Source: a virus
Length of the DNA stretch: 59,504 bases
Virus record (IMG/VR): IMGVR_UViG_3300015171_000005
Span: 1 to 59,504 of that record
Reading direction: 5' to 3' (one strand)
This document shows, one piece after another, positions 1 to 59,504 of this stretch (positions within the stretch are counted from its first letter, which is position 1; every line of letters begins with the position of its first letter). A program made the position numbers and the translations under genes. Under the pieces are notes generated by a model that was not told where the DNA came from, ran no database searches, and worked only from the letters and a program-made list of their open reading frames with translations.

Positions 1-121
1 ACTGCTCGACGATCGATGTGAACTCGTAGGTGTTGGGGTATGACGATTTTTCGATGCCGTTGGGGGTCTTCGTGAAGGTTTTGGTCAGGGGGATCGCGGC
101 CTTCAGGAACGTGATTTCCAT
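1..121 (-). CDS. 5' end of an unidentified gene running off the left edge
   Basis: A minus-strand reading frame starts at ATG 119-121 and stays open for 40 codons to the window edge. The visible residues begin MEITFLKAAIPLTKTF and continue through a YPNTYEFTS stretch. This LTK...YP...FTS pattern recalls the N terminus of phage primase/helicase-type proteins, but the piece is too short to name. No strong SD is visible before the ATG. It lies immediately downstream, on the minus strand, of the repeat-rich region at 200-470, so it would be transcribed away from that region. Confidence 0.5.
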   Translation of the reverse strand, partial: MEITFLKAAIPLTKTFTKTPNGIEKSSYPNTYEFTSIVEQ

Positions 122-200
122 GGCTCTCTTTGAATGTTGGGAAACTGCGGATCAACAGCATAGCCGCAGGCATGTTTGACTTCAACAGCGATTTTGCACA

Positions 201-226
201 GATGTTCCGATCTGCATCGGAACATC
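201..226. repeat. perfect 11-bp inverted repeat
   Basis: The arms GATGTTCCGAT (201-211) and ATCGGAACATC (216-226) are exact reverse complements around a 4-nt centre, CTGC. Each arm contains the GTTCCGA word that recurs to the right. It could be a dimeric regulator or initiator site, or a hairpin. No T-run follows on either strand, so a terminator is unlikely. Confidence 0.75.
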
Positions 227-468
227 AGGACAGGATCGTAACGCTTAAGTGCTTGAAATTAAAGATTTGTTCCAAAGTTCCAATCCTTACCTCTACCCTC
301 TATTAGTAGTAGTAGTAGTAGTAGTAGTAGTTATATATAGAGGTTTCGAGAAAATCGGCGAATTTCGGAACAATCAAAGTAATCAACGACTTACTGAAAA
401 GTGGGTTCGGTACGTCTTTGATTTGATTGAGTTAAAATCAGAACACGCTTCGGAACGATCGGAACAGG
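204..468. repeat. iteron-like GTTCC(G/A)A repeats
   Basis: The word GTTCCGA, GTTCCAA or its complement TCGGAAC occurs at about 204-210, 216-222, 270-275, 277-283, 364-370, 452-458 and 460-466. Several copies extend to GTTCCGAT(C) or GTTCCAATC. Clustering in both orientations next to A+T-rich sequence resembles iterons bound by an initiator or regulator. The function is inferred from layout only. Confidence 0.5.
304..330. repeat. (TAG)9 trinucleotide microsatellite
   Basis: Nine uninterrupted TAG units lie in a gene-free stretch. They are flanked by a 7-bp inverted repeat, CCTCTAT at 297-303 and ATAGAGG at 337-343, so the tract could sit in the loop of a hairpin. Such a pure triplet run is rare in phage DNA and is expected to vary in length by slippage. 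Confidence 0.9.
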
Positions 469-547
469 GCTTTTTTGGCAGTCCGAGCCCCTCTGGCCCA
501 CTAATGCAAGCGGCGAGCCCTTGTGGGGCCCACCGCTTGTGTGCTGC

Positions 548-1522
548 TTACGCTTCGATCAGCGCGTGTTGCGTCTTCAGGACTTCCTTCTCGAAGGCGA
601 GACGCACTTCACTGTCTTTGTTCGCCATCGTGAGTTCGAGCAGGATTTCCTCGCAGAGCGTGTTCAGCGCTTTGCGATTGAAACGCTCGTCGCTCGGTTT
701 CTTGTCTTCCTGCGCGAGTGCCGAGATGCTCTGGTTGTACACGGAACGCGCGATCTGGAACTGCGCGTACAGCGGCAGCCGGTTCCACACGTCATCGGAG
801 AACTCTTCTCGTTGTGCCGTACGCAGCACGTGGTGCACGTGGTCGAGTTCGATCTGTGCCTTCCTCACCTTGCGCTCTTCCTCGCTGGCCGTCGTGCCCA
901 TGATCTTGGCCTTCAGGTACGGCGTGGTGGGCGACTTGGCGATGTCCGCCGATTCGAACTTGTCGTACTCGGCGAGAGCTTTCGCGCGTTCCTGCTCTTC
1001 GTCGCGCTTCAGCATGCGTCCGTAGATCACGTTCGGCTCGGGGCGCTCGAAGGTCGTGTTGGTCTGGTCGGCGCGCACGAGTCCCAACAGGTACTTGTAT
1101 GCACCGTGGAACTGCGAGCCATCCACGAATGGCAGCGCGTCGTGCCCCACTTCCTTGGTGTTGGCGATCGTCTGGGTGATCGCGTCGGCTTCGGAGATCA
1201 TGTCGTTCATGAAGTCGATCGTGCTCTCGTACTTCGGAGTCGCGTTCTGCTTCCTCATGTCCCACACGATGTTGGCCACCGAGTAGTAGCCGATCTTGTT
1301 GGTCAGCACGCGCAAGGCGACGGACCCCCAGAACGGGTTGGACTTGGTGAGTTCGTCGATGTACGCCAACGGGTTGGAGATCGTCGCCTTCATCGGGTTG
1401 CTGACGACTTGCGCGTTGTGGAGCGCGTCTTCGAGGACCGTGGTTTTCGGGACGCCGAGGTTGCTGATCTGGTGCGTCGCTTCGGCTTTGACGAGCTTGC
1501 GTTGCTTCTGTTTCGTTGCCAT
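548..1522 (-). CDS. conserved phage protein of unknown function, 324 aa
   Basis: This is the last and largest gene of the left minus-strand block. The ATG at 1520-1522 is chosen because AGGAGA lies 8 nt upstream; the reading frame is open further upstream but without such a site. The protein begins MATKQKQRKLVKAEA and is hydrophilic, mostly helical in character, with charged stretches near the middle (KRDEEQERAKALAEYDKF) and no signal peptide, membrane segment or catalytic motif I can name. Position among short early-type genes suggests an early or accessory role. I do not recognise the family. Confidence 0.8.
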   Translation of the reverse strand: MATKQKQRKLVKAEATHQISNLGVPKTTVLEDALHNAQVVSNPMKATISNPLAYIDELTKSNPFWGSVALRVLTNKIGYYSVANIVWDMRKQNATPKYESTIDFMNDMISEADAITQTIANTKEVGHDALPFVDGSQFHGAYKYLLGLVRADQTNTTFERPEPNVIYGRMLKRDEEQERAKALAEYDKFESADIAKSPTTPYLKAKIMGTTASEEERKVRKAQIELDHVHHVLRTAQREEFSDDVWNRLPLYAQFQIARSVYNQSISALAQEDKKPSDERFNRKALNTLCEEILLELTMANKDSEVRLAFEKEVLKTQHALIEA

Positions 1523-1839
1523 TCTGGATGTCTCCTGTTGATGTAGATATCGATGTACTCGTCGATGATCGGGATGCCTGTGATGAATACGGGCTTCCAG
1601 ATGCATGCGATCGAGGCTTGGTACGTTGAGGTTTCGATTGTGTGAATTGTCGCTGGCATCTGCCTCCTGAGAATGAGATCGACCAAGGGGCATTCGAGTG
1701 CTTCTTCGATACGTGAATACAGGGTCTCGGGTGACATGCACAATGAATCATCCAAGTTGTAGTAGTTATCCACGTAATGGGCGAACGGTGTTCCTGCTTC
1801 GTACAGCACTTCGTTCGGATTGTCTCCGCGTTGCGGCAT
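1390..1839 (-). CDS. hypothetical protein, 149 aa, overlapping the next gene
   Basis: The ATG at 1837-1839 has CAGGAG 7 nt upstream. The first about 100 residues look like a genuine protein with mixed hydrophobic and acidic sequence. The last about 45 residues are low-complexity Ser/Arg/Lys and run 133 nt into the gene ending at 548 in another frame. The overlap is long for this genome, where 1-8 nt is usual, so either a stop codon has been lost or the basic tail is tolerated. No known family is recognised. Confidence 0.65.
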   Translation of the reverse strand: MPQRGDNPNEVLYEAGTPFAHYVDNYYNLDDSLCMSPETLYSRIEEALECPLVDLILRRQMPATIHTIETSTYQASIACIWKPVFITGIPIIDEYIDIYINRRHPEWQRNRSNASSSKPKRRTRSATSASRKPRSSKTRSTTRKSSATR

Positions 1840-1870
1840 TGATTACTCCTGTGTACGCGGTTGATCGGGT

Positions 1871-2089
1871 TCAGTACGGGTAGTCGCTTCCTTTCTCGTC
1901 GGTGAGACGGTGGGTTGGGGTGGTGATGAATGCACGGCGCACGTGATCCCAAGGCAGTTGGGATTCACCGATTGCGCCTCCGATGGGTGAGAAGAGATCG
2001 ATTGGTTGCCTGCCATGGCACGCGCATGTCATCTTGTTTGCGTCGCGAGGTGTGTTGATGATGGTTTGCTTCTGGTTGCTGGTGCTCAT
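1871..2089 (-). CDS. small hypothetical protein, 72 aa
   Basis: The start ATG (2087-2089) overlaps the stop of the preceding gene as ATGA and has AGAGGA upstream, indicating translational coupling. The sequence contains a CACHGRQ segment that could bind a metal, and a Pro/Gly-rich middle. No function is recognised. Confidence 0.7.
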   Translation of the reverse strand: MSTSNQKQTIINTPRDANKMTCACHGRQPIDLFSPIGGAIGESQLPWDHVRRAFITTPTHRLTDEKGSDYPY

Positions 2090-2274
2090 GCGATCCTCTT
2101 GATTTGAAGTACTTCGTTGGTGGTGGATTCTCCGACTTGAAGCGTTACGATCTTGGTTATCTCTGTCTCTGTCAGACCATATCTTTCAATGACATGAGTA
2201 CAGAATTCACTAAGTGTGAATCTCAATCCTTTTGCGTATCGCTTTCCAATCTTGAAGCGAATGGTGAAATACAT
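2086..2274 (-). CDS. small hypothetical protein, 62 aa
   Basis: The ATG at 2272-2274 is preceded by AGGAGA at a good distance; the frame is open further upstream but that part crosses two hairpins and is unlikely to be translated. The protein begins MYFTIRFKIGKRYAKG and carries a short helix-turn-helix-like stretch (HVIERYGLTETEITKI), which hints at nucleic-acid binding, though this is weak. Its stop overlaps the next start as ATGA. Confidence 0.7.
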   Translation of the reverse strand: MYFTIRFKIGKRYAKGLRFTLSEFCTHVIERYGLTETEITKIVTLQVGESTTNEVLQIKRIA

Positions 2275-2292
2275 GTTGTCTCCTAGAGAGGG

Positions 2293-2320
2293 CTCTGGAT
2301 GTCCGAGAGAGCATCCAGAG
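2293..2320. repeat. 9-bp inverted repeat in the leader of the 62-aa gene
   Basis: CTCTGGATG (2293-2301) and CATCCAGAG (2312-2320) form a perfect 9-bp stem with a 10-nt loop. On the minus strand it lies about 20 nt upstream of the ATG and next to the SD, so it could control translation or mRNA stability of the gene at 2274. Confidence 0.7.
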
Positions 2321-2328
2321 GAAAAACA

Positions 2329-2371
2329 AAAAGCTGAAAGGATGCAGCGCACGGGTTCACCGTGCGCTGCG
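2329..2371 (-). repeat. covarying hairpin element, copy 1
   Basis: Arms GCAGCGCACG (2344-2353) and CGTGCGCTGC (2361-2370) form a 10-bp stem with a 7-nt loop. A related copy lies at 3600-3642, where the stem differs by one compensatory pair (G-C here, A-T there). On the minus strand the hairpin is followed by a T-rich stretch, so it could act as a weak terminator or attenuator ahead of the 62-aa gene. Confidence 0.75.
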
Positions 2372-2418
2372 AGTGATTGAGTTACCTCGCTATGCAATAG
2401 ATGTTGAATGCGAGTCGT

Positions 2419-2700
2419 TCATAGCTTGCTCGTCATGTCGTACATGCCGCGCACGTATTTGCCATTCTCGCGATAGCCCCAGAGTTTGCGGCCACCGGAG
2501 AGCAGCACGGAGCACATGAGTGCGCCGACTGTTGCAGCCATGACACCGCTGAATGTGCCCCAGTGAATCAGGGTCAACAGCGTGAAGACTAGGATGTCGA
2601 TGGCTAATGGATGCGACAGCATGAACATGCGTGTACGCCATCCGCATTTGCCAAACCACATGCAGAGACCCAATGCAACCAGCAGGCCGGATTCAAGCAT
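2419..2700 (-). CDS. integral membrane protein, 93 aa
   Basis: The ATG at 2698-2700 is chosen because GGAG lies 6 nt upstream. About three hydrophobic stretches are visible: residues 4-16, roughly 30-45 and 50-68. They are followed by a charged, Tyr-rich tail ending near YVRGMYDMTSKL. The pattern fits a small inner-membrane protein. Similar proteins occur in the early regions of other podoviruses, but no function is established. A role in modifying the host envelope is only inference. Confidence 0.75.
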   Translation of the reverse strand: MLESGLLVALGLCMWFGKCGWRTRMFMLSHPLAIDILVFTLLTLIHWGTFSGVMAATVGALMCSVLLSGGRKLWGYRENGKYVRGMYDMTSKL

Positions 2701-2821
2701 TTGAATCTCCTTGATGATGGTGAATGTATTTGAAATACTTGGTTTCGTTATCGACATCGATGTCGATTGACATTTCGATGTAAGCCACCCAGAACCAGAA
2801 GATCACTTCGTTCGGGGGCAT
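2693..2821 (-). CDS. small acidic protein, 42 aa
   Basis: A short frame begins at ATG 2819-2821, just after the stop of the upstream gene, and ends 8 nt inside the next gene. It begins MPPNEVIFWFWVAYIEM, an aromatic-rich start, then turns acidic (SIDIDVDNE). Tight packing between two well-supported genes and coupling by overlap support it; the SD (GAGG, about 10 nt upstream) is only fair. Function unknown. Confidence 0.55.
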   Translation of the reverse strand: MPPNEVIFWFWVAYIEMSIDIDVDNETKYFKYIHHHQGDSNA

Positions 2822-2823
2822 GA

Positions 2824-3072
2824 TTACGCAACCTCGGCTTTGCCGGAGATTTGCGCCTTGGCGATAGCCGCAGCCTTGCGGGCGGCGTAGTCGCTGTTGG
2901 TGTTGTTGGAGTTGCTCGCTTTGCGCGCAGCATCTCGTTGCTGGCGATAGATGTTCGCCCAGTGCGCGTTATCAGCGCTGCGCTTGGTGACTTCCGCCAA
3001 TTCCACGCGGAGCGTGGCGATCTGAAGGTTGGCTTCGGCGAGTGCGGTAACGAGGGATTTGATCGTGGCCAT
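2824..3072 (-). CDS. coiled-coil small protein, 82 aa
   Basis: The ATG at 3070-3072 has AAGGAG 8 nt upstream. The protein begins MATIKSLVTALAEANLQ and shows heptad-like spacing of Leu/Ile/Ala over the first about 35 residues, then an Asn/Ser spacer and a Lys/Ala-rich helical tail. It is probably a helical oligomer. No catalytic motif is present. Confidence 0.75.
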   Translation of the reverse strand: MATIKSLVTALAEANLQIATLRVELAEVTKRSADNAHWANIYRQQRDAARKASNSNNTNSDYAARKAAAIAKAQISGKAEVA

Positions 3073-3120
3073 TATGTTCTCCTTGATGTGAATCGTGACG
3101 ATGCTTGGACTACGCATCGT

Positions 3121-3142
3121 GTTGCCCAGCACGCTGGGCAAC
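3121..3142. repeat. 10-bp inverted repeat between small genes
   Basis: GTTGCCCAGC (3121-3130) and GCTGGGCAAC (3133-3142) are perfect complements with a 2-nt centre. It lies in the gap between the genes at 3169 and 3072. No T-run follows, so it is more likely an mRNA processing or protein-binding site than a terminator. Confidence 0.65.
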
Positions 3143-3168
3143 ACGCTGCTTAGTGAGAAGCTCAGTGA

Positions 3169-3564
3169 TTAATGGACCAGCGCGCCTTCTTTGCGCGCGG
3201 CGAACCACGTGCGAGCGTTGCTGAATTTCGCTTTCGCGAAGTCGATGGCAACTTCACCGTTGTTGCACACGAACTGCACGACGGGCGTCGCTGTCGCGAG
3301 CATGAAGTACACCGCGCCGACGGTGATGAAAATCCACGCTACGAGCGTGATCCACGCAGGCATCATGAGCAGCGACACTGCCACGAGCAGGTTGCCCAGC
3401 ACCGTGCCGATGGTGTAGCCGTAGATGAAGGCGACGACGCCTTCGGCGAACATGCGCTTGAAGCTGGGGAGCTTGAGGCCCATGCTCTGCATGAGCGACT
3501 CGATGTCAGCGCCATGGAGTTCGTTGTTGATGTCATCACGTACCTGCTGCTTGGTCTTGGCCAT
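3169..3564 (-). CDS. integral membrane protein, 131 aa
   Basis: This is the first gene of the left minus-strand block. The ATG at 3562-3564 has AGGAGATAC upstream. The N-terminal 35 residues are hydrophilic, followed by about three hydrophobic segments between residues 40 and 105 (for example TIGTVLGNLLVAVSLLMM and ITLVAWIFITVGAVYFML). The tail is short and basic. This fits an inner-membrane protein. Its function is unknown; it would be expressed first from the divergent region to its right. Confidence 0.8.
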   Translation of the reverse strand: MAKTKQQVRDDINNELHGADIESLMQSMGLKLPSFKRMFAEGVVAFIYGYTIGTVLGNLLVAVSLLMMPAWITLVAWIFITVGAVYFMLATATPVVQFVCNNGEVAIDFAKAKFSNARTWFAARKEGALVH

Positions 3565-3599
3565 GTGTATCTCCTAATGAGTGATTGAGGGGAACAACA

Positions 3600-3642
3600 C
3601 AAAGCTCACAGGATGCAGCACACGGATTCATCGTGTGCTGCG
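3600..3642 (-). repeat. covarying hairpin element, copy 2
   Basis: Arms GCAGCACACG (3615-3624) and CGTGTGCTGC (3632-3641) form a 10-bp stem with loop GATTCAT. Flanks match copy 1 (AAAGCT..A..AGGATGCAGC). The stem base change and its partner both differ from copy 1, preserving pairing. It lies in the 5' leader of the leftward transcript. Confidence 0.75.
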
Positions 3643-3760
3643 GGCCCGAAGGGCCTGCTTTGGGGCCCCCTTCACCGGGAAGGAGGCGAATCCGAAGTGG
3701 GGGGTGGTTTTGGGTCGGGGGAGAGAGGGCCCCGCCTCCCCGTCACTGAGGTACCCCCTT

Positions 3761-3779
3761 AAAAAAAATTATTTTTTTT
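3761..3779. repeat. A8/T8 near-palindrome
   Basis: Eight A residues, TTA, then eight T residues form an A+T island inside a GC-rich intergenic region. It is likely curved or easily melted DNA and sits where leftward and rightward transcription diverge. It could be an UP element or part of a promoter, or serve as a hairpin terminator tail on either strand. Confidence 0.7.
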
Positions 3780-3789
3780 GTACGACGGT

Positions 3790-3809
3790 TGTACTACCGG
3801 GGTAGTACA
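3790..3809. repeat. 9-bp inverted repeat upstream of the terminase promoter
   Basis: TGTACTACC (3790-3798) and GGTAGTACA (3801-3809) pair perfectly around GG. It ends 17 nt before the -35 box of the promoter at 3826, the usual place for an activator, so it could be an operator. A run of six T follows 5 nt later, so a rightward terminator that insulates the block is an alternative. Confidence 0.65.
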
Positions 3810-3825
3810 GGAGCTTTTTTGAAAA

Positions 3826-3854
3826 TTGCAATAGGACGATGCTTACAGTATGAT
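3826..3854 (+). promoter_or_regulatory. sigma70-like promoter for the packaging genes
   Basis: TTGCAA (3826-3831) and TATGAT (3849-3854) are separated by 17 nt, the ideal spacing; the boxes match the consensus at 4/6 and 5/6. Transcription would start near 3861, about 20 nt before the ATG of the small terminase gene. This suggests host RNA polymerase transcribes the packaging and head genes. Confidence 0.6.
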
Positions 3855-3881
3855 CGGCTCAATATTTTCAACAACTTAGGC

Positions 3882-4505
3882 ATGAATCCTATAGCCGCCA
3901 AGCAATTTGCGATGCGTGCGCCCCGTAACCTTCGGACGAAGAAGGGCAAGGACGCCGTCAAGGAGATCGAAAAAGTCAGGGTGCGTGGACTGCGTGCGCA
4001 TGTCGTCGATGCGCAGAAGCTTCGCGATGTCGAGAAGAAAAACGCCGACCGTTCCCTCACCGACAAGCAGCGCCAGTTCGTGCGCTTCTGGTCTTCGGGC
4101 GAGACGCCGCGCACGGCGTCGATACTGGCGGGCTACAGCGAAGAATCGCAGAGTGTCGTGTGGCGGATGCAGAACGACCCGGCCATTCTCAAGATATACC
4201 GCGAAGAAAAAAAGCTCTACGAAGAAGCCGGGCACATGACGCGCCGTCGTGTGATGAACATGCTGGAGGAAGCCTACAACGACGCGAAGCTGCTCTCCGA
4301 ACCGGCGACCATGGTCGCGGCGGCGCGCGAGCTAGGCAAACTCTGCGGATACTACGAGCCCGACAAGCATGTGCATGTGCACATGGGCGGCAAGTTGATG
4401 GACCGCATGAATTCGCTCTCGGACGCGGAGCTTCTGAAGATCATCAACGAGCCGGAACCCGATACGGTCGAAGGTGAAGTGCTCCAACTAGAGGGCCCGA
4501 CTTGA
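3882..4505 (+). CDS. terS: terminase small subunit
   Basis: Predicted 207-residue DNA-recognition subunit of the packaging motor. Residues about 65-110 contain LTDKQRQFVRFWSSGETPR followed by AGYS, the helix-turn-helix pattern typical of Terminase_2-like small subunits. The C-terminal part is helical and acidic. It directly precedes and overlaps the large subunit gene, the usual order. The ATG at 3882 is preferred because the promoter would place the transcript start near 3861; a TTG further upstream (3789) would lie before the promoter. The SD is weak, so a later ATG at 3912 is possible. Confidence 0.85.
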   Translation: MNPIAAKQFAMRAPRNLRTKKGKDAVKEIEKVRVRGLRAHVVDAQKLRDVEKKNADRSLTDKQRQFVRFWSSGETPRTASILAGYSEESQSVVWRMQNDPAILKIYREEKKLYEEAGHMTRRRVMNMLEEAYNDAKLLSEPATMVAAARELGKLCGYYEPDKHVHVHMGGKLMDRMNSLSDAELLKIINEPEPDTVEGEVLQLEGPT

Positions 4506-6973
4506 CGACGCCCGACGAGCTTGTCGCTCGCAAGGAGCTTGCCAATCGAATCTGGGCGCGCCGCCGCTTGCTGGCGTTCATACAGCGGCTCGATCCAGCC
4601 TATCTCGCGGGTTGGGTGCATGAAGATATTTGCAGGCGGCTGGAGCGCTTCAGCGACGACGTGGCGAAGGGCTTGAGCCCGCGCCTCATGATCTTGATGC
4701 CGCCCCGGCACGGCAAGAGCCGGATCGCGTCGATGGCGTTTCCTGCGTGGCACTTGGGACGCCATCCGAATCACGAGTTCATCGCGGCCTCGTACAACGT
4801 AGGTCTAGCGATGGGGTTCTCGCGTAAGGCGCAGGCCGTCATGAACGACCCGCGCTTCCCCTTTGAAGTGAAGCTGGACCCCAATAACCAGTCGGCTGAG
4901 TCGTGGGGCTTGCAGGGCTTCACGGGCGGCTATGTGGCTGCGGGTGTCGGCGGGGGTATCACCGGCAAGGGTGCGCACATCCTCACCATCGACGACCCAA
5001 TCAAGAACGCGGAGGAAGCTGACTCGCTTACCACGCGCGAAGCCCTTTCCGAGTGGTATGGATCGACGGCGTACACGCGCTTGGCCCCCGGAGGGGGCGT
5101 GCTTTTGATTCAGTGCATGACGGGGGATACCCCTGTGCTGCTTCCTGACGGTACGGAAAAGCGGCTGGATGCTATCCGCGCTGGGGATGTGATTGCCACG
5201 TATGAGAATAGTCGAATGACTGCCGCAAGGGTAGTCGCGTGGAGAAGTAATGGTAGTGATAATATCCTGAAAATAACTACGAAGTCTGGTAAAATCGTAC
5301 GAGCTAATGGGCGGCATCCATTCTTGGCCACGACTATTACCGGAGAACTCAAATGGATCAGGGTAAGAAGCTTAAGTACAGCGAACAAAATCGTAACCGT
5401 AAAGGGCAGCGAGGAAAGTGGATCGGAGTGGTCTGCTCTGTTGAAGGGTGCGCAGTACCAGCTAGGTGCCGTGGAATGTGTCACAAGCATTACGCCCGAA
5501 AGAAGTGGGCGGACGGACACCGCCCACCATCCCATAACCCCGAAGCGCTCCGAGAGCGGCATCTCAAACACCGATATGGGATCACCGCAGAGCAGTACGC
5601 CGCGCTTCTTGCCAAACAACAAGGCGCGTGCGCCGTATGTAAGGGAGATGGGTCTAATAACCCCGGAAGATGGAAGTACCGACTCGCCGTCGATCACTGC
5701 CATGAAGGTGGAAAAGTTCGTGGATTGCTCTGCAACGATTGCAACCTCGCAATCGGACATATTAGAACTGAGCCCGTCGCACTTGCCATTGCACGGTACC
5801 TCCGACTTCACGCTGGACGAGATCGTAAGCATCGAGCCTGATGGTGAAGAAGAAGTTTTCGATGTTCAGATTGACCGAACTACAAATTTCATCGCCAACG
5901 GAGTAGTAGCGTCGAACACCTGCTGGCATGATGATGATCTCGCCGGGCGCTTGCAGCAGGCCATGCAGGCTGACTTGAACGACCCCGACGTGGATCGTTT
6001 CGAGATCGTGAAGTACCCGGCCATTGCGGAAGCCGACGAGTGGATCGATTCCGTGACCGACGAGATCGTCCGCGTCGAGACCAAGCGCGCGGTCGTGCGT
6101 GACGACATGGTGGACCCGGCAGTCTGGAGCGCGAAGCGCCCAGCGGCGGTGAACGACGCGCAGATGGAGTTGGTGAAGCAGTTGGGGTTCACGAACTACA
6201 ACCTGAAGCTTCTGCGCGTCAAGGGCGAGCCGCTCCATCCGCAGCGCTACGATCTCACCAAGCTCGCACGGATTCGCAAGGCGCTGTCGAACAGGTTCTG
6301 GTCGGCGTTGTACCAGCAGAATCCGGTGCCTGATGATGGCAGCTACTTCCTGCGCGAGCAGTTCAAGCGCGACAAGACCCCCGACAAGAACGTGTGCAAT
6401 GTGTTCTTGGCGTTTGACTTCGCCATCACCGAGAAACAGGCCAACGACTACACGGTCGGCACGGTCGGGCTTCAGGACTACGACGACACCCTGCATGTCG
6501 CCGACATGGTCCGCTTCAAGACGCAGGATTCTTCGGTGATCGTCGAAGCGATCATCACGCTCATAAAGAAATGGCGCACCACGACCTTGCGCATGGGGTT
6601 CGAGAACGGCCAGATTTTCTTGGGCCTTGAGATGACATTGAAGAAGCGCATGCGGGAAGAGCGCTTGTTCATTCCATACGAAGTGTTGCAGCCCACCACG
6701 GACAAGAAGGTGCGCGCGAGCCCTTTTCAGGCACGCATGCAGCACGGGCGCGTTGCTTTCAAGGAGGGAGCCGAGTGGTTCCCGGTCATGCAGAACGAGA
6801 TGCTGCGCTTTCCTTCGGGCATTCACGACGATATCGTGGATTCGCTCGCGTGGATGGCGCGCTTGGTCACGCAGTACGAGCCCCCACGCAAACCGACACC
6901 CAAGGCCCAGAAGTCATGGCGCGACAAGATTCCCGGCATGGGTCGGCGTAACGCCGGGCCGATGGCGGCTTAA
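4502..6973 (+). CDS. terL: terminase large subunit, interrupted by an intein
   Basis: This is the ATPase/nuclease that pumps DNA into the prohead. The precursor has 823 residues; removing the intein (residues 205-472) leaves about 555. Visible motifs are Walker A-like PPRHGKS near residue 67, Walker B LTIDDP near 163, and a coupling motif split by the intein: LIQ before it and TCWHDDDLAGRL after it. The nuclease part has FLAFDFA near 640 and GIHDDIVDSLAW near the C terminus. The start is TTG, overlapping the small-subunit stop (TTGA). The TIGR01630-like family is the best match by motif. Packaging depends on correct splicing, because the intein sits in the ATPase core. Confidence 0.93.
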   Translation: MTTPDELVARKELANRIWARRRLLAFIQRLDPAYLAGWVHEDICRRLERFSDDVAKGLSPRLMILMPPRHGKSRIASMAFPAWHLGRHPNHEFIAASYNVGLAMGFSRKAQAVMNDPRFPFEVKLDPNNQSAESWGLQGFTGGYVAAGVGGGITGKGAHILTIDDPIKNAEEADSLTTREALSEWYGSTAYTRLAPGGGVLLIQCMTGDTPVLLPDGTEKRLDAIRAGDVIATYENSRMTAARVVAWRSNGSDNILKITTKSGKIVRANGRHPFLATTITGELKWIRVRSLSTANKIVTVKGSEESGSEWSALLKGAQYQLGAVECVTSITPERSGRTDTAHHPITPKRSESGISNTDMGSPQSSTPRFLPNNKARAPYVREMGLITPEDGSTDSPSITAMKVEKFVDCSATIATSQSDILELSPSHLPLHGTSDFTLDEIVSIEPDGEEEVFDVQIDRTTNFIANGVVASNTCWHDDDLAGRLQQAMQADLNDPDVDRFEIVKYPAIAEADEWIDSVTDEIVRVETKRAVVRDDMVDPAVWSAKRPAAVNDAQMELVKQLGFTNYNLKLLRVKGEPLHPQRYDLTKLARIRKALSNRFWSALYQQNPVPDDGSYFLREQFKRDKTPDKNVCNVFLAFDFAITEKQANDYTVGTVGLQDYDDTLHVADMVRFKTQDSSVIVEAIITLIKKWRTTTLRMGFENGQIFLGLEMTLKKRMREERLFIPYEVLQPTTDKKVRASPFQARMQHGRVAFKEGAEWFPVMQNEMLRFPSGIHDDIVDSLAWMARLVTQYEPPRKPTPKAQKSWRDKIPGMGRRNAGPMAA
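5114..5917 (+). mobile_element. intein in the large terminase (268 residues)
   Basis: The intein starts at Cys205 (CMTGDTPVLLPDG, block A), has block B around TTKSGKIVRANGRHPF, and ends with blocks F and G (EVFDVQIDRTTNFIANGV then ASN). Asn472 is followed by Thr473, a valid +1 nucleophile. Removing it joins LIQ to TCWHDDDLAGRL, restoring the conserved terminase motif, so the boundaries are well supported. The penultimate residue is Ser rather than the usual His. In the terminase frame the middle (about residues 300-435) is not nuclease-like; the nuclease is encoded in another frame. Confidence 0.9.
5353..5841 (+). CDS. Endonuclease VII-like HNH homing endonuclease nested out of frame in the intein
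   Basis: A 162-residue gene lies wholly within the intein coding region, in the +2 frame relative to terminase. Its ATG has GGAG 7 nt upstream (5342-5345), so it is probably translated independently. The N-terminal part has a Cys/His cluster (C28, C33, C39, C43, H46). A second half has CAVC near 93, then LAVDHCHEGG and VRGLLCNDCNLAIGH, the signature of the recombination endonuclease VII family (PF02945). It would cut intein-free terminase alleles and drive homing. Both ends overlap parts of the intein that are needed for splicing, so the same DNA is constrained in two frames. Confidence 0.88.
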   Translation: MDQGKKLKYSEQNRNRKGQRGKWIGVVCSVEGCAVPARCRGMCHKHYARKKWADGHRPPSHNPEALRERHLKHRYGITAEQYAALLAKQQGACAVCKGDGSNNPGRWKYRLAVDHCHEGGKVRGLLCNDCNLAIGHIRTEPVALAIARYLRLHAGRDRKHRA

Positions 6974-6986
6974 GGGGGAGACATTC

Positions 6987-7223
6987 ATGCAGATGAGCGT
7001 CAAGTTCAAGATGGTGTGCGGTCACTCGTTGGAGCACTCGTGTTTTGCGACCGACCAGCACGCGCATGACCTCGTGTACGGATCGTCCGACGCGGCGAAC
7101 CGCGCAGTGACTAATTTCGCGGAGATGCTCCAGCACTGGATCACAACCCGCATGAAGAACCACGATTGCTCTTTGGTGAGCCCCGAAAATCCTACCGGCA
7201 ACAAGCACCAAAAAGGAATCTGA
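6987..7223 (+). CDS. small hypothetical protein with Cys/His residues, 78 aa
   Basis: The ATG at 6987 follows GGGGGAG at 7 nt. It begins MQMSVKFKMVCGHSLEHSCF; the spaced Cys and His residues (CGHSLEHSC, DQHAHD) could bind zinc. It sits between terminase and portal, as small unnamed genes often do in podoviruses. No family is recognised. Confidence 0.75.
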   Translation: MQMSVKFKMVCGHSLEHSCFATDQHAHDLVYGSSDAANRAVTNFAEMLQHWITTRMKNHDCSLVSPENPTGNKHQKGI

Positions 7224-7224
7224 C

Positions 7225-9345
7225 ATGCCTTACAACGCCGAACTTACGAATACCCAGTGGTATCGCTACGCTTGGGTGCGCGATCAGGGACATACCGACT
7301 ATGTTGCCAAGCACGATCGTTGTGAGCGCTTCTTTCGCGGCGACCAGTGGAACCGATCCGACAAGGCGGCGCTCGCGTCGATACGCCGCCCTGCGCTCAC
7401 CATCAACAAGATCATCTCCACCATCGCCAACGTGATGGGAGAGCAGATTTACAACCGCTCCGAGATTTCATACCGCCCGCGTGGCGGTGCGAATGAGACC
7501 ACGGCGGACATTCTCACCAAGGTCTTCAAGCAGATTTCGGATCAGAACCAGTTGGATTGGAAGAGGAGCGACATGTTCGCCGATGGGATCATCGGCTCGC
7601 GCGGGTATCTCGACGTGCGCATGAAGTTCGACGAGAGCATGCAGGGTGATGTCGATATCGTGGGGTTGAACCCCAAGAACGTGCTGCCCGATCCCGATGC
7701 GGATGAGTACGACCCCGACACGTGGAACGAAGTCACCACGACGAAGTGGTTGACGGCTGATGACATCGAGATGCTGTACTCGGCAAAGGATGCCAAGCTC
7801 CTGCGCGGCAAGAACGAGAGTGCGTTTCCGTACGGATACGACTCGGTGGATCACAACCGCGATCGTTTCGCGAACCCCGACACGTACATGAGCATGCTCT
7901 ATGGGTCGGAATTCCAGACCGCCAGCGTGAGCCGTTCGATTCGCGTGATCGAGCGCCAGTACAAGAAGCTCGATTACCAGAAGCACTTCGTCTACCCGAA
8001 GACCGGCGAGTCGCGCGTGATCCCGGCAGCATGGGACGAAGACCGCGTTGCGTTCGTCATGCAGAAATTCGGCCTTCACGTGATTAAGAAGGCCACGCAC
8101 CGCATTCGCTGGACCATCACGGCGGATAACGTCGTGCTGCACGACGAATGGAGCCCGTACAAGCACTTCACCGTGATCCCGTTTTTTCCGTTTTTCCGGC
8201 GCGGCACGACGATCGGGCTGGTCGAGAACCTGACCGATGTGCAGGACTTGCTCAACAAGGCCACGAGCCAAGAGCTTCACATCGTGAATACCACGGCGAA
8301 TTCGGGGTGGAAGATCAAGGCTGGTTCGCTCACCAACATGAGCATGGAAGACCTCGAAGATCGCGGGGCCGAGACCGGGCTCGTGATGGAGATCAACGGC
8401 GACCCGGAAAAGGACGCCGTGAAAATCCAGCCGAACAACACGCCGCAGGGGCTGGACCGGCTTTCGTACAAGGCCGAGCAGGCAATCAAGACGATTTCCG
8501 GCGTATCGGACTCGATGCAGGGGTTCGATCGCGAGGATGTCGCTGCGAAAGCCATCCAGCAGAAGCGCCAAGCGGGAAATACGAATCTCGTGAAGCCGAT
8601 GGACTCGCTCGTGCGGACGGACTATATTCTTGCGCGCAACGTGCTCGATCTCGTGCAGGAGTACTACACGGAAGAGCGCGTGATGACGATCACCAAGGAC
8701 TCGATCACGGGGGAAACGGAGACCTTCACCATCAACGGCATGAGCCCGGAGGGCGAAGTCGTCAATGATTTGATGGCGGGCGAGTTCGAGACCGTGATTT
8801 CGAGCGTGCCGCAGCGCGAGACCCTCGAAGACAGCGAGTTCGACCAGTTGAGCGCGATGAGGAAGGACTTGGGTGTGAAGATTCCCGACTCCGTGCTCAT
8901 CAATGCGTCGCGGCTGCGCAACAAGAAGGAGATCATCACTAACATGGAGGGCGACAAGAACTCCCCGGAAGGCAAGCGTCAGGCAGAATTGCAGGCGCGC
9001 ATGCAGGAAGCCGAAGTCGGCACGGCAGAGGGCGAGCGCAAGGTGAAGGACGCGGATGCTACGCTTCGCACCGAGAAGTCCAAGCAGATCGCCGTGGAGG
9101 CGGGGCTCGCGTTGAGCGCCCCAGCGGAAGCTGGAGCCACGCCGGGGCTCGATGTGGCTGAAGCGCACCGCGAGCACGATAGGAAAGACGCCGAGTCGGA
9201 GGCGAAGATTCACTCCATCCACGAAAAGAGCAATCTGGAGCGTGACAAGGCGATCAATGACGCAAAACTGAAAGCGGAGGCGCAAGCGCAGAAGCTCGCG
9301 CAAGACCGTGTAGCTCGTATGACCCAACCTGAAGGAAACCAATGA
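7225..9345 (+). CDS. portal protein, P22-like family
   Basis: The 706-residue protein forms the dodecameric portal at one capsid vertex. The N terminus (RCERFFRGDQW, then RRPALTINKI) and the QSAI-type middle (DSMQGFDREDVAAKAI) match the P22 gp1-like portal family (PF16510). Residues about 600-700 are a charged coiled coil, which fits the barrel seen in long portals of this family. The ATG has AAGGAATC upstream. It follows the terminase genes and precedes the scaffold and capsid, the expected order. Confidence 0.92.
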   Translation: MPYNAELTNTQWYRYAWVRDQGHTDYVAKHDRCERFFRGDQWNRSDKAALASIRRPALTINKIISTIANVMGEQIYNRSEISYRPRGGANETTADILTKVFKQISDQNQLDWKRSDMFADGIIGSRGYLDVRMKFDESMQGDVDIVGLNPKNVLPDPDADEYDPDTWNEVTTTKWLTADDIEMLYSAKDAKLLRGKNESAFPYGYDSVDHNRDRFANPDTYMSMLYGSEFQTASVSRSIRVIERQYKKLDYQKHFVYPKTGESRVIPAAWDEDRVAFVMQKFGLHVIKKATHRIRWTITADNVVLHDEWSPYKHFTVIPFFPFFRRGTTIGLVENLTDVQDLLNKATSQELHIVNTTANSGWKIKAGSLTNMSMEDLEDRGAETGLVMEINGDPEKDAVKIQPNNTPQGLDRLSYKAEQAIKTISGVSDSMQGFDREDVAAKAIQQKRQAGNTNLVKPMDSLVRTDYILARNVLDLVQEYYTEERVMTITKDSITGETETFTINGMSPEGEVVNDLMAGEFETVISSVPQRETLEDSEFDQLSAMRKDLGVKIPDSVLINASRLRNKKEIITNMEGDKNSPEGKRQAELQARMQEAEVGTAEGERKVKDADATLRTEKSKQIAVEAGLALSAPAEAGATPGLDVAEAHREHDRKDAESEAKIHSIHEKSNLERDKAINDAKLKAEAQAQKLAQDRVARMTQPEGNQ

Positions 9346-9605
9346 AAAAGCTTCTTCCGCTGCTGCTGGTCTCGTTCCCCGCGTTCGCTGCTGCGTCATT
9401 CAGCATCGAAGGTGTTGTGAACCTGCTCGTCGTGCTCATCATCGTCGGAATCATCATCGGAGCACTCTACTTCCTGATCGATCGCTCGCCCATTCCCGAC
9501 CCGTACAAGGGCTGGATCAAGTACCTGCTCCTTTTCATCATCGTTCTGGCCATCATCAACTTCCTGCTGAGTCTGATCGGCCATCCATTCGTGTCGATGC
9601 GCTGA
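9342..9605 (+). CDS. small membrane protein with signal-like N terminus, 87 aa
   Basis: The start overlaps the portal stop (ATGA). Residues 1-18 (MKKLLPLLLVSFPAFAAA) look like a signal peptide or first membrane helix, followed by two strongly hydrophobic segments at about 24-45 and 58-80. A PIPDPYKGWIKY loop lies between them. Similar proteins are often found near podovirus head genes. A holin-like or envelope role is possible but unproven. Confidence 0.8.
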   Translation: MKKLLPLLLVSFPAFAAASFSIEGVVNLLVVLIIVGIIIGALYFLIDRSPIPDPYKGWIKYLLLFIIVLAIINFLLSLIGHPFVSMR

Positions 9606-9796
9606 TGAAGGTAATTTTCGAGATGACGTTGCGTGATGTCGAGTCCCCGCATTACGCATTGCGCAGCGCTGCCTTGCTGGAAAAGATGGCGGCGGCGCTG
9701 CGCGCCGAGATTGCTGGTGGCCCAGTCGTGTCGAAGCCGAATGGCAAGGTGGAGATTTTCGAAGAATCGCTGGTGCATGTCTGGATGATCCCCTAA
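9605..9796 (+). CDS. small hypothetical protein, 63 aa
   Basis: The ATG overlaps the previous stop as TGATG, so translation is coupled. The protein begins MKVIFEMTLRDVES and has an amphipathic central helix (ALRSAALLEKMAAALRAEI). No domain is recognised. It lies between the membrane protein and the scaffold gene. Confidence 0.7.
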   Translation: MKVIFEMTLRDVESPHYALRSAALLEKMAAALRAEIAGGPVVSKPNGKVEIFEESLVHVWMIP

Positions 9797-9812
9797 CAAC
9801 GAGGAATAAACC

Positions 9813-10790
9813 ATGTTCAAGCAGATGGCTCTCAAGGATGGCGAAGACACTGGCGGCGACGATCGCGGCGACGTGCTCGACGAAGCTGCACTCGCCGCGA
9901 CGGCGGAAGAGGAAAAGCTCGCCAAGGAACTGAAGGAGAAGGAAGCCAAGGACGCCGCCGCCAAGCTCGAAGCCGAGAAGAAAGATGGCGACGAAGAAGA
10001 AGAAGAAGACTCCGACAAAGAGAAAAAGAAAGACACGCGCATTCCGATCGGTCGGCACAAGGAGCTTCTCGAAGCCGAGCGCGCCGAGCGTGCTCGCGTT
10101 GAAGCCAAGCTTGCGCAGTACGAGCACGGTGAAGATATCGGCAAGGTGAATGCCGAGATCGACAAGGCCGAGAAGGAGCAGGCCAAGCTGGAGGGCGAGT
10201 ACGCCACGCTCTTGACGGACGGTAAGAAGGACGAAGCCGCCAAGGTGATGGGCGAGATTCGCAAGCTCGATCGCTTCATCAACAAGCAGACGACCGCCAT
10301 CCAGTCAGCGGCTGCGGAAGCTCGCGCGTACGAGCGCGCGCGCTACGATGTGACTGTGGAGCGCATCGAAGCGGCGTACCCGGAGATGAACCCGGACGAC
10401 AAGGAGAACCACGATCCGGCGCTCGTGCGCAAGGTCTTGCGCGTGATGAAGGCATACCAAGTCGATGGCATGCCGCCCGGCCCGGCGCTTCAGGAAGCGG
10501 TCAAGGACTTGATCGGCGAGCCCGCCAACAAGAAGCAGGAGAGTGCGGTCGAAGTGAAGCCGAAGGTGGACGCGGCAGCGGCGAAGAAAGCCGAGCGCGA
10601 GGAAGCTGCGCGCCTGAAGGCAGCGGACGCGGCTGGCAAGACCCCGCCCAGCACGAAGAACGCGGGCGTGGACAGCGACAAGCTCGGCGGCACGTTGTCG
10701 GCAGAGAACGTGATGAAGATGTCGTATTCGGAATTTTCCAAGCTGGACGACAAGGCGTTGTCGCGCATGCGTGGCGACGAGCCGGAATGA
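9813..10790 (+). CDS. head scaffolding protein
   Basis: The 325-residue protein is very rich in Lys, Glu and Ala with long coiled-coil stretches (about residues 30-180) and runs such as GDEEEEEDSDKEKKKD. This composition, the size, and the position between portal and major capsid genes fit a scaffolding protein that guides prohead assembly and then leaves. The start ATG follows GAGGAATAAACC. No protease is encoded nearby. The assignment rests on context and composition, not on a specific motif. Confidence 0.8.
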   Translation: MFKQMALKDGEDTGGDDRGDVLDEAALAATAEEEKLAKELKEKEAKDAAAKLEAEKKDGDEEEEEDSDKEKKKDTRIPIGRHKELLEAERAERARVEAKLAQYEHGEDIGKVNAEIDKAEKEQAKLEGEYATLLTDGKKDEAAKVMGEIRKLDRFINKQTTAIQSAAAEARAYERARYDVTVERIEAAYPEMNPDDKENHDPALVRKVLRVMKAYQVDGMPPGPALQEAVKDLIGEPANKKQESAVEVKPKVDAAAAKKAEREEAARLKAADAAGKTPPSTKNAGVDSDKLGGTLSAENVMKMSYSEFSKLDDKALSRMRGDEPE

Positions 10791-11050
10791 CATCACAAGA
10801 ACAGCGCGTATTGGAGCGCGTACTGGGCGTCCAGTGGGACTACGCGCTGTTTGATTACGACACGGTGCTGGGTGTCGCCGGTGCGACGAACACGGGCAGG
10901 CGCGCGACGTATCGCATCGAGATACACGGAGGCGTCGGAAGAAGGCAGTCGATACATCAACTCATAACCACGACGCACAAGGACGCGGTCTGCCAAGCGC
11001 AGGCCGCGATCATCAAGCAGTTCGTATCACCATCGAAGGAGAAACCATGA
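10787..11050 (+). CDS. small hypothetical protein, 87 aa
   Basis: It starts in an ATGA overlap with the scaffold stop. The middle is beta-like (YALFDYDTVLGVAGA, ATYRIEIHGG) and the C-terminal part helical and basic. No family is recognised. Confidence 0.7.
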   Translation: MTSQEQRVLERVLGVQWDYALFDYDTVLGVAGATNTGRRATYRIEIHGGVGRRQSIHQLITTTHKDAVCQAQAAIIKQFVSPSKEKP

Positions 11051-11448
11051 ACGTGCCGGAAATTGCCAAGCTGTGCCACGAAGTCAACCGCGCCTACTGC
11101 CTTGCATTGGGCGACGATTCCCATCTGCCGTGGGACTCCGCGCCTGAGTGGCAGCGCGACAGCGCGGTCAAAGGCGTGCAGTTCCATCTCGCCAACGACA
11201 ACGCCACGCCGGAAGAAAGCCACAACAACTGGTTGAAGGGCAAGATCAACGACGGCTGGGTGTACGGCCCGGCGAAAGACCCCATCAACAAAGAACACCC
11301 CTGCATCTTGGCGTACCACATGCTGCCTGCGGAGCAGCGCGCCAAGGATTACATCTTCTCGGCCATCGTGCGCTCGGTTCGCGCCATCGACGCCGAGCGT
11401 CTGGGCGACGGTGTCGCAGGCACGCGGAGCGTCGAACACGCCCGCTGA
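11047..11448 (+). CDS. RyR-domain protein
   Basis: The 133-residue protein matches the RyR domain pattern (PF02026): PEWQRDSAVKGVQFHL, then TPEESHNNWL, DGWVYGPAKDP, HPCILAYHMLPAEQRAKDY. The domain spans about residues 30-118, nearly the whole protein. RyR domains occur in many phages, where their role is unknown; some may bind nucleotides or ligands. The ATG overlaps the preceding stop (ATGA) and has GGAG upstream. Confidence 0.85.
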   Translation: MNVPEIAKLCHEVNRAYCLALGDDSHLPWDSAPEWQRDSAVKGVQFHLANDNATPEESHNNWLKGKINDGWVYGPAKDPINKEHPCILAYHMLPAEQRAKDYIFSAIVRSVRAIDAERLGDGVAGTRSVEHAR

Positions 11449-11635
11449 TTGGTATGCCGCAGCGCTGGCCGAGTATTTTCGCAAGCGCAAGATCGACGAC
11501 CCCGTCGTGCGTGGCCAGATCGATGTGCTTGCGCGGCGCATCACGATGCGCGCCGGGCTTTACGCAAATGCTGATGTCAGCGTGGTTTTCGAAGCTGCGG
11601 AGCGCGAGCTTGGGCTGGTGTATCAGAAGGCTTGA
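11411..11635 (+). CDS. small helical protein, 74 aa
   Basis: A GTG start at 11411 gives a 38-nt overlap with the RyR gene. The protein from TPADWYAAALAEYFRKRKIDD onward is helical and looks coding; the exact start is uncertain because the SD (GGGCGA) is weak. No known domain. It ends 68 nt before the next gene. Confidence 0.6.
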   Translation: MSQARGASNTPADWYAAALAEYFRKRKIDDPVVRGQIDVLARRITMRAGLYANADVSVVFEAAERELGLVYQKA

Positions 11636-11703
11636 CCGTAGAAGCGCAGGCGTGAGACCCTGCGGTTTCTCGTCTCCTTAAACCTGATTAGGAAGGAAAA
11701 GAC

Positions 11704-12429
11704 ATGACCAAACGCTCTTCAATCTCCGATCGTGACGCCGCCCATAAGTCGTTCGGGCGCATCTTCGTCGAACTCGCCGAAGACGCTATCACCGCAGCCG
11801 CAGGCGGTGGCCAAGCCAACGCATACCCCCTGAATGCCCAGACCAACCGCATCACCGTCGTGGCCACCGCTGGCGACAGCGTGATGCTGCCACCGGCAGT
11901 TTTGGGCTACGAGATCAGCATCATCAACGCGGCTTCGAAGCCGGTGCAGGTGTTCGGCGTGGGTACCGACACCGTGAATGGCGTCGCGGCGGCAACCGGC
12001 GTTTCGCAGATGGCGCTCTCGACCGTCATCTACTCGTGCGGCTCGCCCGGCCTGTGGCATACCGAAGGGCTCGCGTCGGGCTATTCCGGTTCCTACGCCA
12101 CCGCGAGCTACAAGGACGCCATCACCGCGCACGCGGGCGGCACGCAGGCCGGTGCCATCGGTGACGCGGCGGCGCAGCTTCCGGCCATGATCAACCGCAT
12201 CACCACGGTCGGCACGGCGGCGGATTCCGTCGTGCTGCCGCTGGCTGTCCCCGGCATGTCGATCGTGGTGGCGAACGCGGCGGCGGCGAACTCGCTGAAC
12301 GTCTTCCCGTTCACGGGAGATGCCATCGACGCGGGCGCGGCGAACGCCGCCAAAGCGCTGGCGGCGGCGAAATCGGCGACCTTCTACTGCACGGCGGCAG
12401 GCTTCTGGCACTCGATTCTGTCCGCGTAA
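11704..12429 (+). CDS. probable head decoration or fibre protein with internal duplication
   Basis: The 241-residue protein contains two similar about 100-residue halves. ITAAAGGGQAN...TNRITVVATAGDSVMLP...GLWHTE (about 30-125) corresponds to ITAHAGGTQAG...INRITTVGTAADSVVLP...GFWHSI (about 140-238). Each half is beta-rich, Gly/Ala-rich and lacks Cys-based motifs. Placement just before the major capsid gene suggests a surface head protein. A strong terminator follows. The start has AGGAAGG upstream. Confidence 0.7.
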   Translation: MTKRSSISDRDAAHKSFGRIFVELAEDAITAAAGGGQANAYPLNAQTNRITVVATAGDSVMLPPAVLGYEISIINAASKPVQVFGVGTDTVNGVAAATGVSQMALSTVIYSCGSPGLWHTEGLASGYSGSYATASYKDAITAHAGGTQAGAIGDAAAQLPAMINRITTVGTAADSVVLPLAVPGMSIVVANAAAANSLNVFPFTGDAIDAGAANAAKALAAAKSATFYCTAAGFWHSILSA

Positions 12430-12451
12430 AGCGTTTTGGGCGCAAGTCTTA

Positions 12452-12476
12452 ACGGGGCCGAAAGGCCCCGTTTTTT
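12452..12476 (+). terminator. intrinsic terminator before the capsid gene
   Basis: ACGGGGCC and GGCCCCGT form an 8-bp stem closed by a GAAA tetraloop, followed by TTTTTT. It ends transcription from the packaging/portal genes and implies a separate promoter for the major capsid gene downstream. Confidence 0.93.
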
Positions 12477-12684
12477 GTTGTAGGCCACCGCCTATTGACA
12501 TCCGGGTATTGCGTTTCCTTTCCGGGGGTTGTACTCTTCGCGTACGTCCATCGGGTACGACAACCCGGTAGGGGGTAGCCCACCACTTCCTGATACCTCG
12601 CCAGTCGATGCTGACATTCGACACGCGCGCTCCGAGAGCGCACATGCGGATTTCTTTTTTGGCATCCAACGGAGGTATCAGACA
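12477..12684 (+). promoter_or_regulatory. leader of the major capsid gene, probable promoter region
   Basis: About 208 non-coding bases lie between a terminator and the major capsid ATG. They contain a TTGACA (around 12496), an imperfect inverted repeat (GGGTTGT near 12523 with ACAACCC near 12560), and a short stem GCGCTC/GAGCGC near 12630 followed by a T-run. No good -10 box is paired with TTGACA at 16-18 nt, so the promoter position is not fixed. Strong separate expression of the capsid protein is the likely purpose. Confidence 0.45.
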
Positions 12685-13797
12685 ATGCTTACCAATTTCG
12701 GTCTCCTGACCACCAACCAGAAAACCATCTGGTCGATGGACCTGTGGAAGCAGGCTCGCAACCTGTCTTTCATCAATCGATTCCTTGGCGATGGCCCCAA
12801 CTCCATCGTCCAGCACATCACCGAACTGAAGAAGGACGAGAAGGGCGCGCGCGCGGTCATCACGCTGCTCGCGGACCTGACCGGCGACGGCGTGGCGGGC
12901 GACCGCATGCTGGAGGGCAACGAAGAGGCGATGCAGACGTTCGACCAAGTCATCCGCATCGACCAGCTTCGCAACGCCAACCGTCTGGAAGGCCGCATCG
13001 CCGACCAGAAGTCGATCGTTACCTTCCGCTCCAATTCCAAGAACCTGCTCGCGTACTGGCTCTCGGATCGTATCGACCAACTCGCGTTCCTGACGCTCGG
13101 CGGTGTCTCGTACACCAAGAAGCCGAACGGTGCCACGCGCGTGGGCTCGGACCTTCCGTATCTGGAATTCGCTGCCGACGTGACCGCCCCGAGTGCCAAC
13201 CGCCGCCTGCGCTGGGACGGTACCAACAAGGCCCTCGTCGCTTCCGGTGCGTCGTCTTCGATCACCGCCGCCGACCAGCCGTCGTGGGAAATGTTCGTGC
13301 AACTGAAGGCGTACGCCAAGGACCGCTACATTCGCGGCACCAAGCTGGACGGCGGCGAAGAGATGTACCACGCCTTCCTCACGCCGACCGCCATGAGCAA
13401 GCTGAAGCTCGATCCGACTTACCTCCTGAACCTGCGTCACTCGGTCTCGGGCAAGGTCAATGACGAACTCTTCAAGGGCGGCTACGGAGTGACGATCGAC
13501 GGGATCACGCTGCATGAATTCCGTCACGTGCCGAATACACAAGGTGCCGCGTCGGGCTCCAAGTACGGTGCCGCAGGCACCATCGAAGGCTCGCAAGTCA
13601 TCTTCTGTGGCGCGCAAGCACTCGGCATGGCCGACATCGGTGCCCCGGAGTGGGTCGAGAAGGAGTTCGACTTCGGCAACCAGCCTGCCATCTCGTGCGG
13701 CAAGATTCTCGGCTTCCTGAAGCCGCGTTTCGGGTCGATCTACGAGAACCTGTCCGTCGAGGATTTCGGCGTGATCAACGTGTACATCGCCAACTAA
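12685..13797 (+). CDS. major capsid protein, N4 gp56-like / Phage_capsid_3 family
   Basis: The 370-residue protein builds the icosahedral shell. It matches the family pattern: SFINRFLGDGPNSIVQ, LTGDGVAGDRMLEGNEEAM, IDQLRNANRLEGRIADQ, LLAYWLSDRIDQLAF and a conserved C-terminal GAQALGMADIG. The ATG at 12685 is chosen because GGAGG lies 9 nt upstream and the family starts there; the frame is open further back. It is followed by a small gene and then a terminator. Confidence 0.92.
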   Translation: MLTNFGLLTTNQKTIWSMDLWKQARNLSFINRFLGDGPNSIVQHITELKKDEKGARAVITLLADLTGDGVAGDRMLEGNEEAMQTFDQVIRIDQLRNANRLEGRIADQKSIVTFRSNSKNLLAYWLSDRIDQLAFLTLGGVSYTKKPNGATRVGSDLPYLEFAADVTAPSANRRLRWDGTNKALVASGASSSITAADQPSWEMFVQLKAYAKDRYIRGTKLDGGEEMYHAFLTPTAMSKLKLDPTYLLNLRHSVSGKVNDELFKGGYGVTIDGITLHEFRHVPNTQGAASGSKYGAAGTIEGSQVIFCGAQALGMADIGAPEWVEKEFDFGNQPAISCGKILGFLKPRFGSIYENLSVEDFGVINVYIAN

Positions 13798-13808
13798 GGA
13801 GAATCCTC

Positions 13809-14294
13809 ATGGCCCTTCTTCAAACTGCTCGTGGTGCCCAGTACGTGTTGGAATCGGAGCTTGTGATCAACTGGAACGACACCATGGTCGAAGTTGGTGG
13901 CGTCACCAAGGACATGGGAGCCGTCACGGCGGGCGACGTGTTCAAGGCGGTGTTCCTGCCGCCCAACTCCGAGATCGTCGGCGGCGAAGTGCAAGTGGAA
14001 GTCGCGGGCGTCGGTCCCACGGCGTTCACCATCGAAGCCGGAACGTCCTCGGACGGCACGGCGGCGAACTTCGTTAACAACATGCTGGGTGTTTCCGACC
14101 TGAAGGCGGCGGTCGGCGTGACCTACCCGCTGGTGAAGACGGCTGCTGCCGTCAACCCCGGCTTGCAGAGCGCGGTGCCGAACGATGTCTTCATCCGGCT
14201 CATCCGTTCGGTCGCTGTTGCGACCGCAGGAAAAGCCGTGCTGCGCGTGCAGTACATCCTGCGCGGCAAGATCAACGAAGCGGTTCCGTCGTAA
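13809..14294 (+). CDS. probable minor head or head decoration protein, 161 aa
   Basis: It follows the capsid gene after 11 nt with AAGGAG before the ATG. The sequence is beta-rich with repeated Gly/Ala/Val, no Cys and no signal peptide (begins MALLQTARGAQYVLES). It is co-transcribed with the major capsid gene and ends at a terminator, which suggests high copy number and a structural role such as capsid cementing. No specific family is recognised. Confidence 0.7.
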   Translation: MALLQTARGAQYVLESELVINWNDTMVEVGGVTKDMGAVTAGDVFKAVFLPPNSEIVGGEVQVEVAGVGPTAFTIEAGTSSDGTAANFVNNMLGVSDLKAAVGVTYPLVKTAAAVNPGLQSAVPNDVFIRLIRSVAVATAGKAVLRVQYILRGKINEAVPS

Positions 14295-14303
14295 CAAAAC
14301 GCA

Positions 14304-14330
14304 GCGGGGCCGAAAGGCCCCGCTTCGTTT
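14304..14330 (+). terminator. intrinsic terminator after the capsid pair
   Basis: GCGGGGCC and GGCCCCGC form an 8-bp stem with a GAAA tetraloop, followed by the T-rich TTCGTTT. The stem-loop core is the same as in the terminator at 12452. The weaker T-run suggests partial read-through into the connector genes. Confidence 0.85.
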
Positions 14331-14360
14331 CACCCCCACGTTTTCCCATAGGAGTGACAC

Positions 14361-14729
14361 ATGAACTTCACGATGCCGGTGAACAAGACCGTTGCAACGA
14401 TGCAGGGACATACCATCGAATTTCTGGCGGGCGTGCCTACGCACGTTCCCAAGGAATGCTGGAGAGCCGTGCAGACCGAAGGCGCGGTGCCGGAAGACCA
14501 GCAGGCAGCACAAGCGCAGACCCCGCAGGCCGATCCGGTCGTGGACGATCCCGTCGAGCGCCGCTCGCGCATCTTTGCCGCGTTCGAGACCATGGTGGCC
14601 GCGAACAAGCGGGAGGATTTCGCCGCGTCAGGTTCCCCCGCCATCAAGTCGCTCACCGCTGTAGTCGGTTTCGATGTGGACGTGAAGGAGCGTGACGCGC
14701 TCTGGACCGAGTTCCAGCAGAGCATGTAA
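14361..14729 (+). CDS. hypothetical virion-associated protein, 122 aa
   Basis: The start ATG follows TAGGAG. The N-terminal 40 residues are compact (MNFTMPVNKTVATMQGH, then VPTHVPKECW), followed by a Gln/Ala/Pro linker and a helical C-terminal region (FETMVAANKREDFAASG). Small proteins with this two-part layout are common between capsid and connector genes in P22-portal podoviruses. Function unknown. Confidence 0.7.
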   Translation: MNFTMPVNKTVATMQGHTIEFLAGVPTHVPKECWRAVQTEGAVPEDQQAAQAQTPQADPVVDDPVERRSRIFAAFETMVAANKREDFAASGSPAIKSLTAVVGFDVDVKERDALWTEFQQSM

Positions 14730-15434
14730 ATGAACAGCCAAGAACTCGTCGATCTGTTCCGGTTGGACATGAGCGATGTGGCTACGCCGCCGCTCTGGTC
14801 AGACGACGAGATTTTTGGTTACGCCGACGAAGCGCAGAAGTCGTTCGTGCGCGCGATCGGCGGCATCGCGGATTCTTCGACTCCGAACTTGGCGGTGATC
14901 CCGGTCGCCGTCAACGACGTATCGTTTCTGTACGACGCTCGCATCCTCAAGATCAGAAAAGCTTTTCGCCAGTCCGATGGTGCGCCCGTGCTCGTGATGA
15001 ATTACGAGAACGTCGAACTACAAGGGTTGAAGTTCGACGGCAGCAAAGGCCCCGTGCAGATGTTCGTTACCGGCATGGATGATGGGCTCGCTTACTACAA
15101 GCCGATCCCGAGCGTCGCCGATACCTTGCAGATGATGGTCGATCGGTTGCCGCTCAACACGCTGTCGCTGGCGGATGCACCGCAGGATTTGGAAATACCC
15201 GAGCATCATCATCGACATCTCCTGAAGGGGATGAAGGCGCTGGCATACGGCAAGCAGGACGCCGAGACATTCAACAAGTCGAAGTCGGAAGACTTCGAGA
15301 GGCAGTTCAACGTGTACGGCGAAAAAGCGATGCGTGAGCGCGAGCGCCGCATCCACAAAAATCGTAGCGTGGCGTATGGCGGGCTTTCGGTCGGCTCGTA
15401 TCCGTATTTGAAGACTACCAGCACCAATTACTAG
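14730..15434 (+). CDS. head-tail adaptor-like protein (DUF6682-like)
   Basis: The 234-residue protein begins MNSQELVDLFRLDMSD and has PPLWSDDEIFGYADEAQ, a pattern typical of phage adaptor proteins that dock under the portal. The rest alternates beta segments with helices and ends in a basic, Tyr-rich tail. It directly abuts the previous stop. Position after the capsid genes and before tail genes fits a connector that joins portal and tail. The family name is from memory of the pattern. Confidence 0.75.
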   Translation: MNSQELVDLFRLDMSDVATPPLWSDDEIFGYADEAQKSFVRAIGGIADSSTPNLAVIPVAVNDVSFLYDARILKIRKAFRQSDGAPVLVMNYENVELQGLKFDGSKGPVQMFVTGMDDGLAYYKPIPSVADTLQMMVDRLPLNTLSLADAPQDLEIPEHHHRHLLKGMKALAYGKQDAETFNKSKSEDFERQFNVYGEKAMRERERRIHKNRSVAYGGLSVGSYPYLKTTSTNY

Positions 15435-15442
15435 GAGCGAGC

Positions 15443-15811
15443 ATGGAAAACGCCAACGTAGTGGTCGCAGTGTTTCCTTCGGCGGTTCGTGCCGCGAATA
15501 ACGATTCCGGTGAGCAGCAGAACCAATATGCGCGTGGTGCGCATATCGTCATCGACATGCAGGCGGTGCCCGGCGTCGATACCGTCACGTTCACGCTCGA
15601 AGGCAAGGACGCGTTCGGGAACTGGTACACGATCCTCGCCAGCGCGGCGCTGTCGGCGGCTGCTGTCACGGTGCTGCGTGTGTTCCCCGGCCTTGTGGCT
15701 GCGGCCAACGCTGCGGCCAATGACGTGATCCCGCGCGCGTGGCGGCTGCGTGCGGCGCACTCGGCGGGGACGAACTTCACCTATCGCGCGACTGCGAACC
15801 TCATCCTCTGA
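15443..15811 (+). CDS. small virion protein, 122 aa
   Basis: AGGAGCGAGC precedes the ATG at 15443. The protein is Ala/Val-rich and beta-like, with VTFTLEGKDAFGNWYTIL and a C-terminal YRATANLIL. This resembles small head-completion or decoration proteins in podovirus and siphovirus genomes, but no specific function can be given. The stop overlaps the next start (TGATG). Confidence 0.7.
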   Translation: MENANVVVAVFPSAVRAANNDSGEQQNQYARGAHIVIDMQAVPGVDTVTFTLEGKDAFGNWYTILASAALSAAAVTVLRVFPGLVAAANAAANDVIPRAWRLRAAHSAGTNFTYRATANLIL

Positions 15812-16407
15812 TGTCTACCAAGACGCACTTCGACATCGTCCAAGGCAAGACCTTCTCGCGCGTCGTGCGATGGGAGTCGTTGCCGTTCATCTACAAGGCG
15901 ATCTCTGCGATCCCGAACGTTGCCCCGGCGCAACTTACCGTGCCGACGCATGGGTTGGTCGATCAGTGGCGCGCGGCGGTGCTGTCGGTCAAGGGCATGA
16001 CGGAAATCAACGCGATCAATACGCCCCCGCGTGCGTCGGATTTCCACAAAGCCACGGTGATCGACCCGAATACGATCCAGTTCAACGACATCAACGCGAC
16101 TGACTTTTCAACGTACAAGTCGGGCGGCTACATTGTGTACTACACGCCCGTGGATATGACGAGCTTTTCGGCGCGTATGATGCTGAAGACGAAGCCGGGC
16201 GGCACGCTGCTGGTCTCGCTCGTGTCCCCCGCCGACATTGCCATCGACAACACGCTGAAGAAAATCACCATCACGATCTCGGCGACGGCGACCGCAGGCT
16301 TCGCGCCCGGCACGTATCTCTACGATCTGGAGCTTGTGAGCCCCGGTGGCGTCGTGACTGGCCTTCTCGCCGGTGACGTTACCGTGAGCGCGGAAGTAAC
16401 GGTGTGA
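15811..16407 (+). CDS. putative tail or fibre-attachment protein, 198 aa
   Basis: The ATG overlaps the previous stop as TGATG. The N-terminal half is mixed (MSTKTHFDIVQGKTFSRVV), and the C-terminal half is a beta-rich domain (TFSARMMLKTK-like, LYDLELVSPGGVVTGLLAGD) resembling the immunoglobulin-like or BppU-type N-terminal domains of baseplate/fibre proteins. It heads a run of fibre-like genes. The assignment is by resemblance and context. Confidence 0.65.
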   Translation: MSTKTHFDIVQGKTFSRVVRWESLPFIYKAISAIPNVAPAQLTVPTHGLVDQWRAAVLSVKGMTEINAINTPPRASDFHKATVIDPNTIQFNDINATDFSTYKSGGYIVYYTPVDMTSFSARMMLKTKPGGTLLVSLVSPADIAIDNTLKKITITISATATAGFAPGTYLYDLELVSPGGVVTGLLAGDVTVSAEVTV

Positions 16408-16583
16408 TCGACGACACTGTATATGCGTCCGCGCTCATTGACGACGTTCGTGCGTCGGCTGTCGTCAACGATGTGCTCATTCCTGCGCTCAATACGGACA
16501 TTCGCGCGGCTTTTTTTCTTCCTGATGTATATCTTCTCGGATTCGTAAGCGACTTCACCGTCACTCAAAAGTTGGGGGTGTAA
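16404..16583 (+). CDS. small hypothetical protein, 59 aa
   Basis: A GTG start overlaps the previous stop as GTGA, and the frame ends with TAA directly before the next ATG. The protein begins VIDDTVYASALIDDVRAS and ends TVTQKLGV; two ALIDDVRA/VVNDVLI-like segments suggest a small beta or helical linker. Exact packing between two well-supported genes is the main evidence. Function unknown. Confidence 0.65.
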   Translation: MIDDTVYASALIDDVRASAVVNDVLIPALNTDIRAAFFLPDVYLLGFVSDFTVTQKLGV

Positions 16584-17066
16584 ATGAACGCCTTCAACGC
16601 GACGATCGATCAGCCGGTCGTCTCTGTCGTCACAGTTGGCGAAGCGGGGCCAGCAGGCCCGGCTGGTGCTGCGGGCGGCGACCCCACTGCCATTATTTCC
16701 GTACAGAGCGGCGAAGGCGTGATCATTTCGCGCGGCACGCCCGTGGCCATGGTGGCCGGTGTGGTGATGCGTGCGTCGTCCCTCGGCCCCGGCAAAGTGT
16801 ATGGGCTTGTGTACGACACGACTATCGGTGTTGGTGGCTTTGGGCGCGTCATTACAGGCACTGTGCTGCCTGCTTCGACGACTGAGTGGGACAACATTAC
16901 GGGCGGATCAGGCGGGCTCGTTGCTGGCAGCACGTACTACCTGAGTACCGTTGCTGGTCGTTTGGTGCTTGTCCCGAATCTGACATCCGGCGTGAACTCG
17001 CTCGTCGGGTTTGCAATTTCTTCTACACAGCTTCGTCTTTTTCTTGGCAGTCCGATCACCCTGTAA
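16584..17066 (+). CDS. collagen-like tail fibre accessory protein, 160 aa
   Basis: A short collagen-like run, GPAGPAGAAGG, lies near residues 22-32, followed by a beta-rich domain with many Gly, Ser and Thr. Gly-X-Y runs in phage fibre proteins promote trimerisation. The C-terminal section (GFAISSTQLRLFLGSPI) recurs as GVAVSSTQMLINKGEPV-like sequence at the end of the next fibre, suggesting the same trimeric end domain. It is probably part of the fibre or of a head fibre. Confidence 0.7.
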   Translation: MNAFNATIDQPVVSVVTVGEAGPAGPAGAAGGDPTAIISVQSGEGVIISRGTPVAMVAGVVMRASSLGPGKVYGLVYDTTIGVGGFGRVITGTVLPASTTEWDNITGGSGGLVAGSTYYLSTVAGRLVLVPNLTSGVNSLVGFAISSTQLRLFLGSPITL

Positions 17067-17078
17067 GGGAGTATCACA

Positions 17079-18851
17079 ATGGCCGACCAGAAACCCCTAC
17101 GAATACTGACGACTGGCGAACAGTCGCAGTTCCAGACCGGCGATACGGTCGCCGTCGCCAACGGCGGCACGGGAGCCACTACTGCGTCGGCGGCGCGCAC
17201 GAGCTTGGGGCTCGTGATCGGTACCGACGTACAGGCGTACTCGGCGACCCTCGCGGCGTTCGCGGCGTACAACACCAACGGGCTCATCACACAGACGGCA
17301 GCGAATACCTACACGGGTAGGACGATCACCGGCACGGCGTCGAACATCACCGTTACGAACGGTGACGGTGTGGCGGGGAACCCGACGATCAACCTTGCGA
17401 CGGTCGCCAACGGCGGTACTGGCACGTTCGTCAAGATCACCATCGACACGTTCGGTCGCGTGACCGGCACGACTGCCGTGGTGTCTGCCGACATTTCAGG
17501 GCTGGTGGACTCGCGCTACTTGCAGCTTGGTGGCGGCACGCTGACGGGTAACTTGATCCTCAACGCCGATCCTTCATCGGCGCTTGGTGCTGCGACCAAG
17601 CAGTACGTCGATGGCGTCGCGGCGGGCCTCACCTACAAAGCGGCTGTGCGCGCAAAGACGACGGGCTCCAACATCACTCTGGCGAGCGCGGCTCCGAATA
17701 CGCTCGACGGCGTGACGCTCGCCGCGAACGACCGCATCTTGGTCACGGACCAGACAGCCCCTGCGGAAAACGGCATCTACTACGTCTCCACGCTCGGCAC
17801 GGGTGCGAACGGCGTATGGACGCGCTCGACGGACGCCAACACATCGGCGCAGGTTCCGGGCGGCACGACAGCCTTCGTGAACGAAGGCACAGCGAACGCG
17901 GATACCGCGTGGACCCTCATCACGAATAACCCCATCACGCTCGGTACGACGGGCCTGACTTTCTCGCAGACTTCAGGGCTCGGACAAGTTGTTGCGGGCG
18001 CGGGCCTCACCAAGACCGGCAACACGCTGGACGTGGGTACGCTCGCCACCACGCGCATCGTAGTGAACGCGGACACTATTGATTTGGGTCAGCCGGTCAT
18101 CGGCGGCTCGGGCGCAGCGTCGGGCATCACTAAGGTCACGGTGGACGTGTACGGGCGCGTGACGAACACCAGCACGGCGGTGCCTTCGGACATCGGCGCG
18201 CAGCCCGCGACGACCGCACTCACGAACCTTTCGGCGCTGGCAGGTACGGGGTTCCTCGCACAGACGAGTGGCACAGCGAATAACGGCGTCTTCGTGGAGC
18301 GCTCGCTGACGACGACCACGCTCACCATCACCAACCCGGCTGGCGTGGCGGGCAACCCGACGATCGACCTTACTTCCGGCATCGTCACAGCGTCTACCTA
18401 CACCAGCGTCACGGTGGACACCTACGGTCGCGTGACGGCGGGAACCAACCCCGCAGTGACGCAGTCCGGCGTGATGCTGACCAACAGCACGGGCTCGACG
18501 ATCGCCAAGCTGAAGGCTCTCTACAAGACGGCCACGGCAGACCAGATTGCGTTGGCCAACGCGAGCGCCTCGGGCACGATGCGCTTCATCGGCTTCGCGT
18601 CTGCGTCGATCAATACTGCGTCTACCGGCCTCGTGCTTACCAACGGCACGGCGGTCGGGCTCACGACGGACTGGGATGCGGTGACGGGCCAGTCGGGCGG
18701 CTTGACTCCGGGTGCCGTGTACTTCGTCTCCACAGTGACGGCGGGCAACATCACCAGTACGGCACCCACGACGGGGTGGCTGGTGCGCGTGGGTGTAGCG
18801 GTCTCCACGACGCAGATGCTCATCAACAAAGGCGAGCCGGTTCAGTTCTAA
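17079..18851 (+). CDS. tail fibre protein with repeated TVDTYGRVT motif
   Basis: The 590-residue protein is Thr/Ala/Gly-rich and beta-structured, with a repeated signature (TIDTFGRVT, TVDVYGRVT, TVDTYGRVT) near residues 123, 353 and 447. The N-terminal ANGGTGATTASAARTSLGL is a common tail-fibre repeat. The C-terminal 90 residues resemble the end of the preceding gene product. It most likely binds a host surface receptor. An SD (AGGGAG) precedes the ATG. No chaperone gene is recognised. Confidence 0.8.
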   Translation: MADQKPLRILTTGEQSQFQTGDTVAVANGGTGATTASAARTSLGLVIGTDVQAYSATLAAFAAYNTNGLITQTAANTYTGRTITGTASNITVTNGDGVAGNPTINLATVANGGTGTFVKITIDTFGRVTGTTAVVSADISGLVDSRYLQLGGGTLTGNLILNADPSSALGAATKQYVDGVAAGLTYKAAVRAKTTGSNITLASAAPNTLDGVTLAANDRILVTDQTAPAENGIYYVSTLGTGANGVWTRSTDANTSAQVPGGTTAFVNEGTANADTAWTLITNNPITLGTTGLTFSQTSGLGQVVAGAGLTKTGNTLDVGTLATTRIVVNADTIDLGQPVIGGSGAASGITKVTVDVYGRVTNTSTAVPSDIGAQPATTALTNLSALAGTGFLAQTSGTANNGVFVERSLTTTTLTITNPAGVAGNPTIDLTSGIVTASTYTSVTVDTYGRVTAGTNPAVTQSGVMLTNSTGSTIAKLKALYKTATADQIALANASASGTMRFIGFASASINTASTGLVLTNGTAVGLTTDWDAVTGQSGGLTPGAVYFVSTVTAGNITSTAPTTGWLVRVGVAVSTTQMLINKGEPVQF

Positions 18852-18860
18852 GGAAACCCC

Positions 18861-19064
18861 ATGGCCAACAAGAAACCGCTGGTTCTGGATGTCAACAACA
18901 CGGTCGTGCAGCAGATTCAAGCTGCCGACCTTGTTGATCCCGTGGCGCTCGGTACTGGGGCCGCAAGCTCTGCCAACTTCCTGCGCGGGGATGGAGCTTG
19001 GGCGACACCGCCCGGCACCATCGCTTCATACGAGTTTTCCTACTTGATGTACGGAGGTATGTGA
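18861..19064 (+). CDS. small fibre-associated protein, 67 aa
   Basis: It begins MANKKPLVLDVNNTVVQQ and contains ASSANFLRGDGAWATPPG, a motif normally found near the end of long tail fibres. It may be a short separate fibre subunit or a detached fragment of a longer fibre. AAGGAAAC precedes the ATG. Confidence 0.7.
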   Translation: MANKKPLVLDVNNTVVQQIQAADLVDPVALGTGAASSANFLRGDGAWATPPGTIASYEFSYLMYGGM

Positions 19065-19065
19065 T

Positions 19066-19464
19066 ATGGCTGCTTCTCCCGTTTATCCCGGCGCACCGAA
19101 GAACCCGGTCATCACCATCGTCAACGCGGACGGCACAGCGAAGAAAACGCTGTACACCGCTGGTGCGAGCGGCGCGAAGATCGGCTCGCTCAGTGTCGCT
19201 TCGGATGACACAGCCGCGCATGACATTCAGGTGTGGCTCACGAAGAGCGCCGTGGATTATCTCGTCGCGACAATCGCCGTGGCGGCAGGCGCGGGGAATA
19301 CGAGCGGCGTCGTGCAGTTGAATATGCTGCCGCTCCTTCTGAGCCTCATGGACCCGGCTGGCTTCCTGCTCCTTGAAGCTTCGGCGATCTTGAAGGTGAA
19401 CGCGGTCGTGGCTGTCACCGCCGCGAAGACGATGTACTTCACCGGCACCGGGGCAGACTTCTAA
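19066..19464 (+). CDS. hypothetical virion protein, 132 aa
   Basis: The start lies one base after the previous stop. The sequence is Ala/Val-rich with alternating beta segments (NPVITIVNADGTAKK, HDIQVWLTKSAVDYLVATIAV). It resembles the small proteins located beside fibre genes in podoviruses. No catalytic residues are visible. The stop overlaps the next ATG as TAATG. Confidence 0.65.
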   Translation: MAASPVYPGAPKNPVITIVNADGTAKKTLYTAGASGAKIGSLSVASDDTAAHDIQVWLTKSAVDYLVATIAVAAGAGNTSGVVQLNMLPLLLSLMDPAGFLLLEASAILKVNAVVAVTAAKTMYFTGTGADF

Positions 19465-20804
19465 TGCGCGCGGGCCTGTACGCGGATTTCCCGAACCCGA
19501 CGCAGCGCGTCCATACGATTGGCACGTCGCCTGCGCCTTGGCACGCCTCGTACTTCAGTGGCGTGTTGCAGGTTGGTGTGAATGCTTTTGCGACGGGGGC
19601 GGGAGTAGGAGAGTCGTACGTCAGCAATAATTTGTACTACGAACTGCGCGGTTGGGTTTATCAGTCAGCGATGGCGGGCAGTCTTTTTAGCCAAGTGCTT
19701 GGCCGGTTCGAGTGGTACACCGCACCTACGGGAGTTGCTAAAGCTGTTGCAACGACCACGCTGCGCATGACGTTGGATGCGAACGGCAATCTCGGCATCG
19801 GGGTGACGCCTTCTGGCGGCCTACTTCATGTCCACTCGACCTCGCTCGACAGCCAAGTCTATGTATCCAGCGGTGCGCCGCGCATCGCGCTCGGGGATAA
19901 CGCCGTCTATGCGTCAGCCACGAATCGTGTTCGTATTGCGATGCCGACAGCGGCGAATAACTTTCTCGCTGGTACAGCCGCAGGCGACTTGCTTGTCTTT
20001 ACCGAGCACGTAACAGGATCGGGTTACGCCTCGCCGGAAGGCAACATCATCTTCGCTACAGCCTCGGGCAATTCATCCGCGATCACGGAACGTATGCGGA
20101 TTTCTGGCGCAGGCAACGTCGGCATCGGCGGAACGCCTAGCGGAATTTTCCATGTGTACGCCGCTCAACCGACGATGTACTTCTCCGACACCACGGCGGG
20201 CGCGGCAAACAACACCACATCTTTTATCTTTCACCAGAAAGACACTAACGCCACGCTGCGAGAAGCCGCCGCGATCAAGGCGATCTCGATAGCACCCGGA
20301 GCTTCGGCCGTAGGGTCCGATCTTGCTTTCTTCACGGCGAACAACGCCGCAGATGCCGAGCAGCTTCGCCTGACGTCAGATGGTCGCTTGTACGGCAAAT
20401 CGCTCCACAACAACGCCGGAGCCATCACCGGCACCACGAATCAGTACATCGCCAGCGGGACTGAAGCGACCTACACCGCAGCCCCCGTCGCCGTAGGCAA
20501 CTGCTCTGCGTTAACGGTCAACAAGGCCCTATATACGCGACTCGGCAACATCGTTGATGTCGCTGTAAGCGTCAACCTGACCGTCACAACTGGCGCCGTT
20601 CAAACAACATTCAATGTGACCGTTCCAGTGGCCTCCGCGTTCGCTCTTGGGGAAAACGCAATGGGGGTCGTGATGGACATAAATAATCTGGTTGCGGGGC
20701 AGGTTGTCGCCCCCGGCGCCGCGAATACGGCGCAGGGGACATGGATACCAACCACGAACGGCGTCCACACGGTTCGACTGCATTTCAGATATGTAGTGAC
20801 GTGA
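19464..20804 (+). CDS. tail fibre or spike-like protein, 446 aa
   Basis: The protein has repeated LGIGVTPSGGLLHVHS and VGIGGTPSGIFHVYA segments, the kind of LGIGT-P-S repeats seen in fibre proteins that end with peptidase_S74-type chaperones, though no such C-terminal domain follows here. The C-terminal about 150 residues have a jelly-roll-like feel (VNLTVTTGAVQTTFNVTVPV). It is the third fibre-like gene, so receptor binding is probably shared. Confidence 0.75.
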   Translation: MRAGLYADFPNPTQRVHTIGTSPAPWHASYFSGVLQVGVNAFATGAGVGESYVSNNLYYELRGWVYQSAMAGSLFSQVLGRFEWYTAPTGVAKAVATTTLRMTLDANGNLGIGVTPSGGLLHVHSTSLDSQVYVSSGAPRIALGDNAVYASATNRVRIAMPTAANNFLAGTAAGDLLVFTEHVTGSGYASPEGNIIFATASGNSSAITERMRISGAGNVGIGGTPSGIFHVYAAQPTMYFSDTTAGAANNTTSFIFHQKDTNATLREAAAIKAISIAPGASAVGSDLAFFTANNAADAEQLRLTSDGRLYGKSLHNNAGAITGTTNQYIASGTEATYTAAPVAVGNCSALTVNKALYTRLGNIVDVAVSVNLTVTTGAVQTTFNVTVPVASAFALGENAMGVVMDINNLVAGQVVAPGAANTAQGTWIPTTNGVHTVRLHFRYVVT

Positions 20805-21091
20805 TGGAACATTCTTGGCACCCACGCGCCGCCGCAATCGTGTTGAATCGAGCCATGACTAAAATCCTGACCGTCATCCTGCTGGCCCTTTCGCTCACCG
20901 CTGCGGCGCAGAACCCGTTGGCGCGCGTCGCCACAACGGAGCCCGCGCAAGCCGTTACGAGTTTTGTGAACGGATGGAGTAGCGGCTTCGCGTGGAACGT
21001 GCCCGCTCGGTTCTTCTGTGCCGGCGGGATGGTGCATCTGCAAGGCATAGCCATGAACGCTGTCGACCACCACCACCACGAGGAGCCACAA
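20804..21091 (+). other. in-frame secreted-type extension upstream of the 127-aa gene
   Basis: From a TGATG overlap at 20804 the frame is open into the gene starting at 21092. From an internal ATG (20855) it encodes MTKILTVILLALSLTAAAQ, a classic signal peptide, then about 60 residues ending in a His-rich stretch before the strong internal start. Either a 223- or 206-residue secreted protein is made, or this part is a remnant of a separate gene whose stop is lost. The start codons here have weak SDs. Confidence 0.4.
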
Positions 21092-21475
21092 ATGAAAGTC
21101 ACCACGAAACAAGTCCGCGAAGCCGCCCCTGCACTCACCGAACTCGCGCAAATGCCGCTGCCGTCCGCTGTCGCCTTGCGCGTCATGCTGACCATCCGCG
21201 CGCTGCGCGATCCGATGAGCGCCTTCGATGAAGTGTGGGCCAAGCTGCTTACCGAAGTCGGCGAGCCCATCAAGGAGCAGCCGGGCCAGTTCACCATCAA
21301 CGACATCGAGAAATTCAATACCGAGAGCAAGGCGCTGCATGAGCAGGAAATCGAAATCAAGGTGAAGCAGATCGCGTTCGCCGACCTGAAGCCATTCGCG
21401 CTCAAGGCGCAGACGTTGCTGGCGCTCGACTGGCTCATCACCGGGCTGGACGAGGGCATGGAAGCAGATGTCTAA
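21092..21475 (+). CDS. conserved phage protein of unknown function, 127 aa
   Basis: The ATG has AGGAG 7 nt upstream. It begins MKVTTKQVREAAPALTELAQ and is mostly helical; a stretch around LPSAVALRVMLTIRALRD and a C-terminal LLALDWLI resemble a family of small phage proteins found near lysis or tail genes. No enzyme motif is visible. The frame continues upstream into a signal-peptide-like segment, so a longer form is possible. Confidence 0.75.
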   Translation: MKVTTKQVREAAPALTELAQMPLPSAVALRVMLTIRALRDPMSAFDEVWAKLLTEVGEPIKEQPGQFTINDIEKFNTESKALHEQEIEIKVKQIAFADLKPFALKAQTLLALDWLITGLDEGMEADV

Positions 21476-21492
21476 CGTATTAGGGAGATGTG

Positions 21493-21798
21493 ATGTTCGA
21501 ACTGAAAACGGCTTTCGAAATTCTGCTGATGATCGCGGGTGCCAGCTTGGCGCTTGTAGTTCATAACAACAAGGAGTCCATCTCGGAAGTCAAAAAGGAA
21601 ATCATGCACATGAAGAATGATCATCAAGCGCATGCGCTCATCGTCGCTGACTTGCGCGAAGATATTCCACGCAGGTACGCGACGATCGAAGACCTCGATA
21701 AATCGGTGCGTCGTTTCGACGACACCGTTGAGAGGGTGTTCAGTTCTCTGGCGCGTATCGAAGATCGCATCAATCACATCAATAGAACCGGGAAATGA
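21493..21798 (+). CDS. membrane-anchored coiled-coil protein, possible holin or lysis regulator
   Basis: The 101-residue protein has one N-terminal membrane segment (about residues 6-24, AFEILLMIAGASLALVV) and a charged coiled-coil domain after it. AGGGAG precedes the ATG. Its stop overlaps the endolysin start, so the pair is translated together. The topology fits DUF2730-like or class III holin-like proteins, but neither is proven. Confidence 0.65.
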   Translation: MFELKTAFEILLMIAGASLALVVHNNKESISEVKKEIMHMKNDHQAHALIVADLREDIPRRYATIEDLDKSVRRFDDTVERVFSSLARIEDRINHINRTGK

Positions 21799-22328
21799 TC
21801 TCTGTGCAGACCTTGCGCTACATCATGCCGCTCATCACGGATGCGCATGCGCAGGCGTTTGTACAGCCGCTGGAAGATGCCATGGAGCTTGGCGAAATCA
21901 ATACGCCGCTTCGTCAGGCGATGTTCTTGGCGCAGCTTGCGCATGAATCGGGGGAGTTCCGGTACATGCGCGAGCTTGCCAGCGGCAAGGAGTACGAAGG
22001 TCGTCACGACCTCGGCAACGTGCATGATGGTGACGGCGAGAAGTATAAAGGGCGCGGGCCGATTCAGATCACGGGGTACGACAATTACCAGAAGTGCTCG
22101 CTGGCCCTGTTCAACGACGAGCGCTTGCTCGACAACCCCGGCCTTCTGGAGCAGCCCGAAGTAGGGTGCGTCGCGGCTGCGTGGTTCTGGGGCGAGCACA
22201 AGCTGAACGAGTTCGCCGATCTCGGCGATATCCGCACCGTCACCAAGCGCATCAATGGAGGCTACAACGGCATCGACATGCGCCAGCACTACTACACACG
22301 CGCCAAAGAAGCGCTGGGGGTCGAATGA
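21795..22328 (+). CDS. endolysin, glycoside hydrolase family 19-like
   Basis: The 177-residue enzyme should cleave the glycan backbone of peptidoglycan at lysis. It carries the GH19 pattern: FLAQLAHESGEFRYM (catalytic Glu near 54), ASGKEYEGRHDLGN (second Glu), then GDGEKYKGRGPIQITGYDNY, and AAAWFWGEHKLNEFAD. It has no signal peptide, so it depends on a holin. The ATGA overlap couples it to the upstream membrane protein; spanins follow. Confidence 0.9.
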   Translation: MISVQTLRYIMPLITDAHAQAFVQPLEDAMELGEINTPLRQAMFLAQLAHESGEFRYMRELASGKEYEGRHDLGNVHDGDGEKYKGRGPIQITGYDNYQKCSLALFNDERLLDNPGLLEQPEVGCVAAAWFWGEHKLNEFADLGDIRTVTKRINGGYNGIDMRQHYYTRAKEALGVE

Positions 22329-22750
22329 AAAATCTGTGGCTCGATTTCTGGCATGAACTGAAAGAACTTACAGCGGACGCCGTGAACGCCATGAGTTTCT
22401 GGGAGGCGGCGATCGTGGCGCTGTTCGTTCTTTTCTGCGTCGTGTTGTATCGACTTGATCGCGAGCGCGGCGGCAGCAAGTTCTACTTTCGTGATTTCTT
22501 TTCATCCGGTGACTGGGACGGCAAGGCCAGCACGCCCCGGCTTGGATATTTCTGCGCTTTGCTCACGCATTCGCTCGTTATCTTGCATCAGGAGATGAAG
22601 AACGGCATTGAATATCCGATGGCTTCCTTGTACGCGCTGATCTGGTCTGGTGCCTACGTCGCGCTGAAAGCCATTGACATGAAAGCTGCCCAGACCGTTT
22701 CGACTGAACCTAAAAAGGAGCCGACCAATGCTGCGCCTGCTACTCCTTAG
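22325..22750 (+). CDS. membrane protein, candidate holin
   Basis: The 141-residue protein has about three membrane segments: residues 26-45 (AAIVALFVLFCVVLYRL), around 75-92 (LGYFCALLTHSLVILHQ) and 100-118 (SLYALIWSGAYVALKAI). The C-terminal tail is hydrophilic and Pro/Ala-rich. It overlaps the endolysin stop (ATGA). Size, topology and position make it a good holin candidate, in competition with the product of 21493-21798. Confidence 0.7.
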   Translation: MKNLWLDFWHELKELTADAVNAMSFWEAAIVALFVLFCVVLYRLDRERGGSKFYFRDFFSSGDWDGKASTPRLGYFCALLTHSLVILHQEMKNGIEYPMASLYALIWSGAYVALKAIDMKAAQTVSTEPKKEPTNAAPATP

Positions 22751-22976
22751 CATTTTCATGGCCCCCGCGTCGGCTGACGATACCGTGCAGCTTCGCGTCA
22801 ACGAATGCAAGATGCCCGACTGCGTGATGGTGAACGCTCGCGATTTGGAGAGCGCACTTGCGCAGCACAACGCCATGGTGGATCGCATTGCTGAACTCGA
22901 AGCGCAGTTGGCGCACAGCAAGGAGTTCCCGAAGTGCGGTGTTCTCGAAGTCGTTCCTAAAGGAAGGGGAGTCTGA
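22728..22976 (+). CDS. secreted small coiled-coil protein in the lysis cassette
   Basis: It begins MLRLLLLSIFMAPASADD, a signal peptide with a likely cleavage after ASA. The mature part of about 65 residues has three Cys and a short coiled coil (LESALAQHNAMVDRIAELEAQ). It overlaps the preceding gene by 23 nt and the next by 1 nt. A periplasmic lysis accessory role is inferred from location. Confidence 0.7.
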   Translation: MLRLLLLSIFMAPASADDTVQLRVNECKMPDCVMVNARDLESALAQHNAMVDRIAELEAQLAHSKEFPKCGVLEVVPKGRGV

Positions 22977-23389
22977 TGGGCCCGATCGCTTGGATCAAGA
23001 ATAACCTCATCATCATCCTGCTGGTGATCTGCGGAGTCCAGTTCGTCTTCGGCGGTGTCGGCACGCTCTGGTACAGGCATCTGTACCACAGCGCGCAGGC
23101 CGACGTGAAGGTCGCGGAAAGCAACTTCGCTTTGTGCAAAGCAGGCAACGAAGCCTTGTCTAAATCGATCGAGCGCGTGAATGAAGCCACGCTCGCCAAT
23201 AAGAAGGCGAGCGACGATCTTGCGGCATCGGCTCAAGCACTCACGGCGAGTGCCGAGATCATCGCCAAGGGCCCGCAGAGCGTCGCCCAGATGCTGCACA
23301 ACTTCAAGCCCACCGCCGCTGCCAAGACGCCGTGCGATGCCGAGCATCAGGGTATCGACGCGTTCTTCAAAGCGAAGGAGCCGAAATGA
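22976..23389 (+). CDS. inner-membrane spanin subunit (Rz-like)
   Basis: The 137-residue protein has an N-terminal anchor (IKNNLIIILLVICGVQFVFGG, residues about 7-27) followed by a periplasmic coiled coil and a Cys-containing tail. This is the layout of i-spanins, which connect the inner membrane to an outer-membrane lipoprotein and disrupt the outer membrane at lysis. The lipoprotein gene follows directly with an ATGA overlap. Confidence 0.8.
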   Translation: MGPIAWIKNNLIIILLVICGVQFVFGGVGTLWYRHLYHSAQADVKVAESNFALCKAGNEALSKSIERVNEATLANKKASDDLAASAQALTASAEIIAKGPQSVAQMLHNFKPTAAAKTPCDAEHQGIDAFFKAKEPK

Positions 23390-23760
23390 AAACGATGGAA
23401 ATCCGCATCATCTTTCTCGTTCTCGTGCTGCTTTGCGTCGTCATGCTGACCGCGTGCAGCGGCGTGGCTCCGGTCGTCGTCACGTCGAAAGACGTGCTGA
23501 TCCCCGGCACTCAGGTACCATGCCCGGCAGTTCCGCCACCCATGCCGGTGTGGGCGACGGACGTACTGCCGAAGACCGCAACGTACATGCAGAAGATTCT
23601 CGCGATGGGTGAAGAGATCAACCAGCGCGCTGCGTACGAGATCAAGGTCAAGGCAGCACTCGAAGGATGCATCGGCAAGCAAGTGCAGTCCCCTGTTGTA
23701 CAACCAGCACCAACCACGTTCGCGGATCGCTTCAAGGCAATCCTGAATCGTGGTCACTAA
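23386..23760 (+). CDS. outer-membrane spanin lipoprotein (Rz1-like)
   Basis: The 124-residue protein has a signal sequence with lipobox LTAC (residues about 21-24), so Cys24 is probably lipidated. A Pro-rich stretch follows (CPAVPPPMPVW), as in o-spanins. It is larger than lambda Rz1 and the genes are tandem, not nested. Together with the upstream product it should span the periplasm. The presence of spanins implies a Gram-negative host. Confidence 0.8.
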   Translation: MKTMEIRIIFLVLVLLCVVMLTACSGVAPVVVTSKDVLIPGTQVPCPAVPPPMPVWATDVLPKTATYMQKILAMGEEINQRAAYEIKVKAALEGCIGKQVQSPVVQPAPTTFADRFKAILNRGH

Positions 23761-23770
23761 AGGAGCACCC

Positions 23771-24511
23771 ATGGACTTCGGAACAGTTCTCATCATTGCG
23801 TTCGTCGCGTTGGCGATCGTCGGCGGGCTTATCGCCCTCGCTGTCTACAAGCACAACAACCCCAGCAAGCTCGCGCAATTTGAAGCGCAAGCAAGGGCTG
23901 AGTACAACGGCCTTCGTTCGAGCTTCGGACACAGTCCTGCCGCCGATGCACCCGAGCCGCCGCACCCTGCCATCGTTGCCGCAGTCACGGCGCTCCAGCA
24001 GGCCACCGCAGCGGTCGTGCAGGCCAAGGCTCCGGTATCCGGTGCGCCGTCGAACTTCGGTTACGGCGGTGATAGCCCGTACGCGGGCAAGGTCGGCCCC
24101 AACGGCTACCCGCTCGACACGCGCGGCTTCGAGATCGTGCCGGAAGCGGTAGCTGCTGCAAAACCCTTTGACGCGGACTCGTGGGCGCTGGGGCAGGGCT
24201 ACGCTTGGACTGCCGTCGTCGGGAGCATGGATGCGAAGCCCGGCTTCGATTTCCCGGTGCTCGCCGATGGCAACTACCACATCGACGGCGGGTGGGGCGC
24301 TGCGGACAGCGAGGCGAAATGGCGCATCGTGAAAGACGGCCTGCTGCTGAAGGAAGAAGACTGCGGCGGCACTCCGTTCAAGCTCACCGCAGGTGTCGCT
24401 CAGTTCTATTGCGAGGCGAACAAAGCCGCGCTGCCTGACGCGGTGCTTGCGGCTCGTGCCGGTAGCGGCGGCGTGACGCGCGTGAATTACATCTTGCGCA
24501 GGGATTTCTAA
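23771..24511 (+). CDS. membrane-anchored protein of unknown function, 246 aa
   Basis: The ATG at 23771 follows AAGGAGC. Residues 5-26 form one membrane helix (VLIIAFVALAIVGGLIALAVY), followed by an Ala/Pro-rich spacer and a compact C-terminal domain of about 150 residues (NFGYGGDSPYAGKVGPNGYP, FDFPVLADGNYHIDGGWG, VNYILRRDF). The C-terminal domain could be a peptide- or glycan-binding fold, but I do not recognise it. A large hairpin terminator follows. Confidence 0.7.
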   Translation: MDFGTVLIIAFVALAIVGGLIALAVYKHNNPSKLAQFEAQARAEYNGLRSSFGHSPAADAPEPPHPAIVAAVTALQQATAAVVQAKAPVSGAPSNFGYGGDSPYAGKVGPNGYPLDTRGFEIVPEAVAAAKPFDADSWALGQGYAWTAVVGSMDAKPGFDFPVLADGNYHIDGGWGAADSEAKWRIVKDGLLLKEEDCGGTPFKLTAGVAQFYCEANKAALPDAVLAARAGSGGVTRVNYILRRDF

Positions 24512-24535
24512 AGTATCGCGGCCATCTGTCCACCA

Positions 24536-24591
24536 GCGGGGGGTGTGGGGCCGGATCGGGACGTGGCCCGGAATAACCCCCCGCACTTTTT
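24536..24591 (+). terminator. large hairpin terminator or attenuator
   Basis: GCGGGGGGT (24536-24544) pairs with ACCCCCCGC (24576-24584) enclosing an inner GGGCC/GGCCC stem; a run of five T (24587-24591) follows. It lies between the lysis block and the next structural gene. The elaborate inner structure is unusual for a simple terminator and could allow regulated read-through. Confidence 0.75.
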
Positions 24592-24607
24592 CTAGGGAGC
24601 ATTTTTA

Positions 24608-25891
24608 ATGGCTGACCTGCAAGTCCCCCCCTACAAAGGTGGCCCGATGAAAGGGTGGGCCGAAGGCATGGACAATAGGTTGTCCAATACCGAGATGCCC
24701 GCTTCGCGCTTGCGCAACATCGTGAACGGCGTCATGACGGCGCAGAATAGAATTCGTCGTCGTCGGGGTATTTCTCAAGTCATCGCCGACGCCAATGCTC
24801 ACAGCGTCTATTCGGACGGCTCGCGGCTTTTCTGGGCGACCCCGACTGCGTTGAAGGTCGCCACCCCGCCGTTCTTCGCTCCCGTCACTGTGCTCACGAA
24901 TGTTCGGCTCGTCGCGCCGTTGAGCTTTGTTTTCGTGAACGGCGTCGTTTACTTCTCGAACGAGCAGATCAACGGCACGATCGACGTGAACGGCGTGTAC
25001 GCGCCTTGGGGCATCATTCCTCCTTCCGTAGCTCCTGCTTGTGTGAGTGTCGATTCCTACGCCACCAAGGACAAACTATTCCAAGTGACATGTACATTCG
25101 CGTTGGCTTCGGGCGAAGAGTCTGGTGCTCCGTTGGGCGTGCAAGTGTCTTGTGGAGATGTTCCTTCTATTGCGCTCACCAACATCCCGCAGTCGTCGGA
25201 TTCCCGCGTAACGGGGACGCGAATCTACGCGACGGACATAGACGGCGATAATTTCTACTTTCAGGCGTTCGTCCCTGCTGGCGTGACATCGACGACGATC
25301 CAAGGGCCGTTTAGCGGCGGCGATATGCTTGATACGCAGTTCATGCAGCCTCCTCCCCCCGGCCAGCTTCTGTCGTTCATCAACGGGCGCATCTATATCG
25401 CTTCGGGGAACATCGTCTACATGACTCAGCCGATGCGCTACGGCATATGCAATTTGGGCGCTCTCGGCGACAAGCAGCACGACTTCTACATGTTCCCGCA
25501 ACGCGTCACGCTGCTGAAAGCTGTCGATAACGGCTGTTTCGTGTCTTCGGATATTACTTATTTCATGTCCGACAGCGGCACGCCGAAAGCGCAGCTTCAA
25601 CCGCGCTTGCCTTACAAGGCGTACGAAGGCATGGCCTGCGACGTGCCGAATACTCGCGATGTGATGTGGTTTTCCGAGCGGGGTTTTGTTCTCGGCAAAT
25701 CGGACGGAGCAGTAAAAAATCTGGTCGAAGACCAGATAGCCGTCGATAGCATGCTGCGTGGTTGCATCGGCTTCATCGAGCAGAATGGCGTCAAGACGGT
25801 GGTCGCTATCTCTCGCGACAGCGTCGTTAGCCCGTTGGCGGCGGATGACTATGTTTCTGCCGAAGCTACGCGCATCTCGGAGCTTGCGTGA
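24608..25891 (+). CDS. tail nozzle or packaged-DNA stabilisation-like protein
   Basis: The 427-residue protein begins MADLQVPPYKGGPMKGW and includes LSNTEMPASRLRNIVNG and RIRRRRGISQV, a pattern seen in podovirus head-completion/stabilisation proteins related to P22 gp10. The rest is beta-rich with repeated short loops, fitting a propeller. It probably forms part of the short tail below the portal. AGGGAGC precedes the ATG. The stop overlaps the next start (GTGA). Confidence 0.7.
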   Translation: MADLQVPPYKGGPMKGWAEGMDNRLSNTEMPASRLRNIVNGVMTAQNRIRRRRGISQVIADANAHSVYSDGSRLFWATPTALKVATPPFFAPVTVLTNVRLVAPLSFVFVNGVVYFSNEQINGTIDVNGVYAPWGIIPPSVAPACVSVDSYATKDKLFQVTCTFALASGEESGAPLGVQVSCGDVPSIALTNIPQSSDSRVTGTRIYATDIDGDNFYFQAFVPAGVTSTTIQGPFSGGDMLDTQFMQPPPPGQLLSFINGRIYIASGNIVYMTQPMRYGICNLGALGDKQHDFYMFPQRVTLLKAVDNGCFVSSDITYFMSDSGTPKAQLQPRLPYKAYEGMACDVPNTRDVMWFSERGFVLGKSDGAVKNLVEDQIAVDSMLRGCIGFIEQNGVKTVVAISRDSVVSPLAADDYVSAEATRISELA

Positions 25892-27996
25892 TCCGCTACA
25901 AGATCATTCAGCTTGATGCCGGTACTGAAAAGTATCTGCCGTTCGCAAAGCGGGAGGTTGTCAAGAAACTCGCGACGATGACCAGCATCAACAAGGATTT
26001 TAATCGCACGTGGATCGTGGACGGCGTGACGATCAGGGCTCGGTCCATAGGGTTCGCGTCGGCTTCGTCGATCGTCTCGGAAAATTCCAATTTCAACGAA
26101 GACGACCAGTTGGTGAAGCTGTGGCTTTCGAAGTCTTCAGTAGTCACATACAACACTTTGTACGATTGGCCGATGTCTACGCGCTTGTCTGATTTCACAC
26201 TCACTTACCCAAACAATCTCAGCAACATCTCAGGCGTTGCGTTGACCCCTCTTGCGCCGTTCTTGAGTTTTTCTATCGACGCCCCGCAAGACAACCACTT
26301 GAGCGCTGCAAAATTCAGCATGTTGTGCCGCCGCCAAAACTGGATGTTGCGCCGGTATTTTTCAGCGCTGGCTGGTTCTATTTTCGTTGACCGCAGATCG
26401 GGTGATCCCGGCGAACTCGTGTCCCCGCCCGGTCAGCCCGCGCCGTTGAATCTCGCACAATACAACGCGCTGACTGATGATGGGAAGGAGCGATATCTTC
26501 AATCCGTTGCTTACTGGCGCGTCGGGTTGAAGATAAATTCGGATGATTGCTTTATGTCTGTGCCAGTGATCACGCCTGCCGTCGCGGCGACACCGACCAA
26601 GAAAGCGGTACCTGAAAAAATCGAATGCTATTTTCTGTTTGGGCAGTTTCAGAGTCCGAACAAATCACAAGGTGTGCCCTACTCTGCACTTGAACTCGGT
26701 TCTCCGACTGGTGATGATATCAAGCAGTACTTCAGGGGCGTGATTATTTCTTATTCGTCGCTTGTTGCCATGCAGGCGACACCGTTCAACGGCAGCGTCG
26801 ATTTTTCAATTTACAATCCTAATTCGAAAGCGCCGGTAAAAATTCTTTTGCCTACGGACTACGTCCGCTCACAGCCGGGTGTGCGCCGCTCTCTTGCTTT
26901 TTCTACGCAATATCCTATATCGGCAGTTCAGTTTGCTTATGTAGAGTCTCCATTCAATGCGACTTATTGGAGGCAAGAGCAGTGGACTTACACATACAAC
27001 GTGATTTATCAGGACATGTCCGTCTTCAACACTACCGGCGCGCGTAAAGAGTTCCTGGAGCAGCACACGCTGGACTCTAGTGGGCAGATTCATATAACTC
27101 CTGTCGATACGAGCCCGTTGGAAGGAGCCAAGACGATCACCACCGGATCGACTTCCAACCTTGATCAAAGTGGGTCTGCGTCTTCTGTTAATTGCAAGCT
27201 GGCGTTTTATAGTGGAGACGCTTTGATTCCTGTCGCGGACTACGCACTCACGGCAGCGTCATACGCTGTAGTTGGCGGTATAGGAACGAGTACACCGGGG
27301 ACAGTGACGATCACTAGTGCGTTGCCCTTTGTGGCGGCACCGATAACACCGGCCATGTATGCAGATGAGTACTTGCCTGAATACGGGTTGATCAGGTCCG
27401 GGGCTGCTGTGCTGAACACGGATTTTTCATCCCGCGTCTATAGCCGTTCGTATCCCTACGACATAGGCAGCGGCGTTCAGTTCTATCAAACGGAAGCTTA
27501 TCGTGGGTCGATAAGCAACAGTTCGACAAATCGTACTGGCGTATTCGTACGCACCGATACGACGACAGGCTTTGTGTATGGACTAACGGGGTACGACGGA
27601 TTCAACGTGCCTACGGAGTTCCGCGCTGCGAAAACAGGCGTGCCGCAGAACTATGTTTACGGCCAATCGACTCCTCAGACGGTTGTCGGCGGCATCTACT
27701 GGCATCGCGACGGCCCTACCGGCGTTTTTACTTTTTCAGTTCCTTACCTCCAATTTAAAAAACGTGCAGATGACTGCTTGAGATATCAGCGGGTGTACGA
27801 CAAATTCAACGCTGATTACTTGCCTTCGGTGTTCGACAAAGTCAGTGGAATTACGACCCCTGCTGGCAAATTCTACGAGCCGCTCCCGGTCATACTCGCG
27901 AGGATCGTGGCCAACACGACGGTGCTCATCAACAACTTCGCATCCACGGATTTGTACCCGTGGGTAGCTCCTAATTTTCATGGAGTGATCATTTAA
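25888..27996 (+). CDS. large structural protein of unknown function, 702 aa
   Basis: A GTG start overlaps the previous stop. The protein is rich in aromatic residues, Ser and Thr, with no catalytic motif or membrane segment. It contains numerous beta segments and a PGQPAPLNLAQYNALTDDGK linker near residue 185. Base composition is noticeably less GC-rich than in the flanking genes, which may mean recent exchange. Tail or spike structure is inferred from context. Confidence 0.7.
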   Translation: MIRYKIIQLDAGTEKYLPFAKREVVKKLATMTSINKDFNRTWIVDGVTIRARSIGFASASSIVSENSNFNEDDQLVKLWLSKSSVVTYNTLYDWPMSTRLSDFTLTYPNNLSNISGVALTPLAPFLSFSIDAPQDNHLSAAKFSMLCRRQNWMLRRYFSALAGSIFVDRRSGDPGELVSPPGQPAPLNLAQYNALTDDGKERYLQSVAYWRVGLKINSDDCFMSVPVITPAVAATPTKKAVPEKIECYFLFGQFQSPNKSQGVPYSALELGSPTGDDIKQYFRGVIISYSSLVAMQATPFNGSVDFSIYNPNSKAPVKILLPTDYVRSQPGVRRSLAFSTQYPISAVQFAYVESPFNATYWRQEQWTYTYNVIYQDMSVFNTTGARKEFLEQHTLDSSGQIHITPVDTSPLEGAKTITTGSTSNLDQSGSASSVNCKLAFYSGDALIPVADYALTAASYAVVGGIGTSTPGTVTITSALPFVAAPITPAMYADEYLPEYGLIRSGAAVLNTDFSSRVYSRSYPYDIGSGVQFYQTEAYRGSISNSSTNRTGVFVRTDTTTGFVYGLTGYDGFNVPTEFRAAKTGVPQNYVYGQSTPQTVVGGIYWHRDGPTGVFTFSVPYLQFKKRADDCLRYQRVYDKFNADYLPSVFDKVSGITTPAGKFYEPLPVILARIVANTTVLINNFASTDLYPWVAPNFHGVII

Positions 27997-28070
27997 GGAT
28001 CAATAGCTTATTTGCTGTTCTTGCTGCAAAATACGCACCAGCCGGTGCCCTTCATACATAGGAGATTCAA

Positions 28071-28484
28071 ATGGCCCTGATCGTCCCTTCCGCAGCCGAA
28101 AAAACGATGCTCGACTTCACGCTCGGCGTTACCACACCGGGCAACCAGATTCTGAAATTGTTCGTGAACAACGTGACGCCCGACGATACGTTCGTCGCGG
28201 CGAGCTTGACCGAGATGAGCACGCTCGGCTACGCCGCCAAGACCCTCACCAAGACTTCGTGGGTCTCGGTCGCGGGCGCGACAGGACAAGTCTGCACTTC
28301 GACCTACGCGCAGCAGACGTGGACCTTCACGGCAGGCACCGCCGTCACGGTGTACGGCTACTTCGTGACCGACACCACGACCGGGCTCCTGCTCTGGGTG
28401 GAACTCTTCGCGACCGCCAAGGTGGTGCAGAACACGGGCGATCAGATCATCATCACCCCGACGATCACTGGCTCGCGTACATAA
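28071..28484 (+). CDS. small virion protein, 137 aa
   Basis: AGGAGATTC precedes the ATG. The protein begins MALIVPSAAEKTMLDF and is a compact beta-rich domain (LKLFVNNVTPDDTF, TVYGYFVTDTTTGLLLWVELF). Proteins of this size and pattern occur beside fibre/adhesin genes in other phages, where they may cap or attach the fibre. Assignment is by resemblance. The product of 39303-39743 has a related opening and may be a paralogue. Confidence 0.7.
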   Translation: MALIVPSAAEKTMLDFTLGVTTPGNQILKLFVNNVTPDDTFVAASLTEMSTLGYAAKTLTKTSWVSVAGATGQVCTSTYAQQTWTFTAGTAVTVYGYFVTDTTTGLLLWVELFATAKVVQNTGDQIIITPTITGSRT

Positions 28485-28493
28485 GAGCTAGAA

Positions 28494-30104
28494 ATGGCCG
28501 CTACCACTTGGAACCCATCAGATAAGAACGCTGGCATAACGCTGTCAGGTGGAAGCCTGACAGCGGCTGCTGGCGGGGCGTCTCAGGGCGTTCGCGCTAC
28601 GACTGGGGTTGCGAGTGGTAAGTGGTACTGGGAAATTACATGCACCACTCTTAGTGGTGGCGGCGCGGCGGAAGTCGGTGTAGCTGGCGCAGCAGCGTCT
28701 CTTTCTGCGGCGCTGTATAGCTCTGCTGTCGGATGGGTGTACTGGTCTAACGCCACGAAGGGTAATAACGGCACTAACCCGGCATACGGCGCTGCATTTG
28801 TTTCTGGCGACATCATCGGTGTTGCGCTCGACATGAATGCGGGCACCATCACGTTCTACAAGAACGGTACTAGCCAAGGCCAAGCGTTCTCGGGCATTAC
28901 GGGCACGATCTACCCGGCGATGGATGCGTTCAGTGGCACGTGGACCGTCACGGCTAACTTTGGCGCGTCTTCGTTCACGTATACGCCACCATCCGGGTTT
29001 CTCGGACTCGACTCGAACCTCCTGAGCTACACCGTGCCGGTGTCGGGCGGCTACATCTGGGGCGGTGCCGCGCCGGTCTCGATCAACTTCACAGTCTTCA
29101 CGCCGAGCGGCGGGCTGCTGTGGGGCGGCTCCGCGCCGGTTAGCACGCTGATAATACAGGCGTACAACATTCCTGCGCCTACGGGCGGATATCTCTGGGG
29201 CGGCACGGCCCCCGTGGTCTATACCCCCGTCTCCATCTACCCCATCACTCCTTCTGGTGGATTCACGTGGGGTGGCTCCGCAGGAATTTCAGAAAACCTT
29301 ATCTACATACCAACGGGCGGATTGCTGTGGAGCGGCTCGGCACCTGTCTTGGAGAAAATCCCATACACGCCGACTGGTGGGCTTCTGTGGAGCGGGTCAG
29401 CGCCAGTTCAATACGTGTCCGCGCCGGTGCCGTCCGGTGGATATCTATGGGGTGGCGTTGCTCCCGTCGCTGTAGTGACGAGCCACCCCCCAAGCGGCGG
29501 CTTCGTGTGGGGTGGCGCTGCCGTTGTTCGTGCATACCAAGCGTTCTTCGCGCCGAGCGGTGGCTTTGCGTGGGGCGGCAGCGCCATCGCGTATCTGGTG
29601 ACTTCGTCGCGCGTTGTAACGACCGAGAATCCATACGCTGATCCGTTCCCCGGCTGGGCGGTCAACTTTGATAATTTCGCGCCGTCGCGTTACATGGACA
29701 TGCCCGCGAATTCCATGGCGCAGTTGGGCGGCAAGACGTATGTGACAAATGCTGGCGGCGTCTACGTTGTCGGTGCGGACGATGATGCGGGGCAACCCAT
29801 TCGTGCGTCCGTTGATTTCCCTTACACGGATTATCAGGATGCGCACGAGAAGCGTATGGAAGCGGCGTACTTCGGTTTCAAGTGCACAGGGTCGATGAAA
29901 CTCAAGGTGTTCACCAATCGCGCTTCGCCGCAGTACTACTTGCTTATCCCTTCGGGGGCTTCGGTCAAGGGCAACCGCGTACGTCTTGGTAAAGGGCTGG
30001 TAGGCCGCTATTGGGGTTTCCGGCTCAATAACGTCGCCGGGGCTGACTTCGAACTCGAAAGCGCGGAATTCATCCCGCACGCCGGTCAACGTCACGGAGC
30101 ATAA
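28494..30104 (+). CDS. SPRY-domain adhesin with nine WGG repeats
   Basis: Residues 1-165 form a SPRY/B30.2-like domain (GKWYWEI, GWVYWSNA, GDIIGVALDMNAGTITFYKNG). Residues about 178-368 contain nine copies of a P(S/T)GG-x-x-W(G/S)G-x-A-x-x unit, such as PSGGLLWGGSAPV, separated by 6-20 residues. The C-terminal about 165 residues form another beta domain (ASVDFPYTDYQDAHEKRMEA). SPRY domains bind protein ligands, so a host-binding or tail protein is likely. The repeated unit is unfamiliar. Confidence 0.8.
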   Translation: MAATTWNPSDKNAGITLSGGSLTAAAGGASQGVRATTGVASGKWYWEITCTTLSGGGAAEVGVAGAAASLSAALYSSAVGWVYWSNATKGNNGTNPAYGAAFVSGDIIGVALDMNAGTITFYKNGTSQGQAFSGITGTIYPAMDAFSGTWTVTANFGASSFTYTPPSGFLGLDSNLLSYTVPVSGGYIWGGAAPVSINFTVFTPSGGLLWGGSAPVSTLIIQAYNIPAPTGGYLWGGTAPVVYTPVSIYPITPSGGFTWGGSAGISENLIYIPTGGLLWSGSAPVLEKIPYTPTGGLLWSGSAPVQYVSAPVPSGGYLWGGVAPVAVVTSHPPSGGFVWGGAAVVRAYQAFFAPSGGFAWGGSAIAYLVTSSRVVTTENPYADPFPGWAVNFDNFAPSRYMDMPANSMAQLGGKTYVTNAGGVYVVGADDDAGQPIRASVDFPYTDYQDAHEKRMEAAYFGFKCTGSMKLKVFTNRASPQYYLLIPSGASVKGNRVRLGKGLVGRYWGFRLNNVAGADFELESAEFIPHAGQRHGA

Positions 30105-30107
30105 GAT

Positions 30108-31550
30108 ATGGCACAGCAAATCAAAGTTGACATCGCTAACGCAGTACTTGAGCCCACCCCGACCTCATTGACCGGGCCGTGGACTAATTCTGCGGATGCC
30201 AGCGCTGCCGCGAAGCTCATTACGTTTCTTCAGGGCGTGTCGCAAGCTTCTTTGTACGGCGCGACCGCTTCTGCCCCGTGGATCATCGAAGCTGCGGACC
30301 AAGGACAGAATGCTGACCAGAACTCTCTCATCAAGAAGCAGATCACTGCACCGGTTGCCATAGATTCGAGCAGTGTCTTCAAAGGGTGGGTCGCACCGAC
30401 AGTGCCGTCGCTGCCAAATTTTCCGACCCTGCCCACCAACCTGACGCTCGATTTCAACGCGCTGAAGACTCAGGTCGCGGCTGATGTGACCAATCTACAG
30501 AATTCATGGATGGCGAAGTTTCTTCCGGCGAGCCCTCCTGATTTTTCGCGTGTCGACGCACTGAATGTGGAAATTCTCAGTGGCGCAAACGCTGCCGCTG
30601 CGAAAGCTCTGTTGGATAGTCTGGAAACGGATTTGAAAGCAGCGCTCACTAATTCCCTCACTACATTGAACAACGGCATCACCAACAACATCGCGGCGTC
30701 GAAAGCGGCGCTTTCGACGAATGTTGCGGGGTTGCAGCCGAAAATCGATGCCGCGATCAACTTGGCTACTTCCAATATTGCGGCAATCGCCGTGGCTCGC
30801 GCGCGCGATCAGGCTGCGCGTGAAGGTGCCCGGCTTGAATCCGAAGCGATCAGCGATCTCGCGTCTCGTGGTTTTGCGTTGCCTTCCGGTATCTTGACCG
30901 CACTGCAACAGTCTGCACGGCAAGCCACGCTCAATGCGGCGTCAAGCGTGGCAGGTGACATGGCGATTCGTGCACAAGTGCAATACGTAGAACTGGCCAA
31001 GATGTCCGTCAACGAATGGCAACGGGTGGCAGAGTTCCAGTTGAAGTCCGAGATCGAGGCGTATCGTAATTTTGCTGAAATCCAATTGCGCGGCGCTGCA
31101 TTGGAAATGGAAAACAACCGCGCCAAGGTCAAGCAGGCATTCGATCATCTCGGGCTGCGGCTCGACTTTTCGAAGTTCAGCGGAGACCTTGCGGTGAAGT
31201 ACCGGCTCGGTGTGATCGAGTCGATGAATCATCTCATTGCTGCGTACGCGCAGTTGAACCACAACGAGACGGAATACCTTACGGCGATCGCAGCCGCGCA
31301 GCGCGCGAATCTTGCCGCGCTCATCGATTACTACAAGCTCTCGCTGCAAGAAGCGGAGATCGGCATCAAGGTCTCGCTCGCCAACAACGAGAACACGTTG
31401 AAGTATGCCGAGATCGCGGCGCAGTTCATCGGCACTTCCGTGGGCCACCACGTGACTGCCGCCGCGCAGGCGGCGGATATCTACGCGAAAGTTTCGGCGC
31501 TGGCTTTCAGCGGGCTCAATGGCGTGGCTTCCGCGACATCGACGGGCTGA
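30108..31550 (+). CDS. large helical virion protein, 480 aa
   Basis: GGAGCATAAG precedes the ATG. The N-terminal 130 residues are mixed, and the rest is long alpha-helical, Ala/Leu/Asn-rich sequence with coiled-coil character (ARARDQAAREGARLESEAI, ELAKMSVNEWQRVAEFQL). It resembles proteins encoded next to giant internal virion proteins in podoviruses. It might be an ejection or tail-lumen protein. No enzymatic motif. Confidence 0.7.
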   Translation: MAQQIKVDIANAVLEPTPTSLTGPWTNSADASAAAKLITFLQGVSQASLYGATASAPWIIEAADQGQNADQNSLIKKQITAPVAIDSSSVFKGWVAPTVPSLPNFPTLPTNLTLDFNALKTQVAADVTNLQNSWMAKFLPASPPDFSRVDALNVEILSGANAAAAKALLDSLETDLKAALTNSLTTLNNGITNNIAASKAALSTNVAGLQPKIDAAINLATSNIAAIAVARARDQAAREGARLESEAISDLASRGFALPSGILTALQQSARQATLNAASSVAGDMAIRAQVQYVELAKMSVNEWQRVAEFQLKSEIEAYRNFAEIQLRGAALEMENNRAKVKQAFDHLGLRLDFSKFSGDLAVKYRLGVIESMNHLIAAYAQLNHNETEYLTAIAAAQRANLAALIDYYKLSLQEAEIGIKVSLANNENTLKYAEIAAQFIGTSVGHHVTAAAQAADIYAKVSALAFSGLNGVASATSTG

Positions 31551-31566
31551 GAAAAGGAGACTTCTC

Positions 31567-34500
31567 ATGGCGAAAATCACAACCAAGCAGCGCAAGCATC
31601 TCGACGACGGTGTTTTCGGCTTGCCCGAGCAGCGCAAGTATCCGATGCCCGACGCGGGCCACGCCCGCGTGGCGAAGTCTTACGCGGCAAAAGAATTCGA
31701 CGCGGGCAGGCTCTCGGCGGAAGACAAGTCTCGCATCGACGAAAAAGCGGACGGCATTCTCAAGATGGCCGATGGCGGCATGGTATCTCTCAGGGGGAGC
31801 GGCATGAAAAGCAACATGACGAAGCACTTCGACAAAAAGGCGACGCTGCGCTTGACGCAACCGCACTACGCGGACGGCGGCATCGTGAAGAAGATCACGG
31901 ACACCGCGCAGAACGCGTTCGCCGACACTTTCAACGCGCCGACGCTCGCCGCGTTCGACGCTAGCCAAACTACCGATCTGCGTGGTTCGCCGGGCCCTCT
32001 CGTAGGTCCGCAGATGCCGACTCAGGACCGCGTCCCCGTCAGCGGGGCTTTCGCGCCCAATCCCAATCCGGTCAAACCGGCGTTGCAAGCCAATAACATC
32101 GGCGGCATCCGCGCAGCAGATGGTGGAGACGTGGATGATCTGGTCGCTCGCCAAGGGCTGCGTGGCGCGATCCGGCACGGCGAAGTGCACGGCCCCGGTG
32201 GCCCGCGCGACGACAAAGTTCCGGCCATGCTCTCCAACGGCGAGTTCGTGATCCCGGCTGATGTTGTAGACAAGGTCGGCGAAGGCAATCTCAAATCGAT
32301 GATAGACAAGTACCACGCGCCGCACGCCAATGACGCGAGCCTGCGTGCACAGAATCACTTCGCGGGCGGCGAAAAAGTAGGAGGGCAAGGGCCCATCGAC
32401 TTTAATAGCATCAACTACGAACCGACTACGCCGCAGGCTGCGGTCGAACCGACGATGACTGGTGGCTCTCGTGCGGCCCCGGTGGAATTCAATAATGCGC
32501 CGGGGACAGCTTCGCCTGCGTCCGAGCCGCCCGTAGGAGCGCGCGCCGCGCAAATGCAAGATGTTCTGGCTGAAAATGAAGCGCGTCGTAGTGCGTGGCG
32601 CACGAACAACCCCGGTGTGACGCCGGAACGCATGGCCCGTGCGCAGTCGTTTGGAACGGCTACGCCACCCCCCGCCGCTGCTGCCGCTGAAGTCGCTGCT
32701 CCTGCTGCCGCTGAAGCTGCTGCTCCTGCCGCTGAAACGGCTGGCAATTTCCTCACTCGGTCGCGCAGCGCTGCTGGTGCGGCGGCGGATGTCGCCAAGG
32801 GCGCGTATGGCGCGGGGCGTAGCCTCGCGGGTGCGACGCTGCGTGCGGCTTCTGGATTGCCCGCACTCGCTGCAATTCCGTACCTTATCGGGCGCGGTGA
32901 TTACGAAATCAAAGACGATACGCCGTCTCTTCCTGACGCCATGTTCAAGCGTGCCGGGCAGCTTTTTACTGGTACGGCGCTTCCGAGTGATCGTGAAGAA
33001 GGGCGTGAGTCGGTGCGCAAAGCGGGGCTCGAAGTCGGGCTCGATACGGCATCCGGCGCAGCGAAGATGGTGGACTACGGCGCGGGCTTGGTGGGTGCGC
33101 ACCCCGATCTGTCGGGGCGGTTGCGTCGGCAGGCACAAGGCGATCTCGGGGAATTTCTCGATAAGCCGGGTGGTTCGCGCGGCGGCGATACGTTCAAATC
33201 GCCGGGCTCCGTGTCGAGTGATGAAGGCGGCATGCTGGAAGGCGGCGTAGCGCCGCGCGTGCCACTCAAGTCGTCGTCCGACATGGATTTGATGGGCCCG
33301 ACCGCAGACGGCAATCGGCACATCCAGATCGGCTTCGATGGCCCCGTGGGTGGTGCGGATCATCAACGCGCGGTCAAGGCGTACGAAGATTCGATCGCCG
33401 CTGGTGGCCCCGGCTGGCGCGGCGGCGAAGATTCTCTTCGCGGGCGTTATCTCGAAGCGCGTAGCCGTGCGCTCGATCCTCGTTATCAACGCGCGCAAGC
33501 CGAGAACGACGCGCGTATCGACGGCGCATCCGCCAAGACCGACGCCGAGATGGCGAGTCTTCGGGCTCAGACACTGGCGGGGATGCAGGGTAATGGCGGT
33601 GGTGGTGGTGGTGGTGATTTTTACAAGCCCTACGGTAACGCCGCGCCGGGCTCGTGGGATGACTTTTTCAACAAGCGCGCGAACGCGCGCACAATGAATG
33701 CGCGTATTGGTGCTGAACAACAGGAGCGTGACAGCCTGCGTAGCGCGGGCACTCTTCGGCGCGGGCAGGACATCGTCGCGCGTACGGCGCAAGGCGAGCA
33801 AGGCGTTCAGAATCGCGGGCATGAATTGCAATACTCCGCATCGACCTACGGCCATGAGCTTTCGGCTCGTACGGCGGCGAATTCTGCGCGTCTCGCGCAG
33901 ATGAATGCCGATCGTAAGTACAACTACGACGCGTACAAGGACTTCGGTGCCAATGGCCCCGGCTCGGGCGGCGGCGAGCAAGGCCGAGCGGAAGATGCTG
34001 CGCGTCAGAACGCGCAAGCGGCGCATACGAAGCAACTGGAAGCCATGTACACCGATCCCGCCACGGGCAAACCGGACATGGCGCGGGTATCCGAGCACAA
34101 GCAAGCCACGACCGAAGGTCTGGGTGCCATTATCAGAACTTTGGGCGAAAGCTCTAATCCCGCCGACCGCGAGACAGCGAAGCGGATCAACGAGCGTGGA
34201 ATGAACGACGCGGACCATCAAAAAATTCGCGCCCTTATCGATCTGAAACATCGTGCGCAGGAGACTCACAACGGGCTCGATCCTTGGGGTACGAAATTCA
34301 AGGACTCGTCCAATCCCTACGATTATGAAGTTCTGCATCCCGAAGAAGTCGCCAAGGGCGGCGACGTACGGCTCGGACCCCCGATCGATCCGAATAACCC
34401 GAACGGCCCGACCAAGGGCGGCACGATTCGCGCGAACCATCTCAAGTACAACGAGAAGGGGAATTTCTTCGGTGTGAATTTCGGCAAGATCGATACATCG

Positions 34501-34767
34501 ACGTTCGACCCAGCCAAGGCGAACTTGCGTGTGAACCCACATGACAACATTCGGGCGCATACCACTCCCGAAGACCAACGTAACGCAGCCGAACTTCACG
34601 CTGCTGCTACTCGGGCTGTGGGCGGCTCGGCGCAACCGCGAAACATAGCTGAGTTGGAAGCCTCACTGCGCGCCCCCCTGACCCGTGCTCAAATCCGTCA
34701 AATGAACGGAGGGCGCGAGCCACGTTGGGGCGACCCCGGCCATGAAGAATGGCACAGCGCTAAATGA
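31567..34767 (+). CDS. giant virion protein with N-terminal DUF6582-like domain, 1066 aa
   Basis: AAAGGAGAC precedes the ATG. The first about 65 residues (ITTKQRKHLDDGVFGLPEQR, YPMPDAGHARVAK, DKSRIDEKADGIL) match a small domain common in phage internal proteins. The middle has GPGGPRDDKVPAMLSNGEFV near residue 210, the type of segment seen in large phage internal or polyvalent proteins. The rest is low-complexity Ala/Pro/Gly, then long charged helical regions. It is probably packaged and released with DNA. No enzyme core is recognised. Confidence 0.75.
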   Translation: MAKITTKQRKHLDDGVFGLPEQRKYPMPDAGHARVAKSYAAKEFDAGRLSAEDKSRIDEKADGILKMADGGMVSLRGSGMKSNMTKHFDKKATLRLTQPHYADGGIVKKITDTAQNAFADTFNAPTLAAFDASQTTDLRGSPGPLVGPQMPTQDRVPVSGAFAPNPNPVKPALQANNIGGIRAADGGDVDDLVARQGLRGAIRHGEVHGPGGPRDDKVPAMLSNGEFVIPADVVDKVGEGNLKSMIDKYHAPHANDASLRAQNHFAGGEKVGGQGPIDFNSINYEPTTPQAAVEPTMTGGSRAAPVEFNNAPGTASPASEPPVGARAAQMQDVLAENEARRSAWRTNNPGVTPERMARAQSFGTATPPPAAAAAEVAAPAAAEAAAPAAETAGNFLTRSRSAAGAAADVAKGAYGAGRSLAGATLRAASGLPALAAIPYLIGRGDYEIKDDTPSLPDAMFKRAGQLFTGTALPSDREEGRESVRKAGLEVGLDTASGAAKMVDYGAGLVGAHPDLSGRLRRQAQGDLGEFLDKPGGSRGGDTFKSPGSVSSDEGGMLEGGVAPRVPLKSSSDMDLMGPTADGNRHIQIGFDGPVGGADHQRAVKAYEDSIAAGGPGWRGGEDSLRGRYLEARSRALDPRYQRAQAENDARIDGASAKTDAEMASLRAQTLAGMQGNGGGGGGGDFYKPYGNAAPGSWDDFFNKRANARTMNARIGAEQQERDSLRSAGTLRRGQDIVARTAQGEQGVQNRGHELQYSASTYGHELSARTAANSARLAQMNADRKYNYDAYKDFGANGPGSGGGEQGRAEDAARQNAQAAHTKQLEAMYTDPATGKPDMARVSEHKQATTEGLGAIIRTLGESSNPADRETAKRINERGMNDADHQKIRALIDLKHRAQETHNGLDPWGTKFKDSSNPYDYEVLHPEEVAKGGDVRLGPPIDPNNPNGPTKGGTIRANHLKYNEKGNFFGVNFGKIDTSTFDPAKANLRVNPHDNIRAHTTPEDQRNAAELHAAATRAVGGSAQPRNIAELEASLRAPLTRAQIRQMNGGREPRWGDPGHEEWHSAK

Positions 34768-37700
34768 GCACCTTTCTCGATTCGGCGCTCGCACGCGCAC
34801 GCGAAATAGAGGGTAGTGCTGCGCCAGAAGGCGGCGCAGCACCCCCGGACGACGGCGCATTCTCGCAGGGTCTTCGCTCGGGCTGGACCGGGCTGAAGGG
34901 CGAAGGTCATGCGTTTCTGGGGGGTCTGACAGAGCCTTTTGCGCCCGATTACGCTCGTGATCAATACGCTCAGTCCAAAGCTCTTCAGGAGCAGGCCGCG
35001 ACCGAAGCCCCCAAGGTCAACTCCTTCGATCAGGTGACGGACCTTCGCTCGGGGTTCGACTATGGGCTGGGCAAGTTGGGCCAGATGATCCCCGGTGCCC
35101 TGCCAGCGGTCGGAGCCATGATCGCCACCCGTGGCCGCTCCCCGATTCTGGCCTCCACCGCCGCGACCATCCCCAGCGAGATGGGCGGGGCCATCCAAGC
35201 GCAGCAAAACGACCCCATAGCCGCCGCCAAACCGGTCTCTGAGCGCCTTTCGTCCGCTCTGGGTACAGGTACAGCCGCGAGCCTCGTGGAGAACGCTGTG
35301 CCCGGCTACATGGCCGGGAAACTCATGAATAAAGGGGTAGCTGCTGGAGCCCGGCAAGGACTCGCCCCGATCATTGGCCGCAACATCGCCGAAGGCTCGG
35401 CGGGCCAAGCTGTCGCGGCGACCGGAGCCGAAGCGATCCGGCAGGGCGGCGAGAGCGATCTCAACCCCGACCGGGACACATCCGGCGACGCCGCCCGCCT
35501 GAAGGAAGCCGCCATCGGCGGGGCGGTCATCGGGGCCCCCTTCGGGGCCTTGGGCGCGGCAGGGGAGGCATTGCACCGCCCGCCCCGTGAAAGTGCCCCC
35601 AGTGCCCCCATTGACGCGGCCAAGAATCTTGTCGCCAGCGCCAAGGACAAGATCACCGGGCTCTTCACCAAGGAGAGCAGCACCGACGACGCTATCGCCC
35701 GGCGCGTCGAAGCCGATCTGCCGATCGATCCCCTGCCGCCCGGAGCCGACCCCAACGCGCACGTCGAGAAGAGCGACGCCAAGGCTGTCGAGTGGGCCAC
35801 CGCGAAGGCGAAAAGCTGGATCGAGAGCGACTACTTTCCGCAGGCAATGAAAGAACGCGCCGCCGAACTCCTGCCGAAGATTCATGAATTCGCCGCGCGC
35901 CAAGAGATCGCGGCCATGGACTTGAGCGACAAGGCGGTCAAGCAGGGCTCGGCTTTCTATCAGCACATGGCCGAGAAGAGCGGCACCCTGAAAGCCGCAG
36001 GCGACAAGATCAGCGAAGGCACAGCGGCGCTCTTGGGTACGGTCAAGGAAGCGGTCGCGAGCTTCGACACGCAGTCGGTGATTCAGAAAGCCACGCAGAC
36101 GCGCGACGCCGCGCTCTCGCTCCTGAAGAGCAAGAGCCTGCCACCCGAGACCAAGGCCAACCTGCAAGCCGCCGCCGACAACGTGCAGGACCGCTCCAAG
36201 CAGTTGTACGTCGCTGCGGTGGCCCAGTACGAAAAAGCCATGGCTTCGGCCAAGGACGGCACGGCGCAGGAAGCCATAAAGAAGAAGCTGGCCGAGATCG
36301 ACAAGTGGGCCAACAACGGTGCCCCGCCCGACAAGCTCCAAGGCATTCTCGATGTCGCATCGATGATGCTGTTCAGCAAGGACTACGCGGGTCCGCGCAA
36401 GATCATCAGCGACGAATTGACCCAAGCCATCAAATCGACACGCCCCGAACTGGTGAAGAACGCCGACGCGCTGCGCGATGTCTCGGAAGGCATCCGGCTG
36501 TATATGGATGAAGCGCGCAAAGGTGCGGCCCCCGAGAAAAGCTCGACGACGCGTGCGTACATCCGCTCGTTGCTGGGCGATCAGGCGGTCCCGTTCTTGG
36601 ACAACCTGCACACCAAGCTCTACGGCGACACCGACCACAAGGATTTCTACAAGAGCTTGGCTTCGCTCGACACGCGCGAGACCAATCACAAGTCGATGGC
36701 CGACGTGGTGCGCGAGAACAAGCTCCCCACCAGCGACGCGGACGTGAATGCAACCGTGCCGTTGCTGCGCCGCTATACGCGCGGCGACCACGTGAAAGAC
36801 ATGAGCCCGGAGAAGACGCAAGTCCGCGAGAAAGCGTTTCGCTCCGAGATCGAAAAACACTTCGGCAAGAACACCGACAAGGTATTGAAGGCATTCCAAA
36901 AGGAGCATGAAGCCAGTGGAGAATCTCCCACCGAATCCCGAGCCACCCCAAGAGCCGACAGCGGAGATGACAGAGACCATGAGTCCTCGAAGAATGCTGC
37001 GCGCGGAGGAATTGCTGAACACACCCTCGAAGCAACGGACCTATCTCAAGAGAGACCGCGATACTACGCTGGCAAGGGCGGCGCGTTCGTTCTCTCCCAT
37101 GAAGCCCACGTCCGCGAGTACGGACACGAAAACAGTCAAGCGGCGGGGCTTCTCGAACATGCAACGAAGCAAAACGAAGATCGTTCTGTAAGTTTCGTGA
37201 AAGCAGCCGACTTCATGAAGGAGCGGCGCGAAGCGATCCAGCACGAGATCGACAACGAGCACAGCCCGAAGAAGATCGAAGCACTGAAGGAAAAGCTCGC
37301 TCAGTATTCCGATGAAGAGCTTCATGCCGCGACAAACGGCAAGCCGGAAGACTACGGCGTGGTCGCTGCTGGCGGGCAGAAGATCGAAGGACGCATCACG
37401 CATGACGAAGCGCGTGCGATGCTGCTCGATACGAAGAGGTTCCCCAAATCCGAGAGCCGCATCAGCACGGACAAGCACAACGTCACGCTGGATGCGGTGC
37501 GTATCACGCAGGAGACCAAGAAGAAGCTTCCGTACATCGACGGCGAAGGCGACGACCGGCGTACCGCGCGCGCCTTCATGGAAGGGCTGGCGTCAGTGAT
37601 GAAGCACTACGGCGCGGGATTGGAAAAGCCCTTGCCCGACGATCTGGTGATCCTGCGCCGGGCAGGCGGCGGCGTCATGACCTTCGGCGAAGCCAAGAAG

Positions 37701-38279
37701 CTTTCCAGCATGCGCGATCCGCTCACCAAGAAGGCAGGGCGCGATGAGCATCTGATGAAGGAACTCGACGAGTACAGCAAAGAAGAATTGACGGCTCTGC
37801 ACAAAGACGCCATCGACGCGCGCGATGAATTCGCCCAGCGCGGCGCGGATGTGCTGGCCAAGGGTAAAGAACGCTTGGCCGAGCGTCTTGAACGCGAGCT
37901 TGATTCTCGCAAGGTGGACGACAATCGGGATGGGCGCGAAGCAGATTCTACGTTGCGTGACAACGTGCATGAAGCGGCCCTTGTTCATGGCAAGGACGGC
38001 AAGCTCCAACAAAAAGTCGGGCTCGACGACAACCCGCTGAATGCGCGCAAGGGCGATCCGTTGAAGGCCGAGCGCATCGGCTTGGAGAAGAGCGTCGAAG
38101 GCAAGCCGCTGAAAGACATCATGGTCAACATGAAGCTGGCTGACGAGCACGGCACCGTGCTCGATTGGAAAGGCGACGCCAAGGAGCATCCGGGGCGCAT
38201 GAGCGCCGAAGACGCGTTGACCGACATCCACCAGCGCAAGAAAACACTCGATCTCCTGATGGCATGCCTGAAGGGATGA
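34764..38279 (+). CDS. giant internal virion protein, 1171 aa
   Basis: It starts in an ATGA overlap. Residues about 100-160 contain a hydrophobic, Gly/Ala-rich segment (LGQMIPGALPAVGAMIATRG) that could insert into a membrane during DNA entry. Long coiled-coil regions follow, then a C-terminal domain of about 250 residues (TPNGKPEDYGVVAAG-like to GGGVMTFGEAKKLSS). This layout is typical of large ejected proteins in podoviruses such as those functionally replacing T7 gp15/gp16. No transglycosylase motif is evident. Confidence 0.75.
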   Translation: MSTFLDSALARAREIEGSAAPEGGAAPPDDGAFSQGLRSGWTGLKGEGHAFLGGLTEPFAPDYARDQYAQSKALQEQAATEAPKVNSFDQVTDLRSGFDYGLGKLGQMIPGALPAVGAMIATRGRSPILASTAATIPSEMGGAIQAQQNDPIAAAKPVSERLSSALGTGTAASLVENAVPGYMAGKLMNKGVAAGARQGLAPIIGRNIAEGSAGQAVAATGAEAIRQGGESDLNPDRDTSGDAARLKEAAIGGAVIGAPFGALGAAGEALHRPPRESAPSAPIDAAKNLVASAKDKITGLFTKESSTDDAIARRVEADLPIDPLPPGADPNAHVEKSDAKAVEWATAKAKSWIESDYFPQAMKERAAELLPKIHEFAARQEIAAMDLSDKAVKQGSAFYQHMAEKSGTLKAAGDKISEGTAALLGTVKEAVASFDTQSVIQKATQTRDAALSLLKSKSLPPETKANLQAAADNVQDRSKQLYVAAVAQYEKAMASAKDGTAQEAIKKKLAEIDKWANNGAPPDKLQGILDVASMMLFSKDYAGPRKIISDELTQAIKSTRPELVKNADALRDVSEGIRLYMDEARKGAAPEKSSTTRAYIRSLLGDQAVPFLDNLHTKLYGDTDHKDFYKSLASLDTRETNHKSMADVVRENKLPTSDADVNATVPLLRRYTRGDHVKDMSPEKTQVREKAFRSEIEKHFGKNTDKVLKAFQKEHEASGESPTESRATPRADSGDDRDHESSKNAARGGIAEHTLEATDLSQERPRYYAGKGGAFVLSHEAHVREYGHENSQAAGLLEHATKQNEDRSVSFVKAADFMKERREAIQHEIDNEHSPKKIEALKEKLAQYSDEELHAATNGKPEDYGVVAAGGQKIEGRITHDEARAMLLDTKRFPKSESRISTDKHNVTLDAVRITQETKKKLPYIDGEGDDRRTARAFMEGLASVMKHYGAGLEKPLPDDLVILRRAGGGVMTFGEAKKLSSMRDPLTKKAGRDEHLMKELDEYSKEELTALHKDAIDARDEFAQRGADVLAKGKERLAERLERELDSRKVDDNRDGREADSTLRDNVHEAALVHGKDGKLQQKVGLDDNPLNARKGDPLKAERIGLEKSVEGKPLKDIMVNMKLADEHGTVLDWKGDAKEHPGRMSAEDALTDIHQRKKTLDLLMACLKG

Positions 38280-38280
38280 C

Positions 38281-38658
38281 ATGAAGACACTCAGTCTCGA
38301 AGAGATCAACAAGCTGGGCATGCGGATAAGGAAGCCCGATGGCTCGCCCGCCGTCGAGCGTACGCGCGAGCCCGAGCCCGACAAGAGCGAAGAACTCCTG
38401 ACCATGCTCTTGGAAGCGATTCGCGCCATGCGCGAGACCAAGACCAACGTCGTGGTGGAAGCCAATCCGCAACTCGAACTCCTGTCGTCGAGCATCCTGA
38501 AAGTCCTGAAACAAAATACCGAACTCATGCAAGTCGTGCGTGACGCGATGAAGAAGGAAGAACTCGAAGTGCCTGAATCCCCTCCTTGTGAATGGAGCTT
38601 CGAAGTGATATACGACAAGGGCAAAATCACTCACATCAAAGCCAAGGAAATCAAATGA
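38281..38658 (+). CDS. small virion-operon protein, 125 aa
   Basis: It starts one base after the stop of the giant protein. The N-terminal part is charged and helical (LSLEEINKLGMRIRKPDG), with a central coiled coil and a C-terminal WSFEVIYDKGKITHIKAKE beta hairpin. It could be a chaperone or linker for its large neighbour. An HNH gene follows after 5 nt on the opposite strand. Confidence 0.7.
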   Translation: MKTLSLEEINKLGMRIRKPDGSPAVERTREPEPDKSEELLTMLLEAIRAMRETKTNVVVEANPQLELLSSSILKVLKQNTELMQVVRDAMKKEELEVPESPPCEWSFEVIYDKGKITHIKAKEIK

Positions 38659-38663
38659 GTGTG

Positions 38664-39275
38664 CTACCGCTCTTTCGACTTCTTCTTGAGTTCGCGTATA
38701 CGACGTTCTGCCAACTGCCATTCATGGTAGTAGGTGCCGTATCCGGGGCAGCTTCCGGGCTGCTGCTTTCCACGCAGGTAAATACGCAGATTCTTTATTT
38801 CGTTGTTGGTCTTATTGCCATCGCGATGATCAACACATTCATACGATTCAAGCGCGCGTCCCAAATGCATCGCCATGATGAAGCGATGAGCCATAACAGG
38901 CTGGCCGCATCTCTGCATCTTGCGGTAGATGGGCAAAAATTTCATCGGCACATCGCGCGGCAGGAATTTCGTATACCCCATATTCGTGGTTCGGCCCGGA
39001 GTAAGGCGCAAGCCGATGCGCCATTTATGGGTGCCGTCTTTGACTTTCTTGATTGCGCACGGGCGGCACAAACCGAGAAAGTTAGGCCGCTTCATTTCTT
39101 TTCGTATTTCCGTAGCCGGTCTAATGCGTTTTCCTTTACATTCAGGGCAGCGCACTGTAACAAGAACTCTGGAATATCCTTTGTATTTGGCTAGAACAGG
39201 AGCCGAAATTACAGAAGGATGCTTGATAGCGGTGAAGATAGGGGCGCGAGGCACACATAGTTCCGTAGAGTTCAA
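38664..39275 (-). CDS. HNH homing endonuclease, antisense in the virion operon
   Basis: The minus-strand protein of up to 203 residues has a zinc-ribbon-like N-terminal half (VRCPECKGKR and GLCRPCAIKK) and an HNH core (MAHRFIMAMHLGRAL, then ECVDHRDGNKTNNEIKNLR). Its DNA is less GC-rich than the neighbours. The assigned start is TTG with no clear SD, so the N terminus is uncertain. It fills the gap between two plus-strand virion genes in the opposite orientation, typical of a free-standing homing gene inserted between genes. Confidence 0.8.
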   Translation of the reverse strand: MNSTELCVPRAPIFTAIKHPSVISAPVLAKYKGYSRVLVTVRCPECKGKRIRPATEIRKEMKRPNFLGLCRPCAIKKVKDGTHKWRIGLRLTPGRTTNMGYTKFLPRDVPMKFLPIYRKMQRCGQPVMAHRFIMAMHLGRALESYECVDHRDGNKTNNEIKNLRIYLRGKQQPGSCPGYGTYYHEWQLAERRIRELKKKSKER

Positions 39276-39302
39276 ACGTATATCTTATCAATAGAGGTAA
39301 AA

Positions 39303-39743
39303 ATGTCAAAATCTGACGCGTTCGAGGCCGATTTTCTGAAGCTGATCTTCAACGCCACGCCGATCGCCAACATCGGGGATAACGCGGCGGCTTCGCCGCT
39401 CACGCAGTTGTTCGTCGCTCTACACACGGCTGACCCCGGCGAAACGGGCACGCAAGCCACCAGCGAAACGGCGTACACCGGCTATGCGCGCCAGCAGGTT
39501 GCGCGCACCACGGGCGGATGGACGGTGAGCGGCACGGCACCGACGCAGGTTGCGCCGGTTGCCAACATCGACTTTCCAATCTGCACCGCGTCACCGGGTG
39601 CCGCCATCACGCACTGGTCAGTCGGTGTGGCGGTCTCGGGCGCGACCAAGCTCCTGTACAGCGGGACGGTCTCACCCAACATTACAATGGCAATAAATGT
39701 CATTCCCCGGCTCACTACAGCTTCAACAATTACGGAGGATTGA
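39303..39743 (+). CDS. small virion protein whose 3' end is recoded
   Basis: The 146-residue protein begins MSKSDAFEADFLKLIF and resembles the small phage proteins with ALHTADPGETGTQATSETAY, a pattern common in fibre-proximal proteins. AGAGG precedes the ATG. Its last 15 residues (NVIPRLTTASTITED) are encoded a second time at the end of the next gene with different codons. The GC-poor third positions of the 3' end contrast with the rest of the gene. It is flanked on both sides by HNH genes. Confidence 0.8.
   Translation: MSKSDAFEADFLKLIFNATPIANIGDNAAASPLTQLFVALHTADPGETGTQATSETAYTGYARQQVARTTGGWTVSGTAPTQVAPVANIDFPICTASPGAAITHWSVGVAVSGATKLLYSGTVSPNITMAINVIPRLTTASTITED
39696..39743 (+). repeat. 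synonymously recoded 3' end, copy 1
   Basis: These 48 bases encode the 15 C-terminal residues and stop of the virion protein. Compared with 40138-40185, all 15 residues are the same but 12 codons differ, all synonymously; only ACG GAG GAT is identical, which also supplies the GGAGG for the next start. It looks like a cassette that travels with the HNH gene to restore its target. Confidence 0.85.
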
Positions 39744-39744
39744 A

Positions 39745-40185
39745 ATGACTCCTGAAGAGCGCAAAAAATTGCGCAACGCCGCAGTGCGTCGATACGAAAA
39801 GCGCAACCCGGATAAAAAGAAAGCATGGGCGCGTAAGACGTATTTGAATCGATCAGCAGAAGAAAGGCAGAAGCAGGCTGATCAGAACTTGAACGCCGCG
39901 CGGGCAATGCGCCAAATGCTTTTGAAAGCCATGGGCGGCAAGTGTGTGCGCTGTGGTTTCGATGATTGGCGCGCCCTTCAGGCTGACCACATACATGGCG
40001 GTGGCGGTAAAGAACGCGCAGTAGTCACGAACCGGAACGCGTACTACAAAACCATTCTGGCGAACCCGGATAAATATCAGTTGCTCTGCGCAAATTGCAA
40101 TTGGATCAAGCGGTATGAAAAAGAAGAATACCGCTGGAACGTGATCCCGCGCCTGACCACCGCCAGCACGATCACGGAGGATTAA
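39745..40185 (+). CDS. HNH homing endonuclease inserted into the 3' end of a virion gene
   Basis: The 146-residue protein has a basic N-terminal helix region (TPEERKKLRNAAVRRYEKR), then CVRCGFDDWRALQADHIHGGG and LLCANCNWIKR, a clear HNH/zinc pattern. The SD GGAGG is formed by the end of the upstream gene. Its own last 15 residues, NVIPRLTTASTITED, are those of the virion protein and carry the phage's GC-rich codons. So the ancestral 3' end of the target gene now forms the end of the nuclease gene. Confidence 0.88.
   Translation: MTPEERKKLRNAAVRRYEKRNPDKKKAWARKTYLNRSAEERQKQADQNLNAARAMRQMLLKAMGGKCVRCGFDDWRALQADHIHGGGGKERAVVTNRNAYYKTILANPDKYQLLCANCNWIKRYEKEEYRWNVIPRLTTASTITED
40138..40185 (+). 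repeat. ancestral 3' end of the virion gene, copy 2
   Basis: This copy uses GC-rich codons like the rest of the operon and is followed at normal spacing by the next structural gene (ATG 40190), so it is probably the original 3' end. It is now fused in frame to the HNH gene. The insert between the two copies is 442 bp, counted from the start of one copy to the start of the other. Confidence 0.8.
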
Positions 40186-40189
40186 GCGA

Positions 40190-40462
40190 ATGCCGAATCC
40201 CAACGAACAGGCAGTAGGGCTAGCAGCCGGGTTAACGGGCCTGAAGGCCCGGATGCTCGAAGTCACGCAGCAAGTGGCTGGCCAAGCGGTCACGTCAGAA
40301 ATGCAAGTGGTGTGTATTTCTGACGCAGCAGGCAACATCGTTGGTGTTTTTCCAGACCCTGCGGTACAGCAGGGCATGCTTCAGGAATTACGTGCGATAC
40401 GCGGTCTTCTTGCTCGCAGGAACGGCGAACTCGATCTCAGTGGCGATATCATTCAACCTTAA
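40190..40462 (+). CDS. small virion-operon protein, 90 aa
   Basis: GGAGG lies within the end of the preceding gene. The protein begins MPNPNEQAVGLAAGLTGL, with a short helical region and a beta turn (MQVVCISDAAGNIVGVFP), ending in a helical ELRAIRGLLARRNGEL. Similar small proteins precede tail genes in other phages. Function unknown. Confidence 0.7.
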   Translation: MPNPNEQAVGLAAGLTGLKARMLEVTQQVAGQAVTSEMQVVCISDAAGNIVGVFPDPAVQQGMLQELRAIRGLLARRNGELDLSGDIIQP

Positions 40463-40474
40463 AGGAGAAATAAA

Positions 40475-41227
40475 ATGCCGTCCCCCGCAGCACTCATTCG
40501 TGGTCTCGTATCCCGCGTCCTGCCCCAACTTTCGCCTGACGGTACCGACAGTGAAAAAGCATTTCGCTTGGGTCGTGATGGCTCCGTCTTCACTACCTTC
40601 GCACACAGCACCAAGCACCCGCAAGCGCATGAAGGGGCGTACTTTGCAATAGGCAACCCCACCGAAGGTACGGGTGTCGCAGGGGGTATCACGTCGGCCT
40701 TCACCAACACCGTCGCTGCGTTCGCCATCTTCAACAACAACGATGCGAACAACCCGGTGTCGCGTTCCATCGACATCGATTTCTTGAAGCTGCTGTATAC
40801 GGTGGCTCCAGCGACGGCGTCGGCCATGCGCTACGCGATTGCAATCGATGACATCGCACGCACGCCTTCGGCTGGTTTCGCCAAGCTGACGGGATCAGCG
40901 GGGGTGAGTGCAGCAAACCCGGTGGGCCAAGTCATCAACCTCTCCGGTGCCATCGCTTATGCCTTCACGGGCGGTGTGCTCATGACGGTTCCGGCCCCCG
41001 GCCCCGCTGTGCGTTACGTGGCGCGTGGTGGTATCGCTGGTCTTCCGGTCGTGGGTACTGAACATCTGATCCGCTTCGGCGCAGACGGTGCCAACTCCGC
41101 ACAGGGAACCATCGATGCTCCGGTATCGATCGCGCCCGGTAAATGGTGCGTCGTGCATATCTGGTGGCCGGGCAACGCCACCACGGGACCGAGCGCCGAA
41201 TACTCGCTGGGCCTGATCGAGAAGTAA
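40475..41227 (+). CDS. virion structural protein, 250 aa
   Basis: AAAGGAG precedes the ATG. The sequence is beta-rich with many Ala/Gly/Thr (FTNTVAAFAIFNNNDANN, MRYAIAIDDIARTPSAGF, APGKWCVVHIWWPGNATT) and lacks Cys-based motifs and membrane segments. It resembles phage tail or minor head proteins of about 250 residues. The assignment to the virion is by context. Confidence 0.7.
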   Translation: MPSPAALIRGLVSRVLPQLSPDGTDSEKAFRLGRDGSVFTTFAHSTKHPQAHEGAYFAIGNPTEGTGVAGGITSAFTNTVAAFAIFNNNDANNPVSRSIDIDFLKLLYTVAPATASAMRYAIAIDDIARTPSAGFAKLTGSAGVSAANPVGQVINLSGAIAYAFTGGVLMTVPAPGPAVRYVARGGIAGLPVVGTEHLIRFGADGANSAQGTIDAPVSIAPGKWCVVHIWWPGNATTGPSAEYSLGLIEK

Positions 41228-41228
41228 C

Positions 41229-42299
41229 ATGCTGATCGTTCTACAGCAGCCTTACCCCCTCTCGGGGGTAGGGTCGTCTGATGGCGTGGCGACGGTCCCC
41301 GGCGTCGGCGCTGCGCTCTGGGCGATCACCGCCATATCAACAGGTGTCGGCGCTGCCAGTGGCACGGGCAACGCGGTGTGGGCCGTTGCAGGAAGCTCTA
41401 CGGGGCTGGCGACGGTCCCCGGCGTCGGCGCTGCGCTCTGGGCGATCACGGGTAGTTCCGCTGGTGTTGCTACAGCCCCAGCAGCGGGGGCTGCGCTCTG
41501 GGCCGTCGCAGGAAGCGCCGCTGGGGTGGGAGCGGCTCCTGCGATGGGGAACGCGCTCTGGGCCGTCGCAGGAAGCTCGGCGGGCGTGGCATCGGCCAGC
41601 AGCGTGGGCGACGCGCTCTGGGCCGTCTCGGGAGCGGCTGCGGGCGTGGGTGCCGCCAGCGGTACCGGCGTGGCCCTCACCTTGGCCGCAGGCACCAGCA
41701 CCGGGGTGGCAACGGCCCCAAGCGTCGGAGATGCGATCTGGGCGGTCGTAGGTAGCTCGGCAGGCGCATCCACCGCTCCGGGCGTCGGGGCCGACGCTGC
41801 CGCGCCCAGCGCCGCCGTAGGTACGTCGGCAGGTGTAGCGGCGGCTCCTGCGGTCGGAGCGGCCCTCTGGGCGATCACAGGAGCGTCGGCTGGTCTCGGG
41901 GTAGCCACGGCCACCGGCAACGCGCTGTGGGCTGCTACAGGGCAATCCGCAGGGGTGGCTGGCGGGCAGGCGGTGGGGGCTGCGATCCTCCCGAGCGTTG
42001 GATCAGCCAGTGGAACAGGAGTGGCGGCAGCGGTCGGGATGGACGGCAACGTGGCTACGGTCGTCGCGGCTGCGGGGACGGCAGCGGGCACCAGTGATGC
42101 GCCCGGCGTAGGTTTCGCCGTCACCAAGACCACAGGTGGCACCGCGTACCAGCGAGCGGTCCAGAAGGCGCTCGACGAATACCCGCTGCCGGTGGCGGCT
42201 GACAGAAATGACAACCAGAACGATGTCGTACTCGCGTGCGTGCACGCATTCTTGAAGATCAAAGGAAAACGCCATGAGCATCGGAGATTGTCTCGCTAA
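41229..42299 (+). CDS. repeat protein of 20-residue Gly/Ala/Val units, 356 aa
   Basis: About 13 tandem units of roughly 20 residues span residues 15-290, each like GVATVPGVGAALWAITGSSA. At DNA level, 43 bp at 41287-41329 recur exactly at 41407-41449. Most units contain one Trp at a fixed place, suggesting stacked beta or solenoid structure. The last about 60 residues (TAYQRAVQKALDEYPLP) form a normal helical domain. It is probably a structural or adhesive virion protein. No family is recognised. Confidence 0.75.
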   Translation: MLIVLQQPYPLSGVGSSDGVATVPGVGAALWAITAISTGVGAASGTGNAVWAVAGSSTGLATVPGVGAALWAITGSSAGVATAPAAGAALWAVAGSAAGVGAAPAMGNALWAVAGSSAGVASASSVGDALWAVSGAAAGVGAASGTGVALTLAAGTSTGVATAPSVGDAIWAVVGSSAGASTAPGVGADAAAPSAAVGTSAGVAAAPAVGAALWAITGASAGLGVATATGNALWAATGQSAGVAGGQAVGAAILPSVGSASGTGVAAAVGMDGNVATVVAAAGTAAGTSDAPGVGFAVTKTTGGTAYQRAVQKALDEYPLPVAADRNDNQNDVVLACVHAFLKIKGKRHEHRRLSR

Positions 42300-45200
42300 A
42301 GTCGGTGTGGACCCCAAGCACGAGGAAGCGATCCTTCGTGGGGTAGACGATCTCGTCACCAAGAAGCGCATGAGCGAAGCGGGCGCCGCCGAGCGCGTGC
42401 TGAAGCGCGAGATCGCCGCCGTGGAAGCCGAGCACGCGGACATCGTGAAGCAGATCGAAGCTCAGATACCCAAGAACAAAGCCAATCCCGAAGACCGGGG
42501 TGCTGCCGACCACGTGGCGCTTGCCAACCACATCGTCGAGCACGGGCCGATCGATACCGCGCCGAAGCGCGAAGTCACTCCACCCAAGCAGGAAGCGCCG
42601 ATCCAAGCCAAGGAGCCCACCGAGCACGTGGCCGCGCGCGAAGCCACGGTGCAGGACGCTGCCAAGGACATCATCATCAATAGCCCTGCTTCCGGCCAGC
42701 ACATCGACAAAGCCATCAAAGCGGGCCCGAAGGACGCACGCACGCTGGTGGACGCCATCAACGCGGCGATGAAGAAGAACAAGGACCGCGTGCAGACCAT
42801 GACGGCCAACGCCGCCATCGACCGGTTGAACAAGGGCATCGGAGAGAAGCTCCGCGACAACCCCGACATGCAGTACAGCATGATGCGCGAGCACACCAAG
42901 GATGAACGTCGTGCTGGCCCCGAACACATGGTGAGCGAAGCCGACATCAAGCATGTCGAGAAGTACATCAATGACGCCTTCGGCGGGAAGATCAAGGTGG
43001 CATGGTCCGACACCATGCACGCGGGCGACTTCACGCACACGCCGGGCGACAAGAAGAACGGCATCGATCCGATCTATGCGCTGCGCGTTTCCGTGCACGC
43101 GCTCGACCCGCAGGGAACCGCGTATCACGAGAGCCTGCATGCGCTCTTTGCCCACCTTCGTGAACAAGGCAACAAGGACGTAATCAAGGTGCTGGCGCGT
43201 GCGGCTGAGACCGCCCCGGTGCTGAACCAGTTGAAGAAGCTCCTGAAAGACGAGCCCGAAGCTCTCAAGCAACTGGACAACCGCGAAGAGCGGATCGCTT
43301 ACATGTACCAGTTCTACGCGCAGGAGAAGCTGACACTCGGCACCGACACCCGCAACGTATTCGGGAAGATCAAGGACTTCCTCTACAAAGTGATGGGCAT
43401 GTGGACCAATGACGAGCGCGCGATGCACATCATGGATTACTTCGGCCAAGGAGAATTCGCCAAGAACATCGGCGACCGGGAAGCCACTACCAAGGCGTTG
43501 ATCGAAACACATACCAACAAGACGATCGAATACGCCAAGAACGCACTGCAACCGTTCGTGCATCTTGAGCGCGCGGTGCTCTCCACCGGGGCCGCGCGGC
43601 TGCGCAATTCGGGCCTGCCGTCGTTGATGGAACTCGCGGATCACATCCAGCCCGCGCTCGCGGGCGACGCCACCAACCCCGGCTTCATCCAGAGTGTCAA
43701 CAATGAGCGCATGCAGCGCATGAATACGTGGGTGCAGAAGCTGAAGGGTATTTCCGCCGACGAAATCCACGCGGCGGGCGAAGCGATGCGCCGGGGCGAG
43801 AAGGGAGCCAATGCCCGCGAGCAACAAGTCATCGACGCCACGCAGAAGCACTTGCGTGAGATGCTCGGCTACATGAAAACCGCAGGGGTCGATGTCGGCG
43901 ATCGCGGCCCGGACTATTTCCCGCGTGTGTGGAACCCGGAGTTCATCTCGAAGAATCAGGACGCCTTCAAGGCGATGATGGCGAAGTACGAGACCAGCGG
44001 CAAGTTCAAGGGCAACGTACAGGATGTCATGAACAAGCTCATGGCCCGCGACGGCATGGAGCAGGGTGTGGTCGTGGACATGCCCGGCATGCAGCACGTA
44101 AAAAGCCGCGTGCTGGACTTCATCACCGCCGAAGATGCCGCGCCGTTTCTGGAAAAGAACCTCTTCCAGACCGTCAAGAGCTACACCGATCAAGCCGCGC
44201 GGCGCGCGGAATGGGCCAAGCGCTTCGGCGACGATGGCAAGGGCATGCGGAAGCTCATCGATCGCGCCAAGGCAGATGGAGCCGCGCCGGAAGAACTCGA
44301 CATGGCGCAGGACTTCATTCGCGGCATCGACGGGACTCTCGGCGACAACGTGAATCCGATCGCCCGCAGGCTCATGGGCAACATGATCGTCTACCAGAAC
44401 GTGCGCCTATTGCCGCTCATGATCTTCTCTTCCCTTATCGATCCGGGCGGGATCATGGTGCGCGGTGGCACGATGGGCGACGCCTTCAAGGCGTTCAAGC
44501 GCGGCGTCATGGAGATTCCGCGCGGCTTCAAGAAGAACGCCGAGAGGGACGAGTGGTACCAGTTGGCGCAGGACATGGGCACCATCGACGACACGACGCT
44601 GGTGCATGCGCTGGGTAGCGCCTACACGCAGGGCATGGTCTCGGAGACCGCTCGCAAGGTGAACGATACGTTCTTCAAATACAACTTGGGCGAGCAGTTC
44701 AATACATCGATGCGCGTGTCTGCCACGGAAGCCGCCAGCAGGTTCTTGGCGCGTCATGCCGATGGCAAGAATAGCGAGCACTCGGAGCGTTGGCTGGCCG
44801 AGCTTGGGCTGAAGCCCAACGAAGTGATTGTGAAAGACGGTCATCCGTTGGTGCGCCAAGCCGAATTCATGGCGCATGGCATGGGTGAAGAAGAAGCCGC
44901 TAGCGCGTCGAACAAGATGCGCGGAGCGCTGAACCGCTGGGTGGATGGAGCCATTCTTCGGCCCAACGCCGCCGACAAGCCGATCTGGATGAACGACGCG
45001 CGCTTCGTCCTCTTTGCGCATCTCAAACAGTTCACTTACGCTTTCCAGAACACGATCTTGAAGCGCGTCTGGAACGAAGCCGAGTACGGCAACTACGCCC
45101 CGGCTGCGGCGCTGGCGAGCTACGTGCCGGTGATGATGGCTGCGGACTTCATGAAGGGCTTCATCCAAGGCGGTGGCCAGCAACCTACGTGGAAAGAAAA

Positions 45201-45474
45201 CTGGGGTGCCAGCGACTATGTCGGTAGCGGCATCCAGCGCGCGGGGCTTCTTGGCGTGGGCCAGTACGGGTCGGACATCATCAAGGACATCCGGCAGGGT
45301 GGGGCTGGCATCAACGCGGTGCTGGGGCCCACGTTCGAGCAGGGGCTCGAAGGGTTGAAGACCTTGGCCGGGCATGAGATGTTCAAAACGTTTGCCATGC
45401 ACTCGTTGCCTGCGAACGCGCTATACTCCCACGCGTTTCATGAGGCATCGACCGATCCGAACTTTTCCGAATAG
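42274..45474 (+). CDS. giant virion protein with HExxH protease-like motif, 1066 aa
   Basis: AAAGGAAAACGCC precedes the ATG, which lies 26 nt inside the previous gene. The N-terminal about 200 residues are charged and helical. Residues near 285-298 contain GTAYHESLHALFAHL, an HExxH zinc metalloprotease motif, preceded by a beta segment (YALRVSVHALDPQ). The remaining about 750 residues are helical, with a hydrophobic stretch around NMIVYQNVRLLPLMIFSS. This fits a virion protein injected with the DNA. A protease role is inference. Confidence 0.75.
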   Translation: MSIGDCLAKVGVDPKHEEAILRGVDDLVTKKRMSEAGAAERVLKREIAAVEAEHADIVKQIEAQIPKNKANPEDRGAADHVALANHIVEHGPIDTAPKREVTPPKQEAPIQAKEPTEHVAAREATVQDAAKDIIINSPASGQHIDKAIKAGPKDARTLVDAINAAMKKNKDRVQTMTANAAIDRLNKGIGEKLRDNPDMQYSMMREHTKDERRAGPEHMVSEADIKHVEKYINDAFGGKIKVAWSDTMHAGDFTHTPGDKKNGIDPIYALRVSVHALDPQGTAYHESLHALFAHLREQGNKDVIKVLARAAETAPVLNQLKKLLKDEPEALKQLDNREERIAYMYQFYAQEKLTLGTDTRNVFGKIKDFLYKVMGMWTNDERAMHIMDYFGQGEFAKNIGDREATTKALIETHTNKTIEYAKNALQPFVHLERAVLSTGAARLRNSGLPSLMELADHIQPALAGDATNPGFIQSVNNERMQRMNTWVQKLKGISADEIHAAGEAMRRGEKGANAREQQVIDATQKHLREMLGYMKTAGVDVGDRGPDYFPRVWNPEFISKNQDAFKAMMAKYETSGKFKGNVQDVMNKLMARDGMEQGVVVDMPGMQHVKSRVLDFITAEDAAPFLEKNLFQTVKSYTDQAARRAEWAKRFGDDGKGMRKLIDRAKADGAAPEELDMAQDFIRGIDGTLGDNVNPIARRLMGNMIVYQNVRLLPLMIFSSLIDPGGIMVRGGTMGDAFKAFKRGVMEIPRGFKKNAERDEWYQLAQDMGTIDDTTLVHALGSAYTQGMVSETARKVNDTFFKYNLGEQFNTSMRVSATEAASRFLARHADGKNSEHSERWLAELGLKPNEVIVKDGHPLVRQAEFMAHGMGEEEAASASNKMRGALNRWVDGAILRPNAADKPIWMNDARFVLFAHLKQFTYAFQNTILKRVWNEAEYGNYAPAAALASYVPVMMAADFMKGFIQGGGQQPTWKENWGASDYVGSGIQRAGLLGVGQYGSDIIKDIRQGGAGINAVLGPTFEQGLEGLKTLAGHEMFKTFAMHSLPANALYSHAFHEASTDPNFSE

Positions 45475-45483
45475 GAGACAACA

Positions 45484-45720
45484 ATGCACTACAAGAACGG
45501 GCGTGAAGCAAAGAACGGCGACAAAGTGATGGTGATCCCCGGCTACGGCGCGCCGTATGTCGGTATCCTGCACAACGCCGTCGCGGGCAACGACTACTGC
45601 AACGGCATGGTCGCGCCGATTCTTCCGCAGGGCGTCGTGAACCTGAAGGAAGTCCTGCACTTGGACGATGTTCTCAAAGCGCTGCCCGCCGACGTACCCG
45701 ACAGTTCGCAGGTAGGCTAA
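45484..45720 (+). CDS. small protein at the end of the late operon, 78 aa
   Basis: ATAGGAGAC precedes the ATG. The protein begins MHYKNGREAKNGDKVMV, with a central beta domain (GAPYVGILHNAVAGNDYCNG) that resembles small SH3-like or KOW-like folds found in phages. The C-terminal part is helical. It is the last gene of the rightward block. Function unknown. Confidence 0.7.
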   Translation: MHYKNGREAKNGDKVMVIPGYGAPYVGILHNAVAGNDYCNGMVAPILPQGVVNLKEVLHLDDVLKALPADVPDSSQVG

Positions 45721-45728
45721 CGCATGTG

Positions 45729-45749
45729 ACAGAGTTCGGCGCACTCTGT
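45729..45749. repeat. 7-bp stem before the bidirectional terminator
   Basis: ACAGAGT (45729-45735) and ACTCTGT (45743-45749) pair around a 7-nt loop. It lies just after the last rightward gene and before the strong terminator, so it may protect the 3' end of the late mRNA or aid termination. Confidence 0.55.
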
Positions 45750-45763
45750 TAAAGGGAGAAAAG

Positions 45764-45789
45764 AAAAACGGGGCCTAGGCCCCGTTTTT
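45764..45789. terminator. bidirectional intrinsic terminator between converging blocks
   Basis: AAAAACGGGGCC TAGGCCCCGTTTTT is a perfect 26-bp palindrome with A-run and T-run at the ends, so it works in both directions. It separates the late rightward genes from the leftward early genes, and its first part lies just beyond the stop of the minus-strand gene ending at 45775. Confidence 0.93.
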
Positions 45790-46224
45790 ATTGTGGTGGT
45801 CCCTCATGCATGACTTTGTTCTGTCTTCAGAATGTGCTCCACCGCTGACTTTTTGCAGCACGAGAATCTTGGCGATCGCACCAATCAAGTCAGTGCCTTC
45901 AGGCACGAGGTAGTAGCTTTCTCCTTGATGCGTCCCTTCAATGCGATTAAAGGACAACACTGACGGCTTGCGATACTTGATGATCTTGCCGTTTTCGGCG
46001 TCGATGATCGTGAACTGTTGGCCACCTTCGAGCGTGTCGCGCTTGATGGCGTTCTCGGCTGCATCTGCGCCGAAAAAAGGCTCGTCCGCTTTTGGTTTCT
46101 TGGAGAACAGGATGTCCCAGAAGCTACGTCGAGCTAACGCTCGATGCGCACTATCCCGATAGTTGGGACCAGCTTCCACGGCAGCGCCGTAGAAGCGCGC
46201 GTCTTTGCCTTCGCTCTGGCTCAT
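45775..46224 (-). CDS. hypothetical protein, 149 aa, last gene of the leftward block
   Basis: The ATG at 46222-46224 overlaps the preceding stop as ATGA. The protein begins MSQSEGKDARFYGAAVEAG; the middle holds a beta-rich piece (QFTIIDAENGKIIKYRKPS) and the tail is His/Asn-rich. The 3' end runs into the terminator palindrome, so the last residues depend on the stop at 45775. No family is recognised. Confidence 0.7.
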   Translation of the reverse strand: MSQSEGKDARFYGAAVEAGPNYRDSAHRALARRSFWDILFSKKPKADEPFFGADAAENAIKRDTLEGGQQFTIIDAENGKIIKYRKPSVLSFNRIEGTHQGESYYLVPEGTDLIGAIAKILVLQKVSGGAHSEDRTKSCMRDHHNKNGA

Positions 46225-46544
46225 TGCGCTTCGACCGGATCGTGCCCAACGATCTCGATGGCGTGCGGCGCGTAAGTGACTTCGACGGTCTTGTACTTCT
46301 TGCCGAAGGTGTTGAAGATATGCCTGCCTTCGATATGGATCGCGGGCTGCTTGCCGATCTTGCGCACCTTGCCGTTCTCTGGCACGACGCGCGTGTCGTT
46401 CATGAGCGTGAGGCGCTCTTCGTTCCAGAGTTGCAGGTACTGATTGCCCGCTTGGAATCCGGCTTGGGTAAGGCGCGGGCCTTCGAGCCACAGGTGATGG
46501 CGCTCGGCACCTTTAGACGCGAACAGCTTGACGATCTGCTTCAT
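46221..46544 (-). CDS. small protein with duplicated SymE/AbrB-like strand pattern, 107 aa
   Basis: The first half, HHLWLEGPRLTQAGFQAGNQ, has the spacing of SymE-like (AbrB superfamily) domains, I-x-G-x-x-L-x-x-AGF-x-x-G. The second half, AIHIEGRHIFNTFGKKYK, repeats the pattern more weakly. AGGAACC precedes the ATG. SymE-type domains bind nucleic acid or act as toxins, but this link is a resemblance only. It overlaps neighbours at both ends. Confidence 0.65.
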   Translation of the reverse strand: MKQIVKLFASKGAERHHLWLEGPRLTQAGFQAGNQYLQLWNEERLTLMNDTRVVPENGKVRKIGKQPAIHIEGRHIFNTFGKKYKTVEVTYAPHAIEIVGHDPVEAQ

Positions 46545-46833
46545 GGTTCCTCCAGTGTTGAAACGGTTTCATTGCGATTTCTGCCCCTGTGCGCATCAGG
46601 GATTGCTTGATGAGCACTTCCATCTTTTCGTCGGTGATGACAGGCCAAGAGCGTATGCCCATCTCGGTCATGTGGCGACCCGTGGTGGGCCCCCATGTAT
46701 TTTCCAGTCGCCTGCCGCCTTCTTCGGTGGTGATGGCGATGATCGTATTGTACGAGATGTAGAACACCGTCGTGCCGATCCACAGCTTGTAGCACTCGGT
46801 CCTGCGGTGAGAACCTTTGCAGATCTTGATCAT
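46513..46833 (-). CDS. conserved small phage protein, 106 aa
   Basis: It begins MIKICKGSHRRTECYKLW and contains TTVFYISYNTIIAITTEEG and LENTWGPTTGRHMTEMG, a pattern seen in many phage early regions; no function is known. It overlaps the next gene by 32 nt. The upstream gene's stop overlaps its start as ATGA. Confidence 0.75.
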   Translation of the reverse strand: MIKICKGSHRRTECYKLWIGTTVFYISYNTIIAITTEEGGRRLENTWGPTTGRHMTEMGIRSWPVITDEKMEVLIKQSLMRTGAEIAMKPFQHWRNHEADRQAVRV

Positions 46834-47030
46834 CTTTTCCTCTTGATAAGCAAACTAGGATGTTTAACGCGCACTTCGACGTAACCAGAAGGCGGGTCAT
46901 GTTGAATCGTGAATGAATCCACATCTGCGTCTTCGATTTCGCTATCTGTCAACGACAAAATCAGGCAGCGGTCGCCGCCCATAAGGGTTCGTGCTTTACA
47001 CAAAACTGTAATGGCTTCGTTGATTGTCAT
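46830..47030 (-). CDS. small hypothetical protein, 66 aa
   Basis: Coupled by ATGA to its downstream neighbour. The protein begins MTINEAITVLCKARTLMGG and has an acidic middle (DSEIEDADVDSF) followed by a basic tail. Its start overlaps the end of the upstream gene when that gene is read with a -1 shift, which is unusual and supports the shift. Function unknown. Confidence 0.75.
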   Translation of the reverse strand: MTINEAITVLCKARTLMGGDRCLILSLTDSEIEDADVDSFTIQHDPPSGYVEVRVKHPSLLIKRKR

Positions 47031-47235
47031 CTTTTCTCCAAGGCCCGCCTGACATCGGCTTGCCAGTTTTTTTTAATGCACGGCGATCGGTATTTCGGCT
47101 GGGATCGCCCGCGAAGATAATGACCTTTCGCTTGTCCGGGGTCGTGACGGCGATGCGTAGGTGCGCAGAAGCCGCGATACGCACGTCGTCGATGGTGCCG
47201 CCTAAGCTCTCGATGTACTCGCGGAAGAAGCGCAT
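46996..47235 (-). CDS. small DNA-binding-like protein with probable -1 frameshift
   Basis: The 79-residue frame begins MRFFREYIESLGGTID and contains RIAVTTPDKRKVIIFAGDPS, then RRALKK. At 47067-47074 (an A8 tract on the coding strand) the natural continuation is in the -1 frame: NWQADVRRALEKR, ending at a TGA (47027-47029) that overlaps the next start as ATGA. In the zero frame the tail instead runs KTGKPMSGGPW through the start of the next gene. The A8 tract is a slippery site or a lost base. Confidence 0.65.
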   Translation of the reverse strand: MRFFREYIESLGGTIDDVRIAASAHLRIAVTTPDKRKVIIFAGDPSRNTDRRALKKTGKPMSGGPWRKDDNQRSHYSFV

Positions 47236-47245
47236 GTCCTGTGTT

Positions 47246-47356
47246 TCATCTAGGAGCCCCTAAATAAATCCAGAATATGAACAAGCCGAGCACGTAGCTG
47301 ATGCACACAGCAAAGAAGGTGAAACAAGCGGCTTTCCAATAGGAATCGAATTTCAT
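47246..47356 (-). CDS. small single-span membrane protein, 36 aa
   Basis: A short frame starts at ATG 47354-47356, overlapping the previous stop as ATGA. The protein reads MKFDSYWKAACFTFFAV and onward as one hydrophobic segment to about residue 30, then ends GAPR. Its SD lies inside the upstream gene. Short early membrane proteins are typical of phage host take-over regions, but no function can be assigned. Confidence 0.65.
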   Translation of the reverse strand: MKFDSYWKAACFTFFAVCISYVLGLFIFWIYLGAPR

Positions 47357-47610
47357 TTCTCTTCCTCGCGGATATCGATGATTTCACCCAAGCAGTATTC
47401 ACCGCTCGGGTCGTTGTCGCCATGCACCGGATTCCCGAGACCGTCTTTGATCCAGTACGAGAGATCGACGCCGCATGCCGAACAGCGGCCATAGCGATCC
47501 CACCCTTGGAAGCCTTTGTTGGTGGACATGCGCGCAGCTTCGATGATGCGCTCGTCGCCGCCCCATGTTTCGATGAGGTTGATGTAGCCGCAGTCGAGGA
47601 CTTCGATCAT
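47353..47610 (-). CDS. truncated ThyX-like protein with zinc-ribbon tail, 85 aa
   Basis: Residues 1-33 (MIEVLDCGYINLIETWGGDE then RIIEAARMSTNKGFQGW) match the N terminus of flavin-dependent thymidylate synthases. After that the protein has CSACGVDLSYWIKDG and a Cys-containing tail instead of the catalytic domain, which is absent from the window's neighbouring frames. It may be a relic of a thyX gene kept for another role. AGGGAAGAAG precedes the ATG. Catalysis of dTMP synthesis is not possible from this piece. Confidence 0.65.
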   Translation of the reverse strand: MIEVLDCGYINLIETWGGDERIIEAARMSTNKGFQGWDRYGRCSACGVDLSYWIKDGLGNPVHGDNDPSGEYCLGEIIDIREEEK

Positions 47611-47726
47611 GGTTTCTTCTTCCCTCTGTAAAAGAACGGCCCGATGCTGATCCACCAAAACGGTTGCGTCGGTGCCCAGCACCAATTGATGAAACTGTCG
47701 CAATGTCGGCAGTGGCTACGTTTCAT
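47607..47726 (-). CDS. small Cys/Trp-rich protein, 39 aa
   Basis: The ATG at 47724-47726 overlaps the previous stop as ATGA. The protein begins MKRSHCRHCDSFINWCW and has a CxxC pair plus a further Cys, so it probably binds zinc. The rest is aromatic and basic. No family is recognised. Confidence 0.6.
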   Translation of the reverse strand: MKRSHCRHCDSFINWCWAPTQPFWWISIGPFFYRGKKKP

Positions 47727-47932
47727 TTCTTCTTCACCTTTCCTTTTCTGAAGTTGGTGTACTCCATGATTTGATACTGCGTGATCCAAATCGCGTTACA
47801 CGCTACGCAGCGAGTATTTCGGTAAATCAGTCCCAGCGTAGTGATTTCCGGCGATTCGAATTTGGTCGCACCACCGCAATCAGGGCATTGCTCGCCGCGC
47901 GCATTGATGTAGCGGGCAAAATCGAGCTTCAC
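47723..47932 (-). CDS. zinc-ribbon protein, 69 aa
   Basis: A GTG start at 47932 begins close to the stop of the upstream gene. Two CxxC pairs, CPDCGG and CVAC, flank a beta-rich middle (SPEITTLGLIYRNTR), a standard zinc ribbon that could bind nucleic acid. The C-terminal tail is strongly basic (FRKGKVKKK). It overlaps its neighbours, as elsewhere in this operon. Confidence 0.7.
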   Translation of the reverse strand: MKLDFARYINARGEQCPDCGGATKFESPEITTLGLIYRNTRCVACNAIWITQYQIMEYTNFRKGKVKKK

Positions 47933-48357
47933 TTACGGGTTTCCTGCAAGAGCGCGATGCCCAAGAAGCAATAATTGATGATGTCGCGCAAGCGCCCTTC
48001 GATGGGCTCCGAGAGCTTGCTATCGACGATACCCATGGCGGCGGGCACGGACGCATTGATGAGCCCAAGAACTTCCGCGCCGGTCAATCCTTGCCACGCG
48101 GTCATGCTGATCATACGTGCGGTTTCTTCGAGAGCACCTTCGTTCACCCGCTGGAAATAGGTATCCACGGCATCGACGTGCTTGCCGTAATACTGCTTCC
48201 AGATTTGCAGCGGAGTCGTGCCTTGTTTCTCGGCGTTCCTCTTGAAGTTTGCCAGCCGATCGCCGTCACCGGCGTACTCCGCGCCTTTGGCGATCAGGAG
48301 ATCAGCCGTGGCGCGAATGTTGGCTTGAACGAGTTCATCGAATTCAGTGCGTGTCAT
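47929..48357 (-). CDS. DUF1599 / nucleotide-modification-associated protein, 142 aa
   Basis: The protein has the family pattern LLIAKGAEYAGDGDRLANFK, then IWKQYYGKHVDAVDTY and a C-terminal LSEPIEGRLRDIINYCFLG. DUF1599 proteins are common in phages and are linked by neighbourhood to nucleotide metabolism or base modification; the activity is not established here. The ATG overlaps the previous stop region. Confidence 0.8.
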   Translation of the reverse strand: MTRTEFDELVQANIRATADLLIAKGAEYAGDGDRLANFKRNAEKQGTTPLQIWKQYYGKHVDAVDTYFQRVNEGALEETARMISMTAWQGLTGAEVLGLINASVPAAMGIVDSKLSEPIEGRLRDIINYCFLGIALLQETRK

Positions 48358-48629
48358 TAGGAGACCCTATCTTTAACGGCTTTGGGAGTGTACTTCTCGC
48401 GAAACAGCTTCTCGACGTGGGGGTCAATATGGAACACGGCTTCGAATCCAGTGAACAGACTGGTACTCATTTCGAGCCGATTGTGCCCCAGCATGTTCAT
48501 CGCCATTTGATTATTGTTGTGCCGCAACTTGACCTTGTACAACTTGACGTTGTGTAACGATGCGCCATCAATGTCGAACTCCACGAAATACAGGTCAAAT
48601 CCACATTCGAAAAGAGTTGAGTGATTCAT
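48357..48629 (-). CDS. small hypothetical protein, 90 aa
   Basis: It starts in an ATGA overlap. The protein is beta-rich (ECGFDLYFVEFDIDG, SLHNVKLYKVKLR) with a charged C-terminal part. It looks like a compact single-domain protein but shows no family I recognise. Its base composition is a little less GC-rich than that of the operon. Confidence 0.65.
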   Translation of the reverse strand: MNHSTLFECGFDLYFVEFDIDGASLHNVKLYKVKLRHNNNQMAMNMLGHNRLEMSTSLFTGFEAVFHIDPHVEKLFREKYTPKAVKDRVS

Positions 48630-48781
48630 TTCCGCCCCAGTCGATGCCGGATTGGTTGTTGGGTGAAGTCACGGTGCTTGCGATGCCTGAATTGCATGGA
48701 CAGGCAATACAGCAGCCACGTGAAGAGCACGATTCGATATACCGCATGTACCGCGTTCGCCGTGTTCATCAAAAAACGCAT
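48626..48781 (-). CDS. small single-span membrane protein, 51 aa
   Basis: The ATG (48779-48781) follows AGGTAAT, and the stop overlaps the next start as ATGA. The sequence MRFLMNTANAVHAVYRIV then LFTWLLYCLSMQF gives one membrane helix; the C-terminal 20 residues are basic (HRKHRDF). It sits 6 nt after the HNH stop upstream. Function unknown. Confidence 0.65.
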   Translation of the reverse strand: MRFLMNTANAVHAVYRIVLFTWLLYCLSMQFRHRKHRDFTQQPIRHRLGRK

Positions 48782-48787
48782 GGATTA

Positions 48788-49279
48788 TTACCTGTGACGA
48801 ATACATTCGGGGTGGAGCTTACATTTTGCTTCTATGTAAGCATCGTAAGCAGCTTCGGCGGTTAGATAAGTCCCTAAATATTTTCCTTTTCCATTAACTT
48901 GAATTTTGGCTCTAAAACGATTTCTCTCGTAAGAAACGCCTCTAAACCCTGTCATATTATTTTTTTGCGGCTTGTATTGATTTTGCATATTCATTAAATG
49001 AGTAGCATCACGCAAATTTGCCATCCTGTTATTGCTTCGATTTCCATCACGATGGTCTATGCTATTTTTTGGGTATGTGCCATGTGTATAAAACCAAGCA
49101 AGCCGATGAGCGTAATAGTCCACAGCATCTATCGAAAGTGTTATGTATCCTTCCTTAGTTAAGCATCCAGCTATCGACCCTGCCAAGCAATGCGACGTTC
49201 TAATACGACGCGTGAATATCCCGGTTTTAGGGTCGTAAATCAAAACTTCTTTCAATCTTTCATGAGATAGTTTCTTCAT
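48788..49279 (-). CDS. HNH endonuclease with AP2-like DNA-binding domain
   Basis: The 163-residue protein has an HNH core: HRLAWFYTHGTYPKNSIDHR, DGNRSNNRMANLRDATH, and then a C-terminal AP2-like domain (GFRGVSYERNRFRAKIQVNG, YLGTYLTAEAAYDAYIEAK). This is a typical homing endonuclease layout. Its DNA is clearly richer in A+T than the operon, indicating recent arrival. The start overlaps the stop of the upstream nuclease gene (ATGA). Confidence 0.88.
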   Translation of the reverse strand: MKKLSHERLKEVLIYDPKTGIFTRRIRTSHCLAGSIAGCLTKEGYITLSIDAVDYYAHRLAWFYTHGTYPKNSIDHRDGNRSNNRMANLRDATHLMNMQNQYKPQKNNMTGFRGVSYERNRFRAKIQVNGKGKYLGTYLTAEAAYDAYIEAKCKLHPECIRHR

Positions 49280-49722
49280 GTACAGCGTTCACGGCGGTTG
49301 CGAGATTGAGTAGGTGCTTCATATTTTCCCGTGGTTGCCCGGCTGATCCATTCGGCGATGTCCTTGCGGTTCATGACATTCTCTTCGAGCATGCTCTTGG
49401 TGTGTCCGTCCTCCCAGTTAAGGTCTTGGAAAATGATGCCGCCCTGCTCCATACCCAAGATCACGTACACACGCCGACCTTCGAGATAGCGCGCATGCAG
49501 CCACTCCGATTGCAGCGGAGTCAGGTCAAGCACGTAATCATTTTGTGATTTGGGGATGTGCGTGGCGTACTTGTATTCGACCCAGATGTCTGCGACATGC
49601 CCCGAGTACCACACATCGGCTGGGCCGCTGATGTAGGCGTTGTGGGTTTTCATGTGGTACAGATCGACCGGCAAATGCCGGTGCACGCTGGCGATGAAAG
49701 TGTTCTCAGGTTTACGGCTCAC
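49276..49722 (-). CDS. PD-(D/E)XK-type nuclease, VRR-NUC-like, 148 aa
   Basis: The pattern GPADVWYSG...ADIWVEYKY gives Asp and Glu-x-Lys at the spacing of PD-(D/E)XK nucleases; LTPLQSEWLHAR and VYVILGMEQGGIIF follow, as in phage VRR-NUC-like enzymes. It could resolve recombination or replication intermediates or degrade host DNA. The start overlaps the upstream stop (ATGA). The homing gene sits immediately after it. Confidence 0.75.
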   Translation of the reverse strand: MSRKPENTFIASVHRHLPVDLYHMKTHNAYISGPADVWYSGHVADIWVEYKYATHIPKSQNDYVLDLTPLQSEWLHARYLEGRRVYVILGMEQGGIIFQDLNWEDGHTKSMLEENVMNRKDIAEWISRATTGKYEAPTQSRNRRERCT

Positions 49723-49892
49723 TTCCCCTCCTTGGACGCGTGTTGCTTGTCGGGGTGCGTGAAGATGATGTTCAGCAAGTCGGCGATGATCTTTCGATAC
49801 GCCGATGCCGGGTACAGCACATCTTTCGACCCGTCTTTCAAGGCTTCGTACGCAGCGTCCGTGATGGCGCGGTCTTTGTCATTGAGTTTCAT
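49719..49892 (-). CDS. small helical protein, 57 aa
   Basis: It starts at ATG 49890-49892, overlapping the exonuclease stop, and ends overlapping the nuclease start, both as ATGA. The protein begins MKLNDKDRAITDAAYEAL and is a single helical domain with a basic tail. Function unknown. Confidence 0.65.
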   Translation of the reverse strand: MKLNDKDRAITDAAYEALKDGSKDVLYPASAYRKIIADLLNIIFTHPDKQHASKEGK

Positions 49893-50434
49893 TTGATGCT
49901 CGTCAGGTCATTAGTTCCAATCCATGTATGAATCGCTTGCACGTGCTGCGCTTGATGGATGGCGTCAGCAAACGCGTTGTGCCTGTTACCGATGAATTCC
50001 GGTTTCGGGACGTGTTTGTACATGTTCTTCAGCGTGCGGAAGCAGCGGTGATTCCAGTGCGGGACCATCGGCTTGATGCTGTGCTTGTCGAGCGCGTGGT
50101 TGATGATGGGGATGTCGAAGTCCGCACCGTTACTCCACAGCAGCGGTGTTTCCCAGTCGTTCCACTCCACAAGATCGACGAGAGCCGCGAAAAGCTGAAC
50201 TTTGCCGGGGTCGCGAAATACTTCCTTCGCGGCTGTCTCCTGCCCCATCCACCATGACAACGTGTCGTGCTGGATGACACGATCTTTCTGACTGTCGAGA
50301 TCGCAGACGCGGTAGAAATAATCAGGGTCGATATCTCCATCCAGATTGAACTTCACCGCGCCGATGCTGACGATGACGGCATCCGGCGTGACGGCGAGTG
50401 TTTCCAGATCGAGCATGACGTGTCCATACTTCAT
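49889..50434 (-). CDS. 3'-5' exonuclease, DEDD (RNase T-like) family
   Basis: The 181-residue enzyme starts at ATG 50432-50434 with GGAG upstream. It shows motif I MLDLETLA (Asp, Glu), motif II around LLWSNGADFDIPI (Asp), and motif III HNAFADAIHQAQH (His, Asp). This places it in the DEDDh exonuclease superfamily, near phage exoribonuclease proteins. It may degrade host RNA or act in DNA repair. Confidence 0.8.
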   Translation of the reverse strand: MKYGHVMLDLETLAVTPDAVIVSIGAVKFNLDGDIDPDYFYRVCDLDSQKDRVIQHDTLSWWMGQETAAKEVFRDPGKVQLFAALVDLVEWNDWETPLLWSNGADFDIPIINHALDKHSIKPMVPHWNHRCFRTLKNMYKHVPKPEFIGNRHNAFADAIHQAQHVQAIHTWIGTNDLTSIK

Positions 50435-50444
50435 TTGGTCTCCT

Positions 50445-50639
50445 TTATGGTTTTCTGTTCTGCGAATGACACTCGCGCTGCGCACAGTCACATTCTGGCC
50501 AGCGACAGTTGAAGTAGTCGCGGCAGGGCTTGTCTGCTACTGGGTCGCGTCCATTGCGCCATCCAGCCGCGATGCGCTCCAAGGCCGCGGGGCAACGCCA
50601 ACTCTTACAGCTTGGCTCGCAGGTGTGTTTCCATCTCAC
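50445..50639 (-). CDS. Cys-rich small protein, 64 aa
   Basis: A GTG start overlaps the previous stop. Eight Cys residues (CEPSC, C, C, C, CDC, C) suggest a small zinc-binding protein; the pattern ...FNCRWPECDCAQRECH is striking. It precedes the exonuclease gene by 10 nt. No family is recognised. Confidence 0.6.
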   Translation of the reverse strand: MRWKHTCEPSCKSWRCPAALERIAAGWRNGRDPVADKPCRDYFNCRWPECDCAQRECHSQNRKP

Positions 50640-50824
50640 TTGTCGCGCCCCTCGGAAGGCAGCGTTTTTGCCATTTTCGCTTTGACCGCAGCAATAGCCC
50701 CTTCCTTGGTCGGCGCGTATGCCCCGGCTCCGCGAGGGCCGACGGTGTAGGCGTAATACGCACCACCCTTTCCGGCAATCGGGGCAACGAACTCGACCTT
50801 GATTTCAGCATCGCCGTTCGACAT
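50636..50824 (-). CDS. small hypothetical protein, 62 aa
   Basis: The ATG at 50822-50824 has GGAGAG 5 nt upstream. The protein begins MSNGDAEIKVEFVAPIAG and is a beta-rich domain ending in a Lys-rich helix. The frame is open upstream with a Cys-rich stretch but no good start. Function unknown. Confidence 0.7.
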   Translation of the reverse strand: MSNGDAEIKVEFVAPIAGKGGAYYAYTVGPRGAGAYAPTKEGAIAAVKAKMAKTLPSEGRDK

Positions 50825-50898
50825 CAATCTCTCCTTGTTAGGGCATCGTCCATCGCCGGATGGGTCGCAATGAACGCAGTAATCGGAGCCACAGGAAA

Positions 50899-51144
50899 TT
50901 ATGGCAATTCATTCGCTCGTTCGACGCTCATGGCGACAGGCGGGTGCGCTCCGCTCCACACATCGAGTCGGATGTGAGCGCCGTTGTTGAGCATGATTAA
51001 GTCCTCGGGCGACGGCTTCCAGAACGACGCCATCACTCCGCGATCAGGAAAGATGATGATGGGAAGCGCCCCGCACTCGCCGCACCGCGTCCCGCGTGGA
51101 GGACCGAGTAGCGTTGTCTGCCCCTCAAACTCAACGGCCTTCAT
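50899..51144 (-). CDS. small zinc-binding-like protein, 81 aa
   Basis: The start overlaps the upstream stop as ATGA. A CGECG pair near residue 21 suggests half of a metal site. The rest is a mixed domain (GVMASFWKPSPEDLIMLNN, HIRLDVWSGAHPPVAM). No function can be given. Confidence 0.65.
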   Translation of the reverse strand: MKAVEFEGQTTLLGPPRGTRCGECGALPIIIFPDRGVMASFWKPSPEDLIMLNNGAHIRLDVWSGAHPPVAMSVERANELP

Positions 51145-51353
51145 AAGCTGCCTTTCCTAGGCGTAGCCTTCCTCTGTGCTTTGAACCGGCCACACCAATC
51201 GCTGCAACTGACCGCCGGGAACAGCCCCTCCAGCCCGAGGCCGCAGTAGTTCTCGGAGTTGGGAGTGATCTTGGGCGGCTCAACGCGGCACAGGCCCATA
51301 TCGGGGAACGGCCCCGACTTGACGAAGAACGTGCAGCGCTTGCAGTTGTTCAT
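51141..51353 (-). CDS. Cys-rich small protein, 70 aa
   Basis: The ATG at 51351-51353 is preceded by GAGGAAACC. The protein begins MNNCKRCTFFVKSG and has a CxxC pair plus CRVE, CGLG and SCSDWCGRF; seven Cys in total suggest a zinc-binding fold. Proteins of this kind occur in phage early regions. Function unknown. Confidence 0.7.
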   Translation of the reverse strand: MNNCKRCTFFVKSGPFPDMGLCRVEPPKITPNSENYCGLGLEGLFPAVSCSDWCGRFKAQRKATPRKGSL

Positions 51354-51459
51354 GGTTTCCTCGAATGACATTGCAAATTCAGCGTTTTCATACGTTCCCT
51401 GCCGTATTCCGCGTCACAGAACGGGCGTTCACTTGCCTACGCCCTCCTCGTTCCGCGTT

Positions 51460-51675
51460 TTAGTCATTGCACGCGATCTCGCGCAGGCATCGACCGACCG
51501 GCCCGCACTTCTCGGGGTGGTGGCAGAACGGCGCGTTGTAGTTGCTGTGGTCGCGGAGAGCGCGGATAGCCGCCGCCTGCGGATCGACGTGGCCCTGTGG
51601 CAGCGTGTCGATTGCTGCGCTAATGGCCGCATTCCAGCCGTCGCGGAAGACCTCTCGGTGTTCTTCGGGAGTCAT
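51460..51675 (-). CDS. small hypothetical protein, 71 aa
   Basis: AAGGAGCAGC precedes the ATG. The N-terminal half is helical (TPEEHREVFRDGWNAAISA), and the C-terminal half carries CHHPEKCGPVGRC, a possible metal site. The region from 51354 to 51459 downstream holds only very short frames. Confidence 0.65.
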   Translation of the reverse strand: MTPEEHREVFRDGWNAAISAAIDTLPQGHVDPQAAAIRALRDHSNYNAPFCHHPEKCGPVGRCLREIACND

Positions 51676-52358
51676 TTGCTGCTCCTTTCATGGCACGTTT
51701 TCGAGCGCACCTCGCCGGATAACTGTTGGGAGCCGCGCGTGTAGTCAATGTCCGTGTCGGTCGGCCCCTTGATGGCAACCCACTTCACGCCGCACTTCTC
51801 GCATGCAACGTAGTAGCCGCCCGACCAGAACACCAGCGAGTCGTGTGTGCAGGGGGTCATGTAGTTCGGATTCAGGTCAATCGTGAACTCGAAGCCCGCG
51901 GGGCCGAAATCGTTCCTCTGTGCATGTACCTCGCCGTCGATGGCGTGGAGATCGCAGCCAACATCTTTTGCCCACCTGATCCAGCCGTAGGGGAGCGCCG
52001 CGTAGATCGTCCTGAGTCGCCCTTCGTGGTCGAACGTGGTCTGCTTCAAGATGCCCGCCACGAGCCGCCGCAGGGAGTCGATGGTGTCGGAGCCGGAAGG
52101 GTTGGGATTCTTGGCGAGCGCGGCGCGGGCCTCTGGATAGAGGCAGTCCGACAAGTGCGCTGCGGGGAGCGTGGTGCCGCACCAGTCGCAATACCCGTCA
52201 GCGTCACGCTCGAACTCGCAGAAGCGGCTCAATGCGTCCGCGATGCGCCCTGCATAGGCAGCGTTTTCGCGCGCCGTGCAGGTGTCGTCGTTCTCGCAAT
52301 CGCTGCGATAGCAGTAGCCCTCGCAGAACTCGCACTCGACGCCCTTGCGGCTGCTCAT
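51672..52358 (-). CDS. hypothetical protein with Cys-rich N-terminal region, 228 aa
   Basis: The ATG at 52356-52358 overlaps the preceding stop and has GGGGGT upstream. The first 80 residues have many Cys (VECEFCEGYCYRSDCEN, YCDWCGTTL), then a helical middle (SDTIDSLRRLVAGILKQT) and a C-terminal zinc-like YYVACEKCGVKW near residue 198. It may bind nucleic acid or a protein partner. No family is recognised. Confidence 0.7.
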   Translation of the reverse strand: MSSRKGVECEFCEGYCYRSDCENDDTCTARENAAYAGRIADALSRFCEFERDADGYCDWCGTTLPAAHLSDCLYPEARAALAKNPNPSGSDTIDSLRRLVAGILKQTTFDHEGRLRTIYAALPYGWIRWAKDVGCDLHAIDGEVHAQRNDFGPAGFEFTIDLNPNYMTPCTHDSLVFWSGGYYVACEKCGVKWVAIKGPTDTDIDYTRGSQQLSGEVRSKTCHERSSK

Positions 52359-52462
52359 TCCGACCCCCTGGACGAGTAGGCGATGGCCCACGCCACGCCA
52401 ACAACCATGATAGGAAGGCCGATGGCCTTGATGATCTCCACGAGGTTCGAGCACTCCATCAT
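52355..52462 (-). CDS. single-span membrane peptide, 35 aa
   Basis: The start ATG at 52460-52462 overlaps the previous stop as ATGA, and its own stop overlaps the next start. The protein is one hydrophobic helix (IIKAIGLPIMVVGVAWAIAY) with short polar ends. A role at the host inner membrane is likely but unspecified. Confidence 0.6.
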   Translation of the reverse strand: MMECSNLVEIIKAIGLPIMVVGVAWAIAYSSRGSE

Positions 52463-52845
52463 TTCGGGGCCTCCGGTAGCGGCATCCAGTGGGTGGCCTC
52501 GAAGCGCATCGCGGCGCTCGGGAACTTCCACTCCTGCGAGCGGGGCTTGTATCGCGCTTCGCCGGGGTTGATCCCCTTCGCGCCGACTAGATAGCGGCCA
52601 GCCGCCTCCGGCACGCGGTCGGCCAGGGCGATCCACGAAGTCGCGCCCTTGGAGAGGCGTAGATTCAGCTCGGCGATAGCGCCCTTGGCGACATCAATAT
52701 CGGTGAGCGCCTCGGCCAGCTCGCGCTTCAAGGCTGCAACCACAAGGCCATGACCATGACGCACGCAATAGCCCATGATTTCGCAGCTACGGTCCCCACA
52801 GCCGCCATTCGGCGTGTCACATTCGGTCCTCGGCGTGTCGCTCAT
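52459..52845 (-). CDS. DUF551-type protein, 128 aa
   Basis: The C-terminal about 60 residues follow the DUF551 pattern: WIALADRVPEAAGRYLVG and THWMPLPEAP. The N-terminal part has a Cys cluster (ECDTPNGGCGDRSCEI) that may bind zinc. DUF551 proteins are common in phages and lack a known activity. GAGGAAGCC precedes the ATG. Confidence 0.8.
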   Translation of the reverse strand: MSDTPRTECDTPNGGCGDRSCEIMGYCVRHGHGLVVAALKRELAEALTDIDVAKGAIAELNLRLSKGATSWIALADRVPEAAGRYLVGAKGINPGEARYKPRSQEWKFPSAAMRFEATHWMPLPEAPK

Positions 52846-52867
52846 GGCTTCCTCACTTTCTCCTTGT

Positions 52868-52945
52868 TGGTGCCCGGAGAAGGGTTCGAACCTTCGACCT
52901 ACCGCTTACAAGGCGGTTGCTCTACCACTGAGCTATATACCGGGC
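52868..52945 (-). tRNA. tRNA-Thr (anticodon TGT), with a 3-nt insertion
   Basis: The anticodon arm ACCGC-CTTGTAA-GCGGT gives anticodon TGT (Thr, codon ACA). The T arm GAAGG-TTCGAAC-CCTTC and the acceptor GCCCGG/CCGGGC are intact, and CCA is encoded at the 3' end. Between the acceptor and the D stem (GCTC/GAGC) there are three extra bases: the canonical GCCCGGATAGCTC is here GCCCGG-TAT-ATAGCTC. The tRNA may therefore be defective or tolerated. Confidence 0.85.
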
Positions 52946-52950
52946 ATGGG

Positions 52951-53023
52951 GGTGACGGACGAGATTCGAACTCGCAACCACCGGAACCACAATCCGGGGC
53001 TCCACCAATTGAGCTACCGTCAC
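52951..53023 (-). tRNA. tRNA-His (anticodon GTG)
   Basis: A complete cloverleaf: acceptor GTGACGG/CCGTCAC, D arm GCTC/GAGC, anticodon stem CCGGA/TCCGG with loop TTGTGGT (anticodon GTG), T arm GCGAG-TTCGAAT-CTCGT, discriminator C. The 3' CCA is not encoded (CCC follows), and the base at -1 is T, not the usual G. It lies 5 nt upstream of the tRNA-Thr gene on the same strand. Confidence 0.93.
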
Positions 53024-53034
53024 AGCAGGCTGTG

Positions 53035-53235
53035 CTACTTCGACGCGAGCTTCTCGTGCGCTTTGGCGTGCTTGTCGTACGCTTTCTGGTCGGCGGCGGC
53101 GGCTTTGGCCGATACTTTAGCCTGCGCTTTCAGGTCGGCCAACGTGGCCTTGCTGTCCTTCACCGCCTGCTTGTGATCGAACTTCTTCTGCTTGGCTTCG
53201 GCGCTACTCAGAATCCTCGACGGGGTACGCGACAT
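53035..53235 (-). CDS. small basic helical protein, 66 aa
   Basis: The protein is Lys/Ala-rich (KKFDHKQAVKDSKATLADLK, ASK at the end), one long helix, with an SD (AGGAAAGCA) before ATG 53233-53235. It resembles small nucleoid-type basic proteins, but no motif proves it. It overlaps the upstream gene by 32 nt. Confidence 0.65.
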   Translation of the reverse strand: MSRTPSRILSSAEAKQKKFDHKQAVKDSKATLADLKAQAKVSAKAAAADQKAYDKHAKAHEKLASK

Positions 53236-53449
53236 GGTGTGCTTTCCTCAAGTTGTTGATGTACGCCTTTTTGTTGAACCGTGCGGCGCGACGGATGAGC
53301 GCTTCAACGAGCGTCTTGCGGCGACGAGTCCCAGCTTCCAGAGTAAGGCAATGATGAACTTCCTTCTCCGTTAGCTGGGGCATCATCTCCGCAAGAAGCA
53401 CCGCCGATTCGAGCGCTCGATGAATATGCCACTTGCGGATTTTTTCCAT
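53204..53449 (-). CDS. small basic protein, 81 aa
   Basis: The ATG at 53447-53449 has GGAG upstream. It begins MEKIRKWHIHRALESAVLLA and contains TEKEVHHCLTLEAGTRRRKT and RRAARFNKKAYINNLRK, a basic, helical pattern that could bind DNA. No family is recognised. The start lies 7 nt after the stop of the upstream gene. Confidence 0.7.
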   Translation of the reverse strand: MEKIRKWHIHRALESAVLLAEMMPQLTEKEVHHCLTLEAGTRRRKTLVEALIRRAARFNKKAYINNLRKAHHVAYPVEDSE

Positions 53450-53456
53450 GGGCTCC

Positions 53457-54206
53457 TTACTTGCGTTTTCCGCGCGCCGGGGCCGGTGCCTTGTAGCCGG
53501 TAACATCCGGCTCCTTGGCAAGCCGCGACTTGGCGATGCCGCGCATGTTGTACGCGAGCGCCTTCATGTCGGCTTCCACCGGGCGCGGGTTGCCGAACAC
53601 CAGCGTCGGGTAGTCGGCTTTCTCGTCGAACGACACTTCGGTGATGACCCCGAACGGCAGCGTATCGAACTTGGCGGCGATCGAAGTCACGTAGCTGTCG
53701 AACCCCTTGAGCGCCGTCGCCGACACCTTCAGGATGTACAACGGCGTGTCCACGTCGGCGTCGGGCGGCAGGCAAGCCACCACGCGGTACTCCTTGCACG
53801 CCTTGCCATTGCCGTTGGAGCCGAACTCGTTCATCGGGCAGACATTGCACGACGATGCCTGCTTGTTCGGCGCATCCTTGCTGGGCACCATTTCCTTCGG
53901 CGACGTGGCGAGCGCGAAGCAGGCAGGCGGCGTGATGTTCTTCGGATCGTACGCGCCTTCGTAGAAGTAGCGGGCGGTCGCGAAGTCCACGATCACGATG
54001 TCGATCGGCTTGTTGCTCTTGACGCCGTTCGGGAGCTTGAACGTCTTGTCCAGCCCGATCTGGATCGCGTCGCCGCTGGGTGCCCCGACCCTGTCGCCGA
54101 GTGTGGCGAGTTCGCGTTTGATATCGGCTTCCATGGTCGCGACGTTGGTGCCGGGGCGCAGTGCCACGGCGGTCTTCGGCTTCGTTGCTGCTTTGGCTGC
54201 TGCCAT
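53457..54206 (-). CDS. conserved phage protein, possible single-strand DNA-binding role, 249 aa
   Basis: AAGGAGCATC precedes the ATG. The N-terminal part is Ala/Lys-rich, followed by a beta-rich domain (AIQIGLDKTFKLPNG, KPIDIVIVDFATARYFYEG), a metal-like cluster (SSCNVCPMNEFGSNGNGKAC) near residues 117-136, and a basic C terminus (APAPARGKRK). This layout is common in phage replication operons, next to DNA polymerase. A single-strand binding function is a guess from context. Confidence 0.75.
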   Translation of the reverse strand: MAAAKAATKPKTAVALRPGTNVATMEADIKRELATLGDRVGAPSGDAIQIGLDKTFKLPNGVKSNKPIDIVIVDFATARYFYEGAYDPKNITPPACFALATSPKEMVPSKDAPNKQASSCNVCPMNEFGSNGNGKACKEYRVVACLPPDADVDTPLYILKVSATALKGFDSYVTSIAAKFDTLPFGVITEVSFDEKADYPTLVFGNPRPVEADMKALAYNMRGIAKSRLAKEPDVTGYKAPAPARGKRK

Positions 54207-54216
54207 TTGATGCTCC

Positions 54217-54645
54217 TTAGGTGAGGGTACGGATGTTGACCTTGCGCTTCTTGAACGCCGTCAAGCCGGGGATGGGCTTCCCCTGCTCGAAGAGTTCACG
54301 GCAGGCAAGGTCGGAAACGCGCCGTTGAAAAAGGTGGAAGTACTTGGTCTTGAGCACGTAGTTATTGAACACGGTGTTGTCGTCGATGGTGAAGGACACC
54401 ACTTCGCTGATGCTGGCGCTGGCCTTGCCGCCCGTGCTCTTGGGCACGCCTTCGCTGTCCATGCGGACAATGAGTGCATCTTCCTTCTCGTGGATCACCG
54501 CTTCGATGTCCTTAATTGCCGCTTCGAGTTGACGCTTCTTCTCGCGCTCGGCCCAGATGTCGTCGATGAGCCCGGCGATAGTCGAAGGACGAACGCGTTC
54601 GACGACCTTGGTAACGGCTTTTGCAGCCGCTGGGGTGCGTGCCAT
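54217..54645 (-). CDS. conserved hypothetical protein, 142 aa
   Basis: The ATG follows AAAAGGACC. A coiled coil spans about residues 25-60 (AEREKKRQLEAAIKDIEAVI), followed by a beta/helical domain (VVSFTIDDNTVFNNYVLKT, YFHLFQRRVSDLACRE). The conserved pattern GKASASISE lies between. It is probably part of the replication complex or a partner of its neighbour. No function is known. Confidence 0.7.
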   Translation of the reverse strand: MARTPAAAKAVTKVVERVRPSTIAGLIDDIWAEREKKRQLEAAIKDIEAVIHEKEDALIVRMDSEGVPKSTGGKASASISEVVSFTIDDNTVFNNYVLKTKYFHLFQRRVSDLACRELFEQGKPIPGLTAFKKRKVNIRTLT

Positions 54646-54702
54646 GAATGGTCCTTTTGCGTGGTGAAACGTGAATAAAAAAGCGATGATACATGAAAAA
54701 AA

Positions 54703-55422
54703 TTATAACGACAACTTTAACTGTTTTTCCTCTTTCGGGATAGAGTGCTTGAATTCGCTACTGAGTTCTTCGAATGCATAATCGCCCCCGACGAATCCAA
54801 AACAGCTATTGCGGTTCGGCTGCTCGACGTATGTGCCACCTGATTTCTTGAACTCGGTAATGACATACCCCCAGCAGTCGCCGCTGACCCATTTGTTGTA
54901 TTCCTCCAACATCGATGCGACTGTGCTGTCAACGCACTGCTGTCGCTTATTCGGCTTCAAGCCGGCGAGATAATTCGTCATTTCTTTGTCAGGTATCCAC
55001 ACGGCATCTGTTCGATCGTCTTCACTGATTTCATATTCATCGTTGTATGAAGTCAGGCAAACAGCGTAAGGCGTTCCTAATTTGCCAGCAGCGCAGGCTT
55101 CTTCCCAGAGCAAGACAGCTACACGCTCGCGTCGTTCTTCCTCATGGATGTTTACCCGAGTGAGGTAGTCTTCAAACTGCGAATAATCGGGCTCGCCGTC
55201 CGAGTCGCGGCCAATGTGCTCATTGAAATTCCGAGTGATGATTTCGCCGTTACCATCGCCTTCGAATGGATTCGAACAATCTGTATCGGGAATCAGATAC
55301 CCGACGATGACATACGTTTTGTCGTGGTTTGTCCAGACATGCAACTCCTGCATGTCTCTTTCTTCTATTTCTATTTCAAGTTCTTCCAGCAGGGATGAAG
55401 CAGCGTTGTCGGTAAGGATCAT
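54703..55422 (-). CDS. hypothetical protein, 239 aa
   Basis: The ATG overlaps the DNA polymerase stop (ATGA). The protein is acidic at its N terminus (LLEELEIEIEERDMQELHVW), then mixed, with SQFEDYLTRVNIHEEERRER and a Trp/Gly-rich C-terminal part. Base composition is A+T-richer than that of the polymerase. No domain is recognised. A 57-nt gap separates it from the next gene. Confidence 0.7.
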   Translation of the reverse strand: MILTDNAASSLLEELEIEIEERDMQELHVWTNHDKTYVIVGYLIPDTDCSNPFEGDGNGEIITRNFNEHIGRDSDGEPDYSQFEDYLTRVNIHEEERRERVAVLLWEEACAAGKLGTPYAVCLTSYNDEYEISEDDRTDAVWIPDKEMTNYLAGLKPNKRQQCVDSTVASMLEEYNKWVSGDCWGYVITEFKKSGGTYVEQPNRNSCFGFVGGDYAFEELSSEFKHSIPKEEKQLKLSL

Positions 55423-57413
55423 TTCGAGTAATGCCGTGCGTGCCCGCCTTCCGCGAAAAGCGGAAGGTCAGGACACCACGGTGGGGGGACGGCCATGACG
55501 TGCATCAAATCCTTGAAGCACTTCGGGGCCTGCTTGGTGGGCGCAAGACATACCAATTCGTCGTACGTCATCATCACGACGCGCCAGCGCTTGCCGATCT
55601 CGATCATCTGATCCGTGATGATGACGTTAGCCAACGCCTGAACGATGTTCTCCGTGAGCAGCCCGCCATAAATTTTGGAAGGCGAACCCTTGCGGTCATA
55701 CACCCAGTCGATGCCGGTTTCGCTGTGTTTCTCGCGGACGTTCGGATACTTGAGACACATGCCGTTGGGGAGCCATACGCGTTCTTTTTCCCAGCGCAGG
55801 CATTTCCATTCACCTTCATGCCCGCGCACCATGTCGCGGATGATGTCGCTGCATATTTCCCAAAATTCAACGATCTTGTCATGCTGCTTGCGATAGAGAT
55901 AGACGATGCGCTGGCATTCAGGAAGCTCCATGAAGACAGGATCGCCTCCAAGCGCGCCCACGGCCAACGTCGTCTGGAAACGCGGGGGGCCCATCTGGTA
56001 GCCGAGCCCGAGCTTACCGACCTTGCCGATGAAACGCTGCGTCGGGTGGTCTTCTTTGTTGATCTCGTAGCCGTAGATCGAATCGGCGAAGATGCTGTAG
56101 GGATCGCGACCCGTGCCTGCGTCGGCGGCACGGAATTCATTCAATGAATCTTCCTGCCCGCTGATCCACGCGACCACGCGAGCTTCGATCTGGCCTGAAT
56201 CCGCCACGATGACCTCATGCCCGGCTGGTGCAAGGATCGACTTACGAAGCTCGCCGCCGCGTTTCAGGTTCAGCATGTTCATCTTGTTGCCGCCCGATGG
56301 CCTGCCGGTGTGCGCGCCGTAGTACTGGATCATCACCGGGAGCTTGGCTCCGTTCGCACTGGCTGACAGGAAGCGTCCTGCTCGTGTTTCATTGGTCGTG
56401 GACTTGACGGAGAGCCGCGCTTCGACCAGTTCACGTACCTGTGGATTGTGGTGCTCTTGCAGCGCGAGGAATTCTTCGTCGGTCTTCGAGAAGGCGAAGA
56501 TTTTTTTGGCCGGATTCGTTGGGCTGCTTTTCATTGGAGGCACCACGCCGCAAGCAGTCAGCATATCGGCGAAAACAGCAGGCTTGGCGATCTCTTTTTT
56601 GGCGTATTCAAGCGCCTTCGTGCGCCCCATCATGATGATGAGTTTGACTTGTTCAGTCTTGCTACCGACTGCTGCCAGTATCTTGCGCTCCTTGTCGGCG
56701 ATCTCACGTTCCAGTTCCTTCTCGACGCGGGCACGATCGACTTCAAGGATCGGATCGCAGAACATGCGCAGGAATTGATCGACAAGAAGAAGTTCGCGTT
56801 CGGGGAAGAACGGCAGCATCCTGTGAAATATGGCGTAGCAGAGATCGACATCGACCGTGCAGTATTCTGCCATTTGGTCGTAAAGTGATGTGCGTTTGTA
56901 GTTTGACGCGTCAGTGATTGCGTGAAGATCAAGCACGCCGCATGAGCGCACTAATATGTCTTCGAGCTTATTGCCTTCACCATAGAACTCGGCAACCGAG
57001 TTCAAACCCTTGTCGATGTCGTTGCCATGCAGGCCGCGCGCCATCGAGAGCGTGTCGAGATAGCGCCGAGGGACGACGTTGTAGTGCGTCTTCATGATGA
57101 AGCCGTCGAACGCGGTGTTGTGGCACAGGAGATCGGTCTTGGTCCAATCGATCTGTCCGAAGCGTCGATTGATTTGCTTGCTTTCGAGCACGATCGTCGG
57201 GCCGGTACCGACTTTCACGCCGCACATGTGCGCCTTGAAGCGCTTGTCGCGGATGTACTCGCTGGTAGAAAGCTTGCGCAGCGTGTAGTCCTTGTCCCAG
57301 TAGGTTTCGAAGTCCAGCGTTATGATGTCTTCGCGATACTCGACCTTCTTTGGTTTGGCGCGCGGTGCAAGCTTGACCACTTCCTTCTTCTGAACTGCCG
57401 ATCCCCACCCCAT
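55419..57413 (-). CDS. DNA polymerase, family A, with 3'-5' exonuclease
   Basis: The 664-residue enzyme replicates the phage genome. The N-terminal exonuclease has LDFETYWD (motif I), NTAFDGFIM (II) and YCTVDVDLC (III, Y-x3-D). The polymerase part has motif A VADSGQIEARVVAW, motif B RFIGKVGKLGLGYQMG and motif C MMTYDELVCL. ATG 57411-57413 is chosen because it overlaps the upstream stop as TGATG; the frame is open 24 codons further. Motif A has DSGQIE rather than DYSQIE. Confidence 0.95.
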   Translation of the reverse strand: MGWGSAVQKKEVVKLAPRAKPKKVEYREDIITLDFETYWDKDYTLRKLSTSEYIRDKRFKAHMCGVKVGTGPTIVLESKQINRRFGQIDWTKTDLLCHNTAFDGFIMKTHYNVVPRRYLDTLSMARGLHGNDIDKGLNSVAEFYGEGNKLEDILVRSCGVLDLHAITDASNYKRTSLYDQMAEYCTVDVDLCYAIFHRMLPFFPERELLLVDQFLRMFCDPILEVDRARVEKELEREIADKERKILAAVGSKTEQVKLIIMMGRTKALEYAKKEIAKPAVFADMLTACGVVPPMKSSPTNPAKKIFAFSKTDEEFLALQEHHNPQVRELVEARLSVKSTTNETRAGRFLSASANGAKLPVMIQYYGAHTGRPSGGNKMNMLNLKRGGELRKSILAPAGHEVIVADSGQIEARVVAWISGQEDSLNEFRAADAGTGRDPYSIFADSIYGYEINKEDHPTQRFIGKVGKLGLGYQMGPPRFQTTLAVGALGGDPVFMELPECQRIVYLYRKQHDKIVEFWEICSDIIRDMVRGHEGEWKCLRWEKERVWLPNGMCLKYPNVREKHSETGIDWVYDRKGSPSKIYGGLLTENIVQALANVIITDQMIEIGKRWRVVMMTYDELVCLAPTKQAPKCFKDLMHVMAVPPPWCPDLPLFAEGGHARHYSK

Positions 57414-57694
57414 CAGATTTCTCCGCGCATACGTGCGAGCACAAAGGATTTCATCATTGGTTCGTCGTCTTTCAATGCGTGCCAAAGTTCGGGGTTCGCG
57501 GCCCGGTCGAATCCGAGTTCCAAGTTGAACTCTAGAACGAACTCAGGCCCCAAGTACGTGAGCCTTCCGTATTTCACATACTTCAATTCCATATGTTGCA
57601 AAGTGCGCTCGTCGATGATGTGGAAGGTAAAATGTATGCGACGGTGTTCAATGGCCGCGTTGACCGATATGAATTTGAGGTCTTCGATTTTCAC
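57413..57694 (-). CDS. small hypothetical protein upstream of DNA polymerase, 93 aa
   Basis: A GTG start at 57692-57694 is followed by MKIEDLKFISVNAAIEHR. The sequence has a beta-rich first half (HFTFHIIDERTLQHMELK, VKYGRLTYLGPEFVLEF) and a C-terminal helix. Its stop overlaps the polymerase start (TGATG). It probably has a role in replication or its control. No family is recognised. Confidence 0.65.
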   Translation of the reverse strand: MKIEDLKFISVNAAIEHRRIHFTFHIIDERTLQHMELKYVKYGRLTYLGPEFVLEFNLELGFDRAANPELWHALKDDEPMMKSFVLARMRGEI

Positions 57695-57706
57695 CGGCTG
57701 TCTTTT

Positions 57707-57934
57707 TCACGAGACTCGTCTCTTTACCCAATGAGTAGCAGCAGCCGCATTAGCGAGATCATCTGCTTCGCTTCGATTTTTGGATGTACCGTTCTTGATG
57801 TGTCTACATGTTGCACTCAACCAAGATACATCGCGAATCGGACTTGACGCGTGCGACGTGTCATACCAGACCGTCCACGTGATGTTATAGATTCGGAACC
57901 GATAGCCTCTGGATTCAAGTTCGTGTCGGTTCAT
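57707..57934 (-). CDS. small hypothetical protein, 75 aa
   Basis: ATG 57932-57934 overlaps the helicase stop as ATGA; the frame is open upstream but out of context there. The protein begins MNRHELESRGYRFRIYNI and has a beta-rich middle (ITWTVWYDTSHASSPI) with a Cys and a Lys-rich tail. Function unknown. Confidence 0.65.
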   Translation of the reverse strand: MNRHELESRGYRFRIYNITWTVWYDTSHASSPIRDVSWLSATCRHIKNGTSKNRSEADDLANAAAATHWVKRRVS

Positions 57935-59271
57935 TCCATCAGTTCCAGCAGGTTGTCCATCCGCGCTTGCTTCAGTTCGAGCTTCTTGAAGATGCCGGGT
58001 TCGATCGTGCCATCCGCTAAGATGGCGATGATCTCGGTTTTCTGGGTCTGCCCTGCGCGCGCATGCCTGCGATTGCCCTGCACCCACCATTCCAGATCGT
58101 CGGGCGGCGACGGCCAGATCGTTGCCGTGGCCTTGGTCAGCGTCAGGCCATGGGCGGCTGATTTGGGGTGCGCGAACATGGCTTGGTAGAAGCCCGCTTG
58201 GAAGTGCTGCTTCATGTCTTCGCGTTGCCGGTCAGTGGCCTCACCGTCGAAGACACAGAACTTCATCTTGCGCGCCTTGGCCATCAACACCATTTCATCA
58301 CGCTGGTGCTTCCAGAGGTAGAACACGATCACGTGCTTGCGAGCTTCGATCAAGTCCATGACCAGTTCATATCGCCCGTCGTCGATCACGTGATATTTGT
58401 TGGGGCTTTCGTACACGGCTCCTGACGCGATCTGGAGCAGCTTGGTGCGTGCGGCGGCGGCGTTGATGGCTGTCACCATGCCTTTGTTCATGAGCGCGAT
58501 GGCGTCCTGCCTCATGGATTCGTAGGCCACGCTTTGCTTCTTGGATGGGTAATACTTGACGACGACGGTCTTGGTTGCCGGGATGTCGATGCAGTCTTCG
58601 AATTTGTGCCGGATGGTGATGTCGGCAAGCTGGGCTGCGACGGCTTCTTCGGCTCCGGGCTTGTCGATCCACTTGATCATTTCCGTCCGGGGGCCGACTT
58701 GTTCGGGAATGCACACGGCCTGCCGGAATGCATAGAAGCTCTGGCCCAGCCGCTTACCGTCATCCAGAAAGAAAGCCTGATTCCAGACATCGCAGATTGT
58801 GTTGGAGTTCGGTGTGCCAGTCATGTTGCGGCGGATGTCAAAATGCTTCTTGATCAAGTTCAGCGCCCGGCTGCGCCCGCTGGTGTGGTGCTTGAACGAC
58901 GACGATTCATCGACCACGATGCGGTCGAATTTCTTGAAGAAATCCTTGGGCTGCTTGGCGATCCAGTTCACCGCGTCGATGTTGGTGATGTAGATGTCTG
59001 CGGGAGTGACGAAAGCATCCATGCGATTGGACGCATGTGCAATGCTGGTCACGAGATGTGGAGTGAATTCCTTGGCGTCGTCGCCCCATGCGTTGCGCAA
59101 GATCGACTTGGGTGCTAACACCAGCATGGACTTGCCACGCGTTCGATTGCGGTCGAAGTCTTCGAGTTCAACTCGCGTCTTGGCGGTGCCCGGATCGCTC
59201 ATGTCGAAGACGCGCTCGCGCGATTTCAGAAACTTCAGGCTTTCCTTCTGGTGAGAATAGAGCGGTTTCAT
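57931..59271 (-). CDS. SNF2/DEAD-like DNA helicase
   Basis: The 446-residue protein has helicase superfamily 2 motifs: FDMSDPGTAKTRV (motif I), VLAPKSILRNAW (Ia), IVVDESSSFK (II), MTGTPNSN (III), HVIVFYLWKHQRDEM (IV), TKATATIWPSPPDDLEWWVQ (V) and HARAGQTQKT (VI). The motif II sequence DESS, not DEAH, and the R-x-G-Q pattern fit SNF2-like phage helicases. ATG 59269-59271 is preferred because it overlaps the upstream stop as ATGA; TTG at 59280 would add three residues. Confidence 0.9.
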   Translation of the reverse strand: MKPLYSHQKESLKFLKSRERVFDMSDPGTAKTRVELEDFDRNRTRGKSMLVLAPKSILRNAWGDDAKEFTPHLVTSIAHASNRMDAFVTPADIYITNIDAVNWIAKQPKDFFKKFDRIVVDESSSFKHHTSGRSRALNLIKKHFDIRRNMTGTPNSNTICDVWNQAFFLDDGKRLGQSFYAFRQAVCIPEQVGPRTEMIKWIDKPGAEEAVAAQLADITIRHKFEDCIDIPATKTVVVKYYPSKKQSVAYESMRQDAIALMNKGMVTAINAAAARTKLLQIASGAVYESPNKYHVIDDGRYELVMDLIEARKHVIVFYLWKHQRDEMVLMAKARKMKFCVFDGEATDRQREDMKQHFQAGFYQAMFAHPKSAAHGLTLTKATATIWPSPPDDLEWWVQGNRRHARAGQTQKTEIIAILADGTIEPGIFKKLELKQARMDNLLELME

Positions 59272-59447
59272 TTGGGCCAATGAAGAAAGAAATCAGAGAT
59301 CGGTCGTACTTGCTCATCTTCCAAGCACGATGCCTTGGCGGAATCTTCCGAACGAAAAAGTTGGGCGTGCAGGATGTTTCAAGTGTATGAGTTGGGTCCA
59401 CCCGGCATCGCTAGAAAATCCTTACCACGAACGATGACGTATTTCAT
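59268..59447 (-). pseudogene. small gene interrupted by an in-frame TGA
   Basis: The ATG at 59445-59447 begins MKYVIVRGKDFLAMPGGPNS and continues YT, then TGA at codon 23 (59379-59381). After it the same frame stays open for 36 codons (NILHAQLFRSEDSAKAS) and ends at a TGA that overlaps the helicase start as ATGA. The PG-x-x-SYT...A-x-x-FRS-x-x-A pattern recalls small phage proteins in which the residue at the stop would be Arg or Lys. A single CGA-to-TGA change explains it; recoding or error is also possible. Confidence 0.65.
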
Positions 59448-59504
59448 CCGACGCACCTGTGAAGGAGAAAAACCAACCCCAGCAGTACGCTCGTCATGAG
59501 ATAG
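59444..59504 (-). CDS. 3' end of a gene entering from the right edge
   Basis: The frame reads YLMTSVLLGLVFLLHRCVG and stops in TGA, overlapping the next start as ATGA. It is hydrophobic, so the protein may have a C-terminal membrane helix, or a 17-residue peptide could begin at the internal ATG 59495-59497. Too little is visible to assign a function. Confidence 0.5.
   Translation of the reverse strand, partial: YLMTSVLLGLVFLLHRCVG

Follow-up and report, generated by a model that had tools for sequence, protein, structure and literature searches.

A putative Endonuclease VII-type homing endonuclease overprinted on the intein of a phage terminase gene

Introduction

Textbook inteins carry their nuclease as a domain in the intein frame, and a single polypeptide is therefore responsible for both homing and splicing. 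Group I introns often house free homing nuclease ORFs, and the 'fractured genes' of Dassa et al. 2009 are reportedly split inteins whose two halves are separated by a free-standing nuclease gene. Endonuclease VII (EndoVII) of phage T4 resolves Holliday junctions and has no role as a homing enzyme. The closest published precedent for the arrangement studied here is provided by the ShiLan domain and Pacc40 gp60, in which out-of-frame HNH genes occupy phage methylase inserts that have no splicing domains (PMC11855218). For inteins of the terminase large subunit (TerL), Kelley et al. 2016 (PMC5050341) describe in-frame LAGLIDADG nucleases in mycobacteriophages BAKA and Bethlehem and report that five TerL inteins, including that of Chandler gp6 (TerL6-f), spliced readily in an E. 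coli reporter.

The element described here lies in the terL gene of the 59.5 kb IMG/VR virus record IMGVR_UViG_3300015171_000005 (59,504 nt), the whole of which is referred to as the window. A Hint splicing domain, a terminase host, a nuclease in the middle of the intein and homing (inferred for the window) are common to this element and the canonical inteins of BAKA and Bethlehem (PMC5050341). In the latter, however, the nuclease is an intein domain in the same frame, whereas that of the window would be a separate protein with its own start in another frame. The TerL6-f inteins of the B3/B4 mycobacteriophages (Chandler gp6) are members of a homologous family and have the C-motif site, splicing and the nested EndoVII frame in common with the window's element; no mention of a nested nuclease was found in the main-text passages of PMC5050341 that were searched. 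The ShiLan and Pacc40 gp60 inserts are similar in that a phage-gene insert is open in the host frame and holds a nuclease in another frame, but they are not predicted to be removed from the host protein and encode HNH rather than EndoVII enzymes; the ShiLan nuclease has a GTG start and no recognisable ribosome site. The window cannot be assigned to the ShiLan type, which has no splicing domain in the host frame, because it has a full Hint domain. Independent translation of the nuclease would be a likeness to group I introns with free homing-endonuclease ORFs, but these are removed at the RNA level and the window lacks an intron signature (Rfam, to E 1). In split inteins, as here, a separate nuclease gene lies between the intein halves, but the host gene and intein are split there and form one continuous frame here. 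The nested nuclease core has its fold and Zn/His-Me signature in common with T4 EndoVII. All the parts are known families and the arrangement is absent from the accessible literature, although a 2025 preprint on actinophage intein "non-canonical architecture" from the ShiLan group may cover inteins. The earlier note on this DNA knew of no described example; this is only partly safe, since out-of-frame HNH genes are known from the non-intein methylase inserts (PMC11855218) and the 2025 preprint may describe cases in inteins.

Results

The terL gene and its intein

The terL ORF encodes 823 aa without interruption, and its exact start codon is unsettled. The ORF that precedes terL (3789-4505) may encode the small terminase subunit, and its end shares 4 bases with the earliest potential TerL start. 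The intein is inserted at the TerL C-motif, between LLIQ and TCWHDD (Table 1). It matched PF14890 (E 2e-16) and exceeded the curated cut-offs of TIGR01445 and TIGR01443. The residues expected of a Cys1-type intein (C1, N65, H68 and N268) were all invariant in the intein alignment, as was the sequence VFD..T.NFIAN...N in the Hint C-part; the +1 residue was Thr in the window and in TerL C-motif loci. Almost no conserved columns were present between residues 100 and 229. According to AF2 modelling, a confidently predicted Hint domain is formed by the two intein ends (pLDDT >90 in most blocks), and disorder is predicted where the nuclease core is coded. The top Foldseek matches of the model were the Ssp DnaB mini-intein 6frg (E 2.6e-9) and NpuDnaB 4o1r. 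Only intein/Hint models were matched in the intein frame, which, unlike that of a canonical nuclease-bearing intein, has no nuclease domain. The 268-aa intein that had been read from the sequence, with its splicing blocks and clean boundaries, was confirmed by the intact Hint domain, the PF14890 and TIGR matches and the relatives that are empty at the exact junction. The penultimate intein residue is Ser in the window (5912-5914; ASN/T) and His in nearly all relatives. A minus-strand ORF of 240 codons (5110-5832) spans most of the intein, likely as an effect of composition; it was rejected as a gene, being unconserved and with stops in the antisense frames of most relatives.

Table 1. Positions of the terL, intein and nested nuclease features (window coordinates unless a locus is named)
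Feature	Position	Strand	Evidence or remark
TerL precursor (extein + intein)	4502-6973	+	PHROG 38 E 4e-95, Terminase_6N, Terminase_6C, TIGR01630
Intein, 268 codons, Cys1...Asn268, +1 Thr	5114-5917	+	PF14890, TIGR01445, TIGR01443; 35-row alignment
Hint N-part, residues 1-99, including Cys1 and block B N65-x-x-H68	5114-5410	+	AF2 pLDDT about 84-96 per block
Intein residues 100-229, unconserved, predicted disordered; nuclease core in other frame	5411-5800	+	AF2 pLDDT about 30-64
Hint C-part, residues 230-268, blocks F and G, end ASN/T	5801-5917	+	AF2 pLDDT 92-97
Predicted ribosome-binding site GGAG of nested gene; GGA encodes invariant intein Gly77	5342-5345	+	
Nested putative homing-endonuclease gene, 162 aa + stop, +2 (-1) frame relative to intein	5353-5841	+	PF02945 E 1.2e-20
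Endonuclease VII (His-Me finger) domain	5557-5805	+	PF02945, nuclease residues 69-151
L148 intein with nested +1-frame HNH-like nuclease	3183-3947		
L152 intein with nested +1-frame HNH-like nuclease	1777-2658		PF13392 E 2.7e-6
L256-L260, L273, L278, L279, L281, L282, L283, L286, L298, L308 (from 1186), nested +1-frame HNH-like			Mostly near TerL Walker B
L265, LAGLIDADG_2 nested in +1 frame of intein	2766-3584		E 6.7e-36
L289, LAGLIDADG_2 nested in +1 frame of intein	2730-3953		E 3.6e-38

The nested Endonuclease VII gene

The presence of a complete EndoVII-like gene with its own GGAG and ATG in the +2 frame, as the earlier note had proposed, was upheld by the PF02945 match, and several EndoVII PHROGs were matched as well. 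The nested protein has the two CxxC Zn pairs and the DH...N motif that define EndoVII/His-Me enzymes; the Zn cysteines C93, C96, C127 and C130, together with D114-H115 and N131, were invariant in 37/37 aligned nuclease copies. Its AF2 model reached a pLDDT of 82, and T4 EndoVII came out on top of both the sequence-profile and the fold searches, the fold E-values being modest. The nested ATG overlaps the TGG codon of the invariant intein residue Trp81 (5354-5356). The nuclease had also been said to overlap sequence needed for splicing at both ends; such an overlap is present but modest, since only about 20 codons at the 5' edge and 13 at the 3' edge lie over the confidently folded Hint domain and are truly under double constraint. 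Many nested genes of the L009-L057 type encode, at the N-terminus, a zinc-finger-like repeat (about 40 aa) for which the window's nuclease has no counterpart, and the nested gene of L163 has one further such repeat in an open frame of 260 codons.

Family and distribution

The same nested gene was found at 143 loci, which formed 91 clusters at 80% nt identity; the search for homologues in phage terminases that had been suggested was thereby answered. With the intein protein as query, 61 loci were retrieved from IMG/VR and the nuclease occupied the same relative frame in 56/61 (L046, the nuclease core of which is deleted, is included). The remaining five comprised two loci cut by contig ends (L056, L059) and three with inteins of other types. 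The search with a nuclease alignment gave 80 loci, of which 73 were classified, with intein-frame stops in 0/73; 66 of them passed the full motif test and 7 were without a motif, some by a contig end inside the element. A single nuclease protein used as query against viral contigs recovered two loci only. The genome search added 12 more bacterial or MAG contigs with EndoVII-family inteins; prophage or MAG contigs with this layout included Nonomuraea, Mycolicibacterium (M. vanbaalenii) and Bradyrhizobium. Among cultured phages the layout was present in 36 Gordonia and Mycobacterium/Mycolicibacterium records, and annotation of the nested gene was absent from all eight of the GenBank records examined. 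A sequencing frameshift, which would have refuted the nested arrangement, is excluded because the layout recurs in 91 clusters from many independent contigs and isolates. Two TerL genes, L057 and L207, contain two inteins each; in L057 one holds a nested EndoVII gene and the other an in-frame LAGLIDADG-like nuclease.

Selection on the two reading frames

Across the nuclease gene, no intein-frame stop was observed in the 91 clusters, in comparison to 258.6 expected from synonymous resampling of the nuclease codons under the host gene's own codon usage. Together with the recurrence of the layout among the intein-query loci, this substantiates the earlier observation that both frames stay open. 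Shuffling within 51 genes likewise gave 68 expected stops versus 0 found. Free-standing EndoVII genes (n = 7) had 4-10 stops in the equivalent frame, and stops occurred freely in the third frame of the nested genes.

The earlier note had called for a test of selection in both frames. In the codon-position test, changes in the flanks fell on intein position 3, and changes in the core fell on position 3 of the nuclease codons, equivalent to position 2 in the intein frame. In the core of 12 close-relative pairs (not all fully independent), nuclease-synonymous substitutions numbered 337 versus 161.5 expected (P 3e-51), and intein-synonymous ones were fewer than expected (114 versus 165.8). The flanks of the same pairs had an excess of intein-synonymous substitutions, 195 versus 96 in the N-flank and 84 versus 31 in the C-flank. 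Both tests indicate that the core is constrained as a nuclease and is free as an intein except for staying open, and that the constraint in the flanks is that of the intein frame.

An NTG start was placed on the Trp81 TGG codon in 61/61 viral and phage loci checked. The first base of the start, in 60 distinct loci, was A in 48, G in 11, T in one and never C. The Gly77 codon was GGA or GGG in 53/60 distinct loci versus 132/384 other Gly codons of the N-part (P 1.4e-15). As the search that defined the 91 clusters demands an NTG start, conservation of the start codon was derived from the 61-locus and 60-locus sets only. The Shine-Dalgarno sequence was weak or unrecognisable in 18/91 clusters, and several starts were GTG. 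Judged from sequence comparison, both frames are under selection and the nuclease has a conserved independent start.

Mobility, decay and splicing

The TerL relatives retrieved with the extein were empty at the exact junction in 80/80 cases, a count that is biased towards empties, since one of the search patterns reads across the unoccupied junction. Mycobacteriophages Chandler and Philly share 99.5% identity in their terL exteins, and the intein, at its exact boundaries, is present in Chandler and missing from Philly; among the records listed, the intein was present in 14 Chandler-type terL genes and absent from about 37 near-identical ones. The same exact difference separates the Gordonia phages Affeca and Paries (TerL 97.2% identical), Paries being the empty one. 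Sporadic, exact presence or absence was observed in terL genes of both Pipefishvirus and Vividuovirus. The exteins of Affeca and Vivi2 are 96% identical, and their inteins are 83% identical over only 589 alignable bases; the greater divergence of the inteins is expected if they move independently. No intein-less near-identical relative of the window itself was found, the nearest TerLs being about 60% identical. Within 30 bases upstream of the junction, Affeca (L065) and Paries (L174) have four differences (about 2.8% overall), which could reflect co-conversion or target protection.

Comparison of inteins with and without the nuclease, another check raised by the earlier note, revealed that the intein remains open after nuclease loss in L155 (stop), L164 (47-codon remnant, 148-aa mini-intein) and L046 (internal deletion). 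An intact nuclease in a broken intein was not seen, though most searches required or read through the intein. Chandler's intein, which is homologous to that of the window, has a nested nuclease with a GTG start. Splicing has been demonstrated for this homologue, gp6 (PMC5050341); for the window's intein it is inferred only.

Discussion

Proposed mechanism and alternatives

We hold with considerable confidence that the element is a mobile intein with an overprinted homing endonuclease, of which the translation of the nuclease, site-specific cleavage and homing are all inferred. The TerL precursor would be translated straight through in one frame, after which the Hint halves would fold together, excise the intein and rejoin TerL at the C-motif. 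Internal initiation at the Shine-Dalgarno sequence and start built from the Gly77 and Trp81 codons would allow the mRNA of the precursor to yield a separate EndoVII-type nuclease as well, read in the -1 frame. This free enzyme would cleave the insertion site in terL genes that lack the intein, and break repair would copy in the whole element. The computed support consists of two open and constrained frames, a conserved start, the folds, exact presence or absence, and decay of the nuclease with the intein kept. Proteomic, ribosome-profiling and cleavage data for the nested product are absent. The loci with a weak or unrecognisable Shine-Dalgarno sequence, the GTG starts, the penultimate Ser in place of His and the lack of a near-identical intein-less relative of the window also weigh against this reading. 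The earlier suggestion that a free nuclease could be made without splicing is supported, at the level of inference, by the dual-frame selection and the conserved start.

It might be argued that the nested frame is a dead nuclease relic, open merely through its overlap with the intein, and the degenerate copies L155, L164 and L046 are what such decay would look like. We regard this as highly improbable, as the purifying selection in the core is that of the nuclease frame and not of the intein frame, and the Zn and His-Me residues do not vary among the 37 aligned copies. Another possibility, that the centre of the intein frame is untranslated (an RNA intron or a split gene) and its openness incidental, can draw on the free homing nuclease ORFs that group I introns often carry. 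It is scarcely conceivable here: Rfam gave no intron match to E 1, the Hint domain is conserved and confidently modelled, intein-frame stops number 0 against the 258.6 expected while free-standing EndoVII genes do have them, and Chandler splices (PMC5050341).

Two further readings accept a functional nuclease and differ on how it is made or used. It could be produced by programmed -1 frameshifting, fused to the N-terminal half of TerL plus intein, without internal initiation; in favour of this, the nuclease frame is the -1 frame and in many loci is open for 4-30 codons upstream of the start. Slippery heptamers, however, occurred in only 27/61 loci, at differing positions with none conserved, whereas NTG lies on the Trp codon in all loci, a Shine-Dalgarno sequence is present in most, and a stop stands immediately upstream of the start in several (L019, L033, L049), so that we consider frameshifting very unlikely. 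The nuclease could also be a packaging-associated HNH protein that aids the terminase rather than a homing enzyme: the nested gene sits inside terL, and phage packaging machines are reported to include HNH proteins (work cited in PMC12613952). Yet none of the 80 retrieved TerL relatives has a nuclease at the C-motif site, near-identical mycobacteriophages exist with and without it, it decays while the intein stays, and similar nested nucleases lie in helicase inteins. A packaging role is possible but fits poorly because of this sporadic distribution and decay, and we give it little credence.

Under the favoured reading, a mobile intein with an overprinted homing endonuclease, splicing activity and nuclease would come as separate proteins from one DNA stretch, and the dose and timing of the nuclease could be set independently of TerL. 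The locus is also a case of overlapping genes with a built-in control, because selection acts on one frame in the flanks and on the other in the core. An endonuclease may be hidden out of frame in inteins that are catalogued as lacking one, and a whole class of genes is missed when phages are annotated. The Chandler/Philly pair, with and without the intein, makes homing directly testable.

Nested nucleases in the +1 frame of other inteins

Two of the TerLs among the extein matches (L148 and L152) have inteins at a different site, close to Walker B, and these contain long ORFs nested in the +1 frame (Table 1). Nested +1-frame nucleases were also carried by relatives of these inteins and by their relatives in turn; a search for intein relatives of L265 and L152 returned nothing beyond the query or identical copies. 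The host proteins of this set were terminases and helicase-like proteins. Its cultured carriers were Vibrio phage CP-T1 (annotated helicase), Vibrio lentus phages and Gordonia phage Clown (terminase), in the records of which the nested gene is unannotated. The HNH types included PF01844 in L258 (E 2.9e-5) and PF13392 in L278 (E 2e-6), and several other +1-frame HNH matches were below the Pfam cut-offs. DUF559/Vsr-like nested genes were identified in L263 (E 4e-13) and L264 (E 5.5e-14). No intein-frame stops were present in ten loci together, versus 138.7 expected, nor in nine more loci, with 6.7 to 24.6 expected per locus. In the L306/L307 pair, 31 of the 34 core differences were at nested position 3.

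The +2-frame EndoVII set and the +1-frame set together imply, on sequence grounds alone, that the nested layout very probably evolved on two or more occasions, in two frames; single and multiple origins of the +1 set were not distinguished. The four nuclease families represent three superfamilies, because EndoVII and HNH belong to the broad His-Me superfamily. We lean towards the more general reading that overprinting is an alternative housing for homing endonucleases in phage inteins, with more than one origin, and that it was overlooked because gene finders skip nested frames. In-frame LAGLIDADG-like motifs were recognised by eye in the L124 intein at the P-loop and in the second L057 intein, the other frames of which are closed. 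Zinc ribbons are present in the DUF559/Vsr-like nucleases that are encoded, in the +1 frame, within helicase-type inteins (L262, L263, L264 and L305-L307, the last three being CP-T1 and the V. lentus phages).

Follow-up and report, generated by a model that had tools for sequence, protein, structure and literature searches.

A gene for an HNH endonuclease interrupts a virion gene close to its native 3' end in the 59,504-nucleotide stretch of viral DNA analyzed here (IMG/VR virus record IMGVR_UViG_3300015171_000005; referred to as the window), and the virion gene now closes with a foreign 3' end that encodes the same terminal peptide as the displaced native one. We consider it very probable that this arrangement constitutes a site-specific homing element, in which the HNH gene is accompanied by a divergent, presumably cleavage-resistant replacement of the gene end that it interrupts and which operates without self-splicing.

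All features of the arrangement lie on the plus strand. The virion gene as a whole spans 39303-39743. Its native part (39303..39671) matches PF23140 (E=5.6e-14) and phrog_240 (E=8e-17) and falls at the 98.9th percentile of codon usage; on the strength of these profile matches, we assign the target to the Gp80 / head-protein family of virion genes. The remainder (39672..39743) is the foreign replacement 3' end, encoding SPNITMAINVIPRLTTASTITED followed by a stop codon. It includes a GGAGG motif (39734..39738) that lies 6 nt before the ATG at 39745 and is, judging from the sequence, the probable ribosome-binding site of the HNH gene. The latter occupies 39745-40185 and is composed of two segments. 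Positions 39745..40137 form the element-specific part, which encodes an HNH / endonuclease VII-like endonuclease (phrog_2255, E=6e-17; Endonuclease_7, a weak match with E=5.5e-4), and positions 40138..40185 are the orphaned native 3' end of the virion gene, read in frame as the C-terminal tail of the HNH protein. A second GGAGG motif within this native end (40176..40180) is located 9 nt before the ATG at 40190 and, as read from the sequence, serves as the ribosome-binding site of the next gene in the operon (40190..40462 in the list of open reading frames), whose 90-aa product gave no confident match in family and profile searches.

The window enzyme has the features of the HNH superfamily, namely a DH...N motif and metal-binding cysteines. 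Residues D81, H82, C67, C70, C115, C118, and N119 are invariant among 10 relatives; these include the catalytic Asp-His pair, encoded at 39985-39990, and the four zinc cysteines. The predicted model of the protein has a pLDDT of 90.5, and its top fold match, though weak, is T4 endonuclease VII. The minus strand carries another HNH gene, unrelated to the first (HNH_3, E=8.9e-10), at 38664-39275, immediately upstream of the virion gene, and no duplicated end was seen by eye beside it. Farther downstream, at 41229-42299, the window encodes a predicted protein that consists of little but short Ala/Gly/Val repeats (GVGAALWA...); similar repeats are found in the related contig L286.

The peptide NVIPRLTTASTITED terminates both the virion gene (39696-39743, copy 1) and the HNH gene (40138-40185, copy 2). 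All 15 residues are identical, whereas 12 of the 15 codons differ, every difference being synonymous. Copy 1 reads AAT GTC ATT CCC CGG CTC ACT ACA GCT TCA ACA ATT ACG GAG GAT TGA, and copy 2 reads AAC GTG ATC CCG CGC CTG ACC ACC GCC AGC ACG ATC ACG GAG GAT TAA. The serine codon is TCA in the former and AGC in the latter, and the only codons common to both are ACG GAG GAT, which contain the GGAGG that precedes the next gene. A preliminary description of this DNA had reported the shared peptide, the synonymous differences, the serine switch, and the three retained codons, and each of these is confirmed on the sequence. We assessed the duplication with an end-anchored comparison of the upstream gene end and the HNH tail, using 1432 mispaired controls. 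The window scored 73, compared with 31 for the best control; thus, the duplicated end is not due to chance. Anchoring at start or stop codons removed Arg/Pro/Ser-rich false frames that had high unanchored scores.

Codon usage distinguishes the two copies. With the other genes of the window as reference, the phage codon-usage percentile is 98.7 for copy 2 and 0.2 for copy 1; therefore, the upstream copy is foreign and the downstream copy is the native end, as the preliminary description had maintained in calling the downstream copy ancestral. The foreign DNA extends beyond the duplicated part. The best codon-usage change point in the virion gene is at 39672, which is 8 codons ahead of copy 1, so that copy 1 represents the last 48 bases of the foreign tract, and none of 20,000 simulated codings of 39672-39740 was as un-phage-like as the actual tract. 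The foreign piece comprises 24 codons including the stop, and the native remnant downstream comprises 16 codons including the stop. Because the foreign tract starts at 39672 and not at 39696, the native gene has lost about 24 bp there: the roughly 24 native bases that held the codons for SPNITMAI are absent from both native remnants. By this reckoning, the empty allele should hold about 24 native bases between 39671 and 40138, and this missing stretch would be the likeliest cut site. The earlier proposal that the element inserted before the last 15 codons is therefore partly upheld, in that the HNH gene does break into the virion gene close to its end and the upstream copy makes that gene whole again; an exact insertion joining 39695 to 40138 is ruled out by the change point.

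The replacement end had also been described as recoded. Two independent codings of NVIPRLTTASTITED in phage usage are expected to differ at 9.3 ± 1.8 codons, and the probability of 12 or more differences is 0.11, which leaves excess recoding unsupported as a sign of design. The two copies differ about as much as unrelated codings would, so a diverged homologue suffices as the source and deliberate recoding is needless. Moreover, the copies found at other sites (see below) differ in amino acids too. A foreign replacement end is indeed present, but for these reasons we regard it as more likely a naturally diverged homologous end, derived from a distant homologue and travelling with the HNH gene, than a recoded version of the native one. 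An exact search of viral contigs yielded no donor of the copy 1 DNA.

Uninterrupted relatives of the virion gene are numerous. None of 80 relatives obtained by a search of viral contigs has a duplicated end, and L332 is likewise without the arrangement. The preliminary description had proposed that a relative without the insert be found. One diverged relative, L042, has no HNH gene of this family nearby and ends in TPNITMAVNVIPRLTTASTITED, which includes NVIPRLTTASTITED; over the final 48 bases it agrees with copy 2 at 41/48 positions and with copy 1 at 34/48. In a DNA comparison of 79 relatives, 56 were closer to copy 2 and 16 were closer to copy 1. The virion-gene relatives found include no near-identical phage with an empty site, and the exact ancestral junction is thus a point that we infer.

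Four genes of this virion family have a related HNH gene downstream, namely, those of the window, L082, L083, and L286. In L286, a contig of a betaproteobacterial MAG and the best genome-contig relative of the HNH set, the HNH gene immediately follows a virion gene of the Gp80 / head-protein family, as it also does in L082 and L083, and the HNH proteins of these three are the nearest to that of the window in a tree of 142. We compared the last 23 codons of 84 members of the virion family with the codon usage of each member's own genome. The HNH-bearing genes took ranks 1 to 4 of 84 for codon-shifted tails, with z values of -5.87 (window), -4.21 (L082), -2.75 (L286), and -2.59 (L083), whereas the most shifted of the 80 HNH-free tails had a z of -1.99 (Mann-Whitney P = 0.0004). 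The same genes again held ranks 1 to 4 for loss of third-position GC in the tail. The gene bodies of the window, L286, and L083 are related, and these three are thus not fully independent cases. The HNH protein of L082 is the nearest to that of the window, yet its virion gene body is only the 81st closest, which indicates horizontal movement of the HNH gene between virion gene lineages.

At this virion gene the duplication is clear in the window only. The native end behind the HNH core amounts to 15 codons in the window, to about TED and a stop codon in L083, and to ED and a stop codon in L286, and no native tail is recognizable in L082; with the native end nearly or wholly gone, the link of L082, L083, and L286 to foreign ends rests on codon usage. 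It is plausible that the orphan ends of the window, L083, and L286 represent a decay series around a retained stop codon, together with a retained ribosome-binding site in L083. The replacement ends of L082 (2772-2880) and L083 (2790-2895) fold more stably than shuffled sequences, with z values of -3.1 and -2.35, respectively, and a hairpin in L082 covers the ribosome-binding site of the HNH gene. Folding of these two tails could possibly control translation of the nuclease.

The preliminary description had suggested looking for HNH genes beside duplicated, recoded ends of neighboring genes in other genomes, and such cases exist. We surveyed 144 distinct HNH loci by start- or stop-anchored comparison with mispaired controls. 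Besides the window, two loci of the 3' type scored well over the control maximum given above, L122 (55) and L089 (50). Both HNH genes adjoin the 3' terminus of a gene for the terminase large subunit (phrog_2, as tested for L089) and have the native end retained beyond them, and the L089 HNH protein ends in the displaced gene end, as does that of the window; L123 is a near-identical, truncated copy of L122. Related terminase genes are uninterrupted with the exception of L283, in which a differently spelled orphan, KEKSFKGGAVRVNI with its stop codon (983-1027), lies approximately 100 bases behind an intact KEKSFRGGAVRVNI with its stop codon, with no HNH gene between them. This orphan terminase end is apparently the scar of a lost element. 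The terminase relatives found in named phages are limited to distant Streptomyces phages.

A mirror-image layout also occurs, in which the HNH gene separates a native gene start, upstream, from a diverged, complete start, downstream. L126, at a DNA methyltransferase gene (score 79), and L128, with MSTTTSRGNYYK / MSTSSRGNYYK, are clear cases, and L090 is a looser one. Three others are weaker individually; their score is 35, a level at which the survey would yield about 0.4 cases by chance. These are L085, at the gene of a DNA polymerase exonuclease subunit, L144, and L172, and in each of them the first codon of the HNH protein is the native start codon. L144 and L172 are at the same position in one unnamed gene family; their HNH proteins do not group closely in the tree of 142, and shared descent of the element is thus unsupported for this pair. 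About 135 of the 144 HNH loci have no detectable duplicated end. Likewise, no convincing duplicated ends were found among HNH relatives in cultured phages (Arthrobacter, Mycobacterium, Synechococcus, and Salmonella), so that these phages provide no laboratory example, and a second pattern search found nothing. One repeated peptide, in L139/L170, resembles a translated tRNA 3' end and was left out of the count. The near-identical short stretches that flank the HNH gene in L139 (= L170), at approximately 2914 and 3257, resemble tRNA 3' ends, and this HNH gene might be an insertion into a tRNA region. In the GenBank phage record MW202497.1 (L334), an unannotated HNH gene of the same family (2405-2800) overlaps the end of the portal gene.

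We consider it somewhat more likely than not that, more broadly, HNH homing elements with diverged, cut-resistant replacement ends are widespread in tailed phages, where they would invade either end of conserved structural and packaging genes and use the native end that they displace as the start or stop region of their own gene, repeatedly rewriting the ends of essential genes without splicing.

We propose the following mechanism for the window element. The mobile unit would consist of the HNH endonuclease gene and the diverged 3' end of the target gene directly upstream. The enzyme would cut a native allele of a Gp80-type virion gene near its (S/T)PNITMA codons, and repair from an element-bearing genome would copy the replacement end and the HNH gene into the cut allele. 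The last 15 native codons would thereby be displaced downstream, where they would still provide the stop codon and the ribosome-binding site for the next gene and, in this phage, incidentally encode the C-terminal tail of the HNH protein. Because the replacement end specifies an identical peptide, the virion protein would stay intact, and the different DNA spelling of that end should remove the cut site; it should likewise make recombination between the two ends, and with it the loss of the HNH gene, less likely. Cleavage, the position of the cut, resistance of the new end, and homing by gene conversion are the steps that we infer.

We weighed other origins for the duplicated end. Had the gene end been duplicated locally in tandem, with subsequent drift and insertion of the HNH gene between the copies, two copies would flank that gene and the upstream one would have no special role. 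Drift, however, would have changed residues as well, and here every difference is synonymous even though the virion protein has no need of the downstream copy; furthermore, the foreign codons begin 8 codons outside the duplicated part and affect the upstream copy only, and three further HNH-carrying genes have a foreign tail. We therefore consider a tandem duplication very unlikely. Introns are a frequent home of HNH genes, and joining 39695 to 40138 would preserve both frame and peptide, as expected if 39696-40137 were a self-splicing group I (or other) intron with an HNH frame, in which copy 1 mimics the exon. The unspliced frame already encodes the full protein, though, the foreign tract begins before 39696, and a permissive Rfam search of 38500-41500 (E up to 5) matched no intron family, group I and group II included. 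This leaves the intron with a practically negligible probability and agrees with the absence of splicing asserted in the preliminary description. An intein is rejected because the virion reading frame ends at 39743, upstream of the HNH start codon. The odd codons of copy 1 might instead reflect a regulatory RNA structure for HNH translation and not a foreign origin, an idea to which the folding of the L082 and L083 tails lends some credit. The tails of the window and L286 give no folding signal (z of 0.17 and 0.47, respectively), yet their codon shift is equally strong, and we reject RNA structure as the cause of that shift and rate this explanation as extremely unlikely.

The remaining alternative, which comes close to the end-replacing element, is an ordinary free-standing nuclease of the T4 seg type that cuts the neighboring gene, with a diverged 3' end co-converted along with it and the duplicated end as the accidental leftover of an imprecise exchange. 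For T4, it is established that intronless homing targets neighboring essential genes and that flanks are co-converted when introns home (PMC2988022), and L286 and L083, which are nearly without an orphan end, would fit such a process. Against it, duplicated ends are seen at several genes unrelated to one another, some at the 5' end and others at the 3' end, and the native fragment directly adjoins the far side of the HNH gene, which is the layout of WHO elements and mobile ORFs. The cut sites of T4 free-standing enzymes are hundreds to thousands of bases away from where the nuclease gene is inserted (PMC2988022). We judge this alternative unlikely, while noting that T4-type homing and an end-replacing element are separated by a difference of degree.

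Elements that replace gene ends are known from yeasts. In Torulaspora and Lachancea, each homing event of a WHO element exchanges the 3' end of the aldolase gene FBA1 for a new one, and the unit is defined as the WHO gene plus the upstream 3' end that confers resistance (PMC7282813). The window has a similar composition, an endonuclease gene with a diverged 3' end of an essential gene upstream. As in the WHO case, the native 3' fragment lies downstream, where it acts in yeast as the second homology arm; no intron or intein is involved, and old fragments decay (PMC7282813). The window contains a diverged replaced end and a native end beyond the nuclease, relatives without the insert have one uninterrupted gene, and the endonuclease would be predicted to cut the native and not the replaced allele. 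The differences are in the enzyme, which is related to HO in WHO elements and is HNH/endonuclease VII-like here; in the orphan end, which is much shorter in the phage (48 bp) and in frame with the nuclease; and in the mirror-image elements at 5' gene ends, which are part of the phage set only. Membership in the WHO family is excluded, since the window enzyme matches HNH/endonuclease VII profiles and folds and not HO/WHO. By analogy, the window element appears to work like WHO without being a member of that family.

In fungal mitochondria, mobile ORFs bring foreign C-termini into atp6, atp9, cox2, and nad3, and the native end is partly or wholly replaced (PMC3630166). The examples from Allomyces (atp6) and Glomus (atp6, atp9, cox2, and nad3) resemble the window in that a foreign C-terminus stands beside the displaced native one and in that the ends have diverged far more in DNA than in protein; the window, L083, and L286 span a range similar to the partial-to-complete end replacement of the mobile ORFs (PMC3630166). 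The mobile ORFs encode LAGLIDADG or GIY-YIG enzymes in mitochondria, whereas an HNH enzyme is found here in tailed phages, with one site occupied in at least four genomes. The T4 pairs SegG/gene 32, SegF/gene 56, and MobE/nrdB (PMC2988022) are alike in being promoterless nuclease cassettes in a phage operon that target a neighboring essential gene without splicing. They sit between genes, in contrast to the window nuclease, which is inside its target gene and retains the displaced native end, and a search of that review for duplications found none on the flanks of a nuclease gene. The window protein resembles phrog_2255 and T4 endonuclease VII in sequence family and, weakly, in fold; the libraries for these families document no homing activity, and the window protein differs in that a fragment of the target gene encodes its C terminus. 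The open-access literature consulted, which included the phage surveys PMC10448857, PMC12724721, and PMC2988022 as searched by term, gave no example of duplicated, diverged gene ends in a phage, nor did it provide a description of the mirror-image 5' version.

The logic of end-replacing homing is therefore known from yeast and fungal mitochondria, and what appears to be new is that phages use it with a nuclease family of separate origin, and that they do so in several essential genes, at the 5' end as well as the 3' end. If our interpretation is correct, phage homing nucleases can inhabit essential coding sequences without introns or inteins by supplying a spare gene end, and abrupt changes of codon usage and mosaic ends in terminase and virion genes would be explained. 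A nuclease gene between two differently spelled copies of a gene end would then be a signature of active elements and of their cut sites. The mechanism described in yeast and fungal mitochondria would thus extend to phages, with the addition of a mirror-image version at the 5' ends of genes.
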